Source: Thermoleophilia bacterium (GTDB taxonomy: Bacteria; Actinomycetota; Thermoleophilia; Miltoncostaeales; Miltoncostaeaceae). Taken from it: DNA of 64,000 bases. The DNA lies in assembly GCA_009694365.1 (NCBI GenBank), contig SHVE01000002.1:62001-126000 (forward strand), read 5' to 3'. This document shows, piece by piece, positions 1 to 64,000 of the stretch. The notes beneath the pieces are model-generated. The model was not told the DNA's origin and ran no database searches. It saw nothing but the letters and a program-made list of their open reading frames with translations. The position numbers were made by a program, and so were the translations under genes. Positions within the stretch are counted from its first letter, which is position 1. The number at the start of each line of letters is the position of its first letter.

Positions 1-235
1 CGGTAACCGCGTCGTAGCCAAACACCCGAACGGTGCCGGCCGGCCCGCGGATGAGCCCGGCGACGATTCCGATGAGTGTGCTCTTGCCCGACCCGTTGGG
101 GCCGAGGAGTCCGTGAAAGCCCCCGGCGGGGACGGTCAGCGAGAGGTCGTCGAGCGCCGGGGTTCCGTCGTCGTAGACCTTGGTGAGCCCCCGGATCTCC
201 AGAGCGGGAGGCGGACCGGATCGGGGGTCATTCAC
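1..235 (-). CDS. ABC transporter ATP-binding protein (partial, N-terminal part)
   Basis: This is the first 78 or so codons of an ABC ATPase that continues beyond the left edge. The Walker A motif GPNGSGKST is at about residues 45-53, after a typical first strand (LEIRGLTKVY). Signature and Walker B motifs lie outside the window. The GTG start at 235 has AGGA 8 nt upstream; an in-frame ATG at 244 is possible but has no room for a ribosome site. The style resembles ATPases of drug or lipid exporters of the ABC-2 kind, but the substrate cannot be read from this fragment. It is divergent from the purine operon. Confidence 0.85.
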   Translation of the reverse strand, partial: MNDPRSGPPPALEIRGLTKVYDDGTPALDDLSLTVPAGGFHGLLGPNGSGKSTLIGIVAGLIRGPAGTVRVFGYDAVT

Positions 236-568
236 GATGCGCATCCTACCCCGCGTGTCCATGGGACCGATTCCGTGGGATCACGCAACCCGTGGTCCCA
301 GAGTCCCCCGGGGATGGCTCAGGGCGACGGGATGGCACCTCCCCCTGGGAAGCGGAGGGTGGGCCATCGAGACGATCGGTCCGGTGCGGTGCGGGCACAC
401 GGCGGACCGCGCAGGCCGCGGCGGACACGGCCACCCGTCGCGCCGGAACCCCCGTACGCACCGGCGTTTGCGGGTCGCCACGGACACCGCCGGCCCCAAC
501 CGGGCGCATGAAGGCGGAACCCCCCGACCACCTCGGCGGCCGTGGGCGTCGTTGGTAGGGTCCCCTCC
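236..568. other. Gap between divergent ABC ATPase and purD
   Basis: No convincing gene lies here. The region is very GC-rich, and open frames on both strands have no recognisable motifs or start signals. A 7-bp inverted repeat (TGGGACC at 262-268, GGTCCCA at 294-300) with a 25-nt spacer is present, of unknown role. The purD -10 box is at its right end. Confidence 0.5.
556..561 (+). promoter_or_regulatory. -10 box TAGGGT of purD, leaderless type
   Basis: TAGGGT ends 7 nt before the purD GTG at 569, so transcription would start at or next to the start codon. No Shine-Dalgarno sequence is present. The same arrangement recurs across the window. Confidence 0.5.
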
Positions 569-1833
569 GTGGCGCGTCGAGCACTCGTGGTGGGGAGCGG
601 TGGACGCGAGCACGCGCTCGTGCGCGCGCTTGCGGCGACCGGTTGGACCGTTATCGCCGCGCCCGGCAACCCCGGCATCGCCACCGACGCCGACGTGCGC
701 GACGTCGGCATGCACGACCACGCCGGCATGGTGGACCTCGCGCTCGCCGAACGGGTCGATCTCGTGATCATCGGACCCGAGGCGCCGCTAGTGGCGGGCC
801 TGGCCGACGTTCTGCGCGTGGCCGGGTGTGCGGTGCTCGGGCCGTCCGCCGAGGCGGCCCGCCTAGAAGGCAGCAAGGCCTTCGCCAAGGAGATCATGGT
901 GGCCGCCGAGGTACTTACCGCGCGGTCGGTGACGGTCACCGACGTGGTGGCGGGCATGGCCGCCGTGGCCGAGTTCGGCACGCCGGTGGCCATCAAGGCC
1001 GACGGACTGGCGGCCGGCAAGGGCGTGGTCATCGCCCAGGATGAGGCGGAGGCCTGCGCCGCCCTTCAGATGATGATCGACGATGCCGTGTTCGGCAATG
1101 CCGGCCGCACCGTGGTGGTGGAGGAGGGCCTCGTGGGGCCCGAGGTGTCGTTGCTGGCCATCAGTGACGGCACGGCGGTGGCCCGGTTTCCTGCGGCCCG
1201 CGACTACAAGCCGATCGGCGACGGCAACACCGGGTCGATGACCGGCGGCATGGGGTCGGTCTCGCCCGTACCCGACATCCCCGACCACCTCGCCGACCAG
1301 TTGGTGGAGACCGTGCACCGCCCGGTCATCCGGGAGATGGCGCGCCGGGGGATCCCGTTCAACGGCGTGCTCTACGCCGGGATCATGATGACGGCGAGCG
1401 GTCCCACAGTGCTCGAGTTCAACGTGCGCTTTGGCGATCCGGAGACGCAGGCTCTGCTGCCGCGGGTGGGGGGCGACCTCGGGGAGATCTTGCTAGCCGC
1501 CGCTACCGGCGGACTGGCCGACAGCCCCGTGCCCGTAAGCGGCGAGGCATCGGTGGCCGTCGTGCTCGCCGCCGCCAATTACCCCGGAGACCCGCGTACG
1601 GGCGACACAATCACGGGCATCGCCGATGCACTGGCCACCGGGGCCAACGTGTTTCAGGCCGGTACCGCGCGGGGTACGAGCGGTGATCTCGTAACACACG
1701 GCGGGCGAGTGCTGGCCGTGCAGGCGTGCGGGTCCGACGTGGAAGCCGCGCGCGAGCGCGCCTACGCCGCCGCCGACCTTATCCACTTCGACGGCAAGCA
1801 GATGCGGCGCGACATCGCCGCGGGGATGGACAG

Positions 1834-1837
<4 letters not shown>
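569..1837 (+). CDS. purD: Phosphoribosylamine-glycine ligase
   Basis: Catalyses ATP-dependent joining of glycine to 5-phosphoribosylamine, step two of purine synthesis. The 422-residue product matches the usual family length. It starts with the N-domain motif GSGGREHAL near residues 8-16, then shows the ATP-grasp core KADGLAAGKGV near 140 and the metal-binding EFNVRFGDPETQ near 287. The GTG at 569 is chosen over an in-frame GTG at 542 because the homology begins directly after it and a -10 box sits 7 nt upstream. It is the first gene of the purine operon; its stop overlaps the purB ATG (ATGA). Confidence 0.96.
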
Positions 1838-3125
<1,288 letters not shown>

Positions 3126-3129
<4 letters not shown>

Positions 3130-4007
3130 GCCTCATCCTCCGCGGAAAGGTCCGGGAGGTTCACGACGTTGGCGATGGCCAGTTGGTCATGGTGACCAGC
3201 GACCGCATCTCGGCCTACGACGCCGTCATGCCCACCGAAATCCCCGGTAAGGGGCAGGTGCTCACCGCGCTCTCGGTGCACTGGTTCGCCCGCATGGCCG
3301 ACATCGTCCCCAACCACCTCATCAGTTGGCGGCTGTCCGAGATGCCCGACGGCTTTCGAAGCGCGGATCTGGCCGGACGCGTGATGCTGGTGCGCGCGCT
3401 CGACATGCTGCCCGTGGAGTGCGTGGTACGGGGCTACCTCATCGGATCCGGATGGCGTGACTACCGGGCAACCGGCATGACGTCCGGGATCCGCCTGCCT
3501 GAGGGAATGAACCAGGCCAGCCGGTTGCCCGCGCCCATCTTCACGCCGGCCCACAAGGCTCCGGTGGGCGAGCACGACACCAACATCACGATGGACGACA
3601 TGGCGGGAATCGTGGGGCCGGAGTTGGCCTCCGAGGCCCGGCGGCTGTCGCTCGCGGTGTACGCACGGGCGGCAGAGGACTGTGCGGACGCCGGAATCCT
3701 CCTAGCCGACACCAAGTTCGAGATGGGCACCGACGCAAACGGCACCCTCACGCTGGGCGACGAGGTGTGCACCCCCGACTCGTCACGGTTCTGGCCCGCG
3801 GCGACGTGGCAACCGGGCACCAGCCCGGAGAGCTTCGACAAGCAGTACGTACGCGACTGGCTCGACCAGTCGGGCTGGGACCACTCCCCGCCCGCACCCG
3901 AGTTGCCGGCCCACGTGGTGGCGGGGACGCAGGAGCGGTATGTGGCGGCATACGAGCGCATCACCGGCCGCTCGTTCACCAACTGGCTCACGGAGGCCGC
4001 GGAATGA
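3126..4007 (+). CDS. purC: Phosphoribosylaminoimidazole-succinocarboxamide synthase (SAICAR synthetase)
   Basis: Condenses CAIR with aspartate using ATP. The 293-residue protein belongs to the longer SAICAR synthetase class. Visible motifs are the N-terminal KVREVHDVGDG, VTSDRISAYD, the VECVVRGY strand and DTKFEMG near residue 195, followed by GDEVCTPDSSRFW. The GTG at 3126 overlaps the purB stop (GTGA). The preceding enzymes that make CAIR (purE, purK) are not in the window. Confidence 0.96.
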
Positions 4008-4240
4008 CCATCGTCGTCGTCACCGTCATGCCGAAGCGGGGGGTGCTCGACCCACAGGGTCAGGCCGTCTGCGGCGCGCTTACCCACATGGGGTTCGGCA
4101 CCGTCTCCGACGTCCGGGTGGGCAAGCGCATCGAACTGGAGATCGCCGGCCCCGACCCCCTGGCGGAGGCCACTCGGATGTGCGAGGACCTACTCGCCAA
4201 CCAACTGATCGAGGACTTCGACGTGGAGGTCGCGGGGTGA
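4004..4240 (+). CDS. purS: Phosphoribosylformylglycinamidine synthase subunit PurS
   Basis: This is the small 78-residue subunit of the three-part FGAM synthase (PurS-PurQ-PurL), which holds the glutaminase and synthetase together. It begins MTIVVVTVMPKRGVLDPQG, the typical PurS start, and carries the VRVGKRIELE strand. Its position between purC and purQ, with overlaps on both sides, fits the Gram-positive-type split FGAM synthase rather than the single large proteobacterial PurL. Confidence 0.93.
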   Translation: MTIVVVTVMPKRGVLDPQGQAVCGALTHMGFGTVSDVRVGKRIELEIAGPDPLAEATRMCEDLLANQLIEDFDVEVAG

Positions 4241-4881
4241 GCGGGACGCGCGTTGCGGTCCTGCGCTTCCCGGGCACCCTCGACCATGACAGCGCGGCGC
4301 GCGCCGTGCAGGCGGTGGGAGGCGAGGTCGTCATGACCCACCACACCGACACGGCGCTGCCCGCAGGCACGCACGCCGTGGTCATCCCCGGCGGGTTCTC
4401 CTACGGCGACCACCTGCGCCCCGGCGCACTGGCCAGCCGTACGCCCATCATGGCCGCGGTCCACGCGCACGCTGCCGGCGGCGGCAAGGTGCTCGGCATC
4501 TGTAACGGCTTCCAGATCCTGTGCGAGGCGGGCCTACTCCCCGGTGTTCTGCGTCCCAACGCATCACAGATGTTTATCTGCCGGCAAGGCGATCTTGAGG
4601 TTGCCGACGCCGGGACGCCATGGACCGGTGGACTCCCGGTGGGCGCGCGCCTCTCCCTCCCGTTCAAACACCACGACGGCGCGTGGTTTGGTGACCCGGG
4701 ATCCTCGCGGGTGGTCCTGCGCTACCGCGGCGAGAACCCCAACGGGAGCATGGACCGGGTTGCCGGCATCGCGAACCCCATCGGCAATGTGATGGGGCTC
4801 ATGCCGCACCCCGAGGAGGCGCAGGACTCCCTCCTCGGATCCACCGACGGACTCGTGCTGATCGCCGGACTCCTCGCGTGA
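4237..4881 (+). CDS. purQ: Phosphoribosylformylglycinamidine synthase subunit PurQ (glutaminase)
   Basis: Class I glutamine amidotransferase that supplies ammonia to PurL. The 214-residue protein has the oxyanion region GGFSYGDHLRPGA, the nucleophile Cys89 in GICNGFQIL, and the His191/Glu193 pair in MPHPEEA near the C-terminus, so the triad is complete. The GTG start overlaps the purS stop. It works with PurS and PurL encoded on either side. Confidence 0.96.
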   Translation: MSGTRVAVLRFPGTLDHDSAARAVQAVGGEVVMTHHTDTALPAGTHAVVIPGGFSYGDHLRPGALASRTPIMAAVHAHAAGGGKVLGICNGFQILCEAGLLPGVLRPNASQMFICRQGDLEVADAGTPWTGGLPVGARLSLPFKHHDGAWFGDPGSSRVVLRYRGENPNGSMDRVAGIANPIGNVMGLMPHPEEAQDSLLGSTDGLVLIAGLLA

Positions 4882-7064
4882 GCACCGACATTCCCCTTCA
4901 CCGCACGCTGGGCCTCACCGACGACGAGGCCGCGCGCATCGTCGAGCTGATGGGTCGTGAACCCACCGATCCCGAACTCGTGATGTTCAGCCTTATGTGG
5001 AGCGAGCACTGCTCGTACAAGCACTCCAAGCCGCTGCTCTCCGGATTCCCGACCGACGGACCCCGCGTGGTGATGGGCCCGGGCGAGAACGCCGGTGCCG
5101 TGGACGTGGGCGACGGCCTGGCAATCGTCTTCAAGGTAGAGAGCCACAACCACCCATCGGCCGTCGAGCCCTTTGAGGGCGCCGCGACGGGTGTGGGCGG
5201 GATCGTCCGCGACATCATCGCCGTGGGTGCCACACCCATCGCGCTCCTCGACTCACTGCGGTTCGGCAACCTCACCTCCCCGCGATCGCGCTTCCTCTTC
5301 CGTCGCGCCGTGGAGGGCATCAGCCACTATGGCAACTGCATCGGCATCCCCAACGTGGGCGGAGAGGTGCAGTTCGACGAACGGTACGAGGATGCGTGCC
5401 TGATCAACGCCATGTGCGTCGGCGTTGTGCCCCACGACCGGATCCTTTCGTGCGCGGCGAGGGGAATCGGCAACCGCCTCGTGCTCATCGGAAACCGCAC
5501 GGGCCGCGACGGAATTGGCGGCGCGAGCGTGCTGGCGTCGGCCGAGCTGGGGGACGACGACGCCCACAAGCGTCCGAGTGTTCAGGTGGGCGACCCCTTC
5601 ACCGAGCGCAAGCTCATCGACTGCTGCCTCGCCATGAGCGAGGCGGGCGTGTTGGTGGCGCTGCAGGACCTTGGCGCCGCCGGGCTCACCTCCGCCGCGT
5701 CCGAGATGGCCAGCCGGGGGGGCGTGGGCCTCCTGATCGACCTCGATCGCGTACCGCTGCGTGAAGTGGGTCTGACTCCCGGCGAAGTGCTGGTGAGCGA
5801 GAGCCAGGAGCGCATGCTGGCCGTCGTAGAGCCCGGGCGGCTGGATGAGGTGGTGGCCATGGCCACGCGCTTCGAACTGGACGCCACCGACATCGGCGAG
5901 GTCACGGCCACCGGCGATCTCGAGGCCCTCTGGCGCGGTGAGGAGGTGGTGCGCATTCCGTCGCGTTACCTCACCGATGACGTGCCGTTCGCCGACGTGC
6001 CACGCACCCCCGCACCTGCCCCGGTGACCATCGACCTCGATGAGGTCCCCCTGCCGGACGATCTCGCGGCCGCATGGCTCGCCCTGCTGGGCGACCCCAA
6101 CGTTGCCGACAAGCGCTGGATCTTCGAGCAGTACGACTACCTGGTGGGCGCCAACACCATGCGACGCCCGGGTGGGGACGGCGGCGTGGTGCGCATTCCG
6201 GGCACCAACCGGGCTGTCGCCCTCACGCTCGACTGCGCCGAGTGGCACTGCGAGATCGATCCGTACGGCGGGGGTATGGCATCGGTACTCGAGGCCGCGA
6301 GAAATGTGGCGTGCACCGGCGCGGTGCCCATCGCGGCTACCGACTGCCTCAACTTTGCCAACCCCGAGAAGGGCAGCACGGGGTGGCGACTAGTGGAGAG
6401 CATCCGCGGAATGGCCGACGCCCTGCGCGCCATCGATACACCCATCGTGTCGGGCAACGTCTCCTTGTACAACGAATCGCCACGAGGGCCGATCTTCCCC
6501 ACTCCCGTCGTAGGCATCGTGGGACTTCTGGAGGACGCATCGACGAGCGTGGGAACGGCGTTCCACCGCGATGGCGACGTGATCGTGCTCATTGGGTACG
6601 GCGAGCCGCGAGTGGATGCCAGCCGGTATCTGGGGCGGTGCGCGGGCCACCCCCCCACGCCGGAGCCCGCGCGGGATGCGGCCCTCTTCCGCCTACTGGC
6701 AAGAGCCGCGGCCGGCCGCCTGCTGGCCAGCGCGCACGATGTGAGCGAGGGCGGTCTGGCCGTGACCGTGGCGGAGTCGGCCATCGCTGGGGATATCGGT
6801 GCGGTGATCACAATCGGTGACGGACGCCGCGCCGACGAGGCACTCTTCGGCGAGGGGGGGGCGCGAGTGGTGGCGTCAGTGACACCCGACCGCGTGGCCG
6901 CCGTTCAGGCGCTGGCCGGTGAGGGAATCGAGGTGACGACCATCGGCACCGTGGGGGGCGACACCGTCGCCATCACGGTGGGACGGTTCGTGGCGCGGGT
7001 GTCGCTGGATGATGCACGTCGAGTGTGGAAAGGTTCCATTCCCGAGGCGTTGGAGGCGCGGTGA
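4878..7064 (+). CDS. purL: Phosphoribosylformylglycinamidine synthase subunit PurL
   Basis: ATP-dependent amidation of FGAR to FGAM. The 728-residue protein is the small PurL type that needs PurS and PurQ. It shows WSEHCSYKHSKPLL near residues 38-51, FKVESHNHPSAVEP near 95, GGEVQFDERY near 165, and two tandem PurM-like halves; the C-terminal half has SAHDVSEGGLAVTVAE. The GTG start overlaps purQ and the stop overlaps the purF GTG, continuing the coupled operon. Confidence 0.96.
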   Translation: MSTDIPLHRTLGLTDDEAARIVELMGREPTDPELVMFSLMWSEHCSYKHSKPLLSGFPTDGPRVVMGPGENAGAVDVGDGLAIVFKVESHNHPSAVEPFEGAATGVGGIVRDIIAVGATPIALLDSLRFGNLTSPRSRFLFRRAVEGISHYGNCIGIPNVGGEVQFDERYEDACLINAMCVGVVPHDRILSCAARGIGNRLVLIGNRTGRDGIGGASVLASAELGDDDAHKRPSVQVGDPFTERKLIDCCLAMSEAGVLVALQDLGAAGLTSAASEMASRGGVGLLIDLDRVPLREVGLTPGEVLVSESQERMLAVVEPGRLDEVVAMATRFELDATDIGEVTATGDLEALWRGEEVVRIPSRYLTDDVPFADVPRTPAPAPVTIDLDEVPLPDDLAAAWLALLGDPNVADKRWIFEQYDYLVGANTMRRPGGDGGVVRIPGTNRAVALTLDCAEWHCEIDPYGGGMASVLEAARNVACTGAVPIAATDCLNFANPEKGSTGWRLVESIRGMADALRAIDTPIVSGNVSLYNESPRGPIFPTPVVGIVGLLEDASTSVGTAFHRDGDVIVLIGYGEPRVDASRYLGRCAGHPPTPEPARDAALFRLLARAAAGRLLASAHDVSEGGLAVTVAESAIAGDIGAVITIGDGRRADEALFGEGGARVVASVTPDRVAAVQALAGEGIEVTTIGTVGGDTVAITVGRFVARVSLDDARRVWKGSIPEALEAR

Positions 7065-8494
7065 CCGCGGACCTACTCGATCAGGACCATCCCAATGAGG
7101 AGTGCGGTGTGTTCGGGGTTGTCGCCCCGGGCCGTGATGTGGCACGCATTACCTTCTTTGGCCTGCACGCGCTGCAGCACCGCGGACAGGAGAGCGCCGG
7201 AATCGCCGTGAGCGACGGAACGCACATCATCGTGCAGCGCGAACTAGGCCTCGTGTCGTCGGTGTTCGACGAACCCGCCCTGCGCAGCCTGACGGGCGAC
7301 AGCGCCATCGGTCACGTGCGGTACTCCACCACCGGCACGAACAAGTGGGACAACGCCCAGCCGGTGGCGCTCCCACGCGGTGCCGGCCTCGTGGCGCTCG
7401 GGCACAACGGTAACCTCACCAACAGCGATGCCCTGAGGCGGCGGCTCGGGGACATGGGCCACGAGCTGCAGGCCACCACGGACAGTGAGATGATCACCGC
7501 GCTCATCAGCCATGAGCCCGGAACCCTCCTCGACGCCGTGTGCAACGTCATGCCGCTACTACAAGGCGCCTATTCGATCGTGGCCCTCAGCGAAACCGAA
7601 CTGGTGGCGTTCCGCGACCCCAACGGCGTGCGGCCGCTGGTGATCGGCCGGATCGACCACGGGTGGTGCGTCGCATCCGAAACCTGCGCCCTCGACCAGG
7701 TGGGCGCGGTACTTGACCGCGAGGTGGAACCCGGCGAGGCCGTGCGCATCACCGCCGAGGGAATCGAGAGCCGCAGGGCGATGCCCGCCGCCCCGCGTTC
7801 ACTGTGCATCTTCGAGGCCATCTACTTCGCCCGGCCCGACAGCATTATCGATGGTCAGGCCGTCTGGGAGTCCCGCCGCGACATGGGCATCGAGCTTGCG
7901 GGGGAGGCCTCGGTGGAGGCCGACCTGGTTGTGGGGCTGCCCGACTCGGGGACCCCCGCCGCCATCGGGTACGCCCAGGCGTCGGGCATCCCGTACTCCG
8001 AGGCCGTGGTCCGAAACCGCTACGTTGGACGCTCGTTCATCCAGCCCGACCAAGCCCTGCGCGCGCAGGGCGTCAAGCTGAAGTTCAACCCGCTGGCCAG
8101 CGTGATCGCCGGCAAGCGCCTCATCGTGGTCGACGACTCGATCGTGCGCGGCACCACCACCCGGAAGACCGTGGCGATGCTCTTCGACGCTGGCGCCGCC
8201 GAGGTCCACCTCCGCATCTCGTCGCCACCCATCGCATGGCCGTGCTTCTACGGAATCGACATGGCCGAACGGGACGACCTGATCGCGGCGCACATGAGCC
8301 CGGCCGAGGTGGCGGCATCGGTCGGCGCCACGAGTCTCGCCTACCTGAGCCTCGACGGCCTCCAACGCGCCATGGGTCGTCCGGCCGAGGGCTACTGCCG
8401 CGCGTGCTTCACCGGCCAGTACCCCATTCCGGTTCCCGACGCGTCCGGAAAACTGCGTTTCGAGGCCGCCGCAGGCCCCGTCCCCAGCCGGTAG
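7061..8494 (+). CDS. purF: Amidophosphoribosyltransferase
   Basis: Commits PRPP and glutamine to purine synthesis. The 477-residue protein has an N-terminal Ntn glutaminase domain whose nucleophile Cys15 (NEECGVFG) follows a short propeptide, and a C-terminal phosphoribosyltransferase domain with the PRPP loop VVDDSIVRGTT near residues 355-365. A YCRAC motif near the C-terminus, with other spaced cysteines, suggests the Bacillus-type enzyme with a 4Fe-4S cluster and propeptide processing. The start at 7061 overlaps purL. Confidence 0.96.
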   Translation: MTADLLDQDHPNEECGVFGVVAPGRDVARITFFGLHALQHRGQESAGIAVSDGTHIIVQRELGLVSSVFDEPALRSLTGDSAIGHVRYSTTGTNKWDNAQPVALPRGAGLVALGHNGNLTNSDALRRRLGDMGHELQATTDSEMITALISHEPGTLLDAVCNVMPLLQGAYSIVALSETELVAFRDPNGVRPLVIGRIDHGWCVASETCALDQVGAVLDREVEPGEAVRITAEGIESRRAMPAAPRSLCIFEAIYFARPDSIIDGQAVWESRRDMGIELAGEASVEADLVVGLPDSGTPAAIGYAQASGIPYSEAVVRNRYVGRSFIQPDQALRAQGVKLKFNPLASVIAGKRLIVVDDSIVRGTTTRKTVAMLFDAGAAEVHLRISSPPIAWPCFYGIDMAERDDLIAAHMSPAEVAASVGATSLAYLSLDGLQRAMGRPAEGYCRACFTGQYPIPVPDASGKLRFEAAAGPVPSR

Positions 8495-8497
8495 CCT
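8492..8497 (+). promoter_or_regulatory. Possible internal -10 box TAGCCT before purM
   Basis: TAGCCT overlaps the purF stop codon and ends 7 nt before the purM GTG, and no Shine-Dalgarno sequence is visible. It may give purM-purN-purH a second, leaderless promoter inside the operon. The signal is short and partly formed by the TAG stop. Confidence 0.4.
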
Positions 8498-8504
8498 CGC
8501 GGGC

Positions 8505-9470
8505 GTGGCCGACCAACAGATCTCCTACGACGATGCGGGCGTTAACTTGGGTGCGGCCCGGGCGTTGACCGAGGGTATCCGCGGCCTTGTGCATGGCGGC
8601 ACCACGGGCTTCGCGGGCATGCTGGATATGCCCCCCATGCGTGACCCGGTACTGGTGGCGTGCACCGACGGCGTGGGCACTAAGGTGCTGCTCGCCCGCC
8701 AGATGGGTGATGTCTCCGGCCTCGGCCAGGACCTCGTGGGGATGAGCGTCAACGATCTCGTGTGCTCGGGGGCCACGCCGTTGTTCTTTCTCGACTACCT
8801 CGCGGTTGGCAAATTGGACCCGGTCGAGGCGACCATGATCATCTCGTCGGTACGCGCGGCGTGCCTCGCGTCGGGCTGTGTGCTGCTGGGCGGTGAGACG
8901 GCGGAGATGCCCGGGCTCTACGCGGAGGGCCACTTCGACATGGCCGGGTTCGCCGTGGGCGCCGTAGAGAGGGCCGAGATGCTCGGCCCGGATCGCGTGG
9001 TGGCCGGCGACGTGATCGTGGGAATCGAGAGCAGCGGTATCCACAGCAACGGCTATTCGCTGGTACGCACGCTGGTGGCAAGTGGTGCCATCACGGCCGA
9101 GCGATCGTTGCTCGCCCCCACCCGCCTGTACCCCGCCGACATCCAGACCCTCCAAGCGTCGGGCGTAGAACTGCACGCGATCGCCCACATCACCGGCGGC
9201 GGGCTTCCCGGGAACCTGCCACGCGCCATCCCCGAGGGGCTTCGGCCCGTGCTGCGCACGGGGTCGTGGCCGCAGGCACCGGCGATCGCCCACGTGCTCG
9301 CGAGCGACGCCGTGGACGAGGACTCCGCGTGGGAGACCTTCAACATGGGGCTCGGGATGTGTCTGGTCATGCCCACGGCCGCCGCCGCCCGCGCGGTGGA
9401 CTTGGTGAGTGGCGCCCACGTGGTGGGACGCGTAGAACCCGGGCCGGCCGGCCTCGCCTGGGAGGACTGA
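8505..9470 (+). CDS. purM: Phosphoribosylformylglycinamidine cyclo-ligase (AIR synthetase)
   Basis: Closes the imidazole ring of FGAM to give AIR. Motifs include SYDDAGVNLGAA at the N-terminus, CTDGVGTKVLLA near residue 50, and LLGGETAEMPGLY near 127, followed by GIESSGIHSNGYSLVR. At 321 residues it is slightly shorter than most PurM proteins (about 345), with the C-terminal end trimmed. It follows purF after 10 nt and overlaps purN by one base. Confidence 0.95.
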   Translation: MADQQISYDDAGVNLGAARALTEGIRGLVHGGTTGFAGMLDMPPMRDPVLVACTDGVGTKVLLARQMGDVSGLGQDLVGMSVNDLVCSGATPLFFLDYLAVGKLDPVEATMIISSVRAACLASGCVLLGGETAEMPGLYAEGHFDMAGFAVGAVERAEMLGPDRVVAGDVIVGIESSGIHSNGYSLVRTLVASGAITAERSLLAPTRLYPADIQTLQASGVELHAIAHITGGGLPGNLPRAIPEGLRPVLRTGSWPQAPAIAHVLASDAVDEDSAWETFNMGLGMCLVMPTAAAARAVDLVSGAHVVGRVEPGPAGLAWED

Positions 9471-10099
9471 TGCAGCGCGTGGTCGTGATGGTGTCGGGCA
9501 ACGGCACCAACCTGCAGGTGCTCATCGACGACGTACACGCCAACCCAGCGGTCGCGTCCGAAATCGTGCTGGTGGTGTGCTCCACGGAAGGCGCTCGGGC
9601 GCTCGGGCGTGCCGAGGTTGCGGGCATCCCCACGGCCGTGGTGGCGATGGGCGACCCCCCCGATCGCGAGGACCGGGACCGCCGCTTGGGCGAGGTGGTT
9701 GGGGGAGCCAAGCCCGATCTCATCGTGATGGCTGGCTGGATGAGCATCGTCACTGCGGTGTTTCTTGACCAGTTCCCCGATTCCGTGATCAACCTGCACC
9801 CCTCGCTGCTGCCCGCGTTCCCCGGCCTGCACGCCATCGAGCAGGCGCTCGAGTGGGGCGTGCAAGTGACGGGCGTCACCGTGCACATCGCCGAAGTGGC
9901 CGTGGACGGCGGCCCGCCGGTACTGCAGGTGCCCGTGCCGGTTCTGGCGGGTGACACGGTGGAGACCCTCAGTGCTCGCATCCACGAGGTGGAGCACCGC
10001 GTTCTCACGCGTACAGTCGTCCTCTTTTCCGAAGGGCGGGTGCAGCGTGACCCGGCCAACCCCCGCCACATGATCGTCAACGACACGGGAGGCTCCTGA
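9470..10099 (+). CDS. purN: Phosphoribosylglycinamide formyltransferase
   Basis: Transfers a formyl group from 10-formyl-THF to GAR. The 209-residue protein starts QRVVVMVSGNGTNLQ, the ribose-phosphate-binding start of PurN, and has the catalytic region INLHPSLLPAFPG and the downstream VHIAEVAVDGGP containing the catalytic Asp. The ATG at 9470 shares its first base with the purM TGA. It is the folate-dependent enzyme rather than PurT. Confidence 0.95.
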   Translation: MQRVVVMVSGNGTNLQVLIDDVHANPAVASEIVLVVCSTEGARALGRAEVAGIPTAVVAMGDPPDREDRDRRLGEVVGGAKPDLIVMAGWMSIVTAVFLDQFPDSVINLHPSLLPAFPGLHAIEQALEWGVQVTGVTVHIAEVAVDGGPPVLQVPVPVLAGDTVETLSARIHEVEHRVLTRTVVLFSEGRVQRDPANPRHMIVNDTGGS

Positions 10100-10100
10100 G

Positions 10101-11660
10101 GTGACATCGCGGCGCGCGCTGTTGTCGGTATCCGATAAGACCGGTCTGGTGGACCTCGCACGGGGCCTGTCGGAGGCGGGCGTGGAACTGATCTCCACGG
10201 GCGGCACGGCCAGAACACTGCGCGACGCCGGACTCACCGTCACGGACGTGAGCGAGGTCACCGGCCATCCCGAGATTATGGGCGGCCGGGTGAAGACGCT
10301 CCACCCGCGCATCCACGGCGGTATCCTCGCCCGCCGGGACCACGAGGGCGACGCTCACGACATGGTGGCGGGCGCCATCCAGGCGATCGACATGGTGGTG
10401 GTCAACCTCTACCCCTTCGAGGAGGCCGCCGCGAGGGACGGCCTCTGCCGGTCTGAGGTGGTGGAGGAGATCGACATCGGCGGCCCGGCCATGGTGCGCG
10501 CAGCGGCCAAGAACCACGATCGTGTGGTGGTGGTCACCGACCCGACGCAGTACGGCGACGTGCTAGCCGAGGTGGCCACCGGAGACTGGGTGGGCGAAGA
10601 CACCCGCCGGTCGCTCGCGGCGGCCGCTTTCCGGAGAACCGCCGCGTACGACACCGCCATCGCCGCATGGATGTCCCGCGAGGGAGACGCGGACGACGCC
10701 TTCCCCGACCGCTTCACCCTGGGATTCCGCAAGGAACTGGAGTGCGCCTACGGCGAGAACCCCCACCAGCGCGGCGCCTACTACTCGCAGATCGGCGCCC
10801 CCCAGCACCTCCTCGGGGGCGTCGCCGTGCTGCACGGCAAACCCCTGTCGTACAACAACCTGCTGGACGTGGACGCCGCCCGCAACCTTGTGGCCGAGTT
10901 CGACGAGCCCGCCGTAGTGATCGTGAAGCACAACAACCCCTGCGGCGTGGCACTGGGCGACGACCTTGCCAGTGCCTACCTGCGGGCGAAGGCATGCGAC
11001 CCGGTGTCGGCGTTCGGTGGTGTGTACGCCGTCAACCGCACGGTGGACGCCGCACTGGCCACCCACCTCGCCGACATGTTCGTGGAGGTGCTCTGGGCGC
11101 CGGCCTACGACCCCGACGCGCTCAAGATCCTCACCCGCAAGCCCAACGTGCGCCTGCTCCAGACCGGCGACACAGTGCGACCGGGCACCCCGGGCGAGTT
11201 GGTGTTCCGCCGCGTGCTCGGCGGCGTGCTGGTACAGGACCCGGACGAGGGGCACGAGGGCACAGACACCATGAACGTGGTGAGCGTCCGAGCGCCCACG
11301 GTCCAGGAGTGGACCGATCTGGTGTTCGCGTGGACGGTGTCCAAGCACGTAAAGAGCAACGCCATCGTGTTCGCCCGGGACGGCGCCACGGTAGGCATCG
11401 GTGCGGGTCAGATGAGCCGGGTGGATTCCGTGCGCATCGCCATCGCGAAGGCCGTGGAGAACGACCTGCCCATCGTGGGCAGTGCCATGGCGAGCGACGC
11501 CTTCTTCCCCTTTCCCGATGCGCCCGAGATGGCGATCGGCGGCGGTGCCACGGGAATCGTCCATCCGGGCGGCTCGATCCGGGATAACGAGGTCATCGCG
11601 GCCGTCGATGCCTTGGGCGCGACCATGGTCACGACCGGGCGCAGGCACTTCCGACACTGA
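10101..11660 (+). CDS. purH: Bifunctional AICAR formyltransferase / IMP cyclohydrolase
   Basis: Performs the last two steps to IMP. The 519-residue protein has the N-terminal IMP cyclohydrolase domain (RRALLSVSDKTGL, GGRVKTLHPRIHGG near residue 66) and the C-terminal formyltransferase domain with KHNNPCG at 276-282 and a conserved C-terminal GGSIRDNEVI. Start GTG at 10101, one base after the purN stop. It closes the purine operon; hpnB follows after two bases. Confidence 0.96.
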   Translation: MTSRRALLSVSDKTGLVDLARGLSEAGVELISTGGTARTLRDAGLTVTDVSEVTGHPEIMGGRVKTLHPRIHGGILARRDHEGDAHDMVAGAIQAIDMVVVNLYPFEEAAARDGLCRSEVVEEIDIGGPAMVRAAAKNHDRVVVVTDPTQYGDVLAEVATGDWVGEDTRRSLAAAAFRRTAAYDTAIAAWMSREGDADDAFPDRFTLGFRKELECAYGENPHQRGAYYSQIGAPQHLLGGVAVLHGKPLSYNNLLDVDAARNLVAEFDEPAVVIVKHNNPCGVALGDDLASAYLRAKACDPVSAFGGVYAVNRTVDAALATHLADMFVEVLWAPAYDPDALKILTRKPNVRLLQTGDTVRPGTPGELVFRRVLGGVLVQDPDEGHEGTDTMNVVSVRAPTVQEWTDLVFAWTVSKHVKSNAIVFARDGATVGIGAGQMSRVDSVRIAIAKAVENDLPIVGSAMASDAFFPFPDAPEMAIGGGATGIVHPGGSIRDNEVIAAVDALGATMVTTGRRHFRH

Positions 11661-11662
11661 CC

Positions 11663-12823
11663 ATGTCGGTCGTCGTCGGTGCCCTCAGCCTCGCGTGTTG
11701 GGTAGGGGTCCTGCTGCACCCGGCGCGCCCGTGGGACCTGCGGCCGATGGACACGGACGACCCGGATGTGCCCGAGCCCACATGGTGGCCAACCGTGGGC
11801 GTGGTCGTGCCCGCGCGCAACGAGGCGGAGCTGGTATCCGGCACCGCCCATTCCCTCGCCGCGCAGGACTACCCCGGCGATCTGCGCATCGTGATTGTGG
11901 ACGAGCGATCCTCAGATGCCACCGGTCAGATGGCGCGGCGCGTGGCATCGGATGCGTCGCGACCGATCGAAGTGATCACCGGGGCACCTTTGCCCGAGGG
12001 GTGGGTCGGGAAGGTGTGGGGCATGGAGCAGGGCGTGCGCCACCTCACCCAGACCGGCGACCCGCCCGACTGGATCCTGCTCACCGACGCCGACATCCGG
12101 CACGAGCCCGAGTCGCTACGCAGGTTGGTGGCCGACGCCGTCCACCGGGGCGTGGCGCTTGAGAGCCGTATGGCCCGCCTGCGGTGCCAGTCCACGCCGG
12201 AGCGCCTGTTAGTGCCGCCGTTCGTGCTCTTCTTCTTCCTCCTCTACCCACCGCGGTGGGCCAACCAGATGGGGTCGCGGGTGGCGTCCGCCGCGGGGGG
12301 CTGCATCCTCGTCCGACGGGACGCCCTCACCGCGAGTGGCGGCATGGACGCGCTGAAGGGGGCGATGATCGACGACCTCGCCCTTGCCCGCTTGGTAAAG
12401 CACCGCGCGCGGCTGACCACCCACCTCGCCCTCAGCCGCGGGCGTGTAAGAAGTGTGCGCACCTACGACGACCTTGCCGGGGTCTGGACGATGGTGCGTC
12501 GCAGCGCCTTCACGCAGTTGCACCGGTCGTGGCCCTTGCTCATCGCTGTGAGTGCGGTACTGCTGCTCATGTTCTTAGGCCCGTTGGTCGCCGTCGTGCT
12601 CGGGGCCGTGGACATGGCGACGGGTACCCCATCGACCGGTGCCGTGGCCGTCGGTCTCGGCCTAGCCGGCTGGGGAGCGATGGCCATCGTGGCGGGCCCC
12701 GTCACGCGGGAGTTCGGCCTGGCGTGGCCCTGGCGCCTCGCGCTCCCGGTAAGTGGCGTGCTCTACGGCGCGATGACGATCGACTCGGCGCTTTGTGGCC
12801 CACGCGAGGGCGGGTGGCGGTGA
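11663..12823 (+). CDS. hpnB: Glycosyltransferase family 2, HpnB-like (hopene-associated)
   Basis: A 386-residue membrane glycosyltransferase. It has an N-terminal helix, a GT-A domain (VGVVVPARNEAELV, then VDERSSDAT, and the metal-binding LLTDADI near residue 145), the FFFLLYPPRWANQ and SAAGGCILVRRDAL segments, MIDDLALARLVK, and three C-terminal membrane helices. This pattern is that of the HpnB family named for hopanoid clusters; its reaction is not settled. No other hopanoid gene is in the window. It starts 2 nt after purH, so it probably rides on that operon. Confidence 0.85.
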   Translation: MSVVVGALSLACWVGVLLHPARPWDLRPMDTDDPDVPEPTWWPTVGVVVPARNEAELVSGTAHSLAAQDYPGDLRIVIVDERSSDATGQMARRVASDASRPIEVITGAPLPEGWVGKVWGMEQGVRHLTQTGDPPDWILLTDADIRHEPESLRRLVADAVHRGVALESRMARLRCQSTPERLLVPPFVLFFFLLYPPRWANQMGSRVASAAGGCILVRRDALTASGGMDALKGAMIDDLALARLVKHRARLTTHLALSRGRVRSVRTYDDLAGVWTMVRRSAFTQLHRSWPLLIAVSAVLLLMFLGPLVAVVLGAVDMATGTPSTGAVAVGLGLAGWGAMAIVAGPVTREFGLAWPWRLALPVSGVLYGAMTIDSALCGPREGGWR

Positions 12824-13247
12824 GGACCGGCACCAGCGGACGACCCGGGCGCGCGCGACCTCCCGGCGGCGGGTCGCCACCGCGGTTCTCGCGCTGCTGG
12901 CCGTCACTCCGGCGGCACTGGCCGACATCCGGTCCGGTGTGCCCGACGTTCTTGCTCCCGCCCCGGAGGTACGCGGAGCACTCATCGCCATGCCCGCCAT
13001 GTGGCAGGTCGAGGTGACGGTGCACCTGACCGGGCTCCGGAGGCGGGACGGCACCGTGCTCTCCCTGCCGACGGCGGCACAGGACATCACCCGCACCGGT
13101 ACCGCCTTCGCGGTGACGCCGGACGGGTACCTAGTGAGTGCCGCCCGCGTCATCACTCCCGGGGCGACCGACCTCGCCGAAAGCGCGTACCTCCGATACC
13201 TCGTCGCCACCGAACGGGCGCACAACGGGAGTACCGCGGCGACCTAG
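12795..13247 (+). CDS. Trypsin-like pseudoprotease, N-terminal half (ends at in-frame amber)
   Basis: A 150-residue frame with a signal peptide (RRRVATAVLALLAVTPAALA) followed by the start of an S1-type (DegP-like) fold. The segment GTAFAVTPDGYLVSAARVI aligns by eye with the usual GTGFVV-x-DGYVVTAAHVV, but the catalytic His is Arg (codon CGC). A TAG at 13245-13247 ends it; the next codon, in the same frame, continues the fold. The GTG at 12795 lies inside hpnB and has no Shine-Dalgarno; a GTGA-type overlap start at 12820 is in another frame, so a further frameshift near the 5' end is possible. Confidence 0.6.
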   Translation: MAHARAGGGEDRHQRTTRARATSRRRVATAVLALLAVTPAALADIRSGVPDVLAPAPEVRGALIAMPAMWQVEVTVHLTGLRRRDGTVLSLPTAAQDITRTGTAFAVTPDGYLVSAARVITPGATDLAESAYLRYLVATERAHNGSTAAT

Positions 13248-14090
13248 GTGGCGGCCACCGACGCACGCCCGGTGAGCCTCGGCACGATTCACCGCGTGGT
13301 ACGTCCGGTGGCGGTGGAGGGCGCCGCGACGGTTGACCGCGCCGTGGTCCCCGATGTGGTGGCAACGGACGGCCTGCGCGACGTCGCCATCCTGCGGGTA
13401 CCGGGGATCGTGAACGCGCCATCGCTCGCCCTCGCTCGCGGGCAGGGTGGCGGCACATCCATCGCCACGCTGGGATTTGACGCCGCCACGTCGTCCGAAA
13501 ATCCCGACCGTCACGAGCGGCTGCCGGTCATGCGTACGGGGATAATCGGACCACTCGATGGGTCGCTCGGGCGCGATCTCACACTCATCACCACCGATGT
13601 GATGACGGTCCACACGGGCGGTCCGGTGGTCGATGCCAACGGGCGGGTGCGGGCGTTCCTGCTCATGGCACGGGCGGCAGGAGGCGGTGCCATAGTGCCC
13701 GCCGACCAAATTCTGAGAGTTCTCGACCGGGCCGACGCGCACGGCTACGAGGGACGCACGCAGTCGCTGTGGCGGAGGGCCCTCGCCCGTGCGGGGAAAT
13801 TCGACCTCACCGGGGCACGGGCCGACCTCCGCCGGGTTCTGGACCGCTATCCCGCGCACGGACTCGCCCGCTACGAACTGGACGAGGTGGACCGGCTCGG
13901 GGACGCGACGCTCAGCCTGGTCGGCGTGCGCTGGTTCCGGGGGGGACTGCTTGCGGCCGGGTTCACAGCCCTCCTCATCGCCGCCCTGACGGGCGGGCTG
14001 CTGTGGAAAGCCCTCACTCGCGACCCCGGGGTGCGGGGACCCCGGGACCGGACGGCCCCCTTCGACCACGAGACCGGCGGCGGCGACTAA
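13248..14090 (+). CDS. Trypsin-like pseudoprotease, C-terminal half with membrane anchor
   Basis: This continues the frame of the preceding half directly after the amber codon. It holds the catalytic-Asp region (DVAILRVPG), and where S1 proteases have GNSGGP the sequence reads VHTGGPVV, so the nucleophile Ser is Thr. A helical stretch resembling a tetratricopeptide unit (about residues 160-215) and one membrane helix (LLAAGFTALLIAALTGGLLW) follow, with a short cytoplasmic tail. Two of three catalytic residues are lost across the two halves, so any intact product would be a binding protein rather than a protease. It abuts the convergent S9 peptidase. Confidence 0.6.
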   Translation: MAATDARPVSLGTIHRVVRPVAVEGAATVDRAVVPDVVATDGLRDVAILRVPGIVNAPSLALARGQGGGTSIATLGFDAATSSENPDRHERLPVMRTGIIGPLDGSLGRDLTLITTDVMTVHTGGPVVDANGRVRAFLLMARAAGGGAIVPADQILRVLDRADAHGYEGRTQSLWRRALARAGKFDLTGARADLRRVLDRYPAHGLARYELDEVDRLGDATLSLVGVRWFRGGLLAAGFTALLIAALTGGLLWKALTRDPGVRGPRDRTAPFDHETGGGD

Positions 14091-15932
14091 CTACGCCGTG
14101 CGGCCGCCCAGGTGCTCCGCGAGGAACGTCTCGATGGCCCGGTAGGCACGCATGCGGTTCTCGGGCTTCACGAACCCGTGGCCCTCGTCGTCGGCGACGA
14201 TGTACTCCACGGCGACGCCCCGCGCACGCAGCGCCGCGACGATCTGGTCGCTTTCCGGTTGGGTGACGCGGGGGTCGTTGGCCCCCTGGATGACCATGAG
14301 CGGGGTCACGATGTCGTCCACCTTGCGCAGCGGGGAGCGCATCCACATGTCCTCGCGGTCCGCCTCCACCTCCGGGTCACCCACGAAGCGATACCAGGTG
14401 CTCGCGAGGAATGGTCGCCAGTAATCGGGGAACGACTCAATGAGCGTGACCAGACTCGACGGGCCCACGTACGAGATGGCGGCCCGGAAGACGTCCGGCG
14501 TGAAGGTCACCCCCACCAACGTGGCGTAGCCGCCGTAGGAGGCGCCGTAGATGGCGAGGCGGTCGGGGTCGGCGATGCCCTCCCCCACCGCCCAGTCCAC
14601 CGCGTCGATCAGGTCGTCGTGCATCTTCCCGGCGAATTCATGCTCGGCCGCGTGCATGAAGTGCTTTCCGAAGCCGGTGGAGCCGCGATAGTTGACCTGC
14701 AGCACGGCGTAGCCACGATTGGCGAGGAACTGGGCCTCGGCGTCGTAACCCCATGCGTCGCGCGACCAGGGACCACCGTGCACCACGAGCACCATGGGCA
14801 GATTCCTCTCCTCACACCCCGTCGGAACGGTGAGGTACGAGTGCAACGTGAGGCGGTCCCGTGAGGTGATGGACACCGGGCGCATGGGGGCAAGATCCTC
14901 AGGCAGAAGCCAGGGGCGAGGGTGGAACAGGAACTCATGCGTCCGCGTTTCCCGGTTGACGAGGTATGTGGCGCCGGGTTCCACGTCGGAGTCGAAGGCC
15001 ACGGTCCACATGCGCTCATCGGAATCCGACCCAATGATGCGAGGGTCGCCGTCCGCGATGGCACGCACCATCGCGAAGTCGGCCGCGAACCGGGTATCGA
15101 ACGTGTGAACCACGAGCCGATCACGCAGGTACGCCGCTCCGAGGAGCGTTCGGTCCTTGTCGCTGACGATTGGTGCACCGAGATCGGCCACCGCGTCCTC
15201 GTCGAGCACCGTCTCCTCGCCCGTGGCCACATCGATGGCCACCAGACGCGAGCGATCACTGCCCCGCGCACTGCCCACCCAGACCACCGAACTGTCACCG
15301 TTGAAGCCGAAGGGGGTGCCTGCGTCCTCGTTGGCGAATGCGGCGAGCAGGCGGAACTCCCCATCCTCACCGTCGCGCACCAAGACCTCATAGTCGCCGT
15401 CCGGAGTCTGGGCGTACGCACCACGCACCAGTCCGTCGTGGTCGGCAAACCACCCGATGACGTTGCCCGGATTCGCGGCCACGGTCACCAACTCGCCGGT
15501 CGCGAGGTCGAGGCGCGCCGCATCGAACATGCTGCGGTCGCGTCGGTTGGTGCTCATGATGATCTGCCCCGGCGTGGCCCGTGGCACCGCCACGATTGAG
15601 GCCCGGACCCCATCAAACGGGGTGAGATCGCGGGCCGTGCCGTCCCCGGGCACGTCCACGCACATGACGTGGTGATTCTCGTCCCCACCCTGGTCCTTCG
15701 AGTACAGAATGCGCGTCGAATCACGGGTCCACGAGTAGCCCATCACCCCACGGTCGGTATCCCGGGTGACCGCCACCGCGTCCCCACCCTCCAGCGGGCG
15801 TACCCACACGTTGAGGCGACCGTCGAGGGGGGCGACCCACGAGAGCATGGTGCCGTCGGGCGACGGCTTGGCGAGGGCGCGCTCCGGGTTGTCGAAGAAT
15901 TCAGAGAGCGGGATGAGACGGGGTGGTGGCAT
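14091..15932 (-). CDS. S9 family peptidase (prolyl oligopeptidase / acylaminoacyl peptidase type)
   Basis: A 613-residue serine peptidase. The N-terminal 350 residues form WD40/TolB-like repeats (a beta-propeller), and the C-terminal alpha/beta-hydrolase domain has the nucleophile Ser465 in YGASYGGYA, Asp553 in QGANDPRV and His585 in DDEGHGFV. There is no signal peptide, so it is probably cytoplasmic and trims short peptides. The ATG at 15932 has TACCCT on the same strand 6 nt upstream and no strong Shine-Dalgarno, suggesting a leaderless message. Confidence 0.93.
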
Positions 15933-15938
15933 ACCCCG

Positions 15939-15944
15939 AGGGTA
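15939..15944 (-). promoter_or_regulatory. -10 box TACCCT of S9 peptidase, leaderless type
   Basis: Read on the minus strand, TACCCT ends 6 nt before the ATG at 15932. No ribosome site of good spacing is present, in line with leaderless initiation. Confidence 0.45.
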
Positions 15945-16137
15945 CCGCCGGCCCGCGCGGCGGGTTCACCGGTACGGCACGAGTGGCCCAACCGAGTGCG
16001 CGGAGCACGAGGAACGCCCGCGCGCGGGAAACTGAGACCGGGCGCGCCACGGTCGCGCACCAACCACGCGCCCGGGGCAAGAGGAACACCCCCGCAGCGC
16101 CGATCACGCACCACGCATGGGTGGGCCGTCAACGCGA

Positions 16138-16150
16138 CATGTCAGACACC
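16138..16150. repeat. GGTGTCAGACACC-type palindrome, degenerate copy
   Basis: CATGTCAGACACC, 11 of 13 bases matching the best copy at 25906-25918. It lies in a divergent intergenic gap. Confidence 0.55.
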
Positions 16151-16342
16151 GGGGGGTTGGGGGACGGCGCGGCGCGGATCTTCACGGGCAAATCGGCGGG
16201 GATGGACCTAGCGGGGTCACGCCCCCGTATGCCGAGCAGGTCGGAAATCGTTCGGTCATTCACGTCGGAGGACCATGGACTCACACGCACGCGATGCTCC
16301 GGGAATCCACCGGGGTAGGACCTGTGGGTGCCCGCCCGGTGG

Positions 16343-16348
16343 TACCGT
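16343..16348 (+). promoter_or_regulatory. -10 box TACCGT of receiver-like gene
   Basis: TACCGT ends 9 nt before the GTG at 16358, slightly wider than the 6-8 nt seen at the other leaderless candidates. Confidence 0.35.
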
Positions 16349-16357
16349 CGGGGCCAC

Positions 16358-16741
16358 GTGGACGACCGACCGCTCGTCATCACCCTCTGCCCCGACCTCT
16401 TGATGCGCTCGCGCATCGAATCGGGCCTCGGGGTCGCCGGTTACCGACTCCGCGTGGCGGCAGGGCCCGCGCGCCTCGCGGAGATGGTGGCCGACGAGAC
16501 CCCGGCCTGCCTGATGATCGACCTCGAAGCCAATGCGGACACCATCGCGCTCATCGCGCACCTACGCGCGGACCCAGCGAGCGCGAACATTCCCCTCACC
16601 GCGTTCGCCGGACACACCCGGGAGGACCTCCTCGATCAGGCCCGTGCGGTGGGCGCGGACTCGGTGGTGGCCCGAGGCCAGGCGGCGATCAGCACCGGGA
16701 AGGTCGTGGCCCAGGCCATCGCGGCGCACGGCGCACGCTGA
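16358..16741 (+). CDS. Stand-alone receiver-like (CheY-fold) protein, atypical
   Basis: A 127-residue single-domain protein. It reads as a response-regulator receiver fold: LVITLCPDLLMRSRIESGL, a phosphoacceptor-like Asp in CLMIDLEAN near residue 52, the IPLTAF strand near 80, and GADSVVARG near 105, where canonical receivers have Lys and this one has Arg. The acidic cluster at the start is weak (DDR only). No output domain and no histidine kinase are nearby. Phosphorylation is uncertain; it may be a degenerate receiver. The GTG at 16358 fits a -10 box 9 nt upstream. Confidence 0.6.
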   Translation: MDDRPLVITLCPDLLMRSRIESGLGVAGYRLRVAAGPARLAEMVADETPACLMIDLEANADTIALIAHLRADPASANIPLTAFAGHTREDLLDQARAVGADSVVARGQAAISTGKVVAQAIAAHGAR

Positions 16742-16744
16742 GCA

Positions 16745-17191
16745 TCACCCGCACTCGCCCGGATTCGGGGGCAGGCAGAGGATCACGAGATTGATGAAGG
16801 ACCCGTGATTCCCGCTTGGGTGGGGAGATGAGGGTGCTGAAGACATCGTCTCCCCACTCAGGCGGATCACCGTGATGCCACTGATGACCCCCGTACCGGT
16901 GATGGTGAGCGCGGTGGCGCCGCCGGCGGGGCCACCCGTGGGGCTGGCTGAAGTGATCGGCGGCGGAGCGACGTAGGCACGATCGAACACCGTTACTGCG
17001 TTGCTGGAACCTGAGGCGACATACACGCTCGTATTGTCGGGGCTCACGGTCACCGTATACGCACCGCTGAGGCCCCCGCCATCCACGCAGGTGGCTGACC
17101 CGGTTTCGCTGATGCAGCCTGCGGTACCGGTCTTCTGGGTGAGGGCCCCGGTGGTGGTGTTGCGATCGACCACCGTGAGTGCGCCGCCGCG
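16745..17191 (-). pseudogene. Fragment of secreted beta-propeller / IPT-domain protein
   Basis: On the minus strand a frame open from 17191 to the stop at 16745 reads GALTVVDRNTTTGALTQ, YTVTVSPDNTSVYVASG and AVTVFDR, which is the repeat pattern of large secreted beta-propeller (lactonase-like) proteins. It then reaches an IPT/TIG-like segment (ITSASPTGGPAGGATALTITG) and a short tail. A TGA lies just upstream of the first propeller residues, and no signal peptide or complete blade set is present. It is a C-terminal remnant of a much larger gene, joined to the unrelated fragment at 17195-17462. Confidence 0.6.
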
Positions 17192-17194
17192 TCA

Positions 17195-17462
17195 AATCGT
17201 CCCGGATCCCACGGAGGAGGAGCACCCGGGCATCGGTGCCCGGCTCCCCGGGCCACGACACCTCCACGCGCCCCGCCTCCTCCCGCGTGCCACGAGCCAT
17301 CATCACGTCGAGCAGGGCGTCGCGGCCCGGATTGAGATCGAACTCGGCCACCGCAGTGATGACCGGCACGACCAGAGCATCATCGTTGGCCCTCCCCACG
17401 TCGAGCCACTGGAGGATGAGCAGCATCTTGAGGCGCTCCGCCCGGGCAGTGTCACCCGACAT
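17195..17462 (-). pseudogene. Truncated unknown gene fused out of frame to propeller remnant
   Basis: A leftward frame begins ATG at 17462 (MSGDTARAERLKMLLILQWL) and looks like genuine coding sequence for about 88 residues, rich in Leu, Ala and Asp. Near 17195 the protein-like character stops: the same frame then runs through DNA whose real coding frame is the propeller remnant. I do not recognise the family. The junction looks like a deletion that removed the end of this gene and the start of the propeller gene. Confidence 0.4.
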
Positions 17463-17567
17463 GGGCTGAAGGTATGCCCTCTACCACGCGGTGGCGCTTG
17501 ACTAGAGTCCCCGACCGGCCCGCCCCCACGAGCGAGCCCCAGACTGACAGCGAACCAGGGGACGCGG

Positions 17568-18716
17568 GTGGATCTGTTCGAATACCAGGGTAAGCAACTG
17601 TTTGCTCGGCATGGCCTTGCGGTGCCCACCGGCGAGGTTGCCGAGACGCCCGAGCAGGCGAAGGCCGCTGCCGAGGCGATCGGCGGGACGGTCGTTGTAA
17701 AGGCGCAGGTGCAGGTCGGTGGCCGCGGCAAGGCCGGTGGCATCAAACTGGCCACAACTCCGGATGAGGCCTACACCGCGGCCGCGGCCATCCTCGGCAT
17801 GGACATCAAGGGGCACACGGTCAAGCGCCTGTGGATCGAGGCCGCCTCGGACATCGCGAAGGAGTACTACGCCTCGGTCACATTCGACCGCAGCGCGAAG
17901 ATGCCCCTCATAATGCTCTCGGCGATGGGCGGTATGGACATCGAGGCCGTGGCCGTGGACCACCCCGAGGCTCTCGCACGCCTTCACGTGGACCCGCTGA
18001 TCGGATTCCAGCCGCACCACGGACGATGGCTCGTGTACCACGCCGGCATCGACGAGGGAGCCCAAAGGGGCGTGCTCGAGGCCCTGATGCAGGCCTACCA
18101 GGCCTTCATCGACCTTGAGGCCACGCTCATCGAGATCAACCCGCTCATCTGGACGACGGACGGTCGCGTGGTGGCTCTGGACGCCAAGGTGTCCATCGAC
18201 AACAACGCGCTCTTCCGCCATCCGGACCTCGCCGAGTTGCAGGAGAGCGTCACCGATGACCCGCAGGAGCGCATGGCACAGGAGCGGGGCGTCACCTATG
18301 TGAAGCTCGACGGCGACATCGGCATCATGGGCAACGGGGCCGGCATCGTGATGAGCAGCCTCGACGTGGTGGCCCTCGCCGGTGGCAAACCCGCCAACTT
18401 CTTGGACGCGGGCGGCGGATCGAACGCCGACGAGGTGGCCACGGCGCTCGAGGTCCTCCTGTCCGACCCCAAGGTGAAATCCCTGATGATCAACATCTTC
18501 GGCGGGATCACCCGCTGTGACGAGGTGGCTGAGGGTCTTCTTACGGCACTCGACACGCTAGGCGCCACACTCCCGATCGTCGTACGCCTCGACGGAACCG
18601 CCGCAGAGGCAGGACGAGCGATCCTCGCCGACCGCGCTCCCGCCAACGTGGTGCTCGAATCCACAATGCTCTCGGCCGCCAAGCGCGCCGTCGAACTCGC
18701 GAAGGAGGCCGCATGA
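17568..18716 (+). CDS. sucC: Succinyl-CoA synthetase (ADP/GDP-forming) beta subunit
   Basis: Beta subunit of the TCA-cycle ligase interconverting succinyl-CoA and succinate with substrate-level phosphorylation. The 382-residue protein has the ATP-grasp start LFEYQGKQLFARHGL, the nucleotide-binding VVKAQVQVGGRGKAGG near residue 45, EINPLIW near 195 and the C-terminal NIFGGITRCDEVAEG. GTG start at 17568 with AGGGGA 5 nt upstream. It overlaps sucD by ATGA. Confidence 0.96.
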   Translation: MDLFEYQGKQLFARHGLAVPTGEVAETPEQAKAAAEAIGGTVVVKAQVQVGGRGKAGGIKLATTPDEAYTAAAAILGMDIKGHTVKRLWIEAASDIAKEYYASVTFDRSAKMPLIMLSAMGGMDIEAVAVDHPEALARLHVDPLIGFQPHHGRWLVYHAGIDEGAQRGVLEALMQAYQAFIDLEATLIEINPLIWTTDGRVVALDAKVSIDNNALFRHPDLAELQESVTDDPQERMAQERGVTYVKLDGDIGIMGNGAGIVMSSLDVVALAGGKPANFLDAGGGSNADEVATALEVLLSDPKVKSLMINIFGGITRCDEVAEGLLTALDTLGATLPIVVRLDGTAAEAGRAILADRAPANVVLESTMLSAAKRAVELAKEAA

Positions 18717-19582
18717 GCATCCTGATCGACGAGACCACCCGCCTGGTGGTGCAGGGCGTCACCGGGCGTGAGGGGCAGTTCCACACGCTCCGCAACAAAG
18801 CGTACGGAACCAACGTCGTCGCCGGTGTCACCCCCGGCAAGGCCGGACAGAACGTCGAGGGCATCCCGGTCTTCAACACCGTGCGTGATGCGGTGGAGGC
18901 CACGGGCGCCAACACGTCCATGATCTTCGTTCCGCCGCGCTTCGCGACGGACGCCATCTACGAGTCCCTCGATGCCGGGGTGGACCTCACTATCTGCATC
19001 ACCGAGGGCATCCCGGCGCACGACATGATGCGCATCTGCACGCACCTCCAGCGCGGTGACCAGACGCTCATCGGTCCCAACTGCCCGGGCATCATCAGCC
19101 CCGGTAAGGCGACCGTGGGCATCATGCCCACCGACGTCTTCACCCCGGGCCGCGTGGGCATCATCAGCCGCTCTGGCACGCTCACATACCAGATCTCGAA
19201 GGAGATCGGTGACCTCGGAATCGGGCAGAGTTCGGTCGTGGGCATCGGCGGCGATCCCATCGTCGGCTCGTCGTTCATCGACATCCTTCAACGGTTTGAA
19301 GACGACCCCGACACCGACCTCGTGGTGCTGGTCGGTGAAATCGGCGGCGACGAAGAGGAGAAGGCCGGTCGGTTCATCTCCGAGACCATGAGCACCCCGG
19401 TGATCGGGTACATCGCGGGCTTCCAGGCCCCTCCCGGCAAGCAGATGGGCCACGCCGGCGCCATCATCACCGGCTCGTCGGGGACCGCCCAGGGCAAGAA
19501 GGACGCCCTTGAGGCGATGGGCATCAAGGTGGGTACCAACCCCACCGAGGTCGCCGAACTGGTGAAGACACACATCGGCTAG
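18713..19582 (+). CDS. sucD: Succinyl-CoA synthetase alpha subunit
   Basis: The 289-residue CoA-binding and phosphohistidine subunit partnering SucC. It has VQGVTGREGQFHT near residues 11-23, IGPNCPGIISP near 122, the SRSGTLTYQ phosphate site near 150, and the active-site loop MGHAGAIITGSSGTA containing the phosphorylated His near 245. The start overlaps the sucC stop. A strong hairpin follows the gene. Confidence 0.96.
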   Translation: MSILIDETTRLVVQGVTGREGQFHTLRNKAYGTNVVAGVTPGKAGQNVEGIPVFNTVRDAVEATGANTSMIFVPPRFATDAIYESLDAGVDLTICITEGIPAHDMMRICTHLQRGDQTLIGPNCPGIISPGKATVGIMPTDVFTPGRVGIISRSGTLTYQISKEIGDLGIGQSSVVGIGGDPIVGSSFIDILQRFEDDPDTDLVVLVGEIGGDEEEKAGRFISETMSTPVIGYIAGFQAPPGKQMGHAGAIITGSSGTAQGKKDALEAMGIKVGTNPTEVAELVKTHIG

Positions 19583-19587
19583 CCCGC

Positions 19588-19627
19588 TGCCCCCTCCCCG
19601 GACGCACAGGCGACCGGGGAGGGGGCA
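19588..19627 (+). terminator. Hairpin terminator after sucCD
   Basis: A perfect 14-bp stem (TGCCCCCTCCCCGG with its complement CCGGGGAGGGGGCA) closes a 12-nt loop, 6 nt after the sucD stop. There is no T-run, as is common in high-GC genomes. The -10 box of the next gene starts 5 nt downstream. Confidence 0.75.
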
Positions 19628-19631
19628 CGTC

Positions 19632-19637
19632 TAGACT
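19632..19637 (+). promoter_or_regulatory. -10 box TAGACT of aminotransferase, leaderless type
   Basis: TAGACT ends 8 nt before the GTG at 19646 and lies directly behind the sucCD terminator, so the aminotransferase is probably its own transcript. Confidence 0.5.
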
Positions 19638-19645
19638 GTCGCCTC

Positions 19646-20731
19646 GTGCCTGACGTCATTTCGTTCGCCCGCGGTGCCCCAGCCCCCGAGGCCCTTGACG
19701 GCGATCTCATCGCCCGCTGTACGAGTGAGGCCCTCGCCGCCGATCCCACGGTCGTCCTGTCCTACGGAACCGGTGGGGGCTACCCGCCACTGCGCGAGTG
19801 GCTGGCGACGCACCACGGCACCACCGCCGATCGGGTGCTCATCACCAACGGCTCCCTCGAGGGGTACGTGTTCCTGCTCGAGACGTTCCTTGCGCCGGGC
19901 GACCTTATCGCCCTCGAGGCGCCCACCTACGACCGGGCCCTGTTGCAAGCCCGAATCCACGGCATGGAGATCCTCCCCATCCCCATGCAGTCGGACGGAA
20001 TGGACGTGGACGTCCTCGCCGCCGCCTGTTCCGCCGGTCACGTTCCGAGGTTGGTCTACACCATCCCCAACTTCCACAATCCGGCGGGCACGACGATTTC
20101 GGCCGAGAAGCGCCGAGCGCTCATCGCCCTGGCCGAGCAGTACGACTTCTGGATCCTCGAGGACGACCCGTACGGTCGCCTGCGGTTCGAGGGCGAGGAC
20201 ATCGCGGGCATCTACGACATGGCGGGGCCCGACCGCGTCATGTTCTCATCCTCGTTCTCAAAGACCCTCGCTCCCGGCCTGCGCGTGGGCTACCTGGTCG
20301 CCCCTCCCGATCTCGTCGCACAACTCGTGACGCGCGCCAACCAGACGTACATCTCGCCCGCGCACCTGCCCGAGGCCGCGGTGTTCTACATCTGCGCGGG
20401 CGGTCTGCTCGAACCCAACATCGTTCGGGTCACCGACCTCATGCGGGTACGCCGTGACGCGATGGCCGCCGGTCTGGTCCACCTCCCCACCGGGACGCGG
20501 TGCGTTCCGCCCGAGGGTGGTTTCTTCATGTGGGCCGAACTGCCCGACGGCATCTCTGCCGATGCGCTGTTGCCGAGGGCTCAGGAGGCCGGGGTCATCT
20601 ACGTGGCCGGGTCCGCCTGCTTTACCTCTGGGCATGAGAACACGATGCGCCTCGCCTATTCCGGAGTCTCCCTGGCCGAGATCACCGAGGGCATGGAGCG
20701 CCTCGGCCAGGTCCTCCGCACAGCCGGGTAG
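19646..20731 (+). CDS. PLP-dependent class I/II aminotransferase (2-aminoadipate transaminase / MocR-domain type)
   Basis: A 361-residue fold-type I PLP enzyme. It has SYGTGGGYPPLREWLA near residue 40, TNGSLEGYVFLLETF, IPNFHNPAGTT near 146, LEDDPYGRLRF near 170, and the PLP lysine at 206 in SFSKTLAPG. This sequence style matches stand-alone aminotransferase domains related to LysN and to the C-terminal half of MocR regulators; no DNA-binding domain is attached. The substrate cannot be decided; broad-specificity amino acid transamination is likely. Confidence 0.88.
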   Translation: MPDVISFARGAPAPEALDGDLIARCTSEALAADPTVVLSYGTGGGYPPLREWLATHHGTTADRVLITNGSLEGYVFLLETFLAPGDLIALEAPTYDRALLQARIHGMEILPIPMQSDGMDVDVLAAACSAGHVPRLVYTIPNFHNPAGTTISAEKRRALIALAEQYDFWILEDDPYGRLRFEGEDIAGIYDMAGPDRVMFSSSFSKTLAPGLRVGYLVAPPDLVAQLVTRANQTYISPAHLPEAAVFYICAGGLLEPNIVRVTDLMRVRRDAMAAGLVHLPTGTRCVPPEGGFFMWAELPDGISADALLPRAQEAGVIYVAGSACFTSGHENTMRLAYSGVSLAEITEGMERLGQVLRTAG

Positions 20732-20825
20732 CGACGGACCCCGACGGGGGTCATTCCCCCGCGCCCTGCCCTCACCCATTGTGTGCGCGGACACATGTCA
20801 CCCAGTCCGATCGTGGGGACGCTGC

Positions 20826-20831
20826 TAGGTT
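20826..20831 (+). promoter_or_regulatory. -10 box TAGGTT before ATG at 20839
   Basis: TAGGTT ends 7 nt before an ATG at 20839, the leaderless spacing seen elsewhere. That ATG is not in the frame of the SpoIID-NlpC gene that follows, which is evidence for a frameshift in its 5' part. Confidence 0.4.
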
Positions 20832-20954
20832 GATTCGCATGCACGACAATCACGGTCATGCCCCCGCCCGCAGAATCGGCGGCGCCCCGTCAGCGAACAG
20901 GCGACTCGCCGCATCCTGACCCGCCGCTTCATCGCGGCCAGCGCGATTCTCCTC

Positions 20955-22163
20955 GTGGCCTCCTCCCCCGGGGTTGCTGCGCCTCTCTCGCGTAACGACG
21001 TGCTGGCGCGCACCCTCAACGGCCACACGGCTCAGCAGATCGTGCGCGAGGCCTTCCCGGGCAGCCAGTTACAGCAACGACCCCCAACAACGATCAAGGT
21101 TCTGATCGCCGATCAGGCACCGAGCGTCGTGATGTCCGGCCAGACGGTGTTGCGCCTGGTCGACGAGGGACGGAAGGGCGCGACGGGCACGCTGGTGCCC
21201 ATCGGCCATCGCATCATCGTGCAGCGCTCACGGACCGCCTTCACGGTGACCGATCTCGACCAACCGGGAGCGAGACCGTCGATGATGCGCGGCCCCGTGC
21301 GCATGGACTCCGGGGACGCCGAGACCGGGATCCGCATGGCCACCCCGCTCGACCGCCGTTTCCGCGGCACGCTGCGTGTGACGAAAAGCGACGGGCTCAA
21401 GGTCGCGGTGGTCAACCAGACCACCACCGAGGACTACATCCGCGGCGTGCTCGCCGGTGACATGCCACCCGAGTGGGGCGACCGGGCACCGGTGGCGCTC
21501 GTCGTCGGCGCGGTCGCCGCTCGCTCTCGTGCGCTCGCGGCCGTTGCCACCCGGAAGGGGGCCTTCAACGTCACGTCCGACGACCCCCTCTACTTGGGGC
21601 TCGACGGTGAGCGACCGCAGACCAACGCGGCCGTGGACGGCAGCACGGGCTGGACCGTTACGCTCGCCAACCACCCCTTTGAGGCCTCGTTCCCGGTGAT
21701 ACCCGGTGACGTAACGGTCTTCGCGCCAACCCTCGGGGCGCCCGATCAGGTGGCCGCCGGTCCGAACACGCGGGTACCGGGGTGGCGGCCGGGTTTGGGT
21801 GGCGCAGCCGTGCAGATGACCATGGGTTTCCGGGGGACGCCGTACCGGTGGGGCGGCTCCAAGCCCGGCGGCTTCGACTGCTCCGGCCTCCTCTACTTCG
21901 TGTACGGGAAACTCGGTATGCGCCTGCCCCGCGTGGCCGAGGATCAGGCGCACGTGGGCACGTACGTGCCATGGGCCAACCTGCTCCCGGGTGACGCCGT
22001 CTTCTTCGCCGACTCGTCCGGATACATCCACCACATGGGCCTCTACATCGGCGGCGGAAAGATGGTCCACGCCCCCCAAACGGGCGATGTGGTCAAGGTC
22101 TCTGCCATCACCACCGGCCACTACGCAGAGCAGTTTGCGGGTGGGCGGCGCTACTCGCCCTAG
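20955..22163 (+). CDS. SpoIID/LytB-domain and NlpC/P60 cell-wall hydrolase
   Basis: A secreted-type peptidoglycan protein. An N-terminal SpoIID-like domain (TTEDYIRGVLAGDMPPEW near residue 158, then ALVVGAVAARSRALA) precedes an NlpC/P60 peptidase domain with catalytic Cys309 in GGFDCSGLLYF, His in YIHHMGLYIG and a third polar His in MVHAP. The signal-peptide stretch (RRFIAASAILLVASSPGVA) is encoded in this frame upstream of 20955 but has no start codon; an ATG at 20839 with a good -10 box is in another frame. The true start may need a frameshift near 20900, so 20955 is only a minimum. Confidence 0.85.
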   Translation: MASSPGVAAPLSRNDVLARTLNGHTAQQIVREAFPGSQLQQRPPTTIKVLIADQAPSVVMSGQTVLRLVDEGRKGATGTLVPIGHRIIVQRSRTAFTVTDLDQPGARPSMMRGPVRMDSGDAETGIRMATPLDRRFRGTLRVTKSDGLKVAVVNQTTTEDYIRGVLAGDMPPEWGDRAPVALVVGAVAARSRALAAVATRKGAFNVTSDDPLYLGLDGERPQTNAAVDGSTGWTVTLANHPFEASFPVIPGDVTVFAPTLGAPDQVAAGPNTRVPGWRPGLGGAAVQMTMGFRGTPYRWGGSKPGGFDCSGLLYFVYGKLGMRLPRVAEDQAHVGTYVPWANLLPGDAVFFADSSGYIHHMGLYIGGGKMVHAPQTGDVVKVSAITTGHYAEQFAGGRRYSP

Positions 22164-22301
22164 GCCACCCCGGACAATGGGGGTCGAACGGCCCTCGGTG
22201 AGGGACATCCTCAGGGACATTTCACCGCAGTCCGGAGGGCGTCCCTGCGATAGCCTCTCGCGAAGCGGAAACGCTCTCAACCCATCGGAGATACGGACAC
22301 A

Positions 22302-23987
22302 GTGCGCACACACGACGTTGTTGTTGTCGGTGCCGGCCTCGCGGGAATGCGGGCGGCGATCGCCGCTCACGAGGCAGGCGTCGACGTCGCCCTCGTGACC
22401 AAACTGCATCCCGTCCGGAGTCACTCGGGAGCTGCTCAGGGCGGAATCAACGCCGCGCTGGGCAACGAGACCGACGACAACACCGACAACCACACCTTCG
22501 ACACCGTCAAGGGTGCCGACTACATCGGCGACCAGGACGCCATCGAGATGCTGTGCGAGCGCGCTCCGCGCGAGATCTACCAACTGGAGCACTGGGGTGC
22601 CGTTTTCTCCCGCCAGGAGGACTCCGGGAAGATCGCCCAGCGATCGTTCGGCGGCGCCGGCTTCCCGCGCACCTGCTTCGCGGCCGACCTCACGGGTCTG
22701 GTAATCCTGCACACGCTCTACACGGTGTGCGTGAAGTACGACATCCCGACCTACGAGGAGTGGTTCGTCACGGACCTCGTGACCGACGACAACGGCAACG
22801 CGGTCGGCGTGGTCGCCTACGACATGATCCACGGCACCATCGAGACCATCGGGGCGAAGGCTGTGGTCATGGCCACGGGCGGCGCGGGTCGTGTGTACCG
22901 CCCGTCCACCAACGCACACGCCTCCACCGGTGACGCGATGAGCCTGGCGCTCCGCAAGGGCGTGCCGCTCAAGGACATGGAGTTCATGCAGTTCCACCCC
23001 ACCACCCTCGCCGCCAACGGGGTGCTGGTGACGGAGGGGGCGCGTGGAGAGGGCGGGTACCTCCTGAACAAGGACGGGGACCGGTTCATGACCAAGTACG
23101 CCCCCAACAAGCTGGAACTGGCGTCGCGTGACGTCGTCTCCCGCGCGGTGGCCACCGAGATCATGGAGGGCCGCGGCATCGACGGCTGCGTGCTCCTCGA
23201 CCTGCGCCACCTGGGCCGCGACCGCATCATGGAGCGACTGCCGCAGATCCGCGAGTTGGCGATCGCCTTCGCGGGCACCGACCCCATCAACGAACCGATC
23301 CCCATCCGGCCCGGTGCGCACTACCACATGGGTGGAGTGCACGTGGACAGCTGGGGCGCCGCGCCGCACATGCCGGGGCTCTTCGCCGCCGGGGAGTGTG
23401 CCTGCGTGTCGGTTCACGGCGCCAACCGCCTAGGTGGCAACTCGTTGCTTGAGGCCGTGGTGTTCGGCGCCCGCACCGGTGAGGCCTCGGCGACCTACGC
23501 CCGGGACGCCCCGGAACCCACGGTGTCGAGCAACGCGGCCGCCGAGACCCAGCAGCGCATCGAGGACCTGCTCGCCCGTGAGAACGGACCGCGGCAGAGT
23601 GAGATCCGCGACGAACTGTCAGACGTGATGCAGGAGAAGGTGGGCGTGTATCGCTCGGGCCCGGTGCTCGAAGAGGCCAAGCGCACCGTCACGGAACTGC
23701 GGGAGCGGTTCCAAGGTGTCGTCGTTGGCGACAAGGGCCGTACGTTCAACACCGACCTCATCCACACCATCGAAACCGGCTACCTGCTAGACCTCGCCGA
23801 CTGCATGGTGACTGGCGCCATCGCGCGCACCGAGAGCCGTGGCGCCCACGCGCGCACCGACTTCACCGAGCGCGACGACGAGAACTGGATGAAGCACACC
23901 CTCGCGTATCTTGATGACGGCGAAATCCGCCTCGACTACTCCGAGGTGACCATGACCAAGTACGAGCCCCAGGTGAGGACCTACTGA
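22302..23987 (+). CDS. sdhA: Succinate dehydrogenase / fumarate reductase flavoprotein subunit
   Basis: The 561-residue FAD subunit that oxidises succinate. It has the dinucleotide motif [14 protein letters not shown], the covalent-FAD His41 in [11 protein letters not shown], the substrate region [17 protein letters not shown] near residue 240, and [10 protein letters not shown] near 343. The GTG at 22302 begins the homology. It is the first gene of a three-gene unit with sdhB and an HdrB-like subunit; the usual membrane-anchor genes sdhC and sdhD are absent. Confidence 0.95.
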
Positions 23988-24940
23988 TGCCGTCGACCAC
24001 GTTCCGCATCTTCCGGTATCAGCCGGACTCGGGGGAGACCGAGTCGTACCACCAAGACTTCATCCTCGATCACGAGGAGAAGACCACCGTCCTCGACGCC
24101 GTCCTGCGCATTCAGAACGAGCAAGACGGCACACTGGCCGCGCGCTACTCGTGCCGCAGCGCAATCTGTGGCTCATGTACCTGCAAGGTCAACGGCAAGA
24201 CCGTGCTCGCGTGTATGACCCAGGTCGAGGACGTCAAGGCCGAGTACGGCGAGACGGTGCTCCGGATCGACCCCATCGGCAACTTCGCGCCCATCAAAGA
24301 CTTGGTTGTGGACCTGACCCCGTTCTGGGACAAGTTCCGGGCGATCAAGCCGTTTCTCATCCCGGATGGCCCGGCTCCCGAGAAGGAGCGCTTGGTGCCG
24401 AAAGCGGCGATGGAGAAGATCGCCCGCGAGAGCGCGTGCATCCTCTGCGCCGCCTGCTCCTCGGAGTGCAACTCGCTGGCTGCCGACCCCGAGTTCGTCG
24501 GTCCGGCGGCGTTCGCTTGGGGGTACCGCTTCGCCGCGGACGAGCGCGACGCCGAGCGGAAGTCGCGCGCGAAGCTCTACTCGGGTGAACACGGCGTGTG
24601 GGACTGCACCCGGTGCATGTTCTGCAACGAGCGCTGTCCCAAGGGCGTCAACCCGCGCGACGCCATCGAGAAACTCGGTGCCATCGCGTTTCAGGAAAAG
24701 GTCACCAGCGACAAGGGTGCCCGTCACGCCAAGGCGTTCCTCATCTCCATGCGCACCGGGGGCAAGTTGAACGAGCTCCTCATCGCTCCGTACACCGACC
24801 CGATCGGCTCGCCGTTCAACGCGCCGTTGGCGCTGCGGATGGCCCGGAGGGGTAAGTTGCCGAAGTCTCCCTTCACCCACAAGGTGGACAACTTCGACCA
24901 AGTCAAGAAGCTCGTCAAGAACGTCAAGGAGACGATCTGA
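23987..24940 (+). CDS. sdhB: Succinate dehydrogenase / fumarate reductase iron-sulfur subunit
   Basis: The 317-residue electron-transfer subunit. The N-terminal plant-type ferredoxin domain binds a 2Fe-2S cluster through YSCRSAICGSCTC, and the C-terminal domain has CILCAACSSEC and CTRCMFCNERCP for the 4Fe-4S and 3Fe-4S or second cubane clusters. It is longer than typical SdhB (about 240), with a C-terminal extension after the last cluster motif. It shares one base with sdhA and one with the next gene, so the three are tightly coupled. Confidence 0.95.
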   Translation: MPSTTFRIFRYQPDSGETESYHQDFILDHEEKTTVLDAVLRIQNEQDGTLAARYSCRSAICGSCTCKVNGKTVLACMTQVEDVKAEYGETVLRIDPIGNFAPIKDLVVDLTPFWDKFRAIKPFLIPDGPAPEKERLVPKAAMEKIARESACILCAACSSECNSLAADPEFVGPAAFAWGYRFAADERDAERKSRAKLYSGEHGVWDCTRCMFCNERCPKGVNPRDAIEKLGAIAFQEKVTSDKGARHAKAFLISMRTGGKLNELLIAPYTDPIGSPFNAPLALRMARRGKLPKSPFTHKVDNFDQVKKLVKNVKETI

Positions 24941-25824
24941 TGGCGCACCGGTTCGCGTACTACCCCGGCTGTGTGGCCGAGTTCAGTTCGAAGGAACTCA
25001 ACGCCACCACCAAGGCACTGGCACCGCTCCTCGACATCGAGCTCCTCCCCATGCCCAACGCCACCTGCTGTGGCGCGGGCGACATCGCCGAGGCCAAGCC
25101 CAACCTGTACCTCACGCTCAACGTCCGGATCCTCTCGGAGGCGGAGGAGATGGGTGCCGACATCCTCACCATCTGCAACGTGTGCACGCTCAACCTCCGT
25201 CGTGCGAACAAGATGGTGAAGGAGGACCCCCGCCTGCTCGAGCAGGTCAACGGGGAGCTCGTCACCGCCGGTGGTCGTCCGTACCAGGGAACCATCGAGG
25301 TGACACACCTCCTGTGGTTCCTCGCCACCGAAGAGGGGCTGTCGCTCCTCGAACAACGTGGCCCGCGTGGCCTCAACGGCCTCCGGGTGGCCCCGTACTA
25401 CGGCTGCCAGTTGCTCCGGCCGTCGTCGGTGATGGGCTTCGAGGATCCGGACCGCCCGCAGTCGCTCGAGCGCCTCATCACAGCCCTCGGCGGAGAGGTG
25501 GCCGACTACGAAGGCAAGAGTCGCTGCTGCGGCTTCCCCATCATCCTCGCGCGCGAGCAGGTGGCCCTCAAGGAGTCGCACGTGGCCCTCTCGGGTGCTC
25601 GTGACGCCGGGGCGCAGGCCATGGTGACGCCCTGTCCGCTCTGTCATCTGGCGATGGACGCCTACCAGCGGAAGACTGAGCAACTCATGGGCGAGACGTA
25701 CTCCATGCCCGTGCTCCACCTTCCGCAACTCATCGGCCTGGCCCTCGGCATCGACACCAAGCAGATGGAGTTCAAGCGCCACATGGTGAACGTGGACGAG
25801 GTACTCGCCACCGTCGGCGCGTAG
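24940..25824 (+). CDS. HdrB-like CCG-domain subunit of non-classical succinate dehydrogenase
   Basis: A 294-residue protein with two cysteine-rich CCG domains: YYPGC, TCCGAG and CNVC in the first, YYGCQLL, RCCGFP and TPCPLCH in the second. This is the fold of heterodisulfide reductase subunit B and of the E subunit of archaeal and Campylobacter-type complex II (SdhE/MfrE). Placed directly after sdhA-sdhB with no SdhC/SdhD, it is the likely site of electron transfer to quinone or a disulfide at the membrane surface. No membrane helix is seen. The symbol sdhE is avoided because it also names a flavinylation factor. Confidence 0.88.
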   Translation: MAHRFAYYPGCVAEFSSKELNATTKALAPLLDIELLPMPNATCCGAGDIAEAKPNLYLTLNVRILSEAEEMGADILTICNVCTLNLRRANKMVKEDPRLLEQVNGELVTAGGRPYQGTIEVTHLLWFLATEEGLSLLEQRGPRGLNGLRVAPYYGCQLLRPSSVMGFEDPDRPQSLERLITALGGEVADYEGKSRCCGFPIILAREQVALKESHVALSGARDAGAQAMVTPCPLCHLAMDAYQRKTEQLMGETYSMPVLHLPQLIGLALGIDTKQMEFKRHMVNVDEVLATVGA

Positions 25825-25843
25825 ACGCCGCAACGTTCTGAGA

Positions 25844-25880
25844 CCCCGAGGGCCCAAGCGGGGCGCCGGGCCCTTCGGGG
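25844..25880 (+). terminator. Hairpin terminator after sdh unit
   Basis: CCCCGAGGGCCC pairs with GGGCCCTTCGGGG (one bulged T) across a 12-nt loop, starting 19 nt after the stop of the HdrB-like gene. Confidence 0.6.
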
Positions 25881-25905
25881 TGGTGCACTGGTGGCGGAAA
25901 GCCCC

Positions 25906-25918
25906 GGTGTCAGACACC
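25906..25918. repeat. GGTGTCAGACACC palindrome, perfect copy
   Basis: A 13-nt inverted repeat (6-bp arms, one central base) 26 nt behind the sdh terminator. Related copies occur at 16138, 36719, 42448 and, inside ctaD, 53938. Confidence 0.6.
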
Positions 25919-26403
25919 TGCGCGCCATGGACCGCCCCCACACCGCGACCGAGTACGGTCTGGTGGCATCGATGCAGGCAGGCCGACCACCGTAGCCGAC
26001 CTGCTCGACTTCCTTGCCGAAGGGCCCGACGCGCCAGAGTACGGCGTCGCCGAGTAGCCCGTCGGGGCGATCAACTGGCAGACGGAATCTGATCGATTGG
26101 CACGATTCGGCGCTCGAGAGGAACCGATGAAACGCGCGTGAGGCCGACCGACACGATCCCGAACGGGATACCGATAATCGTGATGTACCGGGCACCGATA
26201 CGGGCCCGGGCAGGCATAACTACCGCACCGCAGTCCGAGCGAAAACCGAGCTAGGCGGTGGTGGCGAGTATCGTTGCTACTGGGAGCAACAGTGATCTGG
26301 GCGGCGCCGTATGGCGACCGTTTATCGCCGTTACACGGTGTGGGAGTTCCGGCACGGGCCCTAATGCCAATGTCCGCTGGTGGAGGCGGTGCCGCCGTCA
26401 TGC

Positions 26404-26595
26404 TCAGTCCATGTTCATGCCACCCGCGCCCTCGTTGCCCTTGTCGCCATGCACTGGCATCGTGATCTGCCCATCTGACCGCTCCGGAGGGGCTGCCGCT
26501 GAGAAGCTGATGCTGTTGGGCATGTTCCCGACGGGGATTCGGGCGACGACCGTCATCTCCGTCAGGTCGAGAACCCTCGGGGTTGCCGTCTCCCA
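26404..26595 (-). pseudogene. C-terminal remnant of YVTN/cytochrome-D1-like propeller protein
   Basis: The minus-strand frame from 26595 to the stop at 26404 reads VLDLTEMTVVARIPVGNMPN followed by SISF and a polar, Gly/Met-rich tail ending GGMNMD. The phrase VVARIPVGNMPNSI is characteristic of YVTN-repeat beta-propellers. There is no start codon; a TGA lies immediately upstream and the asd stop 20 nt further. It is a truncated 3' end of a former gene. Confidence 0.5.
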
Positions 26596-26615
26596 TCACA
26601 CGCTCGGAGTGATCC

Positions 26616-27623
26616 CTACAGCCAGCCGTTCATTACGAGGCTCTCGGCGATCTGCACCGCGTTGGTGGCCGCACCCTTTCGCAGGTTGTCGGACACCACC
26701 CACATGGCTAGGCCACGGGGATGGGAGGCATCAGCACGGATGCGGCCGATGAAAACTTCGTCACGGCCCTCGGCCTCGCGGGCAAGGGGGTACACGTTGG
26801 CACGGGGCTCATCGAGGACCACCGCGCCCGGGGCCAGCATGAGGATCTCCCGTGCCCGCTCCGCAGTGATGGGCTCGGTCGTCTCGATGTGCACAGCCTG
26901 CGAGTGCGAACGGATAACCGGTACGCGCACGCACGTGGCCGACACGGCGAGGCCCGGACGGTGGAGCATCTTGCGCGTCTCGTCGGCCACCTTCATCTCC
27001 TCGCCGGTGTACCCCGAGACATCGAACACGTCGATGTGGGGGATGACGTTGAAGGCAATGGGGTGCGGATACACAGCCGGAGGAGGCTCGTCGCCCGCAA
27101 GGTTCCCTGCGATCTGCCGGCGTAGCTCCTCGATGGCGCTCTGGCCGGTACCGCTGACCGACTGATACGACGACACGATGACGCGCTCGATCCCCACGGC
27201 GTCCGCCAAGGGCTTGAGCGCCACCACGAGCGGTGCGGCAACGCAGTTGGGGTTGGCGATGATCCCCTGGTGGCCCGCGATGTCCGACTCGTTGACCTCG
27301 GGTACCACGAGGGGCACGAGGGGGTCCATCCGGAACGCGGACGAGTTGTCGATGACCACGGCACCGGCTTCCACCGCCGCTGGCGCGAACGCCTGCGCCC
27401 GCTCCGCGCCGGCCGCGAAGAGTGCAATCTGGATGTTCTGAAACGAGTCCTCGGTGAGGGTTTGCACCTCAAACGGCTTGCCGAGGTACTCCACGATGCG
27501 TCCCGCGCTGCGGGCGGAGGCGAGGGGCCGGAGTTCGGTCACGGGGAACCCCCGCTCCTCGAGCACCCGAATCATGGTGCTGCCCACGGCGCCGGTGGCA
27601 CCGACGATGGCAACGTTAAACAC
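26616..27623 (-). CDS. asd: Aspartate-semialdehyde dehydrogenase
   Basis: Reduces aspartyl phosphate to the semialdehyde for lysine, threonine and methionine. The 335-residue protein has the NADP-binding start FNVAIVGATGAVGS, the nucleophile Cys127 in NPNCVAAP, SYQSVSGTGQ near 150 and the catalytic-type His in RSHSQAVHIE. The GTG at 27623 lies inside the end of lysC (8-nt overlap), which fits coupled translation; an upstream in-frame start at 27641 would add non-homologous residues. Confidence 0.95.
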   Translation of the reverse strand: MFNVAIVGATGAVGSTMIRVLEERGFPVTELRPLASARSAGRIVEYLGKPFEVQTLTEDSFQNIQIALFAAGAERAQAFAPAAVEAGAVVIDNSSAFRMDPLVPLVVPEVNESDIAGHQGIIANPNCVAAPLVVALKPLADAVGIERVIVSSYQSVSGTGQSAIEELRRQIAGNLAGDEPPPAVYPHPIAFNVIPHIDVFDVSGYTGEEMKVADETRKMLHRPGLAVSATCVRVPVIRSHSQAVHIETTEPITAERAREILMLAPGAVVLDEPRANVYPLAREAEGRDEVFIGRIRADASHPRGLAMWVVSDNLRKGAATNAVQIAESLVMNGWL

Positions 27624-28851
27624 CCCGACGCTCCGCCTCACTGGCGAGGTCGAAGGCCTCGTGCAAGGAACGTACGGCGCGGTCGACCTCGCTCCGGGCG
27701 ATCACCACCGTGATGCGGATGGTCGAGGTGTCGATCATCTGGATGTTGATGCCCTCATTCGCCAGCACACGGAACATCGTGGCCGCGATCCCCGGGTTGG
27801 ACCGCATCCCCTCGCCCACAAGGGTGACCTTTCCGATCTGGTCGTCCGAGCGGACCTCACGGTAGGGCAGATGCGCGCGCAGTCCCTCGACCACGCCGAG
27901 CGCCGTGCGAAGGTCCGGGAGGGGCACGGTGAACGAGAGATCGGCGCGTCCATCCACCCCGATGTTCTGGATGATGGTGTCCACGTTGATCAGCGCGTCG
28001 GCGAGCGCGGTGAACACCGTTGCGGCGACACCGGGCTGGTCCTCCACCCCGAGTAGTGAGATCTTGGCCTCATCGCTCTTGTGAGCGATGCCGGACACGA
28101 ATGCCCTCTCCATCACGGGAGTCTCCTTGGTGATCCAGGTTCCCTCCTCGGGCGCGAACGTCGAGCGCACGTGGAGCGGTACGTCATGGGTACGGGCAAC
28201 CTCGACCGAGCGCAGGGCGAGGACCTTGGAGCCGGACGCTGCCATCTCGAGCATCTCCTCGTGGCTCACAACGGGAATCTTGCGCGCACGCGGTTCGATG
28301 CGTGGGTCGGCGGTGAACACACCGGTCACGTCGGTGTAGATCTCGCACACGTCGGCCCGGAGCGCGACCGCGAGCGCGACCGCCGTGGTGTCACTGCCGC
28401 CCCGTCCGAGCGTGGTCACGTTCTTCTCGGTGGACATCCCCTGAAACCCGGCCACCAGCACGATGTGGCCCTGTCCCAACTGGTCGTGCAAGCGCTCAGG
28501 GTTGACCTCGATGATCTTCGCCTTGGTGTGCGAGGTGTCGGTGAGAATGCCGGCCTGCGACCCCGTGAACGATGCGGCCTCGTGCCCCAGGTCGTGGAGC
28601 GCCATGGCCATGAGCGCACATGACACCCGCTCACCCGTGGACAAGAGCATGTCCATCTCGCGCGGAGCCGGCGTCGAGGAGAGCGCATCCGCCATCGCCA
28701 CCAGGCCATCGGTGGTCGTGCCCATTGCGGACAGCACGGCGACCACGTCGTCGCCGCCCTCACGGGCGTCCGCGATGCGACGTGCGACGATGCGGATCTT
28801 CTCGATATCGGCGACCGACGAGCCACCGAACTTCATAACCCTGATGGGAAT
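27616..28851 (-). CDS. lysC: Aspartate kinase
   Basis: Phosphorylates aspartate, the first step toward lysine, threonine and methionine. The kinase domain has VMKFGGSSVAD at the N-terminus, TLGRGGSDTTAVALA near residue 155 and YTDVTGVFTADPR near 190; two C-terminal ACT domains probably bind feedback effectors. The start is unusual: AGGAGG (28857-28862) lies 5 nt from an in-frame ATT at 28851, giving MPIRVMKFGGSS, which restores the first beta strand. The only nearby ATG (28836) is 20 nt from that ribosome site and would cut the strand. It is cotranscribed with asd. Confidence 0.93.
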   Translation of the reverse strand: MPIRVMKFGGSSVADIEKIRIVARRIADAREGGDDVVAVLSAMGTTTDGLVAMADALSSTPAPREMDMLLSTGERVSCALMAMALHDLGHEAASFTGSQAGILTDTSHTKAKIIEVNPERLHDQLGQGHIVLVAGFQGMSTEKNVTTLGRGGSDTTAVALAVALRADVCEIYTDVTGVFTADPRIEPRARKIPVVSHEEMLEMAASGSKVLALRSVEVARTHDVPLHVRSTFAPEEGTWITKETPVMERAFVSGIAHKSDEAKISLLGVEDQPGVAATVFTALADALINVDTIIQNIGVDGRADLSFTVPLPDLRTALGVVEGLRAHLPYREVRSDDQIGKVTLVGEGMRSNPGIAATMFRVLANEGINIQMIDTSTIRITVVIARSEVDRAVRSLHEAFDLASEAERRGV

Positions 28852-28862
28852 CGGAACCTCCT
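28849..28862 (-). promoter_or_regulatory. Ribosome-binding site and probable ATT start of lysC
   Basis: On the minus strand AGGAGG is followed by five bases and then ATT in the lysC frame. It is the strongest Shine-Dalgarno in this part of the window and is wrongly spaced for the downstream ATG. Confidence 0.55.
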
Positions 28863-28931
28863 CGTGCCGGGCCAGCGGGCGATTGTAGTGCCGATGCCCA
28901 CTGCAGTGCCGCACTGCGCCGACGGGGTACG

Positions 28932-28937
28932 TACACT
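28932..28937 (+). promoter_or_regulatory. -10 box TACACT, leaderless type
   Basis: TACACT ends 7 nt before the ATG at 28945 of the small membrane protein gene, divergent from lysC. Confidence 0.5.
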
Positions 28938-28944
28938 GAGGCCC

Positions 28945-29292
28945 ATGGGAGTGCTCCGACGCATGAGCGAGAAGGGAGGCGACAGCAGTCGCCTCAAGTG
29001 GGTCGGGATCGGCCTCGTGCTCGGCTTTGCGTGGGGCACCGTCATGTGGGGCATCACCGGGGCCGCCGGTAACTGGACGGTGTGGCTCTACCTGTCCCTC
29101 ACCATGGCCATGATCGGCGGCGGCATTGCCGCCATCTTCGGTGCCATGAACGCACGCAAGCGCGGTGAGCGTGTGTCACCCCGCATCGCCACCCCCGATG
29201 CCGCCGCCGCCAAGGCCGTCGCCAAGGCCGAAAAGGCCGCCGACAAGGCCGCGGCAAAGCAGGCCTACGACGAGCAGAAGCGCTCACACTGA
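28945..29292 (+). CDS. Small two-helix membrane protein, function unknown
   Basis: A 115-residue protein with a short polar N-terminus, two hydrophobic segments (WVGIGLVLGFAWGTVMWGI and WLYLSLTMAMIGGGIAAIF) and a cytoplasmic-looking tail of Ala/Lys repeats (about residues 85-115) that may form a charged helix. I recognise no family. It sits alone between lysC (divergent) and the SRP RNA. ATG at 28945 fits the -10 box; ATG at 28963 is a possible internal start. Confidence 0.7.
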   Translation: MGVLRRMSEKGGDSSRLKWVGIGLVLGFAWGTVMWGITGAAGNWTVWLYLSLTMAMIGGGIAAIFGAMNARKRGERVSPRIATPDAAAAKAVAKAEKAADKAAAKQAYDEQKRSH

Positions 29293-29346
29293 CGTTCGCG
29301 GTGCCCCGTGTGCCCGACGGGGCAAGCGGAGGGGGCCGCGGTCCCC

Positions 29347-29352
29347 TATCCT
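29347..29352 (+). promoter_or_regulatory. -10 box TATCCT of SRP RNA
   Basis: TATCCT lies about 10 nt upstream of the inferred 5' end of the SRP RNA, which suits a stable-RNA promoter. No clear -35 box was found. Confidence 0.4.
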
Positions 29353-29361
29353 CAACCTGTG

Positions 29362-29605
29362 ACCGTGCTAGGCGGGGAGCTAGCGGTGCCCTGTATCCGC
29401 AATCCGCTACAGCGGGGCTGAATTCCCGCCCGAGGGTTCTACTCGGAGGCACGGACTCGGATGACGAAGCGTTGAAGGCGAGGTCCCATTCGGTGGGCGA
29501 CCGTGAATCAGGTCAGGTCCGGAAGGAAGCAGCCTTAAGCGGATCCGACCACGCGCAGTGGGGCCCCCTCGCCGGAGCCAAGTCGCCGAGTACCACCTCC
29601 CGGCA
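29362..29605 (+). ncRNA. ffs: Signal recognition particle RNA, long bacterial type with Alu domain
   Basis: The conserved apical loop GGTCAGGTCCGGAAGGAAGC begins near 29512. The flanking strands pair over a long rod: GGCGAGG near 29474 pairs with CCTCGCC near 29568, and ACTCGG near 29456 pairs with CCGAGT near 29586. The 5' part (GTGCTAGGCGGGGAGCTAGC, then CGCAATCCGCTACAGCGG) has the look of the Alu-domain loops of long bacterial SRP RNAs. Ends are approximate. Placement directly before dnaX is common in bacteria. Confidence 0.85.
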
Positions 29606-29644
29606 GATATTCGACGGTGGGTGCACGGTCACACCTTTTCCCTC

Positions 29645-31408
29645 GTGACAGATCCCGGACAGAGCCTCTACAACCGCCACCGTCCCCGCCGCTTCGAGGA
29701 TCTCGTCGGCCAGGAGCATGTGGCACGCACACTGTCGAACGCCCTCGAGCGCGGCACCATCGCGCACGGCTTCCTGTTCTCGGGTCCACGCGGCACGGGC
29801 AAGACCACGACGGCCCGCATCCTCGCACGGTGCCTCAATTGTCAGTCGTTCCCAGCGCCCACGGCCACGCCGTGTGGCACGTGCGACTCGTGCGTCCGCA
29901 TTGGCCGGGACGGCTGGCTCGACGTCATCGAGGTCGACGCCGCATCGAGCGCCCGACGCATCGACGAGATGCGCGAGTGGCTCGAGAGTGTGCGCTACGC
30001 ACCCGTGGCGTCGCGCTATCGCGTCACCATCATGGACGAGGCCCACCAGATTCAGGAGGGTGCGGCCAGCGCCCTTCTCAAGACGCTGGAGGAGCCGCCC
30101 CCGCAACTGGTGGTCATCCTCTGCACCACACACCCGTGGGCCATCATGCCCACCATCCGCTCACGCCTGCAGACGTACACCCTGCGCCGCCCGGGGGTGG
30201 CCAACCTGCTCACCGTTCTGGAACGAGTGGCGAACAAGGAGGGCATCGACACCACACCCCAGGCCCTCGACCTCGTGGCGCGCGCGGCCGACGGTTCGTA
30301 CCGCGATGCCCTCGGCCTACTCGATCAGATCGCCACCTTCGGCGGTGGCACCGTGACCATGGCCGACGCCCTCGATCTGCTGGGTATGGTGAGCCGAGAG
30401 ACCCTGTTCGATCTCGTTGACCTGATGGCACAGGGCGACGCCGCAGGAGCGTTCGAACTGCTCGAGTCGGCGCTGGATGGCGGAGCCGACCCGGAGGAAC
30501 TCATGCGGGGGCTGATGTCCCACCTCCGACACGCCTGCCTGTTGCAGCAGGGTGCCCAAGCACGTGAGGAGTGGGCACTGGCCCCGGAGGAACTCGGCCG
30601 GCTGCACGCTCAGGCGAACCAGCTCAGCCCCGTCCAGGTGATCCGTGCCATCGACCTCCTCGCCGACGCCCAGGTACGCATCCGGCACGGACAGGCGGAC
30701 CCTCGTATTCAACTGGAGTTGGTGGCGGCCAAACTCTCCCGACCGTTCCTCGACCCGGGTATCGAAGGCCTCGCCGCTCGCCTTGAGGCCCTCGAACGCG
30801 GCCACGTGGCACCCACCGGCACCACCGCCCGGACCGTCGTCGTCTCCGCCCCCACGACCACGCCCCACCCCGTCCCACCGGCGCCGGGCGCCGAGGGTGA
30901 CGGGCACGAGGCGGCGCCACCCGACGGCACACTGGCGCCGGGCACCGAGGGGGACGCACCGGACCCCGTCGTACCCGACCCCCCGCACCCCCGGGAGCCC
31001 GTACCGGCGGACACCGAGCACATCAGCCGTGCCTGGCCGCGCATCCTTGGGATCTTCGAGCAGCAGTCACCGCACCTGCATGCCTTCCTTCAGGGATCAC
31101 AGGTCACGTCCGTGGAGGGCGGACGGCTCACCATCGCCGTCTCGGGAACCGTGGCCGTGGCCATGCTGTCGCGGCCCGATGAGCGAACCGGGATCGCCAC
31201 CGTGGTCAGTGACCTGTGCGGCACGCCAATCGAGGTCCTCCTGGTTGACATGGCTGGGACGTCGTCTGCGGGAGCACGGGGACGCAGGGGGCCCGAGGGT
31301 TCGGCGGAGGACGGGCCCGTGGACCACCAGCGGATCATCGAGGATATCCGTGCCGCATTCGACGCCGAGGTGATCGACACCCGGCCGACCGACCCCAGGG
31401 GAAAATGA
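29645..31408 (+). CDS. dnaX: DNA polymerase III subunits gamma/tau
   Basis: Clamp-loader ATPase that organises the replicase. The 587-residue protein starts at GTG 29645 (VTDPGQSLYNRHRPRRFEDL); an earlier in-frame start at 29558 would lie inside the SRP RNA. It has Walker A GPRGTGKTT at about 47-55, a zinc module (CLNCQSF then CGTCDSC), Walker B MDEAHQIQ and sensor SRLQTYTLRRP. A long Pro/Ala/Gly-rich linker (about 385-455) leads to a C-terminal domain like the tau or DnaX-C region. It overlaps ybaB. Confidence 0.95.
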   Translation: MTDPGQSLYNRHRPRRFEDLVGQEHVARTLSNALERGTIAHGFLFSGPRGTGKTTTARILARCLNCQSFPAPTATPCGTCDSCVRIGRDGWLDVIEVDAASSARRIDEMREWLESVRYAPVASRYRVTIMDEAHQIQEGAASALLKTLEEPPPQLVVILCTTHPWAIMPTIRSRLQTYTLRRPGVANLLTVLERVANKEGIDTTPQALDLVARAADGSYRDALGLLDQIATFGGGTVTMADALDLLGMVSRETLFDLVDLMAQGDAAGAFELLESALDGGADPEELMRGLMSHLRHACLLQQGAQAREEWALAPEELGRLHAQANQLSPVQVIRAIDLLADAQVRIRHGQADPRIQLELVAAKLSRPFLDPGIEGLAARLEALERGHVAPTGTTARTVVVSAPTTTPHPVPPAPGAEGDGHEAAPPDGTLAPGTEGDAPDPVVPDPPHPREPVPADTEHISRAWPRILGIFEQQSPHLHAFLQGSQVTSVEGGRLTIAVSGTVAVAMLSRPDERTGIATVVSDLCGTPIEVLLVDMAGTSSAGARGRRGPEGSAEDGPVDHQRIIEDIRAAFDAEVIDTRPTDPRGK

Positions 31409-31731
31409 GCATGGCGATGAACCAGCAGAAGATGATGAAGCAGATGCAGAAACTCCAGGAGGACATGGCCCGGGTTCAGGTGGAGTTGCAGACCGAGACC
31501 GTGTCGGCATCCGCCGGAGGCGGTTCCGTCACCGCCACGGCGTCCGGGGCCCTCGAACTCATAAGCATCCAAATCGACCCGGCCGCGGTGAACCCGGACG
31601 ACGTGGAGATGCTGCAGGACGTCGTCGTGGCCGCCGTCAACGAAGCCCTTCGCGCGGCGCAGGAGTTGGCCAACCAGCGCCTCGGCGTCGTCACTGGCGG
31701 GCTGAGCGGGCTCGGCCTGCCGGGATTCTGA
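31405..31731 (+). CDS. YbaB/EbfC family nucleoid-associated protein
   Basis: A 108-residue DNA-binding protein. It starts with a Met/Gln-rich coiled-coil helix (NQQKMMKQMQKLQEDMARVQ), then the conserved core TVSASAGGGSVTATASG and NPDDVEMLQDVVVAAVNEAL. The dnaX-ybaB-recR order seen here is widespread in bacteria and links it to recombination and replication. ATG at 31405 overlaps the dnaX stop. Confidence 0.92.
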   Translation: MSMAMNQQKMMKQMQKLQEDMARVQVELQTETVSASAGGGSVTATASGALELISIQIDPAAVNPDDVEMLQDVVVAAVNEALRAAQELANQRLGVVTGGLSGLGLPGF

Positions 31732-31746
31732 GAGCGACCCGCCCCC

Positions 31747-32346
31747 ATGGCGTCAATCCTCACCCCGTCCGTTGACGCGCTGGTGGCCGAGCTTGCCCGG
31801 CTGCCGGGCATCGGGCCACGCACCGCCCAGCGTCTGGCGTTCCATCTGTTGAAGGCGCCATCCGACCGCCCGCGGGTCCTCGCGGAGGCCATCACCGCCG
31901 TCGTCGAACGTATCCGACCGTGTACCGAATGCTTCTCCTTCGCGGAAGGTGACCTGTGCCCGGTGTGCGCTGACCCGCGGCGCGACTCCACCGTGATCTG
32001 CGTGGTGGAGGAGCCATCGGCCATCATCGCGATCGAGCGGACCCACGAGTTTCGGGGGCGCTACCACGTGCTGGGGGGCGCACTCTCTCCCATCGACGGC
32101 GTGGACCCCGACAATCTCCGCATCGTGGAACTCGACCGCCGCATCGAGCGCGACGGTGTCACCGAGCTCGTGATCGCCACCAACCCCACCATGGCGGGTG
32201 AGGCCACGGCGCTTTACCTCGCTGACCGCGTCCGCGATCGCGTCCGGGTGACGCGCCTCGCGAGCGGGCTGCCGGTCGGCGCCGACGTGGAGCACGCCGA
32301 CGAACTCACCCTCGGCCGTGCGCTGCTGGGGCGCCGCGAGATCTAA
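31747..32346 (+). CDS. recR: Recombination mediator RecR
   Basis: Helps RecA load at gaps together with RecF and RecO. The 199-residue protein has the N-terminal helix-hairpin-helix LARLPGIGPRTAQRLAFHLL, the zinc motif CTECFSFAEGDLCPVC near residues 58-73, and a Toprim domain beginning ICVVEEPSAIIAIE. It is the last gene of the dnaX-ybaB-recR unit, followed by a large gene-free gap. Confidence 0.95.
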   Translation: MASILTPSVDALVAELARLPGIGPRTAQRLAFHLLKAPSDRPRVLAEAITAVVERIRPCTECFSFAEGDLCPVCADPRRDSTVICVVEEPSAIIAIERTHEFRGRYHVLGGALSPIDGVDPDNLRIVELDRRIERDGVTELVIATNPTMAGEATALYLADRVRDRVRVTRLASGLPVGADVEHADELTLGRALLGRREI

Positions 32347-32380
32347 CGCGGGCCGCCCGGCACCGTCGTCGCAGGTGACA

Positions 32381-32405
32381 CCCCCCACGCGGCACTCATG
32401 GGGGG
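32381..32405 (+). terminator. Possible weak terminator after recR
   Basis: CCCCCCA pairs with TGGGGGG across an 11-nt loop 35 nt after the recR stop. The stem is short and there is no T-run. Confidence 0.35.
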
Positions 32406-32771
32406 CCGCCGCCGGATCGCGGCCGCCGCCGAGCCACGCGGTGGCCCTCACCCCAAAGGGAAGTACAGGGAGTTACCGAGGCCGTAGCTGGTCGGCAGCG
32501 CCGCGACCGACTACGCCACATCGCCGGGCCGCGTGCACAGGATGCACCGACCGTACGTGGCGATGCACGCAGGGATGGCGGCATGGGAGTGCACGACCCA
32601 CTTCGCCGGTCCGATAGAGCCGGTGGTGGCCAGCATGCAGCACCGCCCGCCGTGGCGGGTGGTGCGGGCGGGCGGCTCGCACCGCCGGTGAGCCCTACAG
32701 CGGCTACCTCATCCGAGCGCGTGGTGGCGGAGCACGCGAGGCCGTCGCGGTCCGTGATGAGAAATACGGCG

Positions 32772-33020
32772 CCCCGAGATCCCGCGCGACATGCACGATC
32801 GGACGACCGGACTCCAGCACCAACCTAGTGCCGCGCTCCAACAACTCTTGTGGGTACTTCCTAGGACGTGACATGAAAGAGACCTTCCTTCTTCGAGGAA
32901 CAAACCCTCGAAACACGGTCTCCGTCAAACTCAGCCTGGCTCAGCGAACGTTTCTCACAACTTGACGAAATCGGTTCTCAATAACGTGGCAAACCGGTCT
33001 CATCAAAATGACGTCTCACA
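32772..33020 (-). mobile_element. IS3-family insertion sequence remnant (5' end of transposase OrfA)
   Basis: On the minus strand an ATG at 32874 begins MSRPRKYPQELLERGTRLVL and runs to HVARDLG, the helix-turn-helix start typical of IS3-family OrfA proteins. After about 34 residues the homology ends and the frame runs into unrelated sequence, so the rest of OrfA and all of OrfB are gone. Upstream DNA to about 33020 is AT-richer and ends TGTGAGACGTCATTTTGATG on the minus strand, which could be the element terminus (TG end). No opposite end or target duplication was found. Confidence 0.55.
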
Positions 33021-33221
33021 TGCGGTCGAATGGTTCCGGCAGCGGGAGCCCGCGCACGTCGAGCACCTGTCGGGGCGACCGATGGGGGCATCGCCATCAC
33101 CGGCGCCGTATCGGGGCCGCATTCGCACGTGCATGCGCCCGCCTCATCCGGCATCACTACCGCGACGCATTCCACCTGCGGGACGAACGGTTCGGGTACG
33201 AACGGGGCTGCGGGGCCGGGC

Positions 33222-33227
33222 TACCAT
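33222..33227 (+). promoter_or_regulatory. Possible -10 box TACCAT of pyk
   Basis: TACCAT ends 11 nt before the pyk ATG; a short leader without a ribosome site would result. Confidence 0.35.
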
Positions 33228-33238
33228 TGCCCGGCACA

Positions 33239-34672
33239 ATGTCTCCGCCCCGCCGTACCAAGATCGTCGCGACCCTCGGGCCCGCGACCGACGACATGGT
33301 CGTCCTCCGTGCGATGGTGCGCGCGGGGATGGACGGCGCACGTATCAACTGCTCGCACGGAACACGTGAGGACTGGCTGCGCCGGGCGCATCAGGCCCGC
33401 GATGCCGCGGCGAGCGCGGGGAACCACATCGCCGTCATGTTCGACCTGCAGGGCCCGAAGATCCGCCTCGATGCGGCCTGTCGTCGGTTCGACCTGCGGG
33501 AGGGCGACGAGGTGCGAGTGGTGGGGAGCGCCAGGGCCCCCGGTGCCACCAACGCGCTGATCGTCGATTGGCCCGACGTGGTGGACGCGGCGGTGCCCGG
33601 TCAGTCGGAGTTGATCATCGGCGACGGCGCTCCACGGATCGCCATCACCGGTCGTGCCCGCGGCGCCCTCGTGGGTACCTGCATCATCCCGGGCGCGGCT
33701 CTTCCCCGGCGCGGTGCGTTCATGACCCACGCGTATGTGGAGCGTATGGCGCTGAGCGACAAGGACCGTGCCGACGTACAGACGGCCATTGAGGCCGGCG
33801 CCGACTTCATCGCGCTGTCGTTCGTCAACGAGGCCGGTGACATCGAGGATCTCCGCCACCTCCTCCGTGGCACCGGCATCCGCATCATCGCCAAGATCGA
33901 GACGCTCGCGGCCATCGACCACCTCGACGACATCGTGGCGGTATCCGACGGGATCATGGTGGCCCGCGGCGATCTGGGCGTGGAGGTGGGTGTGCCCCGC
34001 GTCCCCCTGCTGCAAAAGCGCATCATCCGCGCAGCGGGCGTGGCCGGGAAGCTGGTCATCACCGCGACGCAGATGCTCGAATCCATGAGCGATTCCCCGG
34101 AGCCCACGCGCGCGGAAGCATCGGACGTTGCGAACGCCGTCATCGACGGAACGTCGTGCGTCATGCTCTCCGGGGAGACGGCCACGGGCCGCTACCCCGT
34201 GGAGGCCGTCACGCAGATGGCCGCGATCGCGCAGCACGCCCAGGACGGCGTCCACCCGATTCTCGTGGATACGAGCACGGCCACCGGGTCGGTGGCCGAA
34301 TCGGTCGTCCAGGCCGCGGTCATGTTGGCCCGCAGCATCAAGGCCGCCGCGCTCGTCATCCCCACCACCACCGGGGCCTCGGCCCGCGCCGCCGCCAAGT
34401 TTCGCCCGCGTCGTCCCATCGTGGCGCTCTGCGGCGACGCCCGTATCGCACGTCAGTTGATCCTCGAGTGGGGGGTCATCCCCGAACCGCTCAGTCCGCG
34501 ACCCGATGAGCCCATCGATGCACTGGTGGAGCGTTCGCTGCTGCGAGCCCAGCGCACGCTCGCGATCCCCGATGGCGAGCGCGTGGTGCTCACCAGCGGC
34601 CCTCAGGTGGCGCAGCCGGGTGCCACGAGCCTCATCGCCGTGCACCGCCTAGGCACCTCGCCCGAGGGCTGA
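33239..34672 (+). CDS. pyk: Pyruvate kinase
   Basis: Last step of glycolysis, converting PEP and ADP to pyruvate and ATP. The 477-residue protein starts at ATG 33239 (SPPRRTKIVATLGPATDD). It has RINCSHGTRED, FDLQGPKIRL, IIAKIETLAAIDHLDDI near 215-231, MVARGDLGVEV near 240, ATQMLESM near 278 and SGETATGRYPVEAV near 310, and a C-terminal regulatory domain of typical length. It ends 12 nt from the convergent SMR gene. Confidence 0.95.
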   Translation: MSPPRRTKIVATLGPATDDMVVLRAMVRAGMDGARINCSHGTREDWLRRAHQARDAAASAGNHIAVMFDLQGPKIRLDAACRRFDLREGDEVRVVGSARAPGATNALIVDWPDVVDAAVPGQSELIIGDGAPRIAITGRARGALVGTCIIPGAALPRRGAFMTHAYVERMALSDKDRADVQTAIEAGADFIALSFVNEAGDIEDLRHLLRGTGIRIIAKIETLAAIDHLDDIVAVSDGIMVARGDLGVEVGVPRVPLLQKRIIRAAGVAGKLVITATQMLESMSDSPEPTRAEASDVANAVIDGTSCVMLSGETATGRYPVEAVTQMAAIAQHAQDGVHPILVDTSTATGSVAESVVQAAVMLARSIKAAALVIPTTTGASARAAAKFRPRRPIVALCGDARIARQLILEWGVIPEPLSPRPDEPIDALVERSLLRAQRTLAIPDGERVVLTSGPQVAQPGATSLIAVHRLGTSPEG

Positions 34673-34684
34673 GCGCCCCGCGGC

Positions 34685-35008
34685 CTAGTGCCCGAGGCCG
34701 GCCACGTTCAGCACGATCACGCCCACGATGATCATCGCGATGCCGCTAATGCGAGCGAGTGTCGCGGGGTCGTGGAACACCCAGATGCCCAGCGCGGCCG
34801 TTCCGGCGGCACCGATTCCCGTCCACACGGCGTACGCGGTGCCGATGGGGAGGCTCCTCAGCGCGAGGGACAACAGGCCGAAGCTGAGAATGGCACAGGC
34901 GGCGAAGCCGACGGTGGGCCAGAGGCGCGTGAAGTTCTCAGAGAGTTTGAGGAGAGTCGCAAAGGCGACCTCAAGGAGTCCGGCGGTGATCACGAGAAGC
35001 CATGCCAT
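34685..35008 (-). CDS. sugE: Small multidrug resistance (SMR) family exporter, SugE/Gdx type
   Basis: A 107-residue four-helix membrane protein. The essential Glu near residue 13 (AGLLEVAFA) and SLPIGTAYAVWTGIGAAGTA near residues 52-71 match the SugE/Gdx branch, known for guanidinium and quaternary-amine export as an antiparallel dimer. No second SMR gene lies beside it, which fits the homodimeric Gdx type rather than paired SMR proteins. It is divergent from the aminotransferase gene with 72 nt between, where no riboswitch fold was recognised. Confidence 0.85.
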   Translation of the reverse strand: MAWLLVITAGLLEVAFATLLKLSENFTRLWPTVGFAACAILSFGLLSLALRSLPIGTAYAVWTGIGAAGTAALGIWVFHDPATLARISGIAMIIVGVIVLNVAGLGH

Positions 35009-35080
35009 CGGTAGGAAAGTGTGCCACGTGCCCTCGGGCGCTAGCGTGGGATGTGCCCCGGATGCACGTGGAGGAGCCCG

Positions 35081-36475
35081 ATGTCCTTCGATCTGAAATC
35101 ACTGGTCGCCGACCGGATTGGCGAGAACTACGAACTGCACGAGCGGTACGTCAATCCGACACTCGTCGACGTGTTCCGCACCATCGGCTTCGACCGCGTG
35201 TACACCCGGGGCGAGGGCGCGTATCTCTGGGACGACGCCGGTGAGCGATACCTCGACATGCTCGGTGGATTCGGGGTGGCGGCGGTGGGGCGTAACAACC
35301 CCGTGGTGGCCGGTGCCATCCGCGACGTGCTCGACATGGACCTGCCCAACATGGTGCAGATGGACTGCGCCCTGCTCTCGGGGCTCTTGGCCGAAGCCCT
35401 CGTCGCACGCACTCCGCCCCACCTCGACGCCGTGTACTTCTGCAACTCCGGTACCGAGTCGGTGGAAGCCGCTCTCAAGTTCGCGCGGGCGGCCACGGGC
35501 CGCGACCGGTTTGTGCACTTCGCGGGTGGCTGGCACGGACTGACCCTCGGCGCGTTGTCGACCATGGGGTCGAACGACTTCCGCGAGGGTTTCGGCGACC
35601 TGCTGCCGGGGGATGAGGTAGCGGTGGGTGACCTCGCGGCGCTCACGGCGATCCTCGGCCGCGAGCAGACGGCCGCGGTGATCGTGGAGTGCATCCCCAG
35701 TCACAGCGTGCGCATGCCCCCCGAGGGCTTCCTGCGCGACGTGCAGGACCTCTGCCGGGCACATGGCACGCTGCTCATTTGCGACGAGGTCGCCACGGGC
35801 TACGGGCGCACGGGCCGGATGTTCGCGTTCGAGCACTTCGGGCTCGAGCCCGACATCATCAGCACCAGCAAGGCGCTCTCGGGTGGCGCCGTGCCGGTGG
35901 CCGCAATGATCTGTCGGCGAGAGATCTACTCGGCGGTATTCAATCGTATGGACCGCTGCTGGGTGCACTCGTCGAGCTTCGGCCGTAACAACCTGGCCAT
36001 GGCCGCCGGCCTCGCCACCCTCGCCGTGCTCGACGAGTCCGATCTGGTAGCCCGCAGCGCCACCATGGGTGCCAGGCTGGTAGACGGCATCAACGGGTTA
36101 TGCGAACGTCACGACGTACTCAAGGAAGCCCGTGGCGTCGGGTGCCTTGTGGCCATCGAGTTACAAGCGCCCTCCCGGGCCACCCGTCGGATGGCCTACG
36201 ACGCCGTCCACGCCATGAACCCGGGCATCTTCCCCCAGATGGTGGTCATGCCCCTGCTGGACCGGCACCACATCCTCACTCAGGTAACGGGCAGCCACGC
36301 TCCGATCATTCGTCTCATGCCCCCCTTCGTCATCACCGACTCCGACGTCCGCTGGTTCGTGGACGCCCTCGACGACGTGCTCGGCAGGGTGCACCGCGTG
36401 ACGGGTCCCATGCTCGGAATGGGCATGAACGCGGCTCGGGCGCGCATCCGGAGTGCCCGGCGCGAGCGCACGTAG
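35081..36475 (+). CDS. Class III (ornithine-type) aminotransferase
   Basis: A 464-residue fold-type I PLP enzyme. It has YFCNSGTESVEAALKFARAA near residue 122, the pyridoxal-stacking GGWHGLTLG near 150, the CDEVATGYGRTG region near 235 and the PLP lysine at 264 in STSKALSGG. The extended N-terminus (ELHERYVNPTLVDVFRTIGF) is shared, from memory, with a branch that includes the hopanoid aminotransferase HpnO; with hpnB in the window this is possible but unproven. ATG at 35081 has GGAGG at good distance. Confidence 0.85.
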   Translation: MSFDLKSLVADRIGENYELHERYVNPTLVDVFRTIGFDRVYTRGEGAYLWDDAGERYLDMLGGFGVAAVGRNNPVVAGAIRDVLDMDLPNMVQMDCALLSGLLAEALVARTPPHLDAVYFCNSGTESVEAALKFARAATGRDRFVHFAGGWHGLTLGALSTMGSNDFREGFGDLLPGDEVAVGDLAALTAILGREQTAAVIVECIPSHSVRMPPEGFLRDVQDLCRAHGTLLICDEVATGYGRTGRMFAFEHFGLEPDIISTSKALSGGAVPVAAMICRREIYSAVFNRMDRCWVHSSSFGRNNLAMAAGLATLAVLDESDLVARSATMGARLVDGINGLCERHDVLKEARGVGCLVAIELQAPSRATRRMAYDAVHAMNPGIFPQMVVMPLLDRHHILTQVTGSHAPIIRLMPPFVITDSDVRWFVDALDDVLGRVHRVTGPMLGMGMNAARARIRSARRERT

Positions 36476-36718
36476 AGAGCCACACCGCGCGCGCGTCGCG
36501 GCCCCACCGGTGGCACGCAGATGCCCAGGACCACCTCAGGCTCGATGGGTTCCGTCCCCGCCCCGCGCACGAACGGGCGCCGCGCGACGACAGTTGGTGG
36601 CGAGCCCCATCGCAACCGTTACCCGCGCTCGTCCCCGTGGTCGGTGCGTTCGCAGGTTCCGTCAATCGTGACAATGCCGGTCACCTCCGCCGCCACATGT
36701 CTGCCTGGCGCCACCCAC

Positions 36719-36731
36719 GCTGTCTGACACC
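36719..36731. repeat. GGTGTCAGACACC-type palindrome copy
   Basis: GCTGTCTGACACC; on the opposite strand 12 of 13 bases match the copy at 25906-25918. Confidence 0.55.
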
Positions 36732-36800
36732 GGTGCCCACCACCGGCATGGCCCGCTATACGACGCACTCCACGCGCGGCCCCGGAAACGACTCACGATG

Positions 36801-36812
36801 ACGTGATCACGT
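36801..36812. promoter_or_regulatory. Perfect 12-nt palindrome ACGTGATCACGT, possible operator
   Basis: A perfect inverted repeat located 53 nt upstream of the -10 box of the methyltransferase gene. No regulator gene is next to it. Confidence 0.3.
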
Positions 36813-36864
36813 GTGTGTGAGCGCGGGCACCAACCGACCGCTGGCCCGCCTCGGCTCCGGCGGG

Positions 36865-36870
36865 TACCCT
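36865..36870 (+). promoter_or_regulatory. -10 box TACCCT of methyltransferase gene, leaderless type
   Basis: TACCCT ends 7 nt before the GTG at 36878. Confidence 0.5.
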
Positions 36871-36877
36871 CGCCGTC

Positions 36878-37690
36878 GTGCCGTCGCCCCTCAACAACCC
36901 CGCCGACAGCTTCGACCGCAGCGCGGTGGCCTACGACCTGCTCGTTGCACCCAACCGCGCCGGGTCGCGCCGACTCATCGCCGCTCTGCCCGAGGAAGAG
37001 TTCCCCAACCTGCTCGATGTGGGGTGCGGAACTGGGTTCGCGGCCCTTGAGGCCATCGAACGCCGGGGCGTGCGTCACCTCGTCGGAGTCGACACGTCGC
37101 AGGGGATGCTCGACGTCCTCCGTGAGCGGCTGGGAGCGCACCCGGACGTCCGCGCCGACCTTCGCGCCCGTGACGTGCTCGACATGGGCGTGGACGACGG
37201 GTGGGCCGATCTGGTGCTGTCCACCATGGCGCTGCACTGGTTCACCGATCGTCCGGCCGCCATCGCCGCGATGGGTCGCGCACTCCGGCCCGGAGGGGTG
37301 CTCGGAATCCTCGCTCCCGGGGAACGACACGATTCCCCCACGGTGGATGTGATCCGGGCCACCGGTGACCGACATCTCGGTCGTCTGGCCGACTCGATCG
37401 TGAACAACGAGATTCCGGTGGAGATGATCACGGCGATGGTCGAGGCGGCCGGCCTCGAGCCCATCGACATCTGGAGCGAGACCCGTCACCGCGTAGTCGC
37501 TGCCGGGACCCTGGCCGATCGCATGGAGGCCGTGGCCACCCATCTGTGGTCCGACCTGCCGGATGACGAGCAGCACGACCTCCTCCGGCGCATGCGCGAG
37601 GTGTTCACCGCTGCGGCCGACGCGGACGGCATGTACCGCTACCGCTTCGTCAAGACCTTCGCCGTGGCCCGCCGGTCGCCGGTCGCCTAA
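36878..37690 (+). CDS. SAM-dependent methyltransferase (BioC-like class I)
   Basis: A 270-residue class I methyltransferase. The glycine-rich SAM motif LDVGCGTG is at about residues 46-53, the acidic motif VGVDTSQGML near 72, and WADLVLSTMALHWFTD near 108, where BioC-type enzymes have a similar HW pair; GRALRPGGVLGILAPGE follows. The N-terminus (NPADSFDRSAVAYD) also resembles BioC. No biotin gene is nearby, so the substrate is open. It ends convergent and overlapping with the acyl-CoA dehydrogenase gene. Confidence 0.8.
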   Translation: MPSPLNNPADSFDRSAVAYDLLVAPNRAGSRRLIAALPEEEFPNLLDVGCGTGFAALEAIERRGVRHLVGVDTSQGMLDVLRERLGAHPDVRADLRARDVLDMGVDDGWADLVLSTMALHWFTDRPAAIAAMGRALRPGGVLGILAPGERHDSPTVDVIRATGDRHLGRLADSIVNNEIPVEMITAMVEAAGLEPIDIWSETRHRVVAAGTLADRMEAVATHLWSDLPDDEQHDLLRRMREVFTAAADADGMYRYRFVKTFAVARRSPVA

Positions 37691-38832
37691 CGGGCGGCGT
37701 CACCGAACAGGTCGCGTGCGATCACCATCCGCTGGATCTGGCTGGTGCCCTCATAGATCTCGGTGATCTTGGCGTCACGGTAATAGCGCTCCGCGTCGTA
37801 TTCGGCGGAGTATCCGTAGCCACCGAGCGTCTGGACGGCAGTGTCCGCCGCCTTCACCGCGACCGATGACGCGAACAACTTGGCCTTGGCACCGGCCGCG
37901 CCGTGGGGCTGGTTGGCGTCGCGGAGCGCGGCCGCATGCAGCGTGAGCAATCGGGCGGCGTCGAGCTGCGCGGCGACATCGGCGATGGGGAACTGCACAC
38001 CTTGGAACCGCGCGATGGGCCCTCCGAACGCGTGGCGGTTGGTGGCGTAGGTGACCGCCAGATCGAGCGCCGCCTGGGCGATTCCGCACGCCTGAGCGGC
38101 CACCGTGATCCGCCCACCGTCGAGCGTGGCCAGGGCGAGCGTGAGGCCCTCGCCCTCGGCACCCAGCATGGCGGCGCCGGACACGGTCAGTCCGTCGAAG
38201 GCCAGCCCGACCGTGGAGGAACTGTGCAGGCCGAGTTTCGGGATCTCGCGACCCACGTGGAGTCCCGGAGCCGACCCGGTGACGAACGCGCTCACGCCGT
38301 GCGCACCCTCACCCCCGGTGCGAGCGAAGATGATGAAGACGTCGGCGACGCCTCCGTTGGTGATCCACTGTTTGGCCCCGTCGATCCGCCAGCCCCCGTC
38401 CACGGCGGTGGCGCGTGTGCGGAGCGCCTGGGTGTCCGATCCGGCATCGGGCTCGGTGAGGGCGTAGCACCCGAGCACCTCGCCACTGGCCAGGCGGGGA
38501 AGCCACCCCTCCTTCTGCTCATCGGTGCCGACGCGGAGGAGCGGCGATGCCACGAGGCCGCTCTGCACGACGATGGACACGCTGGTGCCGGCGTCAGCGC
38601 GCGCGATCTCCTCGACGATAAGGCAGAGAGAGGTGGCATCGAGTCCGGGGCCGCCGTACTGCTCAGGGATGGTGGGCGCGAGCAGTCCGAGTTCGCCCAT
38701 GCGAGCGATGGTGTCTAGGGGAACGTGGTGTCGCGCATTCCAGTCGGCCGCGTGCGGCGCCACCTCATTGGTGGCGAACTCACGAGCGAGGGCCTGAACA
38801 ACCCGGTGGTCGGGGGTGAGGCCGGCTGACAT
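37687..38832 (-). CDS. Acyl-CoA dehydrogenase
   Basis: A 381-residue FAD flavoprotein that introduces a double bond into acyl-CoA. It has the N-terminal helical domain, the FAD/substrate signature YALTEPDAGSD near residue 133, KQWITNGG near 167, TLGGYGYSAEYDAERYYRD near 340 and the catalytic Glu in IYEGTSQIQRMV near 362. The fatty acyl or branched-chain substrate cannot be told from the sequence alone. The ATG at 38832 overlaps the stop of a small upstream frame (ATGA). Confidence 0.93.
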   Translation of the reverse strand: MSAGLTPDHRVVQALAREFATNEVAPHAADWNARHHVPLDTIARMGELGLLAPTIPEQYGGPGLDATSLCLIVEEIARADAGTSVSIVVQSGLVASPLLRVGTDEQKEGWLPRLASGEVLGCYALTEPDAGSDTQALRTRATAVDGGWRIDGAKQWITNGGVADVFIIFARTGGEGAHGVSAFVTGSAPGLHVGREIPKLGLHSSSTVGLAFDGLTVSGAAMLGAEGEGLTLALATLDGGRITVAAQACGIAQAALDLAVTYATNRHAFGGPIARFQGVQFPIADVAAQLDAARLLTLHAAALRDANQPHGAAGAKAKLFASSVAVKAADTAVQTLGGYGYSAEYDAERYYRDAKITEIYEGTSQIQRMVIARDLFGDAAR

Positions 38833-38951
38833 CAGGCGACCGTCTCGGGGTTGGGGTCGCCCACGATGGGGGCCACCCGCGCCCGGCCGGGCGTGACGGC
38901 ACGCAACGAGTCGGCGAGGGCGACGTCTGCGGCGGGGTTTGGGCGTGGCAT
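38832..38951 (-). CDS. Small 39-residue protein coupled to acyl-CoA dehydrogenase
   Basis: ATG at 38951 is preceded by GGAG 5 nt upstream and the frame ends at 38832, its TGA overlapping the dehydrogenase ATG. The product (PRPNPAADVALADSLRAVTP, ending VGDPNPETVA) has no cysteine and no membrane segment. It could be a real small protein or a leader used for translational coupling. No family recognised. Confidence 0.4.
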   Translation of the reverse strand: MPRPNPAADVALADSLRAVTPGRARVAPIVGDPNPETVA

Positions 38952-39033
38952 GTCACTCCGGGACGACGTTGCGGGGTGACATCCAGTCTACGGTCATCGG
39001 GCCGATGTCCTCCCTGCATGGCAGATTCCGCCC

Positions 39034-39393
39034 ATGGGAAAATTTCGTGAATTCGTACCGATCGCCATCAGTGTCGTCATCATCGCACTCTGCGCTCTTG
39101 TCCCCTTCGCGGTGGGGCGTGGCAACGACGGCGTCGGTCAGGTCCGCGCGACCGCGGTCGCGCTGGCCGCGATCAACATGGAGGGCCAGATCCTCCAGGG
39201 CCGGGCGCAACTCGATCAGCAGGCGCTGACCGACGCGATCGTCGTCGCAGCGAAGGACGGTGTGCCACTGACAGACATCGCCAAAGCCATCGCACCGCTG
39301 CTCAGCATCCCCGAGGACAACGCGCTTCAGGGCGTGCAGTCACTCATCGCCCAGGCCGCGGCGACCGATCTTGGTGGAGTGCCAACGCCGTAG
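39034..39393 (+). CDS. Small membrane-anchored or secreted protein, function unknown
   Basis: A 119-residue protein with one N-terminal hydrophobic helix (VPIAISVVIIALCALVPFAV) and a mostly helical remainder rich in Ala, Gln and Ile. It contains no cysteine motif at the cleavage region, so it is probably anchored or exported by a plain signal. ATG at 39034; upstream ribosome site is weak. A strong hairpin follows. No family recognised. Confidence 0.7.
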   Translation: MGKFREFVPIAISVVIIALCALVPFAVGRGNDGVGQVRATAVALAAINMEGQILQGRAQLDQQALTDAIVVAAKDGVPLTDIAKAIAPLLSIPEDNALQGVQSLIAQAAATDLGGVPTP

Positions 39394-39409
39394 TTGCCGG
39401 GTCGGTACT

Positions 39410-39443
39410 CGTGGGGCATGCCGGAGGGTCGGCATGCCCCACG
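39410..39443 (+). terminator. Hairpin terminator, 13-bp stem
   Basis: CGTGGGGCATGCC pairs perfectly with GGCATGCCCCACG across an 8-nt loop, 17 nt after the stop of the gene at 39034. Confidence 0.7.
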
Positions 39444-39482
39444 TCGTTCCGGCTCCCGGCGGTCACACGCGGTGGCTCGAAC

Positions 39483-39508
39483 CGCCGCACCCCGACCGGG
39501 GTGCGGCG
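39483..39508. terminator. Second hairpin, 11-bp stem with GACC loop
   Basis: CGCCGCACCCC pairs perfectly with GGGGTGCGGCG around GACC. Between convergent genes it could serve either strand. Confidence 0.55.
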
Positions 39509-39698
39509 CGGACGTGCCCCGGGAGTGGTCGCCATGGAGGTCCGATCGGCCGCCGACGGGTTGTGTCGTTCGGCCCATGGTCGAACGCGGCGTCACCGAG
39601 CCGATGGCACACGAGCCGTCGCGGCCGGTAACCGGGCGATCTGCCGAGGGGGCCGCAGGGACCCCCTCGGATTCGCCCCTGTGCCCCTGCGCCCCGCC

Positions 39699-41045
39699 CT
39701 ACGCGCGCGGCGGTTTACCCTCGTGGTCGCACAGCTCCGGGTGCCAGCGGTGGAAGTGGTTCGTGTGCTGGTCCGACAGCGACCCGTCGGGGTAGTACTG
39801 CTCGTAGAAGTCCGGATCCACGTGCTGCGCTTGCGTGGTGAGCCGCTGGAACATCGAGTCGATGTACACCGGAAACCGGCCGTAGGTGTCGTATGCGTAC
39901 TGGCAGTAGGCCTTGACCATCGCCACGGTCTCGTCGTGGGGTCGAGGGATGGCGTTGACGAACGTCTCGTTCTGCTGAGGGGTCTTGTACGGCTTGGCGA
40001 CATCCTCGTCCATCGCCGACCACTTCATGGCCATGAAAGCGTCGACCGCCTCGTGCATGTCGCCGTAGTACGGGGGCACGTAGGCCTCGAAGCACCCGTC
40101 GCGGCCCACCGCGTAGCTGGTGCCCTTGTTGTCTTCGTTGAAGCGGAATCCGAGGCCCGGAACGTCGCCACCGCCCATGACGAACTTGGGGAGGTACCCG
40201 GTGAACGTCCAGCCACCGAGCCCGAGGGCCTGCATCGCCAGGTTCATGTTCTGGCAGATGAAGCCCTGCTCCACGACCATCATGGACATGATGCGCATCT
40301 CGAGATCGGTGATGCTCATGCGCACGGCCGGGTTGATACGGCCGGAGTCGATCCACGTCTGGAGCCCAGCCGATCGACCACCGTGCTGGTCGTCCACGAT
40401 GTTGAACGCGTACGACCGCGCCAGATAGATGAAGAGCACGTTGATGTACTCCATCGTCATGTTCGTGACCGGCACGAACAGGCTGGTGCCCGGCTTGTTG
40501 GCGTTCCAGTGGTTGAAATCGAACAGGCCCGGGAGCTCGGTGGGGAGCTGGGCACGGCCCTCGTGCAGGCGTACCTTGGCGCGCCGGAACAAATCCACCA
40601 GATAGTCAGCCTGGTCCGCCATCGTGTGGCCCGAGAGCGTGGACACCTCACCGGGCTCGGGCACCATCTTGAAGATGTCGAGCCACCACAGGCCGTCGTC
40701 ATTGGTCCAAAAGAGCTCCGTGCCGTGGTTTGAGCAGGCCGACGGCCAGGTGCGGTTGGTCCACTGCACGAGCGTGCTCATGCCGCGGTGCGGATCGAGG
40801 TCGGCCAAAGCCAAGCCGTTGAGCCCGGTACCCGCCATCACAAGGAGAGCCTCCTCCAACTCCGAGAGCGGAACGGGCATGTAGGGGGAGGAGTACTCGA
40901 TGACATCGGACTCGACCGTCATCCCGAGCGCCACGCGGCGTGATTTCCGATCGAACACCGACTGGAAGTACGGATAGCTCAGAGCGTCCGTCAGGCCCAG
41001 CGGCGCGCCGGCGACAATCCCGAGGGGGTCGGCTTCCGTAGTCAT
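39699..41045 (-). CDS. Unknown 448-residue protein, distantly nitroreductase-like
   Basis: I do not recognise a defined family. The N-terminal part (YFQSVFDRKSRRVALGM, then PVPLSELEEALLVMAGTG) follows the order of an FMN nitroreductase: paired arginines, a proline-led helix, then an active-site loop. The middle is rich in Trp, Asn and Met (WPSACSNHGTELFWTNDDG, then DGLWWLDIFKM). No signal peptide or membrane helix is present. AGGAG lies 9 nt before the ATG at 41045. It is downstream of, and probably cotranscribed with, the nitroreductase-family gene at 41269, which suggests a two-component redox enzyme. Confidence 0.75.
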   Translation of the reverse strand: MTTEADPLGIVAGAPLGLTDALSYPYFQSVFDRKSRRVALGMTVESDVIEYSSPYMPVPLSELEEALLVMAGTGLNGLALADLDPHRGMSTLVQWTNRTWPSACSNHGTELFWTNDDGLWWLDIFKMVPEPGEVSTLSGHTMADQADYLVDLFRRAKVRLHEGRAQLPTELPGLFDFNHWNANKPGTSLFVPVTNMTMEYINVLFIYLARSYAFNIVDDQHGGRSAGLQTWIDSGRINPAVRMSITDLEMRIMSMMVVEQGFICQNMNLAMQALGLGGWTFTGYLPKFVMGGGDVPGLGFRFNEDNKGTSYAVGRDGCFEAYVPPYYGDMHEAVDAFMAMKWSAMDEDVAKPYKTPQQNETFVNAIPRPHDETVAMVKAYCQYAYDTYGRFPVYIDSMFQRLTTQAQHVDPDFYEQYYPDGSLSDQHTNHFHRWHPELCDHEGKPPRA

Positions 41046-41268
41046 CGTGCGTGTCTCCTTGGCCGTTCGAGGAAGGACCGGTACGCGTGCGTTCCGAATG
41101 ATGCAGACGATAGGACGCCGCGCCGCGCGATGCCGTCCTTCGGTGCGCCGCCGCCGCCGTGATCAACGGCGCCCGCCGCGCACGGTGAGGGTCGTCGCAC
41201 GGGACCCGTCGCGGCGTTCCGTGCGACGGAGCGCGGCCCCGGCGCGTCCATCCGATCCCGCCGCCGAG

Positions 41269-42288
41269 CTAGCCCGTCGGCAGAAACTTGGCCGCGTCGA
41301 TGCCGTGCTCAACCATGAGCGTGGTGAACGTCTCCTTCATCTCCTGCGGGTACTCCGGAAGATCCTCGGTGGCCAGTACCTCGGCGGCCTTCTCGCGGAT
41401 ACGGGGGCCGAAGTCCCAGTCGTCATCACTCATGAGGCGCTCGATCTCGGACGCCGGGAAGTAGAGCATCCCGGGGTCGCGGCCATGCATCTCGGCGATG
41501 CGCGCGATCTCGTCGAAGCGACCAGGGAGTGGGGCCTGATCCTGAATGAGTCCCTTTTCGCGCAGCATCTGCTCGGTGGACGGGTCACAGGTGTACGGCC
41601 GGCCGAGCGCGTTGTCGTGGAAGAGGCGCTCAAACTTGAGGCGGGGGCGTTGGCCCCCGGCATCCGCGCTCTCGAGCGGGTATCCCACAGCGTGGCCCCA
41701 CGTGAACCGGTAGTGCGGGGGCAGGTCGAAGGCCTTCTCTACGCCGCCCGGCTTGCGACCGAACGCAATGAGGATGTTGCCCACGCCGAGGCCCACGCCG
41801 GCGGCAATGGCGTTGGCCACGGCCTGACCGCTCTCAAACCGCAGCAGGGTCTCAGTGCGCTCGCGCGGGAAGCTCATGAGGCGCGGGATCGTCTGGGTCA
41901 TCGAGAACTCGTAGTTCCACCCGTGGTACTTGGTGGCGGCGCCCGAGAGGCTGAGGCTGGAGATGCCGTCGATCGCGCGGCCGTACCACGCGTTGAGGTT
42001 GGTGAGCCAGAGGATGATGTGAGACGCGTGGTTGATGATCTGCACGTTGAAGCCCGACACGCACTCCTCGAGCTCATCCCAGAGGTCGCACTCGTCGCGA
42101 CGGACGACGATCGCCTCGGTCGCGTTGATGTTCCCTTGGCACGACGAGAAGCGTGCAGCCTGAAGCATGGACTCAATCTTCCACCGCTCGACCTCGCGGG
42201 ACTGGTCGAAATACCGGATGCTTCGACGGTTGCCGAGTGCCGTGAGGATCGGTACGTCGGGAATCTGATCGGCGGCCGGAGTGGACAT
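41269..42288 (-). CDS. Nitroreductase-superfamily protein, long form
   Basis: A 339-residue protein whose N-terminal 200 residues show the nitroreductase order: NRRSIRYFDQSREVERWKIE near residue 20, AARFSSCQGNINATEAIVV near 45, and VANAIAAGVGLGVGN near 165 followed by HAVGYPLE. This implies FMN binding. The C-terminal 130 residues (from about 210) are an unrecognised extension with charged helices. The ATG at 42288 has GGAAGGG 7 nt upstream. The next gene leftwards (39699-41045) probably belongs to the same transcript; the substrate is unknown. Confidence 0.75.
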   Translation of the reverse strand: MSTPAADQIPDVPILTALGNRRSIRYFDQSREVERWKIESMLQAARFSSCQGNINATEAIVVRRDECDLWDELEECVSGFNVQIINHASHIILWLTNLNAWYGRAIDGISSLSLSGAATKYHGWNYEFSMTQTIPRLMSFPRERTETLLRFESGQAVANAIAAGVGLGVGNILIAFGRKPGGVEKAFDLPPHYRFTWGHAVGYPLESADAGGQRPRLKFERLFHDNALGRPYTCDPSTEQMLREKGLIQDQAPLPGRFDEIARIAEMHGRDPGMLYFPASEIERLMSDDDWDFGPRIREKAAEVLATEDLPEYPQEMKETFTTLMVEHGIDAAKFLPTG

Positions 42289-42447
42289 CGGCGGACCCTT
42301 CCGGGTAGATGGGGGCCGGTTACGTGAGTGGAGCACCGGCGCGAGCGTCATCAGGCTACAACGGCGGCGGCGGGCGGCGACGGGCTGGTGCTGATCGCGC
42401 TCGTGGTCCGACCTCGTGGGTCACCGGTCACGACCCCGTGGCGGCAT

Positions 42448-42460
42448 GGTGTCTGACACG
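42448..42460. repeat. GGTGTCAGACACC-type palindrome copy
   Basis: GGTGTCTGACACG, 12 of 13 bases matching the reverse complement of the copy at 25906-25918. Confidence 0.55.
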
Positions 42461-42636
42461 TAACAATCCGGGCCCGCAGTACCTCCCTGCGGCGCACGGC
42501 ACCGGGGGGGCGGCCCTTACGAGATATCCGGCGGTGTCGACCATCGATCAACCCTGTGCCCGGGTATCGGCAGTGGCGACACGTGACGGAGACCACTTCG
42601 GGAACCCCGGCCCCACCTGTCGTGGGAGGTTCCCGG

Positions 42637-42642
42637 TACCCT
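42637..42642 (+). promoter_or_regulatory. -10 box TACCCT of SGNH hydrolase gene, leaderless type
   Basis: TACCCT ends 6 nt before the GTG at 42649. Confidence 0.5.
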
Positions 42643-42648
42643 TGAGGC

Positions 42649-43284
42649 GTGACCGGTCTCCGCGCTGTCCCTCCCTCCGTGCGTCGCACCACGCGGGGAC
42701 TCGTGACCGCGGGCCTCGCCATCACCGTCATCACCGCACCGATGGCGGTCGGCGTCAGCGCGCAGTGGGCCAACCAACCCAAGTGCACGGCGCGCCACCC
42801 CGGAATCGCCGTGGGCGACTCCATCCTCGAGGACGTCGCCACGTACTCGGGTGCCTCTCTGAAGAGACTCCTCGGTGGCAGCAAAGCGGTGGTGGATGGG
42901 AAGATCAATCGTCAATTCTCCGATGGTCTCTACCTCACACGGGGGTACTTGGCCAGCCGCACGCCGTGCGCCGTGGTGCTCGTGCTTGGCACCAACGGTC
43001 CGGTCACCCCGTCGCAGTGGAGGCAGATGATGAACGCCGTCAGGACCGTGCCACGGGTGGTGGTGGTCAACACTTGGACCCCCACAAGTGACGGGACGTG
43101 GATCCAGCAGATCAATTCCCAGATCACCGCATTGGCGTCGAAGTACCGGAACGTGCGGGTTGCCGACTGGTACCGGATCGCAGTGAACCGTTCGAGCATC
43201 TTGGAGTCAGACAACATCCATCCCAACCCCACCGGGGCCAAGGTGTTCGTCAACACCATCCAGAGCGTGCTCGGCGCAAAATAA
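42649..43284 (+). CDS. Secreted SGNH-fold hydrolase (OatA/acyltransferase-3 C-terminal-domain type)
   Basis: A 211-residue exported protein. A basic N-terminus and hydrophobic segment (GLVTAGLAITVITAPMAVG) form a signal peptide or anchor. The SGNH blocks are in order: GDSILED near residue 57 (nucleophile Ser), VLGTNGPV near 110 (Gly and Asn), and DNIHPNPTGAKVF near 190 (Asp and His). This pattern is found in extracellular domains of cell-wall or polysaccharide O-acetyltransferases; here it stands alone without the membrane acyltransferase part. Confidence 0.82.
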   Translation: MTGLRAVPPSVRRTTRGLVTAGLAITVITAPMAVGVSAQWANQPKCTARHPGIAVGDSILEDVATYSGASLKRLLGGSKAVVDGKINRQFSDGLYLTRGYLASRTPCAVVLVLGTNGPVTPSQWRQMMNAVRTVPRVVVVNTWTPTSDGTWIQQINSQITALASKYRNVRVADWYRIAVNRSSILESDNIHPNPTGAKVFVNTIQSVLGAK

Positions 43285-43322
43285 CCACGGCCAGCGGTGA
43301 GGGAGACCCCCCAGTCCGCCCC

Positions 43323-43432
43323 CTCGCTACGGTTGTCGTGGTCGGAGTCGCTGCAGGTGGGCCCACGACCAGTACGGGTCGGACTCGATAAGTGCGCTCG
43401 CCACGGTCGTCGTGGTCGGAGTCGCTGCAGGT
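43323..43432. repeat. Two 36-nt direct repeats, 74-nt period
   Basis: Positions 43323-43358 and 43397-43432 match at 34 of 36 bases (core GTCGTGGTCGGAGTCGCTGC). The DNA between copies is not repeated elsewhere in the window. Origin unknown; possibly the remains of a tandem duplication. Confidence 0.7.
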
Positions 43433-43758
43433 AGCGACGATACGGCTCCCACGCGTGAGGTCGTCGGACTCACCGCAGTACCGTGGGTGACCACGGTCAC
43501 CGTGCGCGGGAGCATGAACTCCGTCGCACCCCCGTCCGGTTCATCGGAGCGCCTCCCGTCCCGCGCCGCTCCCGGCGCCGGTGTCGGACAGCCCGTGGTC
43601 ACCCGTACGCCAGCAGCGTCGGCGGCGCACACGACGAGTCGTGGTGGCATGCGACCACCGCCCCGCGCCGGGCACGTGGGTAGTGCACCGTGCCCATCGT
43701 CAGGGATGTCCCATCCGGTGCCACAACCGGGGTTCAATCAGGCATGATGACGACCGCT

Positions 43759-43787
43759 GTCGGTCCTGCCGGGGGGGCGGGACCGAC
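43759..43787 (-). terminator. Hairpin terminator of glycolate oxidase operon
   Basis: GTCGGTCCTGCC pairs with GGCGGGACCGAC (one G-T wobble) around a GGGGG loop, 12 nt beyond the glcF stop on the minus strand. Confidence 0.6.
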
Positions 43788-43799
43788 GGCGACTTCGCG

Positions 43800-44999
43800 T
43801 CAGTTGATGATCTGGAGTGGGTGCTCCACGCGCACCTCCGCTCCCAGGGCGTCCAGATGCGCTTGGATCTGGATCGCGCAGCCCGGATTGGCAACGGCCA
43901 CCACCGGCGCTCCCGTGGCAATGATCGCCCGAGCCTTCTGGGCTCCCAGCACCGCCGCCGTCTCGGGTTCGAGCACGCTAAACAAACCCGCGGCTCCGCA
44001 GCAGCACCCGCCGTCGCCCAGATCCACCGTGGTCGCGCCGGCGGCGCGCAGCGTGCGACGGATCTCGGGGCCGATCCCTTGGGCGTGCAGGTGGTGGCAG
44101 GCGTCGTGAACCGCCACTCGGCCCTCGTACCGCTCAGCGGGTGGGGCGTCGATCTCCACGGCGTCGCGTAGCCGGGCGGCCAGCTGCCGCGCGCGGGGCG
44201 CCCACTCGGGGTCGTCGGCCAGCACCTCCCCGTAGGTGCGCATGTGCGCGCTGCACCCCGCGCTGTTCACCACCACGATCTCGGCGTCCCCCAGTTCGGC
44301 GATGCGCGTGCGGGCCAGGCGACGTGCCGACTCCACCTCGCCCGCGTGCGCCGCCAGGGCACCGCAGCAGCCTCCGCCGGCCGGTACCACCGCCCGGTAG
44401 CCGGCGCGCATGAGCGCGTCGATCGTGGCCCGGTGCACCGGGCGAAATGCGACGTCCATCACACACCCGGTGAGCAGCATGGCGACGGGTCCCTCGCCAC
44501 TCGATTGTGGGAGGGGAGTGAGCAGTTCGCGCAACGAGACACGGGGGGTGGCAACGCGGAACCGGCGGGGGATCAGCCGCTGCATGTGCAGGGCTTGGAG
44601 GATCCCGATCGTCCACGCGACGATGTGGGTGAGTCGCCGGTGGCCGATGATCCCGTTGATACCGACACGACGGATTCCGCGCGTCGCCGCCGTCCGGTGG
44701 GCCGCGGTCTGCACACGCGCCGCCTCGATGAGCCGTCCGTAGGGCACCCCGCTCGGGCACGCGGCCTCGCAGGCACGGCACGACAGGCACTCATCGGTGA
44801 AGGTCGTGAAGTCACCCGCAACCGGCGTCACGCCCGCCTGCACCGACCGCATGGCGGCGATACGTCCGCGGGGGGACGACGTTTCGAGCCCGGTGATGCG
44901 AAAGGTCGGGCACGCCGGAAGGCACAGCCCGCACTGCACGCAGGTGTTGAGGTCGTCGCGTGCGGGCGCGGGCAGGCCCGCCATCCACGAACCCGTCAT
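43800..44999 (-). CDS. glcF: Glycolate oxidase iron-sulfur subunit
   Basis: A 399-residue electron-transfer subunit. Two 4Fe-4S motifs, CVQCGLCLPACP near residue 20 and CLSCRACEAACP near 72, are followed by two CCG-type cysteine domains (LLTGCVMD with GGCCGALAAH; DACHHLHAQG with GGCCCGAAGLF). It receives electrons from the GlcD/GlcE flavoproteins and passes them toward the quinone pool. Its ATG overlaps the glcE stop. It is last in the leftward operon, with a hairpin behind it. Confidence 0.92.
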   Translation of the reverse strand: MTGSWMAGLPAPARDDLNTCVQCGLCLPACPTFRITGLETSSPRGRIAAMRSVQAGVTPVAGDFTTFTDECLSCRACEAACPSGVPYGRLIEAARVQTAAHRTAATRGIRRVGINGIIGHRRLTHIVAWTIGILQALHMQRLIPRRFRVATPRVSLRELLTPLPQSSGEGPVAMLLTGCVMDVAFRPVHRATIDALMRAGYRAVVPAGGGCCGALAAHAGEVESARRLARTRIAELGDAEIVVVNSAGCSAHMRTYGEVLADDPEWAPRARQLAARLRDAVEIDAPPAERYEGRVAVHDACHHLHAQGIGPEIRRTLRAAGATTVDLGDGGCCCGAAGLFSVLEPETAAVLGAQKARAIIATGAPVVAVANPGCAIQIQAHLDALGAEVRVEHPLQIIN

Positions 45000-46048
45000 A
45001 CGGGCACCACGTCACGGGCCGCGAACCGGCCCGGGCAGAGAACCCCGGCAGGGTCGAATGAGGTACGGATGCGGCGCATAATCTCGGCACCGGCGGGGGG
45101 TGGCCCGAAGGGGTTGACGCGCAGTTCGTCGTCACCGTCGATCACCTGTGCATGGCCGCCGTAGAGCCCGGCGAGGTCGTGAGCGGCGGCCACACCCGGG
45201 GCGTCGCCCACAGCGAGACGGCAGATGCCGATGCCCAGCCAAGCCTCGAAGTCGCGACCATCGTCCGTTAGACGGTGCGCCAGTGGTCTGAGCGCGCCCG
45301 GTGCCACACCGATCTCCACGATACCCGCCCCCGAGGGCCCCTCGGGAGCGGGTCCGATCTCCATTCCGGCCGGTGCCGCCACGTCGCCGGGTGCGCCCAT
45401 GAGACACACATGCAGTGCACCCGGTCGCACGATGACGGCGCTTGGACGGTGACCGCGTGCCATGACGCCATCCGCGACCATCATCACGTGGGCATCCGTG
45501 CCCCGGGCGACATACCACTGCTCCGCCATGGGGAGCGGCCACATCTTGAGCGTCACCTGCACGATGACCCCGAGGGTGCCGAGCGACCCACACATGAGGC
45601 GCGGGAGGTCGTAGCCCGTGACCGACTTGACCGTTCGGCCACCACCCTTGACGATGCGCCCATGGCCTGTAGCCACCACAACCTCGAGCAGCGAGTCACG
45701 TACCGGGCCCACCCCGAGGCGCCGCCGACACGACAGGGCCGCCGCCACGATGCCACCCACCGTGCTGCCCGGCAGCACCTGAGCCTGCGGCCACGCCTGC
45801 CCGGCCCCGTGGGCCAGACGGACGACCTCGCTGCCGAGGACGCCGCCCTCCACGGTCATCGTCATGTCGTTCGGCGAGTAGTCCACCACACGGTTGAGGC
45901 CCCCCACCCCGATGACGTCATCGGGCGTAAACGGCCACCCCCGCCGCGAGTGCATGCCTCCCCCGCGGATGTCCACCACGCGTCCGGCCGACGACGCCGC
46001 AGCGAGCGCCTCGGCCACCTCCCCCGAGGTCGTCGGCGTCAGATCCAT
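44996..46048 (-). CDS. glcE: Glycolate oxidase FAD-binding subunit GlcE
   Basis: A 350-residue FAD-linked PCMH-domain protein related to GlcD but shorter. It shows DIRGGGMHSRRGW near residue 28, the VVDYSPNDMTMTVEGG strand, LPGSTVGGIVAAALSCRRR near 90 and VKSVTGYDLPRLMCGSLGTL near 140. The ATG at 46048 has GGAGGG upstream and lies inside the end of glcD, so it is preferred over an in-frame start at 46093. It partners GlcD and GlcF. Confidence 0.9.
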   Translation of the reverse strand: MDLTPTTSGEVAEALAAASSAGRVVDIRGGGMHSRRGWPFTPDDVIGVGGLNRVVDYSPNDMTMTVEGGVLGSEVVRLAHGAGQAWPQAQVLPGSTVGGIVAAALSCRRRLGVGPVRDSLLEVVVATGHGRIVKGGGRTVKSVTGYDLPRLMCGSLGTLGVIVQVTLKMWPLPMAEQWYVARGTDAHVMMVADGVMARGHRPSAVIVRPGALHVCLMGAPGDVAAPAGMEIGPAPEGPSGAGIVEIGVAPGALRPLAHRLTDDGRDFEAWLGIGICRLAVGDAPGVAAAHDLAGLYGGHAQVIDGDDELRVNPFGPPPAGAEIMRRIRTSFDPAGVLCPGRFAARDVVPV

Positions 46049-47487
46049 GTGCCCTCCGGAATCTGCCGGTCCGCGATCCCCACCTCGCCGCATCGCGTAC
46101 CGGTGGGCAGGACCTTCGCCGGGTTCATGCGCCCGGCGGGGTCGAAGGCACGGCGCAGGCAGGCTTGGGCCTCCAGATCGTCGTCGGTGAAGACCAACGG
46201 CATGTAGTCGCGCTTCTCCACCCCGATGCCGTGCTCACCGGACAACGTTCCGCCCATCGCCACGCACGCCCGCACGATGGCGTCGCCGGCCCGCATTGCG
46301 CGCTCAAACTCGTCGGGATCGCTGCGATCGAAGGCGATGATGGGGTGCAGATTTCCGTCACCGGCATGGAACACGTTGAGGCAGATCACGTTTTCGCGCT
46401 CGGCGATCTCGCCGATCACGTCCATGATCGCCACCAGTTTGGTGCGCGGCACCACGCAGTCGTGCAAGTAGTAGCTGGGCTTCACACGCGCGACCGCGCC
46501 GAAGGCGTTCTTGCGCGCCTTCCAAAGCAGCGCCCGCTCTTCGTCATCCTGTGCCACACGGATGGTCCGCACTCCGCCGGCGGTGGCCACGCGCTGCACC
46601 ACCTCGTCGGCGGCGGCGACCTCGGCTGGGGTGCCGTCCACCTCGACGAGGAGGAGCGCCGCCGCGTCGGTCGGCAGTCCCGCGTGCACGAACTCCTCCA
46701 CGGCGACGGCCATGTTGCGATCCATCATCTCCATCGCCGCGGGAATGACTCCAGCGGCGATGATCGCCTGGACCACCGTGGATGCCTCTCTCACCGTGAC
46801 GAAGTCGAGGAGCATCGTGCGCACGAGCGCAGGCAGTGGGGTGAGGCGCAGGAGGATGCGAGTGACAACGCCCACCGTCCCCTCGGCGCCCACCACGAGC
46901 CCACGCAGGTCGTACCCGGGGGGGTCGGGTGCGAGGCCCCCGAGCACCACGACCTCGCCGTCCGGCAGCACGAGCTCCACCCCCAGCACATGCTGCACGG
47001 TCACGCCGTACGCGAGGCAGTGCGGGCCACCGGCGTTGGTAGCGACGTTGCCGCCGATCGAACACGCCTGCTGGCTCGACGGATCGGGTGCGTAGAACAG
47101 GCCGTGCGGTGCGACCGCGGTACTGACGTCGAGGTTGAGCACCCCCGGCTCCACCCATACGCACGCGTTCGCGAGGTCCACCTCGGCGATTTCGCGCATG
47201 CGCGCAAGCGACACCACGAGCCCGCCCGCCAATGGCAGCGCCCCGCCGGTGAGGCCCGTACCCGACCCGCGGGGCACCACCACCACGCGCGCCTCGTGGG
47301 CGATGCGGAGAATCGCGGACACCTGCGCGGTGGTCTCGGGCAGTACCACCAGATGGCAGTTGCCGTCGACGATCGACCCGTCGTGTGAGTAGATACGCGT
47401 CGCGAGGTCGCCGGTGAGCACGCCGTCCGGACCCACCACCTCCGCAAGGCGACCCGCGATCGTGGCGGCCGACACGTCGGTGCTCAT
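46039..47487 (-). CDS. glcD: Glycolate oxidase subunit GlcD (FAD-linked oxidase)
   Basis: The 482-residue catalytic flavoprotein, oxidising glycolate (or D-lactate) to the 2-oxo acid. It has the PCMH FAD-binding PRGSGTGLTGGALPL near residue 72, PDPSSQQACSIGGNVATNAG near 133, LVVGAEGTVGVVT near 195 and the C-terminal substrate region HAGDGNLHP with SGEHGIGVEKRDYM. D-lactate dehydrogenase is the main alternative, but the adjacent glcE and glcF favour the three-subunit glycolate oxidase. Confidence 0.92.
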   Translation of the reverse strand: MSTDVSAATIAGRLAEVVGPDGVLTGDLATRIYSHDGSIVDGNCHLVVLPETTAQVSAILRIAHEARVVVVPRGSGTGLTGGALPLAGGLVVSLARMREIAEVDLANACVWVEPGVLNLDVSTAVAPHGLFYAPDPSSQQACSIGGNVATNAGGPHCLAYGVTVQHVLGVELVLPDGEVVVLGGLAPDPPGYDLRGLVVGAEGTVGVVTRILLRLTPLPALVRTMLLDFVTVREASTVVQAIIAAGVIPAAMEMMDRNMAVAVEEFVHAGLPTDAAALLLVEVDGTPAEVAAADEVVQRVATAGGVRTIRVAQDDEERALLWKARKNAFGAVARVKPSYYLHDCVVPRTKLVAIMDVIGEIAERENVICLNVFHAGDGNLHPIIAFDRSDPDEFERAMRAGDAIVRACVAMGGTLSGEHGIGVEKRDYMPLVFTDDDLEAQACLRRAFDPAGRMNPAKVLPTGTRCGEVGIADRQIPEGTWI

Positions 47488-48728
47488 CGGGTGGCCGGCG
47501 GCGTTGAATGGCCCGCGCGATCGGCGGCGGCCTCTCCGGCCTCGATGGCCGTCACCACCGTGCCACCGCGGGCGATCTCAAGACCGTCGAGCCCGGCCAG
47601 CCAGGTCTGCGCGCGCGATGCCTCGGTGAGGCGCCACGCCTCCACCAGCGGGTATGCACGTGGCAGGCGGATGACATGCAGGGGACGGAGCACGGCTGCA
47701 TCATCTACCCAACCCAGCGGATTCGCCACGGCCTGAGCGCAGGCGCGCGACAGCGCCACGTCGTCCTGCGCCCACAGCGGATCGTCGTCGCCTCCGCGCA
47801 TGTACACCTCGGCGCACAGGACCGTACGGCCAGCGGGCACCATGCCGGGGTCCCAGTGGGCGAACTCCGCGATGCGCGCGAAGGGCACGGCGGGGTCGGC
47901 CACCTGCACCCACGCGGAACCGGTAATGCGCTCGCGGTCGGCCACGAGGTACACCAACGCCACGGCGCGCATAGTGATGTCGGCCCGCAGTCCGTCGGGA
48001 GCGGGCGGCGTCGCCACCCGCACGATGGCCTCGGGTGATACGGCGCAGATAACCGTGTGGGCGTGGATAGTCCCGGGGTCCGCCCCGGCGACCTGCACGC
48101 CCAGGGCGCGCCCGTCGTCGTGCCGCAGGGCGGTCACCGGGGTGTCAAGGAGCACCGCACCCCCGGACCGGCGGATGGCCCCGGCCATGGAGTCCATGAG
48201 GGTCCCGATGCCGCCCGCGGGGAACCAGAAGCCCTCGGGCGCGCGCTGTTCATCGCGCAGCCGCTGGGCACGGTCGGCCGAGATGGTCTCGAGCGGCCAG
48301 CCGTCGATCTTCTCCATGTAGGGCCGGGCGATGCGGTCACGGCAGGCCACGCCCATGGTGGCCCCCAGTTCCCCCGCCGCTGTGCCGTCCCGGGGAATCC
48401 GGTCGGGGGGATCCACGGGACGTTGGTCGATGTACCGACCGGGCCGCACCTGGCCATCCTCCACCCGGGCCACGGGCTGGTTGATCCATCGGAGCGGGCG
48501 ATTCAGGATCTCTTCGGCCCACGCAACCCGGGCGTCGGCCCGGAAGAACGGGATGTGGCCGCCGATGTCGATGCGACAACCATCCACCTCGATCGTGCGG
48601 CACAGGCCGCCCACCTCAGACGCACCCTCCACGACGGTGACGGAGGCCCCGGACCGCAGGGCGCGAAGGGCCGCCGCGAGGCCCGCAGGCCCCGCGCCGA
48701 TCACCACAACATCGCTGTGCACGTCCAC
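47484..48728 (-). CDS. FAD-dependent oxidoreductase (amine-oxidase / UDP-galactopyranose-mutase-like)
   Basis: A 414-residue NAD(P)/FAD-type flavoprotein. It has the Rossmann motif VVVIGAGPAGLAAALRAL, the GASEVGGLCRTIEVDG block near residue 38, and DIGGHIPFFRADARV near 58, which resembles the GGHRFF segment of the protoporphyrinogen-oxidase and UDP-galactopyranose-mutase superfamily. GTG at 48728 is favoured: TTGACG, 17 nt, CACGGT, then 7 nt to the GTG. It is the first gene of the operon that continues into glcD. Substrate unknown. Confidence 0.8.
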   Translation of the reverse strand: MDVHSDVVVIGAGPAGLAAALRALRSGASVTVVEGASEVGGLCRTIEVDGCRIDIGGHIPFFRADARVAWAEEILNRPLRWINQPVARVEDGQVRPGRYIDQRPVDPPDRIPRDGTAAGELGATMGVACRDRIARPYMEKIDGWPLETISADRAQRLRDEQRAPEGFWFPAGGIGTLMDSMAGAIRRSGGAVLLDTPVTALRHDDGRALGVQVAGADPGTIHAHTVICAVSPEAIVRVATPPAPDGLRADITMRAVALVYLVADRERITGSAWVQVADPAVPFARIAEFAHWDPGMVPAGRTVLCAEVYMRGGDDDPLWAQDDVALSRACAQAVANPLGWVDDAAVLRPLHVIRLPRAYPLVEAWRLTEASRAQTWLAGLDGLEIARGGTVVTAIEAGEAAADRAGHSTPPATR

Positions 48729-48788
48729 GCCCGGCACCGTGCCGTCTTCGACGACGAACGTCAACCCGAACGACGGCACCCAGTGCAC

Positions 48789-48794
48789 TATCCT
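48789..48794 (+). promoter_or_regulatory. -10 box TATCCT, leaderless type
   Basis: TATCCT ends 7 nt before the GTG at 48802, the first gene of the ctaB unit, divergent from the FAD oxidoreductase operon. Confidence 0.5.
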
Positions 48795-48801
48795 CGCCAC
48801 C

Positions 48802-49101
48802 GTGCCGCGACCGACCATGCCGAGGTGGGCAGGTTCCGCCGTCGCCCTCGTACTCATCACCGCAGGTACCGCGCACGGAAGTGCCGGACCCGTCGCGGTG
48901 CCGACCGGGGCGCGGTGGACCGTGCTCGTTGTCGCTGCCGTCCTCGTCCTCGGGGCTGGGGCCCTTATCGTGCGCTCCATGTGGGGGATGCGGACCCCGC
49001 TCGCACGCGGGGCGAGCAGTTTCACCGAAACCCTGTGGCTCGTGCTCCCGCTCGCCCTGTCGGTAGCGCTTCTGATCTGGACCGGGATGGGGATCGTATG
49101 A
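48802..49101 (+). CDS. Small three-helix membrane protein upstream of ctaB
   Basis: A 99-residue protein with hydrophobic segments near residues 10-28, 38-57 and 75-95. The last one, SSFTETLWLVLPLALSVAL, resembles the second transmembrane helix of oxidase subunit II encoded at 51514 (LEVVWTTIPSLILVIVAVYG) in the order T-E-x-x-W-x-x-x-P. It could be a relic or a small accessory subunit of the oxidase. Its stop overlaps the ctaB ATG. The GTG at 48802 fits a -10 box; ATG at 48817 is an alternative. Confidence 0.7.
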   Translation: MPRPTMPRWAGSAVALVLITAGTAHGSAGPVAVPTGARWTVLVVAAVLVLGAGALIVRSMWGMRTPLARGASSFTETLWLVLPLALSVALLIWTGMGIV

Positions 49102-49997
49102 GCACGGGCACGGCTGCCGCCGAGGTCACCGCCGCCCCGGGTCTCGCGCGCGACCTCGTCACCCTCACGAAGCCGCGCATCATCTCGCTACTGCTCGTCA
49201 CCACGGTGTGCGCCATGTTCGTGGCCGACCGCGGGGTGCCGAACGGGTGGCTCATCGTCGGGACGATCATCGGTGGCTATCTGTCCGCCGGTGGCGCCAA
49301 CACCATCAATCAATTCGTGGATCGCGACATCGACGCAGTGATGGACCGCACGGGTCGCCGTCCCATCGTTGCCGGACGCATCTCCCCCGGGTGGGCGCTC
49401 GCCTACGGCTGCGGTCTCGTGGTGGCGAGCGTTCTGGTGCTCGGCCTCCTCACCACATGGCTCGCGGCCGGTCTGTCGCTCGTGGGGGTGGCTCTCTACG
49501 TTGGCCTCTACACGCTGTGGCTCAAGCGCACCACCATCCACAACATCGTCATCGGTGGCGCCGCGGGCGCCGTTCCCCCGCTCGTGGGATGGGCGGCGGT
49601 CACCGGTGAGATCACGTTCGGTTCCGTACTGCTCTTCGCCATCGTCTTCGCGTGGACGCCACCGCACTTCTGGGCGCTCGCCCTCATGCTGCAAAAGGAC
49701 TACTCGCAGGCTGGCGTTCCCATGCTCCCGGTGGTCTACGGCGAGGACGCCACGCGCCGTCAGGTTCTGCTGTGGACCGTCGTCATGCTCGGCATCACCG
49801 TGCTGCCCTTCGCCGCCGCCGAGGCGGGGCTGGTGTACCTCATCGCCGCCGTCGTTTTGGGCGCGGCGTTCCTCGGGATGGCCGTCCGCTTGTGGCGCGG
49901 TGACACCCGTCGCCCGTGGGCCGCGATCACGTTCCACTTCTCCCTCGCATACCTCGCGGCGCTCTTCGTGGTCATTGCCCTGGACGCATCACTGTGA
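49098..49997 (+). CDS. ctaB: Protoheme IX farnesyltransferase (heme O synthase)
   Basis: Adds a farnesyl group to heme B, the first step toward heme A for the oxidase encoded downstream. The 299-residue UbiA-family membrane protein has the prenyl-diphosphate motif NQFVDRDIDAVMDRT near residue 72, the CtaB-specific FAWTPPHFWALAL near 185 followed by KDYSQAGVPMLPVVYG, and about nine hydrophobic helices. ATG at 49098 overlaps the preceding small gene. Confidence 0.95.
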   Translation: MSTGTAAAEVTAAPGLARDLVTLTKPRIISLLLVTTVCAMFVADRGVPNGWLIVGTIIGGYLSAGGANTINQFVDRDIDAVMDRTGRRPIVAGRISPGWALAYGCGLVVASVLVLGLLTTWLAAGLSLVGVALYVGLYTLWLKRTTIHNIVIGGAAGAVPPLVGWAAVTGEITFGSVLLFAIVFAWTPPHFWALALMLQKDYSQAGVPMLPVVYGEDATRRQVLLWTVVMLGITVLPFAAAEAGLVYLIAAVVLGAAFLGMAVRLWRGDTRRPWAAITFHFSLAYLAALFVVIALDASL

Positions 49998-51190
49998 TGC
50001 GCCGCGCCCTCGGAGGGCTCGCGTTTTTCGGAAGCCCGCTCGGCATCGTCTTCTCGACGGTGCTCATCGACCTGATCGGCTTCGGGATCGTCATTCCGCT
50101 GGTACCGCTGTACGCCGAGCAATTCGGCGCCAGTGTCATCGAGATCGGCCTGCTCACCGGGGTGTACGCCCTCATGCAGTTGATCTTCGCCCCCATTTGG
50201 GGGCGTGTATCCGATCGCTTCGGCCGCCGGCCGGTCATCCTTGGATCGCTGCTGGGCTCGTCCGTCGCCTGGCTGATGTTCGGTTTCGCCGGTGCCCTGT
50301 GGGTGTTGTTTCTCGCCCGCATCCTCGATGGGATCTCGGGCGCGTCATACGCCGCCGCCCAGGCCTACGTGGCCGACATCACCACGACTGAGGATCGTGT
50401 GCGGGGCATGGGCCTGATCGGCGCGGCCTTCGGCCTCGGGTTCATCATCGGTCCGGGTATCGGCGCCGTCTTCGCCACCATCAGCCCGAGTGCCCCGTTC
50501 ATGGTCGCTGCCACCGCCGCGCTCCTCAACTTCGTCGTGGCATATCGCCGTCTGCCGGAATCGCTCGTACCCGGCGCCCACGCGGCGGCCCGCCGGTCAC
50601 GGTGGACCGCGCTCATCCGTGCCGTGGGATCGCGCGACGTGGGCCCGCTCGTCTGGATCTCGTTCATCGGGAGTTTGGGGTTCATCGGCATGGAGTCGGT
50701 GTTCACCCTCTTCGGCAACCGACAGTTCGGGTTCGGTCTCACCGAGACCGGTCTCGTCTTCGTGTTCATCGGTGTGTTCGCCGCCATCGTGCAGGGTGGA
50801 CTGGTGCACCGGCTGACCAAGCGGTTTGGAGAGTGGCCGGTGCTGCGCACGGGGCTCTGGCTCACGGCGGCAGCCCTCATCCTCCTGGGGCTCTCAACCC
50901 AGTTGTGGCAGCTCTTCCCGGCGCTGGCCCTGCTCGCGCTGGCATCGGGTCTGGTCTTTCCCACAATCTCAGGCCTCGTGTCACAGCGCACGGCCGCCGC
51001 CGACCAAGGCGGGATACTCGGCATTCTGGCGTCGGCCGGCGGATTGGCACGTCTCGTCGCTCCCATCGGGGCAACGGTCGTCTTCCAGACGATCGGTGCC
51101 CCGGCGCCCCTCATCATCGGGGGCGTCCTGTTCGCAGTCTGCGGCGTCCTCGCGGCGTCCCCCCTGGTTCGCCCGGTCGTGGGCAACTGA
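49997..51190 (+). CDS. Major facilitator superfamily transporter, DHA1/TetA type
   Basis: A 397-residue protein with twelve predicted helices. The first helix (STVLIDLIGFGIVIPLVPLY) and motif A in the loop between helices 2 and 3 (GRVSDRFGRRPVI) place it near the TetA-like drug exporters; motif C (GAAFGLGFIIGPGIGA) lies in helix 5. The substrate cannot be assigned. The ATG at 49997 overlaps the ctaB stop, so it shares that transcript although a link to heme A is not obvious. Confidence 0.88.
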   Translation: MRRALGGLAFFGSPLGIVFSTVLIDLIGFGIVIPLVPLYAEQFGASVIEIGLLTGVYALMQLIFAPIWGRVSDRFGRRPVILGSLLGSSVAWLMFGFAGALWVLFLARILDGISGASYAAAQAYVADITTTEDRVRGMGLIGAAFGLGFIIGPGIGAVFATISPSAPFMVAATAALLNFVVAYRRLPESLVPGAHAAARRSRWTALIRAVGSRDVGPLVWISFIGSLGFIGMESVFTLFGNRQFGFGLTETGLVFVFIGVFAAIVQGGLVHRLTKRFGEWPVLRTGLWLTAAALILLGLSTQLWQLFPALALLALASGLVFPTISGLVSQRTAAADQGGILGILASAGGLARLVAPIGATVVFQTIGAPAPLIIGGVLFAVCGVLAASPLVRPVVGN

Positions 51191-51513
51191 CGCAAATGGT
51201 CCCCGGCCACACGGGTTAGGGGGGTCCTAGTGACCGTCGACGGCGTCCTCGCCGTGCCCCTCGGCCAACCGGTCGTGCCACCTGACGTAGGTATGCCCGT
51301 CGCGCGGGTCAGGGGGTCCTGGTCGCCGTTGATAGCGGAATCCCCTCATCCCCGAGGCCGCCCAATCGTGACCGCCCGACGCCGATCGTCCCGCGCGACG
51401 CATGTCACCGATTTCCGGCAGGGTGGATCGGGGACATGCGGTCCCCCAAATCCGGGCTAGACAGGGGGGTCCCGTGGGCAGGGGTGCCCCCCTCCGATAG
51501 TAAGGTGCCGCGC
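51191..51513. other. Gap before ctaC with G-rich imperfect repeats
   Basis: About 320 nt without a gene. Two imperfect direct repeats, about 33 nt each (starting 51213 and 51306), share GGGTYAGGGG and a GTCCT core; a third AGGGGGGTCC occurs near 51464. The -10 box of ctaC is at the right end. Confidence 0.5.
51501..51506 (+). promoter_or_regulatory. -10 box TAAGGT of ctaC, leaderless type
   Basis: TAAGGT ends 7 nt before the ctaC GTG at 51514. AAGGTG could alternatively serve as a weak ribosome site. Confidence 0.45.
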
Positions 51514-52497
51514 GTGTACAAGAAGATGCCGTTCATTCCCCTGGCCATCATCGGCATCGTCGTCGCTGCCGCAACGGCCGCCCAGGCCCTGCTCATCGAC
51601 TGGCTGCCCGAGGCCGCCAGCGAACAGGCCGGCCGTACAAACACGCTTCTCTGGGTGCTCTTCTGGTGCAGCGTCGTCTTCTTCGCCATCGTCACCACGG
51701 TCCTGATCTATACGATCTGGAAGTTCCGCGCATCGGACGACGATCTGGAGGACGGGCCGCCGATCAACGGCAACACCACCCTCGAGGTGGTGTGGACCAC
51801 GATCCCGTCGTTGATCCTCGTCATCGTGGCGGTCTACGGCTACATCGTGCTCGAGCGCAACGAAGCCGTCGCCCCGGATCGCCTCACGGTGAACGTCTAC
51901 GCCCAGCAGTTCAGCTGGACGTACGGCTATCCGGAGGCCGGTATCCAGACCGGTATCCTCGTGGTGCCGGTCGGGCGTCAGGTGGAACTGCATGTGCGCG
52001 CCCGCGACGTGATCCACAGCTTCTGGGTCCCCGACTTCGGCATCAAGGGCGACGCCGTACCGGGCATCGACCACGTGCTCTGGATCAACCCCACGAAGGT
52101 CGGCACCTTTCCCGTCGTGTGCGCCGAGTTGTGCGGCGTGGGGCATAGCGTCATGCGTTCGCGAGTGGTCGTTCTCCCGCAGGTCAAGTACGACGCGTGG
52201 CTCGCCACGTCCCGGCGCACGGTTACCGGCGATTCCGCCACGGCTGCCGCCGACGCCACGCGGGCGAACGCACCGGGTGATGTGACGGCGGGCGCCACGA
52301 CCTTCACCTCCTCGTGCGGCGGCTGCCATGCGGATCTCGGCACGGCCGCGGGCGTGGGCCCGAAACTCTCAGGTCTCGGTCTCGCCTCGGATCAGATCCG
52401 GGCCCAGATCACCACCGGCAAGGGCCTCATGCCGGGTGGCCTCGTCTCCGGCACCGACATGGCGAACGTCGTCGCGTATGTGACGTCAATCCAGTAG
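51514..52497 (+). CDS. ctaC: Cytochrome c oxidase subunit II with fused cytochrome c domain
   Basis: A 327-residue oxidase subunit. Two transmembrane helices (residues about 5-25 and 43-68, the latter before LEVVWTTIPS) anchor a periplasmic cupredoxin domain with the CuA site CAELCGVGHSVM near residue 203. A linker leads to a C-terminal class I cytochrome c with the heme motif CGGCH near 268 and a probable Met ligand in LMPGG near 308. The fused heme domain marks a caa3-type oxidase taking electrons from soluble or anchored cytochrome c. Confidence 0.95.
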   Translation: MYKKMPFIPLAIIGIVVAAATAAQALLIDWLPEAASEQAGRTNTLLWVLFWCSVVFFAIVTTVLIYTIWKFRASDDDLEDGPPINGNTTLEVVWTTIPSLILVIVAVYGYIVLERNEAVAPDRLTVNVYAQQFSWTYGYPEAGIQTGILVVPVGRQVELHVRARDVIHSFWVPDFGIKGDAVPGIDHVLWINPTKVGTFPVVCAELCGVGHSVMRSRVVVLPQVKYDAWLATSRRTVTGDSATAAADATRANAPGDVTAGATTFTSSCGGCHADLGTAAGVGPKLSGLGLASDQIRAQITTGKGLMPGGLVSGTDMANVVAYVTSIQ

Positions 52498-52531
52498 CCC
52501 CGACCGACTCCGACACCGAGCGAACAGACAC

Positions 52532-55282
52532 ATGGCAACTCACGTACCTTCTCCCGCACACGCCCCCGGTGGGCACCATGGCGGGCACGCCCATTACGAG
52601 GACCCCCGCTCGGTCGGGTACTGGTGGATACGTGCGTGCATCGGTGCGCTCGTCGGCGTCCTGGGGTCCTTCCTCCTTCTGCTCCTGCTCCGGGTCCTCT
52701 TCGGCTTCGAGCCCCTGTTCGACGGAGCGGTCTACGGCGCCGTCGCCGGACTGCTCGGTGGAATCGGTTTCCTGTGGGGGATCGGCTGCTTCGACACATG
52801 GATCCAGTGGGGCCGCGGCGCCCGCATGGAGGAGGACCACAGCTTCCACGGGGTGAGCCGGTTTAGCCAGTACTTCCGTCTGAACACCGACCACAAGGTG
52901 ATCGGCTTCCAGTACCTGGCCATCACCCTGTTCTTCATGGTGTGCGGCGGGATCATGGCGTTGCTCATCCGCACCGAGCTCGCCGCCCCCGGCCAGCAGT
53001 TCGCCGACGGCCAGACGTACAACGGGTTCGTCAGCATGCACGCCACGCTGATGATCTTCGTGTTCGCCGTCCCGGTGTTCGGGGGCATCGCCAACTTCGC
53101 CTTGCCGATCATGCTCGGGGCCAAGGACATGGCGTTCCCGCGACTGAACGCGCTGTCGTTGTGGTTCCTGCCGGTCGCGGGTTTCCTCTTCCTCGCGAGC
53201 ACGTTCACGGGAATGTTCGCGTCCGCGTGGACGGCCTACCCGCCGCTGGCCAGTCAGGGCACCGCCGGCCAAACCCTCTTCGAGTTAGGCGTGCAGTTCG
53301 CCGGTGCGTCATCCATCGCGACGGCCATCAACTTCCTCGCGACCATCATCACGATGCGCGCACCCGGAATGACCATCTGGCGCATGCCAATCCTCGCCTG
53401 GGCCACCGGGGTGACCTCGGTCCTCGTGGTCTTCGCCACGCCGTTCGTGGCCGGGTCGCAGTTCCTCACGATGTTCGACCGCATCATGGGGACCAACTTC
53501 TTCGTGCCCGATCAGGGCGGCGACGTCGTCATGTACCAGCACATCTTCTGGTTCTACTCACATCCGGCCGTGTACATCATGCTGCTACCCGGCTTCGGCA
53601 TCATCAGTGAAGTCATCGCCACCTTCTCGCGAAAGCCGCTCTTCGGGTACCGCGCCATGGCGTTCTCGCTGGTCGCGATCGCGGTGCTCGGATTCGGCGT
53701 GTGGGCGCACCACATGTTCGTGTCGGGGATGGCCGCCTGGCTGCGCGTCCCGATGATGGTCACCACGATCATCATCGCGGTGCCCACCGGCGTGAAGATG
53801 TGGTCGTGGCTCGCCACCCTCTGGCGGGGGAAGATCCACATGAAGACGCCGATGCTGTGGGCCCTCGGCTTCCTGTTCACCTTCCTCATCGGTGGACTGT
53901 CGGGCGTCTTCAACGGCATCGTTCCGGCCGACATTCAGGTGTCAGACACCTACTTCATCACCGCCCACCTGCACTACGTGCTCTACGGCGGGACGGTGTA
54001 CACGGTCTTCGCGGGCATCTACTACTGGTTCCCCAAGATGACCGGGAAGATGTACAACGAACGGCTCGGCCAGTGGCACTTCTGGCTCACCTTTGTGGGC
54101 ACGCAGATCACCTTCTTCCCCATGCACTGGCAGGGGCTCCAGGGAATGCCTCGTCGCGTCGCCGACTACGACCCGCGCTTCGCCATGGTCAACGGGGTGG
54201 AGACAATCGGGTCGTACATGCTCGCCATCGCGACCGTCGTCTTCTTCTACAACATGGTCAAATCGATGAAGTCCGGCGGCCCGGCACCATGGAACCCGTG
54301 GCGGGGACGAACCCTCGAGTGGATGGTGTCGTCACCGCCACCGCTCTTCAACTTCGACACCATCCCACAGGTCGTGGGTGGCCCGTACCAGTACGGAATC
54401 CCGGACGCGCGTCACGCCGTGCTGTTCGCGCCCGAGGAGTTTGGCGGCGAGCTCCGGGAAGACACGCGCTACCCGGTGCTGGTGGTCGCAAACGCAACGC
54501 TCACGTCGCAGACCCTCATCGACGACATCCGGGCGCGCAATGCGGACAGCCTCTGGTCGTTCCAGTTCGTGGTGCCCGTGGGTGAGGGCGACCGCGACGT
54601 CGCCGAGCGCCGCTTGGCCACCACCCTGGCGATCCTCGCCGAGCACGGCGTGGCGGCCACCGGCCGCGTCGCCGACGGCGACGTCGTTCCCGTGGCGACC
54701 GCGGCGGCGGCGGAGACGCACCCGCACGAACTCATCATCGCCACGCTGCCGCTGGCCGAGAGCGCGTGGATGCGCTCCGACTCGCTCGACCGCGTGCGGA
54801 AGGCCACCACCCTGCCCGTGACCCACATCATCGTTCCGGGCAACGACGCCCGTGCCCTGTCCGGCGCCGCGGCCCTCCCGCTCATCATGGTGGTGGCCAC
54901 CGACGGGGTGGGTGCCGAGGCGCTCGCCACCGTGGTCCGCGCACGCGCCGACGCCCGTGCCGCCCACTTCGCCATCATCGCCCCGCTCGACCTGCCAAAT
55001 CCGAGGTGGGGTGCCGAGGCGTCCGAGCGGCGCCGCGAGGCCGGGGAGCGCATGACGGCCATCATCAACGCCCTCACCTCCACGGGGGTGGCCGTACAGG
55101 GTGAGGTCATGGACGACGGCCCACTCACGGCCCTCCCCCGTGCCGTGGCCGCTTACACGCCGTCGCAACTCCTCGTCGTCGGGTTCGGCGACGAGACATC
55201 GGCGCTCGCGGATGCCGCCGAGGCGGCGGCGGACGACACGCACGTGGAGACCATCCACCTCGGCACCGCGGCGGGGGACTGA
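52532..55282 (+). CDS. ctaD: Cytochrome c oxidase subunit I fused to a C-terminal tandem Usp-like domain
   Basis: A 916-residue protein. Residues 1-117 are a His-rich start and two extra membrane helices; about 118-620 is the heme-copper oxidase core with SMHATLMIFVF, FYSHPAVYIMLLPGFG (CuB His and cross-linked Tyr region), WAHHMFVSGM (CuB His pair) and TYFITAHLHYVLYGG (heme a3 and heme a His). From about 627 to 916 comes a soluble extension with two alpha/beta repeats, starting near YPVLVVANATLTSQ (646) and LPLIMVVATDGVGAEA (781), resembling universal-stress-type Rossmann units; a nucleotide-binding glycine motif is not clear. The extension is on the cytoplasmic side if topology is canonical. 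Confidence 0.93.
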   Translation: MATHVPSPAHAPGGHHGGHAHYEDPRSVGYWWIRACIGALVGVLGSFLLLLLLRVLFGFEPLFDGAVYGAVAGLLGGIGFLWGIGCFDTWIQWGRGARMEEDHSFHGVSRFSQYFRLNTDHKVIGFQYLAITLFFMVCGGIMALLIRTELAAPGQQFADGQTYNGFVSMHATLMIFVFAVPVFGGIANFALPIMLGAKDMAFPRLNALSLWFLPVAGFLFLASTFTGMFASAWTAYPPLASQGTAGQTLFELGVQFAGASSIATAINFLATIITMRAPGMTIWRMPILAWATGVTSVLVVFATPFVAGSQFLTMFDRIMGTNFFVPDQGGDVVMYQHIFWFYSHPAVYIMLLPGFGIISEVIATFSRKPLFGYRAMAFSLVAIAVLGFGVWAHHMFVSGMAAWLRVPMMVTTIIIAVPTGVKMWSWLATLWRGKIHMKTPMLWALGFLFTFLIGGLSGVFNGIVPADIQVSDTYFITAHLHYVLYGGTVYTVFAGIYYWFPKMTGKMYNERLGQWHFWLTFVGTQITFFPMHWQGLQGMPRRVADYDPRFAMVNGVETIGSYMLAIATVVFFYNMVKSMKSGGPAPWNPWRGRTLEWMVSSPPPLFNFDTIPQVVGGPYQYGIPDARHAVLFAPEEFGGELREDTRYPVLVVANATLTSQTLIDDIRARNADSLWSFQFVVPVGEGDRDVAERRLATTLAILAEHGVAATGRVADGDVVPVATAAAAETHPHELIIATLPLAESAWMRSDSLDRVRKATTLPVTHIIVPGNDARALSGAAALPLIMVVATDGVGAEALATVVRARADARAAHFAIIAPLDLPNPRWGAEASERRREAGERMTAIINALTSTGVAVQGEVMDDGPLTALPRAVAAYTPSQLLVVGFGDETSALADAAEAAADDTHVETIHLGTAAGD
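53938..53950. repeat. GGTGTCAGACACC palindrome inside ctaD
   Basis: A perfect 13-nt copy, but it encodes QVSDT just before the conserved TYFITAH, so protein constraint can explain it. Confidence 0.4.
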
Positions 55283-55284
55283 CC

Positions 55285-55872
55285 ATGGCGACCACCGCGC
55301 ACTCACCCGGGAAGACGGGCCACGGCCTCAATGCCCCGCTCATCGCGATGCTGTTGTTCATCGGCTCAGAGATCATGCTCTTCGCGTCCTTGTTCACCGC
55401 CTACTTCTTCATCCGGTACGGGGTGGCCAACGAGCAGTGGCCCCCGCTCCGGGCTGATGGCGAGCCGTTTGAGCTTCCTGTCCTCCTCACGGGCATCAAC
55501 ACCCTCATCCTCGTGGGATCCTCCTTCACCCTCTGGTGGGGTGAGAAGCGTCTTGCCGCCGGCGATTCCCAGGGCCTGATCCGGGGCCTGTGGGTCACCA
55601 TCCTCATGGGTGCCACCTTCCTGCTCATCCAGCTCAACGAGTACGCCCACCTAGGATTCACCCCGCAGGACCGGGCCTTCAGTGGCGCGTTCTACACGCT
55701 CACCGGATTCCACGGTGCCCACGTGCTCGTGGGACTCATCGTGCTCAGCCTGTGTCTGCGGCGGGCGTACCGGAACGACTTCAATACGACACCGCTCACG
55801 GCGGGTTCGTACTACTGGCACTTCGTCGACATCGTCTGGGTCCTTCTGTTCCTCCTCGTCTACGTCATCTAG
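55285..55872 (+). CDS. ctaE: Cytochrome c oxidase subunit III
   Basis: A 195-residue membrane subunit with five helices, the short form common in actinobacteria and Gram-positives. It has LLFIGSEIMLFASLFTAYFF near residue 23, INTLILVGSSFTLWW, TGFHGAHVLVGLI near 140 and the C-terminal YYWHFVDIVWVLLFLLVY with the conserved WHFVD. ATG at 55285 follows ctaD by two bases; it stabilises the catalytic core. Confidence 0.95.
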   Translation: MATTAHSPGKTGHGLNAPLIAMLLFIGSEIMLFASLFTAYFFIRYGVANEQWPPLRADGEPFELPVLLTGINTLILVGSSFTLWWGEKRLAAGDSQGLIRGLWVTILMGATFLLIQLNEYAHLGFTPQDRAFSGAFYTLTGFHGAHVLVGLIVLSLCLRRAYRNDFNTTPLTAGSYYWHFVDIVWVLLFLLVYVI

Positions 55873-55879
55873 GGACACC

Positions 55880-56377
55880 GTGCGCTCACGTCTCATCACA
55901 TCAACCGTTGCCATCGTCCTCGCGGGCGGTGCTCTCGCTCTCACGGGCTGCGGCGCCGCCGAGAGTGCTCTGTCGACGGCGGACACCCAAGCGGGCAAGA
56001 CGCTGTTCGTCACGTCCTGTGGCGGCTGCCACACGATGACGGACGCCGGTACGACGGGTGTGGTTGGCCCCAACTTGGACGACGCTTTCAGCAGCTCCCG
56101 CCAGCAGGGGTTCCAAGACAGCATCTTCTACGGCATCGTCAAGCGCTGGATCGCGATGGCGCCGCAGCCGCCGCTGCCGGGGTCGTACCCGCAGGCGATG
56201 CCGCAGAACCTCGTCATCGGAACCGACGCCGAGAACGTGGCGGCCTACGTGGCCACGTTCGCCGGGACGTCCCCGGGCAGTGATGTGCGGGCGATCACGC
56301 CGGCCGTGCAGGGCACCCCGGCGTCCCCCGCTAAGGATCCGGCGACGGCCTTGGGCGGAGGCGCGACCAGCCCCTGA
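55880..56377 (+). CDS. Lipoprotein cytochrome c
   Basis: A 165-residue exported protein. The signal ends in a lipobox (LALTGC), so it is probably lipid-anchored outside the membrane. One heme c site CGGCH is near residue 49, and Met candidates for the sixth ligand are in IAMAP and QAMPQN. It lies between ctaE and an SDR gene and may be the direct electron donor to the oxidase or a companion subunit. GTG at 55880 has AGGGA just upstream. Confidence 0.85.
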   Translation: MRSRLITSTVAIVLAGGALALTGCGAAESALSTADTQAGKTLFVTSCGGCHTMTDAGTTGVVGPNLDDAFSSSRQQGFQDSIFYGIVKRWIAMAPQPPLPGSYPQAMPQNLVIGTDAENVAAYVATFAGTSPGSDVRAITPAVQGTPASPAKDPATALGGGATSP

Positions 56378-57090
56378 TGGCAGCGGACGCCGCGACCCTC
56401 GACGGCGCGCGCGTCCTCGTGACCGGGGCATCGCGTGGGTACGGAGCCGCGCTGGCACGTGCGCTGGCGCATGACGGCGCTCGCCTGGTGCTCACCGCCA
56501 CATCGGTGGATCACCTCACCCGGGTGCGTGACGACTGCCGGGCCGCCGGGGCGACCTGCGACACCGTGGCGCTCGATCTGTCCGTCGCCCGTTCGATCGA
56601 CGCCGCGGCCGCGGGAATTAGCGCCCTTGTTTCCCGCCTCGAGGGGGTCGTGCTGAACGCCGGAATTCTCGGACCCCTAGGCCCGCTCGACGCGGCCGAC
56701 CCCGACGCCGTCGCCGAGGTGCTGCAGGTGGACCTCATCGGCCAAGTGCGGCTCGTGCAACGCCTCAGTCCGATCATCGCCGACGGCGCCGGAGTCGTGC
56801 TCGTGACCTCAGCGGCCGCGGGTCGGCCCGGGTACGGCGGTTACGCGCTCGGTAAAGCTGGGCTCGACGCTCTGGCGCAGATGCTCCGGGAGGAGTGGTC
56901 GCACCGGGGCATCCGCGTGGTGACGGTCAACCCGGGGCCGATACGTACCCAAATGAGGGCGCAGGCGCACCCGTCCGAGGATCCGGCCACGGTGCCACCA
57001 CCCGCCGATCGCATCGCACCGGTGATGGCCGTGCTGCGCGGTGAGAATCCGGGACCGCACGTTGAAGCCGTCCAGTGGGGACTCTCGTGA
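56377..57090 (+). CDS. Short-chain dehydrogenase/reductase
   Basis: A 237-residue SDR enzyme. The cofactor motif TGASRGYG is at about residues 16-23, NAG near 93 (LNAGILGPLG), the catalytic Ser in VTSAAAG near 143 and Tyr/Lys in YALGKAG near 157, followed by NPGPIRTQM. The basic residue after the glycine motif suggests NADPH. Substrate unknown. It shares one base with the cytochrome c gene and overlaps the dipeptidase gene by GTGA, so it is part of the run. Confidence 0.88.
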   Translation: MAADAATLDGARVLVTGASRGYGAALARALAHDGARLVLTATSVDHLTRVRDDCRAAGATCDTVALDLSVARSIDAAAAGISALVSRLEGVVLNAGILGPLGPLDAADPDAVAEVLQVDLIGQVRLVQRLSPIIADGAGVVLVTSAAAGRPGYGGYALGKAGLDALAQMLREEWSHRGIRVVTVNPGPIRTQMRAQAHPSEDPATVPPPADRIAPVMAVLRGENPGPHVEAVQWGLS

Positions 57091-57791
57091 GCACCCCGGA
57101 CGATCGGTGCGGCCGGCCGATCCCGCGGCTACTGCCACCCACCGGGTGGCGAGATGTCGCCACGGCACCCGTCAACGAACCACTGGTACCGATCGCGGGC
57201 CTCCACTCCCGCATCGTCGAGGACCCGCGCTACTTCGCCATGGGTCTCCCGGGCTCGCTACCCGCCTGCTGGGTTCGAGCCGGGGTCGGGAAACGGCTCG
57301 TACGTGTTGCGGAGTCGCTGCCCGGCGACCTCGTGCTGCTCATCTGGGACGGGTGGCGGTCCATCCCGACCCAGTCGGCCCTTTTCGAGGCGTATGTGGA
57401 GGAGTTGGCCCAGCAGTACCCCGATTTGGCGCGCGAGGATCTTGACCGCATGGCGCGGCCGTACGTGACTCCGCCCGACCCCGGCCACCACGCGCCCCCT
57501 CCCCACCTCACCGGTGGCGCGGTGGACCTGACCCTCGCGCAGGGGGACGGCACCGAACTCGATCTCGGTACCGGATTCGACGCGTTCGTCCCCGAGGCGG
57601 GCTCCGCGGCACTCGAGGACATCGACATCCCCGCGCGCGCGCACCGCAGGCTGTTGTTCCACGCGATGACCGACGCCGGGTTCACGGCGTATCGGGAGGA
57701 GTGGTGGCACTTCGACTACGGCAACCAGTTCTGGGGCGCGGTGACGGGTCGCCCCGCCATCTACGGCCCTGCGGACGGCTCCCGGGCATAG
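57087..57791 (+). CDS. ddpX: D-alanyl-D-alanine dipeptidase (VanX/DdpX family)
   Basis: A 234-residue zinc peptidase that cleaves D-Ala-D-Ala. The pattern is complete by eye: WDGWRSIPTQ (conserved Arg), HLTGGAVDLTL (zinc His and Asp) and EEWWHFDYGNQFW (catalytic Glu and zinc His). There is no signal peptide, so it acts in the cytoplasm, more likely in wall recycling than vancomycin resistance because no vanH/vanA genes are present. GTG at 57087 overlaps the SDR stop. Confidence 0.88.
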   Translation: MSTPDDRCGRPIPRLLPPTGWRDVATAPVNEPLVPIAGLHSRIVEDPRYFAMGLPGSLPACWVRAGVGKRLVRVAESLPGDLVLLIWDGWRSIPTQSALFEAYVEELAQQYPDLAREDLDRMARPYVTPPDPGHHAPPPHLTGGAVDLTLAQGDGTELDLGTGFDAFVPEAGSAALEDIDIPARAHRRLLFHAMTDAGFTAYREEWWHFDYGNQFWGAVTGRPAIYGPADGSRA

Positions 57792-57802
57792 GATCGGATC
57801 TG

Positions 57803-58693
57803 ATGTCCCGCCAGACTCCGGCCGCGAGGCCCGCATCGGGACTCGCGGTCATCCCCGCCCTCCTCGGGCTCGTCCGTTTTCCACACACGGTCTTCGCCCT
57901 GCCGTTCGCGTTCGCAGGCGCACTGATGGCCACGAACGCCTGGCCGGCGGGGGCGGTCCTCGGATGGATCCTGCTCGCGATGGTCGGTGCCCGCTCGTTG
58001 GCCATGACTCTCAACCGCCTCATCGACCGCCACCTGGACGCGGCAAACCCGCGCACGGCGGGCCGCCACCTCCCAACCGGCCGCCTCACCACCGGGCAGG
58101 TTGTGGTGTTCGCGTCGGTGAGCCTCGCGGCGATGCTCGTGGCCGTGAGCCAGTTGCCCGCGATCACGTGGTGGCTCTGGCCCGTCCCCGTTGCGCTGTT
58201 TGTCATCTACCCGTACACGAAGCGCACCACCTGGGCATGCCACCTAGTGCTGGGGCTGTCCATCGGCATCGCGCCCGTCGGCGGGTGGATCGCCGTGACC
58301 GGATCGTTTGCGCTCGCCCCCATCCTGCTGTGGTTCGCCGTGGCGCTCTGGATCGCCGGGTTCGACGTGATCTACGCCCTGCTCGACGTGGCCCATGACC
58401 GTGCGTCGGGCACCCACTCGTTACCCGCGCAGTTCGGGGAGGCGACGTCGCTCCGCGTCGCCGCCGTTTTGCACGGCCTAGCCGCCACCCTCCTAGCAGT
58501 GGCGGGCCTTGCCGCGTCGGTCACCTGGCCGTTCTACGTGGGGGTGATCGTCTGCACGATCGTCCTCGCGGCCGCGCACGTGACCATCCGCCCCGCGGAC
58601 GACGATCGAATCCAGACCGCGTTCACCGTGATGGGCGGCGTGACGTCGCTGGTGTTCCTCGCCGGCGTGATCGTGGCGGTGGGAGTCGCCTGA
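57803..58693 (+). CDS. UbiA-family prenyltransferase (menaquinone-type, MqnP/UbiA-like)
   Basis: A 296-residue membrane prenyltransferase with about eight helices. The first Asp-rich motif reads LNRLIDRHLDAANPRTAGR near residue 70, followed by LPTGRL, and the second is DVIYALLDVAHDRA near 195; this combination is like 4-hydroxybenzoate prenyltransferase UbiA and the MqnP enzyme of the futalosine menaquinone route. No other quinone gene is in the window, so the ring substrate is open. It would supply quinone to the chain encoded around it. Confidence 0.85.
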   Translation: MSRQTPAARPASGLAVIPALLGLVRFPHTVFALPFAFAGALMATNAWPAGAVLGWILLAMVGARSLAMTLNRLIDRHLDAANPRTAGRHLPTGRLTTGQVVVFASVSLAAMLVAVSQLPAITWWLWPVPVALFVIYPYTKRTTWACHLVLGLSIGIAPVGGWIAVTGSFALAPILLWFAVALWIAGFDVIYALLDVAHDRASGTHSLPAQFGEATSLRVAAVLHGLAATLLAVAGLAASVTWPFYVGVIVCTIVLAAAHVTIRPADDDRIQTAFTVMGGVTSLVFLAGVIVAVGVA

Positions 58694-58715
58694 CCTCCTC
58701 ATCACCGCGCGGGAT

Positions 58716-59393
58716 GTGGTCCACTCCTTCGGGGAGCGGCGGGTGCTGCGTGGCGTGGACCTCGACCTGGCCCCCGGGGAGCGCATCGCGCTGGCCGGTG
58801 CCAACGGTGCCGGCAAGAGCACGTTGCTCCGCATCCTCGCCACACTGCAACGCCCGCAGGCCGGAACGGTCTCGGTACTCGGCCACCGGGTCCCCGGCAA
58901 CGCGCATGCCGCGCGCATGGGAATCGGCTACCTGGCCCACGATCCACTCGTGTACCTCGACCTGACGGCACGGCAGAACCTCGAGCTCTACGCAGATCTG
59001 TTTGGGGTGACGGGTGCCGCGGAACGCATCGACGAGCTCCTCGTCTGGGTGGGCCTCCGGGACCGGTCGGAGGACTCCGTGCGTGTGTTCAGCCGCGGCA
59101 TGGCCCAGCGCCTCGCCCTCGCCCGCATGATGCTGCACCGCCCGAGCGTGCTGCTCCTGGACGAACCGCACGTGAGCCTCGACGCCCGGGGCGTGGCCCT
59201 GCTCGATGCCGAGATCGAAGCCGTCGCCGCCGATGGCCGCGGTGCCATCGTCGTCACCCACGAGGTGGAACGGGTCGCCGCCGTGGCCGATCGCCTGGTC
59301 GTGCTGCGCGGTGGTCGTGTGGTCCTGGACGAACGGGTGCACGGTCTGTCGCCCACCGCGGTGCGGGCGCGGTATCAGGAGGTGGTCGCGTGA
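58716..59393 (+). CDS. ccmA: Heme exporter ATP-binding protein CcmA
   Basis: A 225-residue ABC ATPase for cytochrome c maturation. It has Walker A GANGAGKST near residue 28, the Q-loop region, signature FSRGMAQRLALAR near 126, Walker B VLLLDEPH near 146 and switch His in VVTHEVERVA. The start is unclear: the frame upstream of GTG 58716 encodes DLLITARD, the expected first strand, back to about 58692, but without ATG, GTG or TTG; a rare start such as ATC at 58701 would fit better. It is followed by ccmB with a 4-nt overlap. Confidence 0.88.
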   Translation: MVHSFGERRVLRGVDLDLAPGERIALAGANGAGKSTLLRILATLQRPQAGTVSVLGHRVPGNAHAARMGIGYLAHDPLVYLDLTARQNLELYADLFGVTGAAERIDELLVWVGLRDRSEDSVRVFSRGMAQRLALARMMLHRPSVLLLDEPHVSLDARGVALLDAEIEAVAADGRGAIVVTHEVERVAAVADRLVVLRGGRVVLDERVHGLSPTAVRARYQEVVA

Positions 59394-60103
59394 GCACCGT
59401 TCCGTCGCGACCGCCCATGCCGCGCCGGTCACGCCAACTCGCGGCCCTGGTGCGCAAGGACCTTCGGCTCGAACTGCGCACCCGTGAGACCGTGGTGGCC
59501 ATGGTGCTGTTCGCCGTCGTCGTACTCGCCATCCTGCAGTTCGGTTTCGGTACGCGCGACCACGACCTCACGCGATTCGTCGGCGGACTCATGTGGACCA
59601 CCCTCGCGTTCACGGGGGTGCTCGGGGTCGGCCGCTCCTACGTGGCCGAGCGGGAGCAGCGAGTGCTCGACGGCCTGTTGGTATCGCCCGTTCCCCGGGT
59701 GGTGATGCTGCTGGCGAAAGCCGTCGCCATCTTTATCTACATGGTCGTGGTGGAGATCGTGGTCATCCCGCTGGTGGGTCTCTTCTTCGTCCAGGGCCCC
59801 TATTGGGGTTCGATCGGCTGGATCGCCATCACCGCGCTCCTCGCCAATTTCTGTATCGCCCTGTCGGGCACGCTGTTCTCGGGCCTCGCGCTCTTCACGC
59901 GGGCCCGCGACCTCGTGCTCCCGGTGCTCTTTCTCCCCGCTCTCGTGCCCGTGGTCATCGCTGCGGCCGGTGCGACCTACGCTGTGGCCGGAGGGCCACA
60001 TGACATGGGTGAGTGGCGGGGGTACTCCCTGTTCCTGCTGGCCTACGCAATACTGTTTGCCCTTGTCTCCATCGCGACCTACGACGCCGTCTTCGATGAC
60101 TGA
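59390..60103 (+). CDS. ccmB: Heme exporter membrane protein CcmB
   Basis: A 237-residue permease with six hydrophobic segments. The N-terminal ALVRKDLRLELRTRETV and the REQRVLDGLLVSPVPR segment near residue 88 are typical of CcmB. It forms the ABC complex with CcmA and CcmC that prepares heme for CcmE. The start overlaps the ccmA stop and the end overlaps ccmC by 8 nt. Confidence 0.92.
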   Translation: MSTVPSRPPMPRRSRQLAALVRKDLRLELRTRETVVAMVLFAVVVLAILQFGFGTRDHDLTRFVGGLMWTTLAFTGVLGVGRSYVAEREQRVLDGLLVSPVPRVVMLLAKAVAIFIYMVVVEIVVIPLVGLFFVQGPYWGSIGWIAITALLANFCIALSGTLFSGLALFTRARDLVLPVLFLPALVPVVIAAAGATYAVAGGPHDMGEWRGYSLFLLAYAILFALVSIATYDAVFDD

Positions 60104-60803
60104 GCCCGGCCCCGCACCCGTGCCGGGGACCCGCGCCGCCCTCCTGTGGGGCGTCGTCGCGACGATCCTCGTGACGGTGGCCACCATCGGGATCTTCCTT
60201 GTTGCGCCCGAGGACGCCGATCAGGGCGTCATCCAGCGCATCTTCTACTTCCACGCGGCGATCGCCATCATCTCGCTCATCGCATTCGGGGTGGCCTGCG
60301 TGGCGGGCATCGCGTTCCTGCGTACCCGCAGTGTGCGGTGGGACGACGTGGGAGAGGCCGCCATCCGCGTTGGCCTGATGTTCTCGGTGCTCGTCGTCAT
60401 CACGGGCTCGATCTGGGCCAAGGCGTCGTGGGGCACTTGGTGGGTGTGGACCGATCCGCGCCTGGTCACGTACCTCATCGTGGTCCTCATCTACGCGGCG
60501 TACTTCGTCCTGCGCTCGTCGGTGGAGGATGGACGGCGCATGCGGTACTCCGCCGTCTACGCAATCGCGGGATTCGCGTCGGTCCCGTTGTCGTTCTACT
60601 CGGTGCGCATCGCCGAGTCGTTCGTGCACCCCGTGGTGTTCACCGGACGGGGGGCGAACATGCCGACCTCCATGTTGGTCTGGTTCGTCGTCTCCCTGGC
60701 GGCCATGCTCGCTCTGTTCATCGCACTCCTCGAGGTCGAGATCGTCAGTACGCGCAACGAGCGCGCGCTCCGTCGCCTCGTCCTACGACTGGAGGACGCG
60801 TGA
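60096..60803 (+). CDS. ccmC: Heme-handling protein CcmC
   Basis: A 235-residue membrane protein with six helices and the tryptophan-rich heme-binding motif KASWGTWWVWTDPRLVTYL near residue 110, flanked by two conserved His (RIFYFHAA near 50 and ESFVHPVVF near 172) that serve as axial ligands in this family. ATG at 60096 lies within the end of ccmB. Together with CcmA, CcmB and the small CcmD it belongs to system I cytochrome c maturation; ccmE, ccmF and ccmH are not in the window. Confidence 0.93.
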   Translation: MTEPGPAPVPGTRAALLWGVVATILVTVATIGIFLVAPEDADQGVIQRIFYFHAAIAIISLIAFGVACVAGIAFLRTRSVRWDDVGEAAIRVGLMFSVLVVITGSIWAKASWGTWWVWTDPRLVTYLIVVLIYAAYFVLRSSVEDGRRMRYSAVYAIAGFASVPLSFYSVRIAESFVHPVVFTGRGANMPTSMLVWFVVSLAAMLALFIALLEVEIVSTRNERALRRLVLRLEDA

Positions 60804-60976
60804 GTGGCGGGTACCAATATGTGGTGGCGGCCTACGCCGTCATCTGGTTCCTCGTGCTGGTGTACGTGGTCATGCTCGGCGCGCGTTCCGCCCGCGTGGG
60901 CCGACAGGTCGAGTCCATCACCCGACTGCTCGATTCCCGCCGGCACCCCGACGGGAACGACGGGAACGACGTCTGA
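60800..60976 (+). CDS. ccmD: CcmD-like small membrane protein
   Basis: A 58-residue protein with a single helix (YVVAAYAVIWFLVLVYVVML) followed by a charged tail, the layout of CcmD, which frees holo-CcmE from the CcmABC complex. Its position right behind ccmC with a GTGA overlap supports this more than sequence similarity, which is low in this family. Confidence 0.75.
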   Translation: MSGGYQYVVAAYAVIWFLVLVYVVMLGARSARVGRQVESITRLLDSRRHPDGNDGNDV

Positions 60977-61635
60977 TGGGCCGCTCCCTGTACCCGATCT
61001 TCCTCGACCTTGCCGACCGCCTCGTGGTGGTGGTCGGTGGTGGCGCGGTGGCCACCGCGCGGGTCATAAACCTGGCGGCCCATGATGCCCGCGTGCGACT
61101 GGTGAGCCCGGACACGTCGCCGACCCTCGCCGAGATGGTCGGCGACGGTCGCGTGGCCGAGCACCGTGCCCGTGCCTACGCGCCTGGTGACCTCGATGGC
61201 GCCGTGCTGGTGATCGCCGCTACGAACGACGCCGACGTAAACCGCCGCGTGCGCGACGACGCCCGCGCGGTGGGGGCCGAGGTCAACGTGGCCGACGACC
61301 CGGATGGCTCGACCGCCATCATTCCCGCCCTCATGCGCCAGGGCGACCTCGCCGTGGCCATCACCACCGGTGGGGCAAGCCCCGTGGTCGCCCGCCGCCT
61401 TCGGCAGGAGCTCGAGATCTCGTTCGGCCCCGGATGGGCCGGCCTCATCGGCCTCCTCCGCGAGTGCCGGGACGATCTGAAGCGGGCCCACCCCAGCGTC
61501 GCGTCGCGTCGCGGCGCGGTCGAAGCGCTTCTCGACTCCGGCGTCGTCGACCGCATTGCCGAGCGCGGACCCGATGCCTGCCGCGACGAGGTACTCGTCG
61601 CGCTGGGAATCACCACTGCGGCGGGGGTGGTCTGA
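60976..61635 (+). CDS. Precorrin-2 dehydrogenase / siroheme synthase N-terminal-type protein
   Basis: A 219-residue protein like the CysG N-terminal half (Met8p or SirC type). It starts LYPIFLDLADRLVVVVGGGAVATARV, with the NAD-binding GGG-x-VA pattern, then VLVIAATNDADVNRRV and the AIIPALMRQGDLAVAITTGG SASP-like dimer region. It oxidises precorrin-2 to sirohydrochlorin and may also insert iron. The ATG shares one base with the ccmD stop; hemA follows in the same way, and cobA, which makes its substrate, is four genes on. Confidence 0.9.
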   Translation: MGRSLYPIFLDLADRLVVVVGGGAVATARVINLAAHDARVRLVSPDTSPTLAEMVGDGRVAEHRARAYAPGDLDGAVLVIAATNDADVNRRVRDDARAVGAEVNVADDPDGSTAIIPALMRQGDLAVAITTGGASPVVARRLRQELEISFGPGWAGLIGLLRECRDDLKRAHPSVASRRGAVEALLDSGVVDRIAERGPDACRDEVLVALGITTAAGVV

Positions 61636-62981
61636 TGCCCCAGATCGTCGTCGTAGGCATCTCCCACAAGACCGCACCCGTGGAACAGCGCGAGAAACTG
61701 TCGTTTACCGATGCCGCCGCCCGGAGTCTCGGCCGCGAACTCGTGCGCCACGACGAAATCGCCGAGGCCGTGGTGCTGAGCACCTGCAACCGCACCGAGG
61801 TCTACGTGCATGCGCTCGACACCGGGAAGGCCGAGGAGGCCATCTGCCGGGCGCTGGTCGTTCGCAGCGGAATGCCCCGGTCTGAGCTCGACTGCATCCG
61901 GTATGCGCACCTCGCCGACCACGCTGTGGCCCACCTGTTGCGCGTGGCGTCGAGCCTTGACTCGATGGTGGTGGGCGAGAGCGAGATCCAAGGGCAAGTG
62001 CGCAGCGCGTGGGAGGCCTGTGCCGAGGAGGGCAGCACCGGCGTCCTGCTCGACCGTCTCTTCCGCCAGGCGCTCGAAACCGGTAAGCGTGTGCGCACCG
62101 AGACCCGTGTGGCCGCGCGCCCCGTGTCGGTGTCCACCGTGGCAGCCGACCTCGCACGCGAGGCACTTCCCGATCTGGGGGGCCGTCGTGGCCTCGTAGT
62201 GGGGGGCGGCCGGATGGCCGAGGCAACTGCGCGAGCGTTGATGGAACGTGGCCTTGGCGAATTGGTGGTCATCAACCGCACGGTCGGTACCGCCCGTGAG
62301 ATTGCCGAGCGCCTCGGGGGCCTCGGTCTGGGCTTCGACTGCCTCGCCCAAGAGCTTGCGAAGGCCGACGTGGTGGTGTGCTCCACCGACGCCCCGCACC
62401 CGATCATCTCGGCCCCGCAGGTGACGGAGGCGCTCGCCGACCGCCCCGGGCGACCGATGGTGCTCATCGATATCGCGGTGCCCCGTGACGTGGCGGCCCC
62501 GGCATCGGCGGTGCACGGTGCCGTGCTGTTCGACATCGACGACCTCGAGCGAGTGGTGGCCCACAACCGCGACGAGCGCGAGGAGCACGCACGGCGTGGC
62601 GAGGTGATCGTGGTCGAGGAAGCCGAGCGCTACGCGGACTGGCGCTCCGGACTCAGCGTCACCCCGGTCATTCTCTCGCTCCGCGAACTGGCTGAGGCCA
62701 TCCGTGTGGGCGAGGTGGCACGCGTGACGGGGTCGGGCGAGGTTGCTGCCGAGGAGGAGATCGAGCGCATCGACCGCGTCACCCGGGCCATCGTCAACAA
62801 ACTCCTGCATGAGCCCACCGTCCGGGCACGCGAGGCGGCAGCGTCCGCGGACGGGCTGCGGCACGTCGAGTCGCTACGCCATCTGTTCGGCCTCGACCTC
62901 CCCGATCGGGGACCGACTCATCCCGATGACTCGGACGCGAGTGATCAGGTGACATCCCATCACCTGGGTCAGTCCGGCTGA
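61635..62981 (+). CDS. hemA: Glutamyl-tRNA reductase
   Basis: First step of the C5 route to tetrapyrroles, reducing glutamyl-tRNA to glutamate semialdehyde. The 448-residue protein has the catalytic Cys51 in LSTCNRTEVY, GISHKTAPVEQRE near residue 8, GESEIQGQV near 115, the NADPH domain VVGGGRMAEATARAL near 190 and the C-terminal dimerisation helices. ATG at 61635 overlaps the upstream gene by one base. Confidence 0.95.
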   Translation: MPQIVVVGISHKTAPVEQREKLSFTDAAARSLGRELVRHDEIAEAVVLSTCNRTEVYVHALDTGKAEEAICRALVVRSGMPRSELDCIRYAHLADHAVAHLLRVASSLDSMVVGESEIQGQVRSAWEACAEEGSTGVLLDRLFRQALETGKRVRTETRVAARPVSVSTVAADLAREALPDLGGRRGLVVGGGRMAEATARALMERGLGELVVINRTVGTAREIAERLGGLGLGFDCLAQELAKADVVVCSTDAPHPIISAPQVTEALADRPGRPMVLIDIAVPRDVAAPASAVHGAVLFDIDDLERVVAHNRDEREEHARRGEVIVVEEAERYADWRSGLSVTPVILSLRELAEAIRVGEVARVTGSGEVAAEEEIERIDRVTRAIVNKLLHEPTVRAREAAASADGLRHVESLRHLFGLDLPDRGPTHPDDSDASDQVTSHHLGQSG

Positions 62982-62989
62982 TCCACGCG

Positions 62990-63862
62990 ATGCGTGTCAT
63001 CGTGGCCACGCGTCGTTCGCCCCTCGCACTCGCGCAGTCGCAGGTCGTGGCAACCGCACTTCGGGCGGGCGGGCATGACGCCCGGCTCGTGCCGATGACC
63101 ACCACGGGTGATTCGTGGAGTCTCGCGACCCCGCCCGATTCGTCCGGAGGGGACGTCAAAGGGATGTTCGTGAAAGAACTCGAGGAGGCCCTGCTCGACG
63201 GCCGGGCCGACATCGCCGTGCACTCGGCCAAGGATCTCCCCACCGACCTTCTCGCGGGGCTGGCCATCATCGCCACACCACCCCGCGAGGACCCTCGGGA
63301 CGTACTGGTAGGGAGCCCCGGCGGCCTCGCGGCCCTCCCGGCCGGCGCCCGCGTGGGAACCACGAGCCCGCGGCGGCGCGCGCAGGTGCTCGCCGCCCGC
63401 CCCGACGTGCACGTAGTGGAGGTCCGCGGCAATGTGGACACCCGACTGGCACGCCTAGACGCCGGAGACCTCGACGCGCTCGTCCTTGCGGCAGCGGGCC
63501 TCAACCGGTTGGGTATCGCGCGTGGTGACATGGTCATCCTGCCACTCGATGTGTGCCTACCCGCAGCCGGCCAGGGCATCGTGGCCATCGAGGGACGCAC
63601 ATCCGACCCCGAGATCCGTCGTGCCTGCGCGGTACTCGACGACCCCGCCGCGCGGGTGAGCCTCACGGCCGAGCGGGCCTTCCTCGCGCGCCTCGGCGGC
63701 GGCTGCTCGGTACCCGCCGCGGCACTGTGCGAGGTGGACGGAACCGACCTGCGCATGCGCGCGTGGTGGGATGCCACGGGGCGCTCCTGCGACATCCACG
63801 GCTCCGCCGACGACCCGGTCGCGCTGGGCATCCGTGCCGCCCTCGAGGTGGGTGCGCCGTGA
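62990..63862 (+). CDS. hemC: Hydroxymethylbilane synthase (porphobilinogen deaminase)
   Basis: Polymerises four porphobilinogens. The 290-residue protein starts [20 protein letters not shown] and has [20 protein letters not shown] near residue 60, TSPRRRAQ near 124, VRGNVDTRL near 145 and the dipyrromethane-attaching Cys239 in LGGGCSVP. It follows hemA after 8 nt and overlaps the cobA start by GTGA. Confidence 0.95.
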
Positions 63863-64000
63863 GCCGGGGCATCGTCTATCTGGTGGGGGCCGGTCCGGGG
63901 GATCCCGGGCTCATCACCGTGCGTGGGCGTGAGGCGCTCATGCGCGCCGACGTGGTGCTCTTCGATCGTCTCGGCACCGAGGCGCTCCTGCACCTCTGCC
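63859..64000 (+). CDS. cobA: Uroporphyrinogen-III C-methyltransferase (partial, N-terminal)
   Basis: The first 47 codons of a SumT/CobA-type methyltransferase, cut by the window edge. [20 protein letters not shown] near residues 4-23 is the family start with the SAM-binding glycine motif, followed by [11 protein letters not shown]. It may be fused to uroporphyrinogen-III synthase (HemD), as often happens when it follows hemC, but that part lies outside the window. Confidence 0.9.

Follow-up and report, generated by a model that had tools for sequence, protein, structure and literature searches.

Oxidases that act on lipids, for example TyzC, are already included in the nitroreductase superfamily (PF00881), in which 22 subgroups are counted and whose nitroreductases are typically homodimers (PMC10404671), and crotonases of the BadI/MenB type occur with acyl-CoA ligases in alicyclic carboxylate pathways. 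The two genes compared with these systems here, A and B, lie in a 64,000-nucleotide stretch of DNA (the window) from the 1.5 Mb genome of a freshwater actinobacterium, whose named relatives are Miltoncostaeales/Thermoleophilia MAGs and whose family is labeled f1. A and B probably encode flavin-dependent oxidoreductases of the nitroreductase superfamily, two independent enzymes that take part in acyl-CoA or carboxylic-acid catabolism, a role read from the genes that accompany them. Coordinates of the features are collected in Table 1.

Table 1. Features of the A-B region, in window coordinates.
Feature	Position	Strand	Description
Acyl-CoA dehydrogenase	37687..38832	(-)	381 aa; on the strand of B; in most members of the genus located after B
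Inverted repeat	39410..39443		Perfect, 14-bp; 17 nt past the stop of ORF 39034-39393 (+ strand, convergent)
Inverted repeat	39483..39508		Perfect, 12-bp; downstream of B
Gene B	39699..41045	(-)	448 aa; unnamed family, predicted enlarged nitroreductase fold
A-B gap	41046..41268		223 nt; occupied in relatives by genes for crotonase and acyl-CoA ligase, either whole or as decayed fragments
Gene A	41269..42288	(-)	339 aa; PF00881 over residues 20-203 plus C-terminal extension

Both open reading frames were recovered as the first-pass annotation had described them, in length, common direction and spacing, and plausible Shine-Dalgarno sequences precede A (GGAAGGG) and B (AAGGAG), in agreement with the good ribosome sites reported there. 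An alternative in-frame start at 42351 would give A a longer ORF; the start that yields 339 aa is favored because relatives align from residues 1-3. Third-position GC was 0.87 for A and 0.89 for B, and dN/dS against orthologues was 0.13-0.26 for A and about 0.1-0.26 for A and B together, so neither is a chance ORF; both are real genes on which purifying selection acts. The pair of hairpins noted after B corresponds to the perfect 14-bp and 12-bp inverted repeats, which lie 190-290 nt beyond the B stop and closer to the stop of the convergent ORF 39034-39393 (119 aa, with an N-terminal hydrophobic segment), for which no family match above cut-off was obtained. The inverted repeats carry no T tract and the terminator scan made no call on them; the 14-bp repeat is possibly a shared terminator. 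Upstream of the A-B region, a GlcD/GlcE/GlcF glycolate-oxidase-like set occupies window positions 43800-47487, and it stays near the region in several relatives (L110, L117, L147).

A was assigned to the nitroreductase family PF00881 (38.6 bits against a cut-off of 23.5, E 1.6e-9, residues 20-203; Pfam), its nearest solved structures are nitroreductases, PHROGs gave a weak nitroreductase match, and the previously quoted blocks NRRSIRYF, SSCQGNINATEA and GVGLGVGN are all present. AlphaFold returned a pLDDT of 39 for A, the sequences being insufficiently diverse. The 130 residues that had been described as an unknown tail do lie beyond the Pfam match, which ends at residue 203, but most of them are shared with outside relatives: Dadabacteria proteins (42-45% identity) match up to residue 290-294, those on Rhodococcus and Paenarthrobacter plasmids (32-33%) up to residue 267, and relatives outside f1 on plasmids or in other actinobacteria up to residue 267-270, with lengths of about 265-340 residues among distant relatives. 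The tail therefore shrinks to about the last 45 residues, the only lineage-specific part. A or an A paralogue is present in all sampled f1 genomes, often in two copies, and a paralogue with 72% identity to A is encoded elsewhere in the window's genome.

On the Paenarthrobacter plasmid pCZY (L089), genes for CofD and CofGH come after a 270-aa relative of A, and on a Rhodococcus opacus plasmid (L238) a relative of the same length is followed by a protein that we take, by eye, to be CofD. A class III aminotransferase is encoded upstream in both, and the arrangement suggests an F420-linked catabolic cluster; CofG is also present in the window's genome.

Direct adjacency of A and B was found within the genus in the window, L116, L119, L120, L147 and L219, and, listed by genome, in the window's own and in G018, G013 and G011. 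Outside the genus it was found at two odd f1 loci (L103 and L104), at which A either lies downstream of B or diverges from it; close pairing of A with B is essentially limited to one genus. In other members of the genus, a ligase gene stands between A and B in L111, L113, L114, L118 and L134, and a crotonase, a ligase and a collagen-like gene separate them in L117. Decayed genes occupy the gap at two loci: L119 retains crotonase sequence (62% over 61 aa, E 4e-22) and a ligase trace of 17 aa, L120 retains ligase sequence (match of 58% over 72 aa, at E 1e-24), and a further crotonase match at these loci has E 8e-19; a search of the window's own A-B gap for a remnant of either gene gave no trace. 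Parts of this arrangement also occur separately, as A-crotonase-ligase without B (G113, G022, G305), as A beside crotonase and ligase with B absent alongside (L190, L191, L210, L212, L214), and, in other f1 genera, as ligase-B without an adjoining A (L108, L121, L123, L125, L127), and the f1 ligases from A and B settings form a single well-supported clade. Judged by these gene orders and fossil fragments, the simplest history would be an ancestral module A-crotonase-ligase-B that was cut down by deletion several times, in the window included.

The collagen-like gene (L117:5866-6801; also L115 and L235-L237), which in some members of the genus separates the ligase from B, encodes 311 aa with an N-terminal hydrophobic segment and G-x-y repeats. 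The titles of the MAGs carrying L110, L111, L120 ('Bifidobacterium breve') and L116 ('Acidobacteria') do not fit their sequences, which are genus mates of the window's genome, and look like mislabeling.

The neighboring crotonase is closest to BadI/MenB, scoring 241 and 260 bits against a BadI equivalog cut-off of 468, and the neighboring ligase is a PF00501 acyl-CoA ligase; because crotonase and ligase scores fall under equivalog cut-offs, no pathway can be named. At f1 loci L136, L140-L143, L158 and L179, B comes directly after an acyl-CoA dehydrogenase gene (3 to about 190 nt), and in rhizobia and actinobacteria, including Nonomuraea (L085-L088, L100), it adjoins a fatty-acid alpha-dioxygenase that matches a solved alpha-dioxygenase at E about 1e-101, the B relatives so linked forming a single well-supported clade. 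Beside these dehydrogenase and dioxygenase genes, B is not accompanied by A. In Dadabacteria, B and a ligase of 45-48% identity are convergent neighbors, not co-transcribed, and second A copies adjoin proteins that, named by eye, are presumably thiolase-like, DUF35-like and acetoacetate-decarboxylase-like. Many far B loci (L082-L084, L090-L097) have neighbors without an acyl-CoA theme. A literature search found no paper tying bacterial nitroreductases to fatty-acid alpha-dioxygenase or to BadI.

The alpha-dioxygenase proteins of L085-L088 and L100 are large, with an extra N-terminal stretch that is catalase-like in L086 (E 6e-7). A thiamine-diphosphate enzyme is encoded upstream of the alpha-dioxygenase protein in two cases (L087 and L088); for the rhizobial clusters we do not claim alpha-oxidation through a 2-hydroxyacyl-CoA lyase, a possibility that was considered, since this enzyme is nearest to acetolactate synthase models, all under cut-off.

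These neighborhoods bear on an alternative that is a serious contender, somewhat short of an even chance, namely that A and B are separate enzymes catalyzing different steps of one pathway, with no complex between them. Within the genus both cluster with a common ligase and crotonase, and Miltoncostaeales and Dadabacteria genomes carry both (A relatives were found, unlinked to B, in seven of the eight Dadabacteria-type genomes with B), so a looser functional link between A and B is possible. The genes are apart in most other genera, however, several paralogues of each exist, and co-occurrence in the two clades may stem from shared habitat or transfer.

B scored 12.2 bits against PF00881 (cut-off 23.5; Pfam) and 11.2 bits against the SagB-type peptide dehydrogenase model TIGR03605 (cut-off 78.4; NCBIfam). 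Nothing convincing was obtained for it in Pfam, NCBIfam or PHROGs, no match in the viral fold library, and none by phmmer against nitroreductase-family PDB chains; that the larger protein matches no described family thus holds for the libraries searched. Weak signals were nitroreductase-like: PF00881 was detected weakly in 4 of 14 B-family members (best E 0.0017), weak matches of B, its relatives and the family profile recur on the GLG region of nitroreductases, and PDB profile matches converge weakly on the nitroreductases NfsA, FRase I, NfrA1 and McbC. An AlphaFold model of B, made with 56 sequences, was confident (pLDDT 90.6, pTM 0.90). Its top structures were 8cqs (Foldseek probability 1.00; VIA Z 15.8, 2.3 A, 179 residues), 3hoi and 3hj9, with Z 15.2-15.8, 2.3-2.4 A and 179-182 residues across the three, followed by the oxidases BmdC, ThcOx and McbC (Z 11.5-13.3), and 177 chains had a Z of at least 8. 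As modeled, the fold of B is the nitroreductase alpha/beta fold enlarged by roughly 230-270 residues, about 270 residues having no counterpart in the compact structural matches. The profile and structure searches that had been suggested for both proteins therefore bear out their nitroreductase-like character, A by Pfam and B by predicted fold, with B staying under the Pfam cut-off. Since B falls under every curated family cut-off, its superfamily placement rests on fold and motif.

The similar block that had been pointed out in the first part of B reads RKSRR (residues 33-37), which parallels RRSIR of A (21-25), so that R33-x-S35-x-R37 of B corresponds to R21-x-S23-x-R25 of A. R-x-S-x-R in both proteins agrees with the N-terminal FMN-phosphate motif of the nitroreductase superfamily, R-x-S-x-K/R, and R33, S35 and R37 of B correspond to the FMN-phosphate residues of NfsB. 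Across 14 divergent members, seven residues of B (R37, G275, G277, H408, Y414, H430 and H435) do not vary and R33 is at least 90% conserved; among 56 members R33 and R37 are invariant and S35 is at least 90% conserved. A and B are both predicted to bind FMN, which in the superfamily usually sits at a homodimer interface. Direct BLASTP of A against B gave no meaningful similarity, and in a profile-profile comparison, with shallow profiles, the RRS-R block alone aligned, at negligible probability.

That B is a flavin-dependent lipid oxidase or desaturase, comparable to SagB/ThcOx oxidases or to members of the FDO subgroup (TyzC, Acg) within the same superfamily, would fit the rank of BmdC, ThcOx and McbC as its best solved matches after three anonymous nitroreductases, the fatty-acid enzymes that it adjoins, and the precedent of TyzC, a single-domain FDO for which a large lid-like insertion is predicted (PMC10404671). 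We regard this as rather unlikely: the SagB model scored far under its cut-off, no ThiF or N-acyltransferase neighbor was seen in contexts that are partly annotated, and a common fold shows no function. It is improbable that B has lost flavin binding, its nitroreductase scaffold then serving for binding or in another non-catalytic role; its similarity to all known nitroreductases is very low and its insertions are large, but the R-x-S-x-R and GLG positions are among its most conserved residues.

B was found in almost every genus member sampled, in most of f1 and, from the phylum at large, in 22 of the 396 genomes sampled, and a scan of species genomes returned 408 relatives; the taxa with B include Miltoncostaeales, Dadabacteria, other Actinobacteria, rhizobia and one haloarchaeon. 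Dadabacteria and related genomes hold relatives of 41-53% identity, two to three copies apiece, and relatives of 26-34% are found on plasmids of Rhizobium, Phyllobacterium, Rhodobacter, Nonomuraea and the archaeon Haladaptatus, labeled 'hypothetical protein' where annotated. The B family is unnamed, widespread and conserved. Two nearby copies of B occur in near-tandem in L157 (7001-8278 and 8782-9684) and, in G007 and G012 (L118/L128 and L134/L144), on a single contig with about 14-15 kb between them.

In G014 the linked A has been lost and B is kept next to glycolate-oxidase genes, the remaining A paralogue having just 66% identity, and in five far actinobacterial genomes with B (G083, G252, G222, G374, G311) no A was found. 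Together, the lost linked A and these five genomes make an obligate A-B enzyme unlikely. The heteromeric flavoenzyme that the first-pass annotation had put forward, a mixed dimer of two nitroreductase-fold chains with FMN at the interface, is not supported and is very improbable: the shared superfamily fold, the common direction, the adjacency in the window, G018, G013 and G011, and the presence of A or a paralogue in every searched f1 genome with B and of A relatives in most Dadabacteria-type genomes with B speak for it, but the gene pair is not conserved past one genus except at the two odd f1 loci, other genes stand or formerly stood between A and B, B occurs without A elsewhere, and nitroreductases typically pair with themselves (PMC10404671).

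Under the preferred reading of two independent flavoenzymes, the present adjacency of A and B would be a shortened form of a module consisting of A, a BadI/MenB-like crotonase, an acyl-CoA ligase, in some members the collagen-like gene, and B, with the acyl-CoA dehydrogenase standing after B in the longer module. The ligase would activate a substrate or product of A or B. A may act on an intermediate bound to CoA, either ahead of or following hydrolysis of a ring or chain by the crotonase. B may oxidize or reduce a carboxylic acid, fatty or alicyclic, or the corresponding thioester, and the extra 230-270 residues of B would then form a substrate cavity or lid. A more speculative extension, to which we give limited credence, is that B represents an unrecognized, widely distributed nitroreductase-fold subgroup whose members would all carry out the same redox step on carboxylic acids of the fatty or alicyclic kind, for instance the turnover of a 2-hydroperoxy or alpha,beta-unsaturated acid, across modules with CoA-ligase (Miltoncostaeales, Dadabacteria), alpha-dioxygenase (rhizobia, Nonomuraea) and acyl-CoA dehydrogenase. 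Hundreds of genomes encode this conserved, unnamed protein, whose predicted fold is that of a flavin enzyme and whose neighbors often belong to carboxylic-acid metabolism. The nitroreductase-fold assignment offers a first testable role for proteins labeled 'hypothetical', and the reconstructed A-crotonase-ligase-B module hints at substrates worth trying.

Set against the PF00881 superfamily as a whole, A lies above the Pfam cut-off and B has the predicted fold and an N-terminal R-x-S-x-R, whereas B, with about double the usual size, is under the cut-off. The best structural matches to B, 8cqs (BT_0217) and 3hoi (BF3017) from Bacteroides and 3hj9 from Ralstonia, differ from it in having 192-210 residues and 15-16% identity, and their entries name no physiological role. 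Azoline oxidases of the SagB-type/ThcOx/McbC/BmdC group are the next-best structural matches, but B is far under the SagB family cut-off and no peptide-maturation genes were seen near it. For the alicyclic pathway of BadI, the neighboring crotonase falls short of the equivalog cut-off (241 against 468 bits), although relatives carry, beside A and B, crotonases and acyl-CoA ligases of the type found in alicyclic carboxylate pathways. With the FDO subgroup (TyzC, TrzS, Acg) no sequence match to B was found, and its ThiF and N-acyltransferase genes have no counterpart seen beside B; like B, however, these proteins are larger members of the superfamily, one with a predicted lid-like insertion, and they act on lipids (PMC10404671, PMC12856293).

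Follow-up and report, generated by a model that had tools for sequence, protein, structure and literature searches.

Two Usp-fold domains in tandem are known from UspE, Rv2623 and TTHA0350, all of them soluble stand-alone proteins, and one report describes ATP binding in both domains of TTHA0350 although the motif is undetectable (PMC12159084). Usp domains also occur on membrane proteins; two papers name the KdpD kinase as well as permease-Usp and Na+/H+ exchanger-Usp proteins of haloarchaea (PMC4686210, PMC12159084), none of which is a respiratory oxidase. KdpD is reported to bind c-di-AMP via its Usp domain (PMC4686210). TT0030 of Thermus thermophilus (PDB 2iel) is a single small protein of 138 residues that is unattached to an oxidase and was deposited as a hypothetical protein; our search of the open-licence literature found no paper on it. 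The oxidase in PDB entry 2yev, which we take to be the T. thermophilus caa3 oxidase, has subunit I fused to subunit III. No report of an oxidase-Usp fusion was found in the open-licence literature.

The window (the whole stretch of 64,000 nucleotides analysed, from a Thermoleophilia genome assembly of 1.5 Mb in 19 contigs, order Miltoncostaeales) contains an oxidase operon in which the subunit I gene continues into a tail of about 270 residues with two Usp-like domains. The window's family is probably Miltoncostaeaceae, the sole family of that order named at NCBI. The tail shares its tandem arrangement with UspE, Rv2623 and TTHA0350 but stands behind a membrane enzyme and lacks the ATP motif. 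In contrast to 2yev, subunit III has its own gene and what extends subunit I is Usp-like. Since membrane proteins with Usp domains are already known, the apparent novelty, as far as the literature was searched, is their presence on a predicted oxidase. The features of the locus are as follows.

49098..49997, plus strand: ctaB-like gene, presumably heme O synthase, upstream of the fusion gene in the same cluster; start codon chosen by hand
51436..52497, plus strand: ctaC, subunit II with a C-terminal cytochrome c domain, predicted caa3-type
52532..55282, plus strand: ctaD-usp2 fusion, 916 amino acids, ATG to stop, the end coordinate including the stop codon
52613..52780, plus strand: pair of additional membrane helices at the N-terminus, about residues 28-83 (AlphaFold2 helices 28-57 and 65-83)
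52883..54373, plus strand: core of heme-copper oxidase subunit I, residues 118-614; helix VI reads YSHPAVY
54380..54463, plus strand: linker GPYQYGIPDARHAV...GGEL, residues 617-644
54464..54847, plus strand: Usp-like domain 1, residues 645-772, with T-x-P-x3-S-x-W
54743..54781, plus strand: signature TLPLAESAWMRSD, residues 738-750, inside Usp-like domain 1
54863..55273, plus strand: Usp-like domain 2, residues 778-914, without T-x-P-x3-S-x-W
55285..55872, plus strand: ctaE, subunit III, 195 amino acids, matching Pfam COX3 from model position 78 only
55880..56377, plus strand: small lipoprotein-like cytochrome c; start codon chosen by hand, lipoprotein character judged by eye

The fused gene is a single uninterrupted frame of 916 codons with no internal stop, as the earlier note on this DNA had read it. 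The COX3 match lies in its own frame at 55285, which rules out a subunit I+III fusion and agrees with the separate ctaE that the note had described. We also considered and rejected an internal start that would give a separate tail: the five in-frame GTG codons at residues 599-651 have no ribosome site evident by eye, and in-frame ATG or TTG starts are absent from residues 599-662.

The heme-copper oxidase core was claimed to be complete with all of its His ligands, and family models and alignment bear this out. PF00115 (COX1) matches residues 124-562 above its cut-off (1.3e-152), and the full TIGR02891 model matches residues 118-614 (1.9e-200) with 666.8 bits, slightly below its curated cut-off of 670.75. 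H170, H344, H393, H394, H479 and H481, presumably the His ligands, and Y348, which we take to be the active-site tyrosine, are invariant in 30 aligned sequences including that of the window. Subunit I is accordingly classed, by its sequence, as a type A heme-copper oxidase. Helix VI reads YSHPAVY in all seven family and sister sequences printed (the window and six relatives) and GHPEVY in 12 of the 14 comparison oxidases. As we understand the A2 subfamily of type A to be defined by YSHP replacing GHPE at this place, the fused subunit I is assigned as A2-like by its YSHPAVY. Among solved structures, the subunit I sequences nearest to it include those of 7rh6 and 6adq, presumably actinobacterial oxidases, and the I+III chain of 2yev, whose subunit I core is homologous (3.7e-140). 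The ctaC product has a Cytochrome_CBB3 match and a CxxCH motif at residue 294, and this cytochrome c domain on subunit II makes the oxidase a predicted caa3-type enzyme.

The two extra N-terminal helices that had been claimed are present in the AlphaFold2 model. Their region could be aligned in 12 family sequences and gave weak phmmer matches in several other Thermoleophilia families; against PDB sequences nothing was found below E 0.4. Subunit III is short, as if its first two helices were missing, and the extra helices of subunit I might stand in for them.

AlphaFold2 modelling of the tail alone, from 30 sequences, gave two domains of alternating strands and helices (pLDDT 86, pTM 0.79). Model strands begin at residues 647 and 784, close to the repeat starts of about 646 and 781 that had been proposed, and further strands at 733-738 and 879-884 overlap the proposed late strands LIIATLPL and LLVVGF. 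A hydropathy scan flags residues 772-803 as a potential membrane helix; this was discarded, as domain 2 has a strand and a helix at these residues in the models. In Foldseek the top ranks went to 2iel and universal stress proteins, with one domain superposing closely (2iel, 3.5 A) and both domains together giving a TM of about 0.3 and rmsd of 16-19 A. Joint two-domain superposition on proteins of the UspE and Rv2623 type likewise left an rmsd near 15 A or more. By VIA-align the best structural match to the tail was 2iel (Z 15.2, 2.9 A over 121 residues of domain 1); universal stress proteins scored Z 12-13 (up to 13.4) with either domain, 7ji4, from the membrane-protein Usp group of KdpD, permeases and exchangers, scored 10.8, and proteins not named universal stress proteins reached about 8-10, with a chloride cotransporter's regulatory domain scoring 10.7. 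A tail profile run against PDB sequences found 2iel (2.8e-8) in two partial stretches of 23.5 and 11.6 bits, one per domain, as its sole match under E 0.2. The Usp-like tandem proposed in the earlier note is thus recovered by structure prediction and comparison with the PDB, and we consider the fold assignment firm: as modelled, the tail is a tandem of Usp alpha/beta domains.

Family models do not recover this relationship from the sequence. Pfam and NCBIfam gave neither Usp nor another credible family in the tail, and PF00582 (Usp) had no match to either fused half at E up to 10. Four of six unfused homologues matched Pfam Usp (24.0, 23.7, 18.8 and 16.3 bits; cut-off 24) and two did not. Ordinary Usp genes are found in the same genome, with four matches above the Pfam cut-off (contigs C8, C12 and C19; L178-L181), so the fused domains are not the sole Usp-like proteins there.

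The classical ATP motif, G-2x-G-9x-G(S/T), was found in none of 92 domains even with spacings of 8-10 allowed, so that the mark of a classical ATP-binding Usp is lacking. From the example of TTHA0350, nucleotide binding may still occur in the absence of the motif. The signature TLPLAESAWMRSD appears to sit near the place that the motif occupies in classical Usp proteins, and TT0030 has the same T-x-P-x3-S-x-W. Counted with the looser pattern [TV]-x-[PS]-x3-S-x-W, the signature is present in 15/15 first domains and 0/15 second domains of the window's family, in all three single-domain fusions described below, in eight of nine other single domains and, among the unfused proteins, in 23/25 first and 19/25 second domains (42/50 half-domains). 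A stricter pattern retained 3/15 first domains of the family, 3/3 single-domain fusions and 0/9 other singles, and 5/25 first and 19/25 second domains of the unfused proteins. The sequence match and the signature together place fused domain 1 in a TT0030-like group, a grouping defined in this analysis, and the retention of the signature suggests a binding site. The c-di-AMP site of KdpD uses another motif than the tail (PMC4686210). As a ligand, c-di-AMP was set aside on suggestive grounds: no DAC-domain match was found in the window's genome (98% complete), with 11 of 14 controls matching.

Related genomes, to which the earlier note had pointed as a check, carry the same fusion. In GTDB, 114 stretches matched a seed and 32/32 loci encoding a relative of the tail were fused in frame, in a search seeded with linker peptides that favours fused copies and could hardly have shown unfused relatives; 29 of these are complete at 912-924 amino acids (start codons chosen by hand) and three are cut by contig ends. 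Three of the GTDB contigs (L040, L041 and L042) are titled Bifidobacterium breve and bear this operon; the titles look wrong. A class-wide profile search of 249 genomes, 42 of them from the window's family, is free of the linker-seed bias, and its family genomes overlap with the 32 GTDB loci, the two samples not being independent. Essentially the whole tail lies in one open frame in 37 of the 42 (35 at 913-1008 amino acids and two cut upstream by contig ends). Of the other five, two are split or cut by contig ends, two have no COX1 match (a weak Usp-like match stands alone in one of them) and one, G035, has a frame break. This break (locus L182) falls between the two Usp domains and leaves domain 1 fused to COX1; it may be a sequencing error or a real loss. 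Unfused copies of this subunit I were not seen in any of the 42 family genomes. In a phylum-wide sample of 396 genomes, a junction profile spanning the end of COX1, the linker and the first domain gave stop-free matches over its full length in 10, and these 10 are every sampled member of the window's family. In three genomes of another Thermoleophilia family its full-length match ran through exactly one stop codon, and no junction-spanning match occurred elsewhere among the matches listed. As far as seen in these genomes, the fusion appears fixed in the window's family.

Other families of the class often have a module of this kind as a separate gene. We collected 36 unfused loci from these families with a COX1 of the same kind (core score above 600 bits against that of the window), and 26 of them have a two-domain Usp-like gene between COX1 (ctaD) and COX3 (ctaE); in the remaining 10 it is absent from that position. 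The 36 comprise the 16 unfused loci of L122-L141 (L140, of the window's family, left aside), a set chosen mostly for tail matches in their genomes and therefore biased towards having the gene (14 of 16), L142-L157, the rest of the COX1 match type with model positions 3/4-504 among the matches listed (10/16), and L174-L177 from the junction search (2/4). A less biased subset, the unfused loci with COX1 model positions 3/4-504 among the matches listed, has the gene in 19 of 27. The gene overlaps ctaD by 4 bp (ATGA or GTGA) in 13 of the 26 gene-bearing loci, the script having counted 14, of which L147 was left out for a second in-frame stop; the junction in L155 is TGATG. In five of the 26, ctaD and the usp-like gene share a frame with one stop between them. 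A single Usp domain is fused to the same kind of subunit I in another family, in 3/3 loci fetched from the four of its genomes in the class sample. A separate gene at about residue 620, which the earlier note held to speak against the fusion, is therefore present in other families of the class and was not seen in the window's own; as the two-gene counterpart, it does not undo the observation. The gene order argues that the two-domain Usp-like module belongs to the predicted caa3-type oxidase operon, and its position between ctaD and ctaE in many sister loci most likely means that it works with the oxidase. Its absence from this position in 10 of the 36 loci suggests that it would modulate the oxidase and be dispensable for catalysis there.

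Two further arrangements were seen in these families. A further Usp-like match lies behind COX3 in nine loci (L124, L134, L135, L139, L143, L148, L151, L155 and L177), and the eight of these single domains that were included in the domain tree form their own branch. L159 (1797-5255) and L160 (2580-5108), from two genomes of one other Thermoleophilia family, encode a different oxidase with COX1 and COX3 matches in one open frame.

Phylogeny allows more than one origin of the fusion. In the core trees the tandem-fusion family forms one clade and the single-domain-fusion family another. The two are apart in the rooted tree (AU test of one clade, p 0.414) and together in an unrooted tree made without the long L174 row (SH-aLRT 95.7). 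In the rooted tree the main unfused group excludes both fused families, so that an ancestral fusion may also have been split; these trees are compatible with a single fusion, two separate fusions or later splitting. The domain tree does not pair the halves of fused proteins with those of unfused ones, and one-to-one orthology of the halves therefore rests on gene order and architecture. Alignment A1 comprised the window and 14 of 30 loci, A2 and A3 omitted L044, L049 and L052 (contig ends), and the domain tree omitted L051, L037, L046 and L061. L163 (G411) was left out of the tables and later trees; it is nearly identical in its oxidase locus to L147 (G243), from a genome of another class, and is probably a misbinned contig.

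Substitution patterns within the genus indicate that the tail is a constrained part of the protein under purifying selection. Median dN/dS over 136 pairs of 17 sequences was 0.12 for the core, 0.31 for Usp1, 0.27 for Usp2 and 0.05 for the linker, and mean identity was 91%, 71%, 75% and 96%, respectively. The linker is thus the most conserved of the five stretches compared. Unfused subunit I ends soon after a peptide resembling PYEYGVPGA-HAV, which is similar to the first part of the linker; the start of the linker therefore seems to be the native C-terminus of the oxidase, and the Usp domains come after it.

About 14 membrane helices precede the tail, with Lys and Arg concentrated in the loops assigned inside, and solved oxidases have the termini of subunit I on the N side. 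The number of helices and the charges of the loops place the tail in the cytoplasm, in line with the cytoplasmic location claimed for it. A full-length AlphaFold2 model (pLDDT 66, residues 586-643 under 50) had a core of too low quality for the tail to be positioned against the membrane part.

We regard the tail as a putative cytoplasmic accessory or regulatory module, a tandem of Usp domains on an A2-like caa3-type oxidase that would affect activity or assembly according to the energy or stress state of the cell, a reading that we give an even chance. The module and the oxidase would probably occur one to one. The two domains would form a pseudo-dimer of the Usp type under the membrane, close to the side of subunit I at which protons enter; domain 1 might bind a small cytoplasmic ligand, with a nucleotide as the first guess, or a protein at T-x-P-x3-S-x-W, and domain 2 would serve as its structural partner. 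The bound state could then change the activity of the oxidase, or its assembly and stability, and respiration would follow the energy or stress state. In favour of this accessory module we count the family-fixed fusion, the two-gene arrangement in 26/36 loci, the single-domain fusions, the fold, purifying selection, the topology and the use of Usp as an input module of membrane proteins elsewhere, such as KdpD (PMC4686210). Against it we count the ATP motif found in 0/92 domains searched, the gene absent between COX1 and COX3 in 10/36 loci, the domain 2 signature at 0/15, the faster divergence of the Usp domains than of the core (71-75% versus 91% identity), the unpaired fused and unfused halves in the domain tree and the tail left unplaced at a full-length pLDDT of 66. 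A bolder version is tentative and in our view rather doubtful: a dedicated Usp-fold regulatory subunit of a Thermoleophilia caa3-type oxidase, with its gene between ctaD and ctaE and here built permanently into the catalytic subunit, in which a cytoplasmic ligand in a non-classical pocket sets turnover. If true, it would parallel in principle, in a bacterium, the control of mitochondrial cytochrome oxidase by nucleotides.

The module could instead fold, load with cofactors or stabilise nascent subunit I without any ligand-dependent control. Gene order and the 4-bp overlaps suit coupled synthesis, domain 2 is without the signature, and a review expects further bacterial oxidase assembly proteins still to be identified (PMC9145763). 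However, a permanently fused assembly factor cannot be recycled, and the signature kept in domain 1 of 15/15 family members and in 42/50 unfused half-domains suggests a binding site; we judge such a role unlikely. A passive scaffold that links the oxidase with soluble proteins or further oxidases and has little direct effect on catalysis is more improbable still. Usp proteins commonly dimerise, and the domains change faster than the core, as would suit docking. Tandem Usp dimers are named in PMC12159084. On the other hand, a scaffold has no known partner here, and a linker conserved above the core suggests a tight structural role near the membrane.

The five of 26 gene-bearing unfused loci that are one stop away from fusion indicate how stop loss could have joined a neighbouring stress protein to subunit I and left a functionless read-through relic. 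This is very unlikely given the two-gene order widespread in the class and a fusion that the family retains, with dN/dS near 0.3 and not one intact split copy observed. A chance open frame or assembly artefact, for which the GC content of 68.5% and the many long spurious frames in this DNA might speak, is ruled out for practical purposes by conservation and dN/dS, the frame recurring in many genomes that were assembled separately and its changes favouring synonymous sites.

The accessory module remains the preferred reading, and the neighbouring Usp-like gene and the fusion together suggest an unrecognised partner or regulator of respiration. Such a module occurs both as a separate, deletable gene in sister families and as a fused domain in the window's family. 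If the reading is true, it would supply the first functional context for TT0030-like domains, and a bacterial cytochrome c oxidase controlled directly from the cytoplasm by a built-in domain would add a new level to the regulation of respiration.
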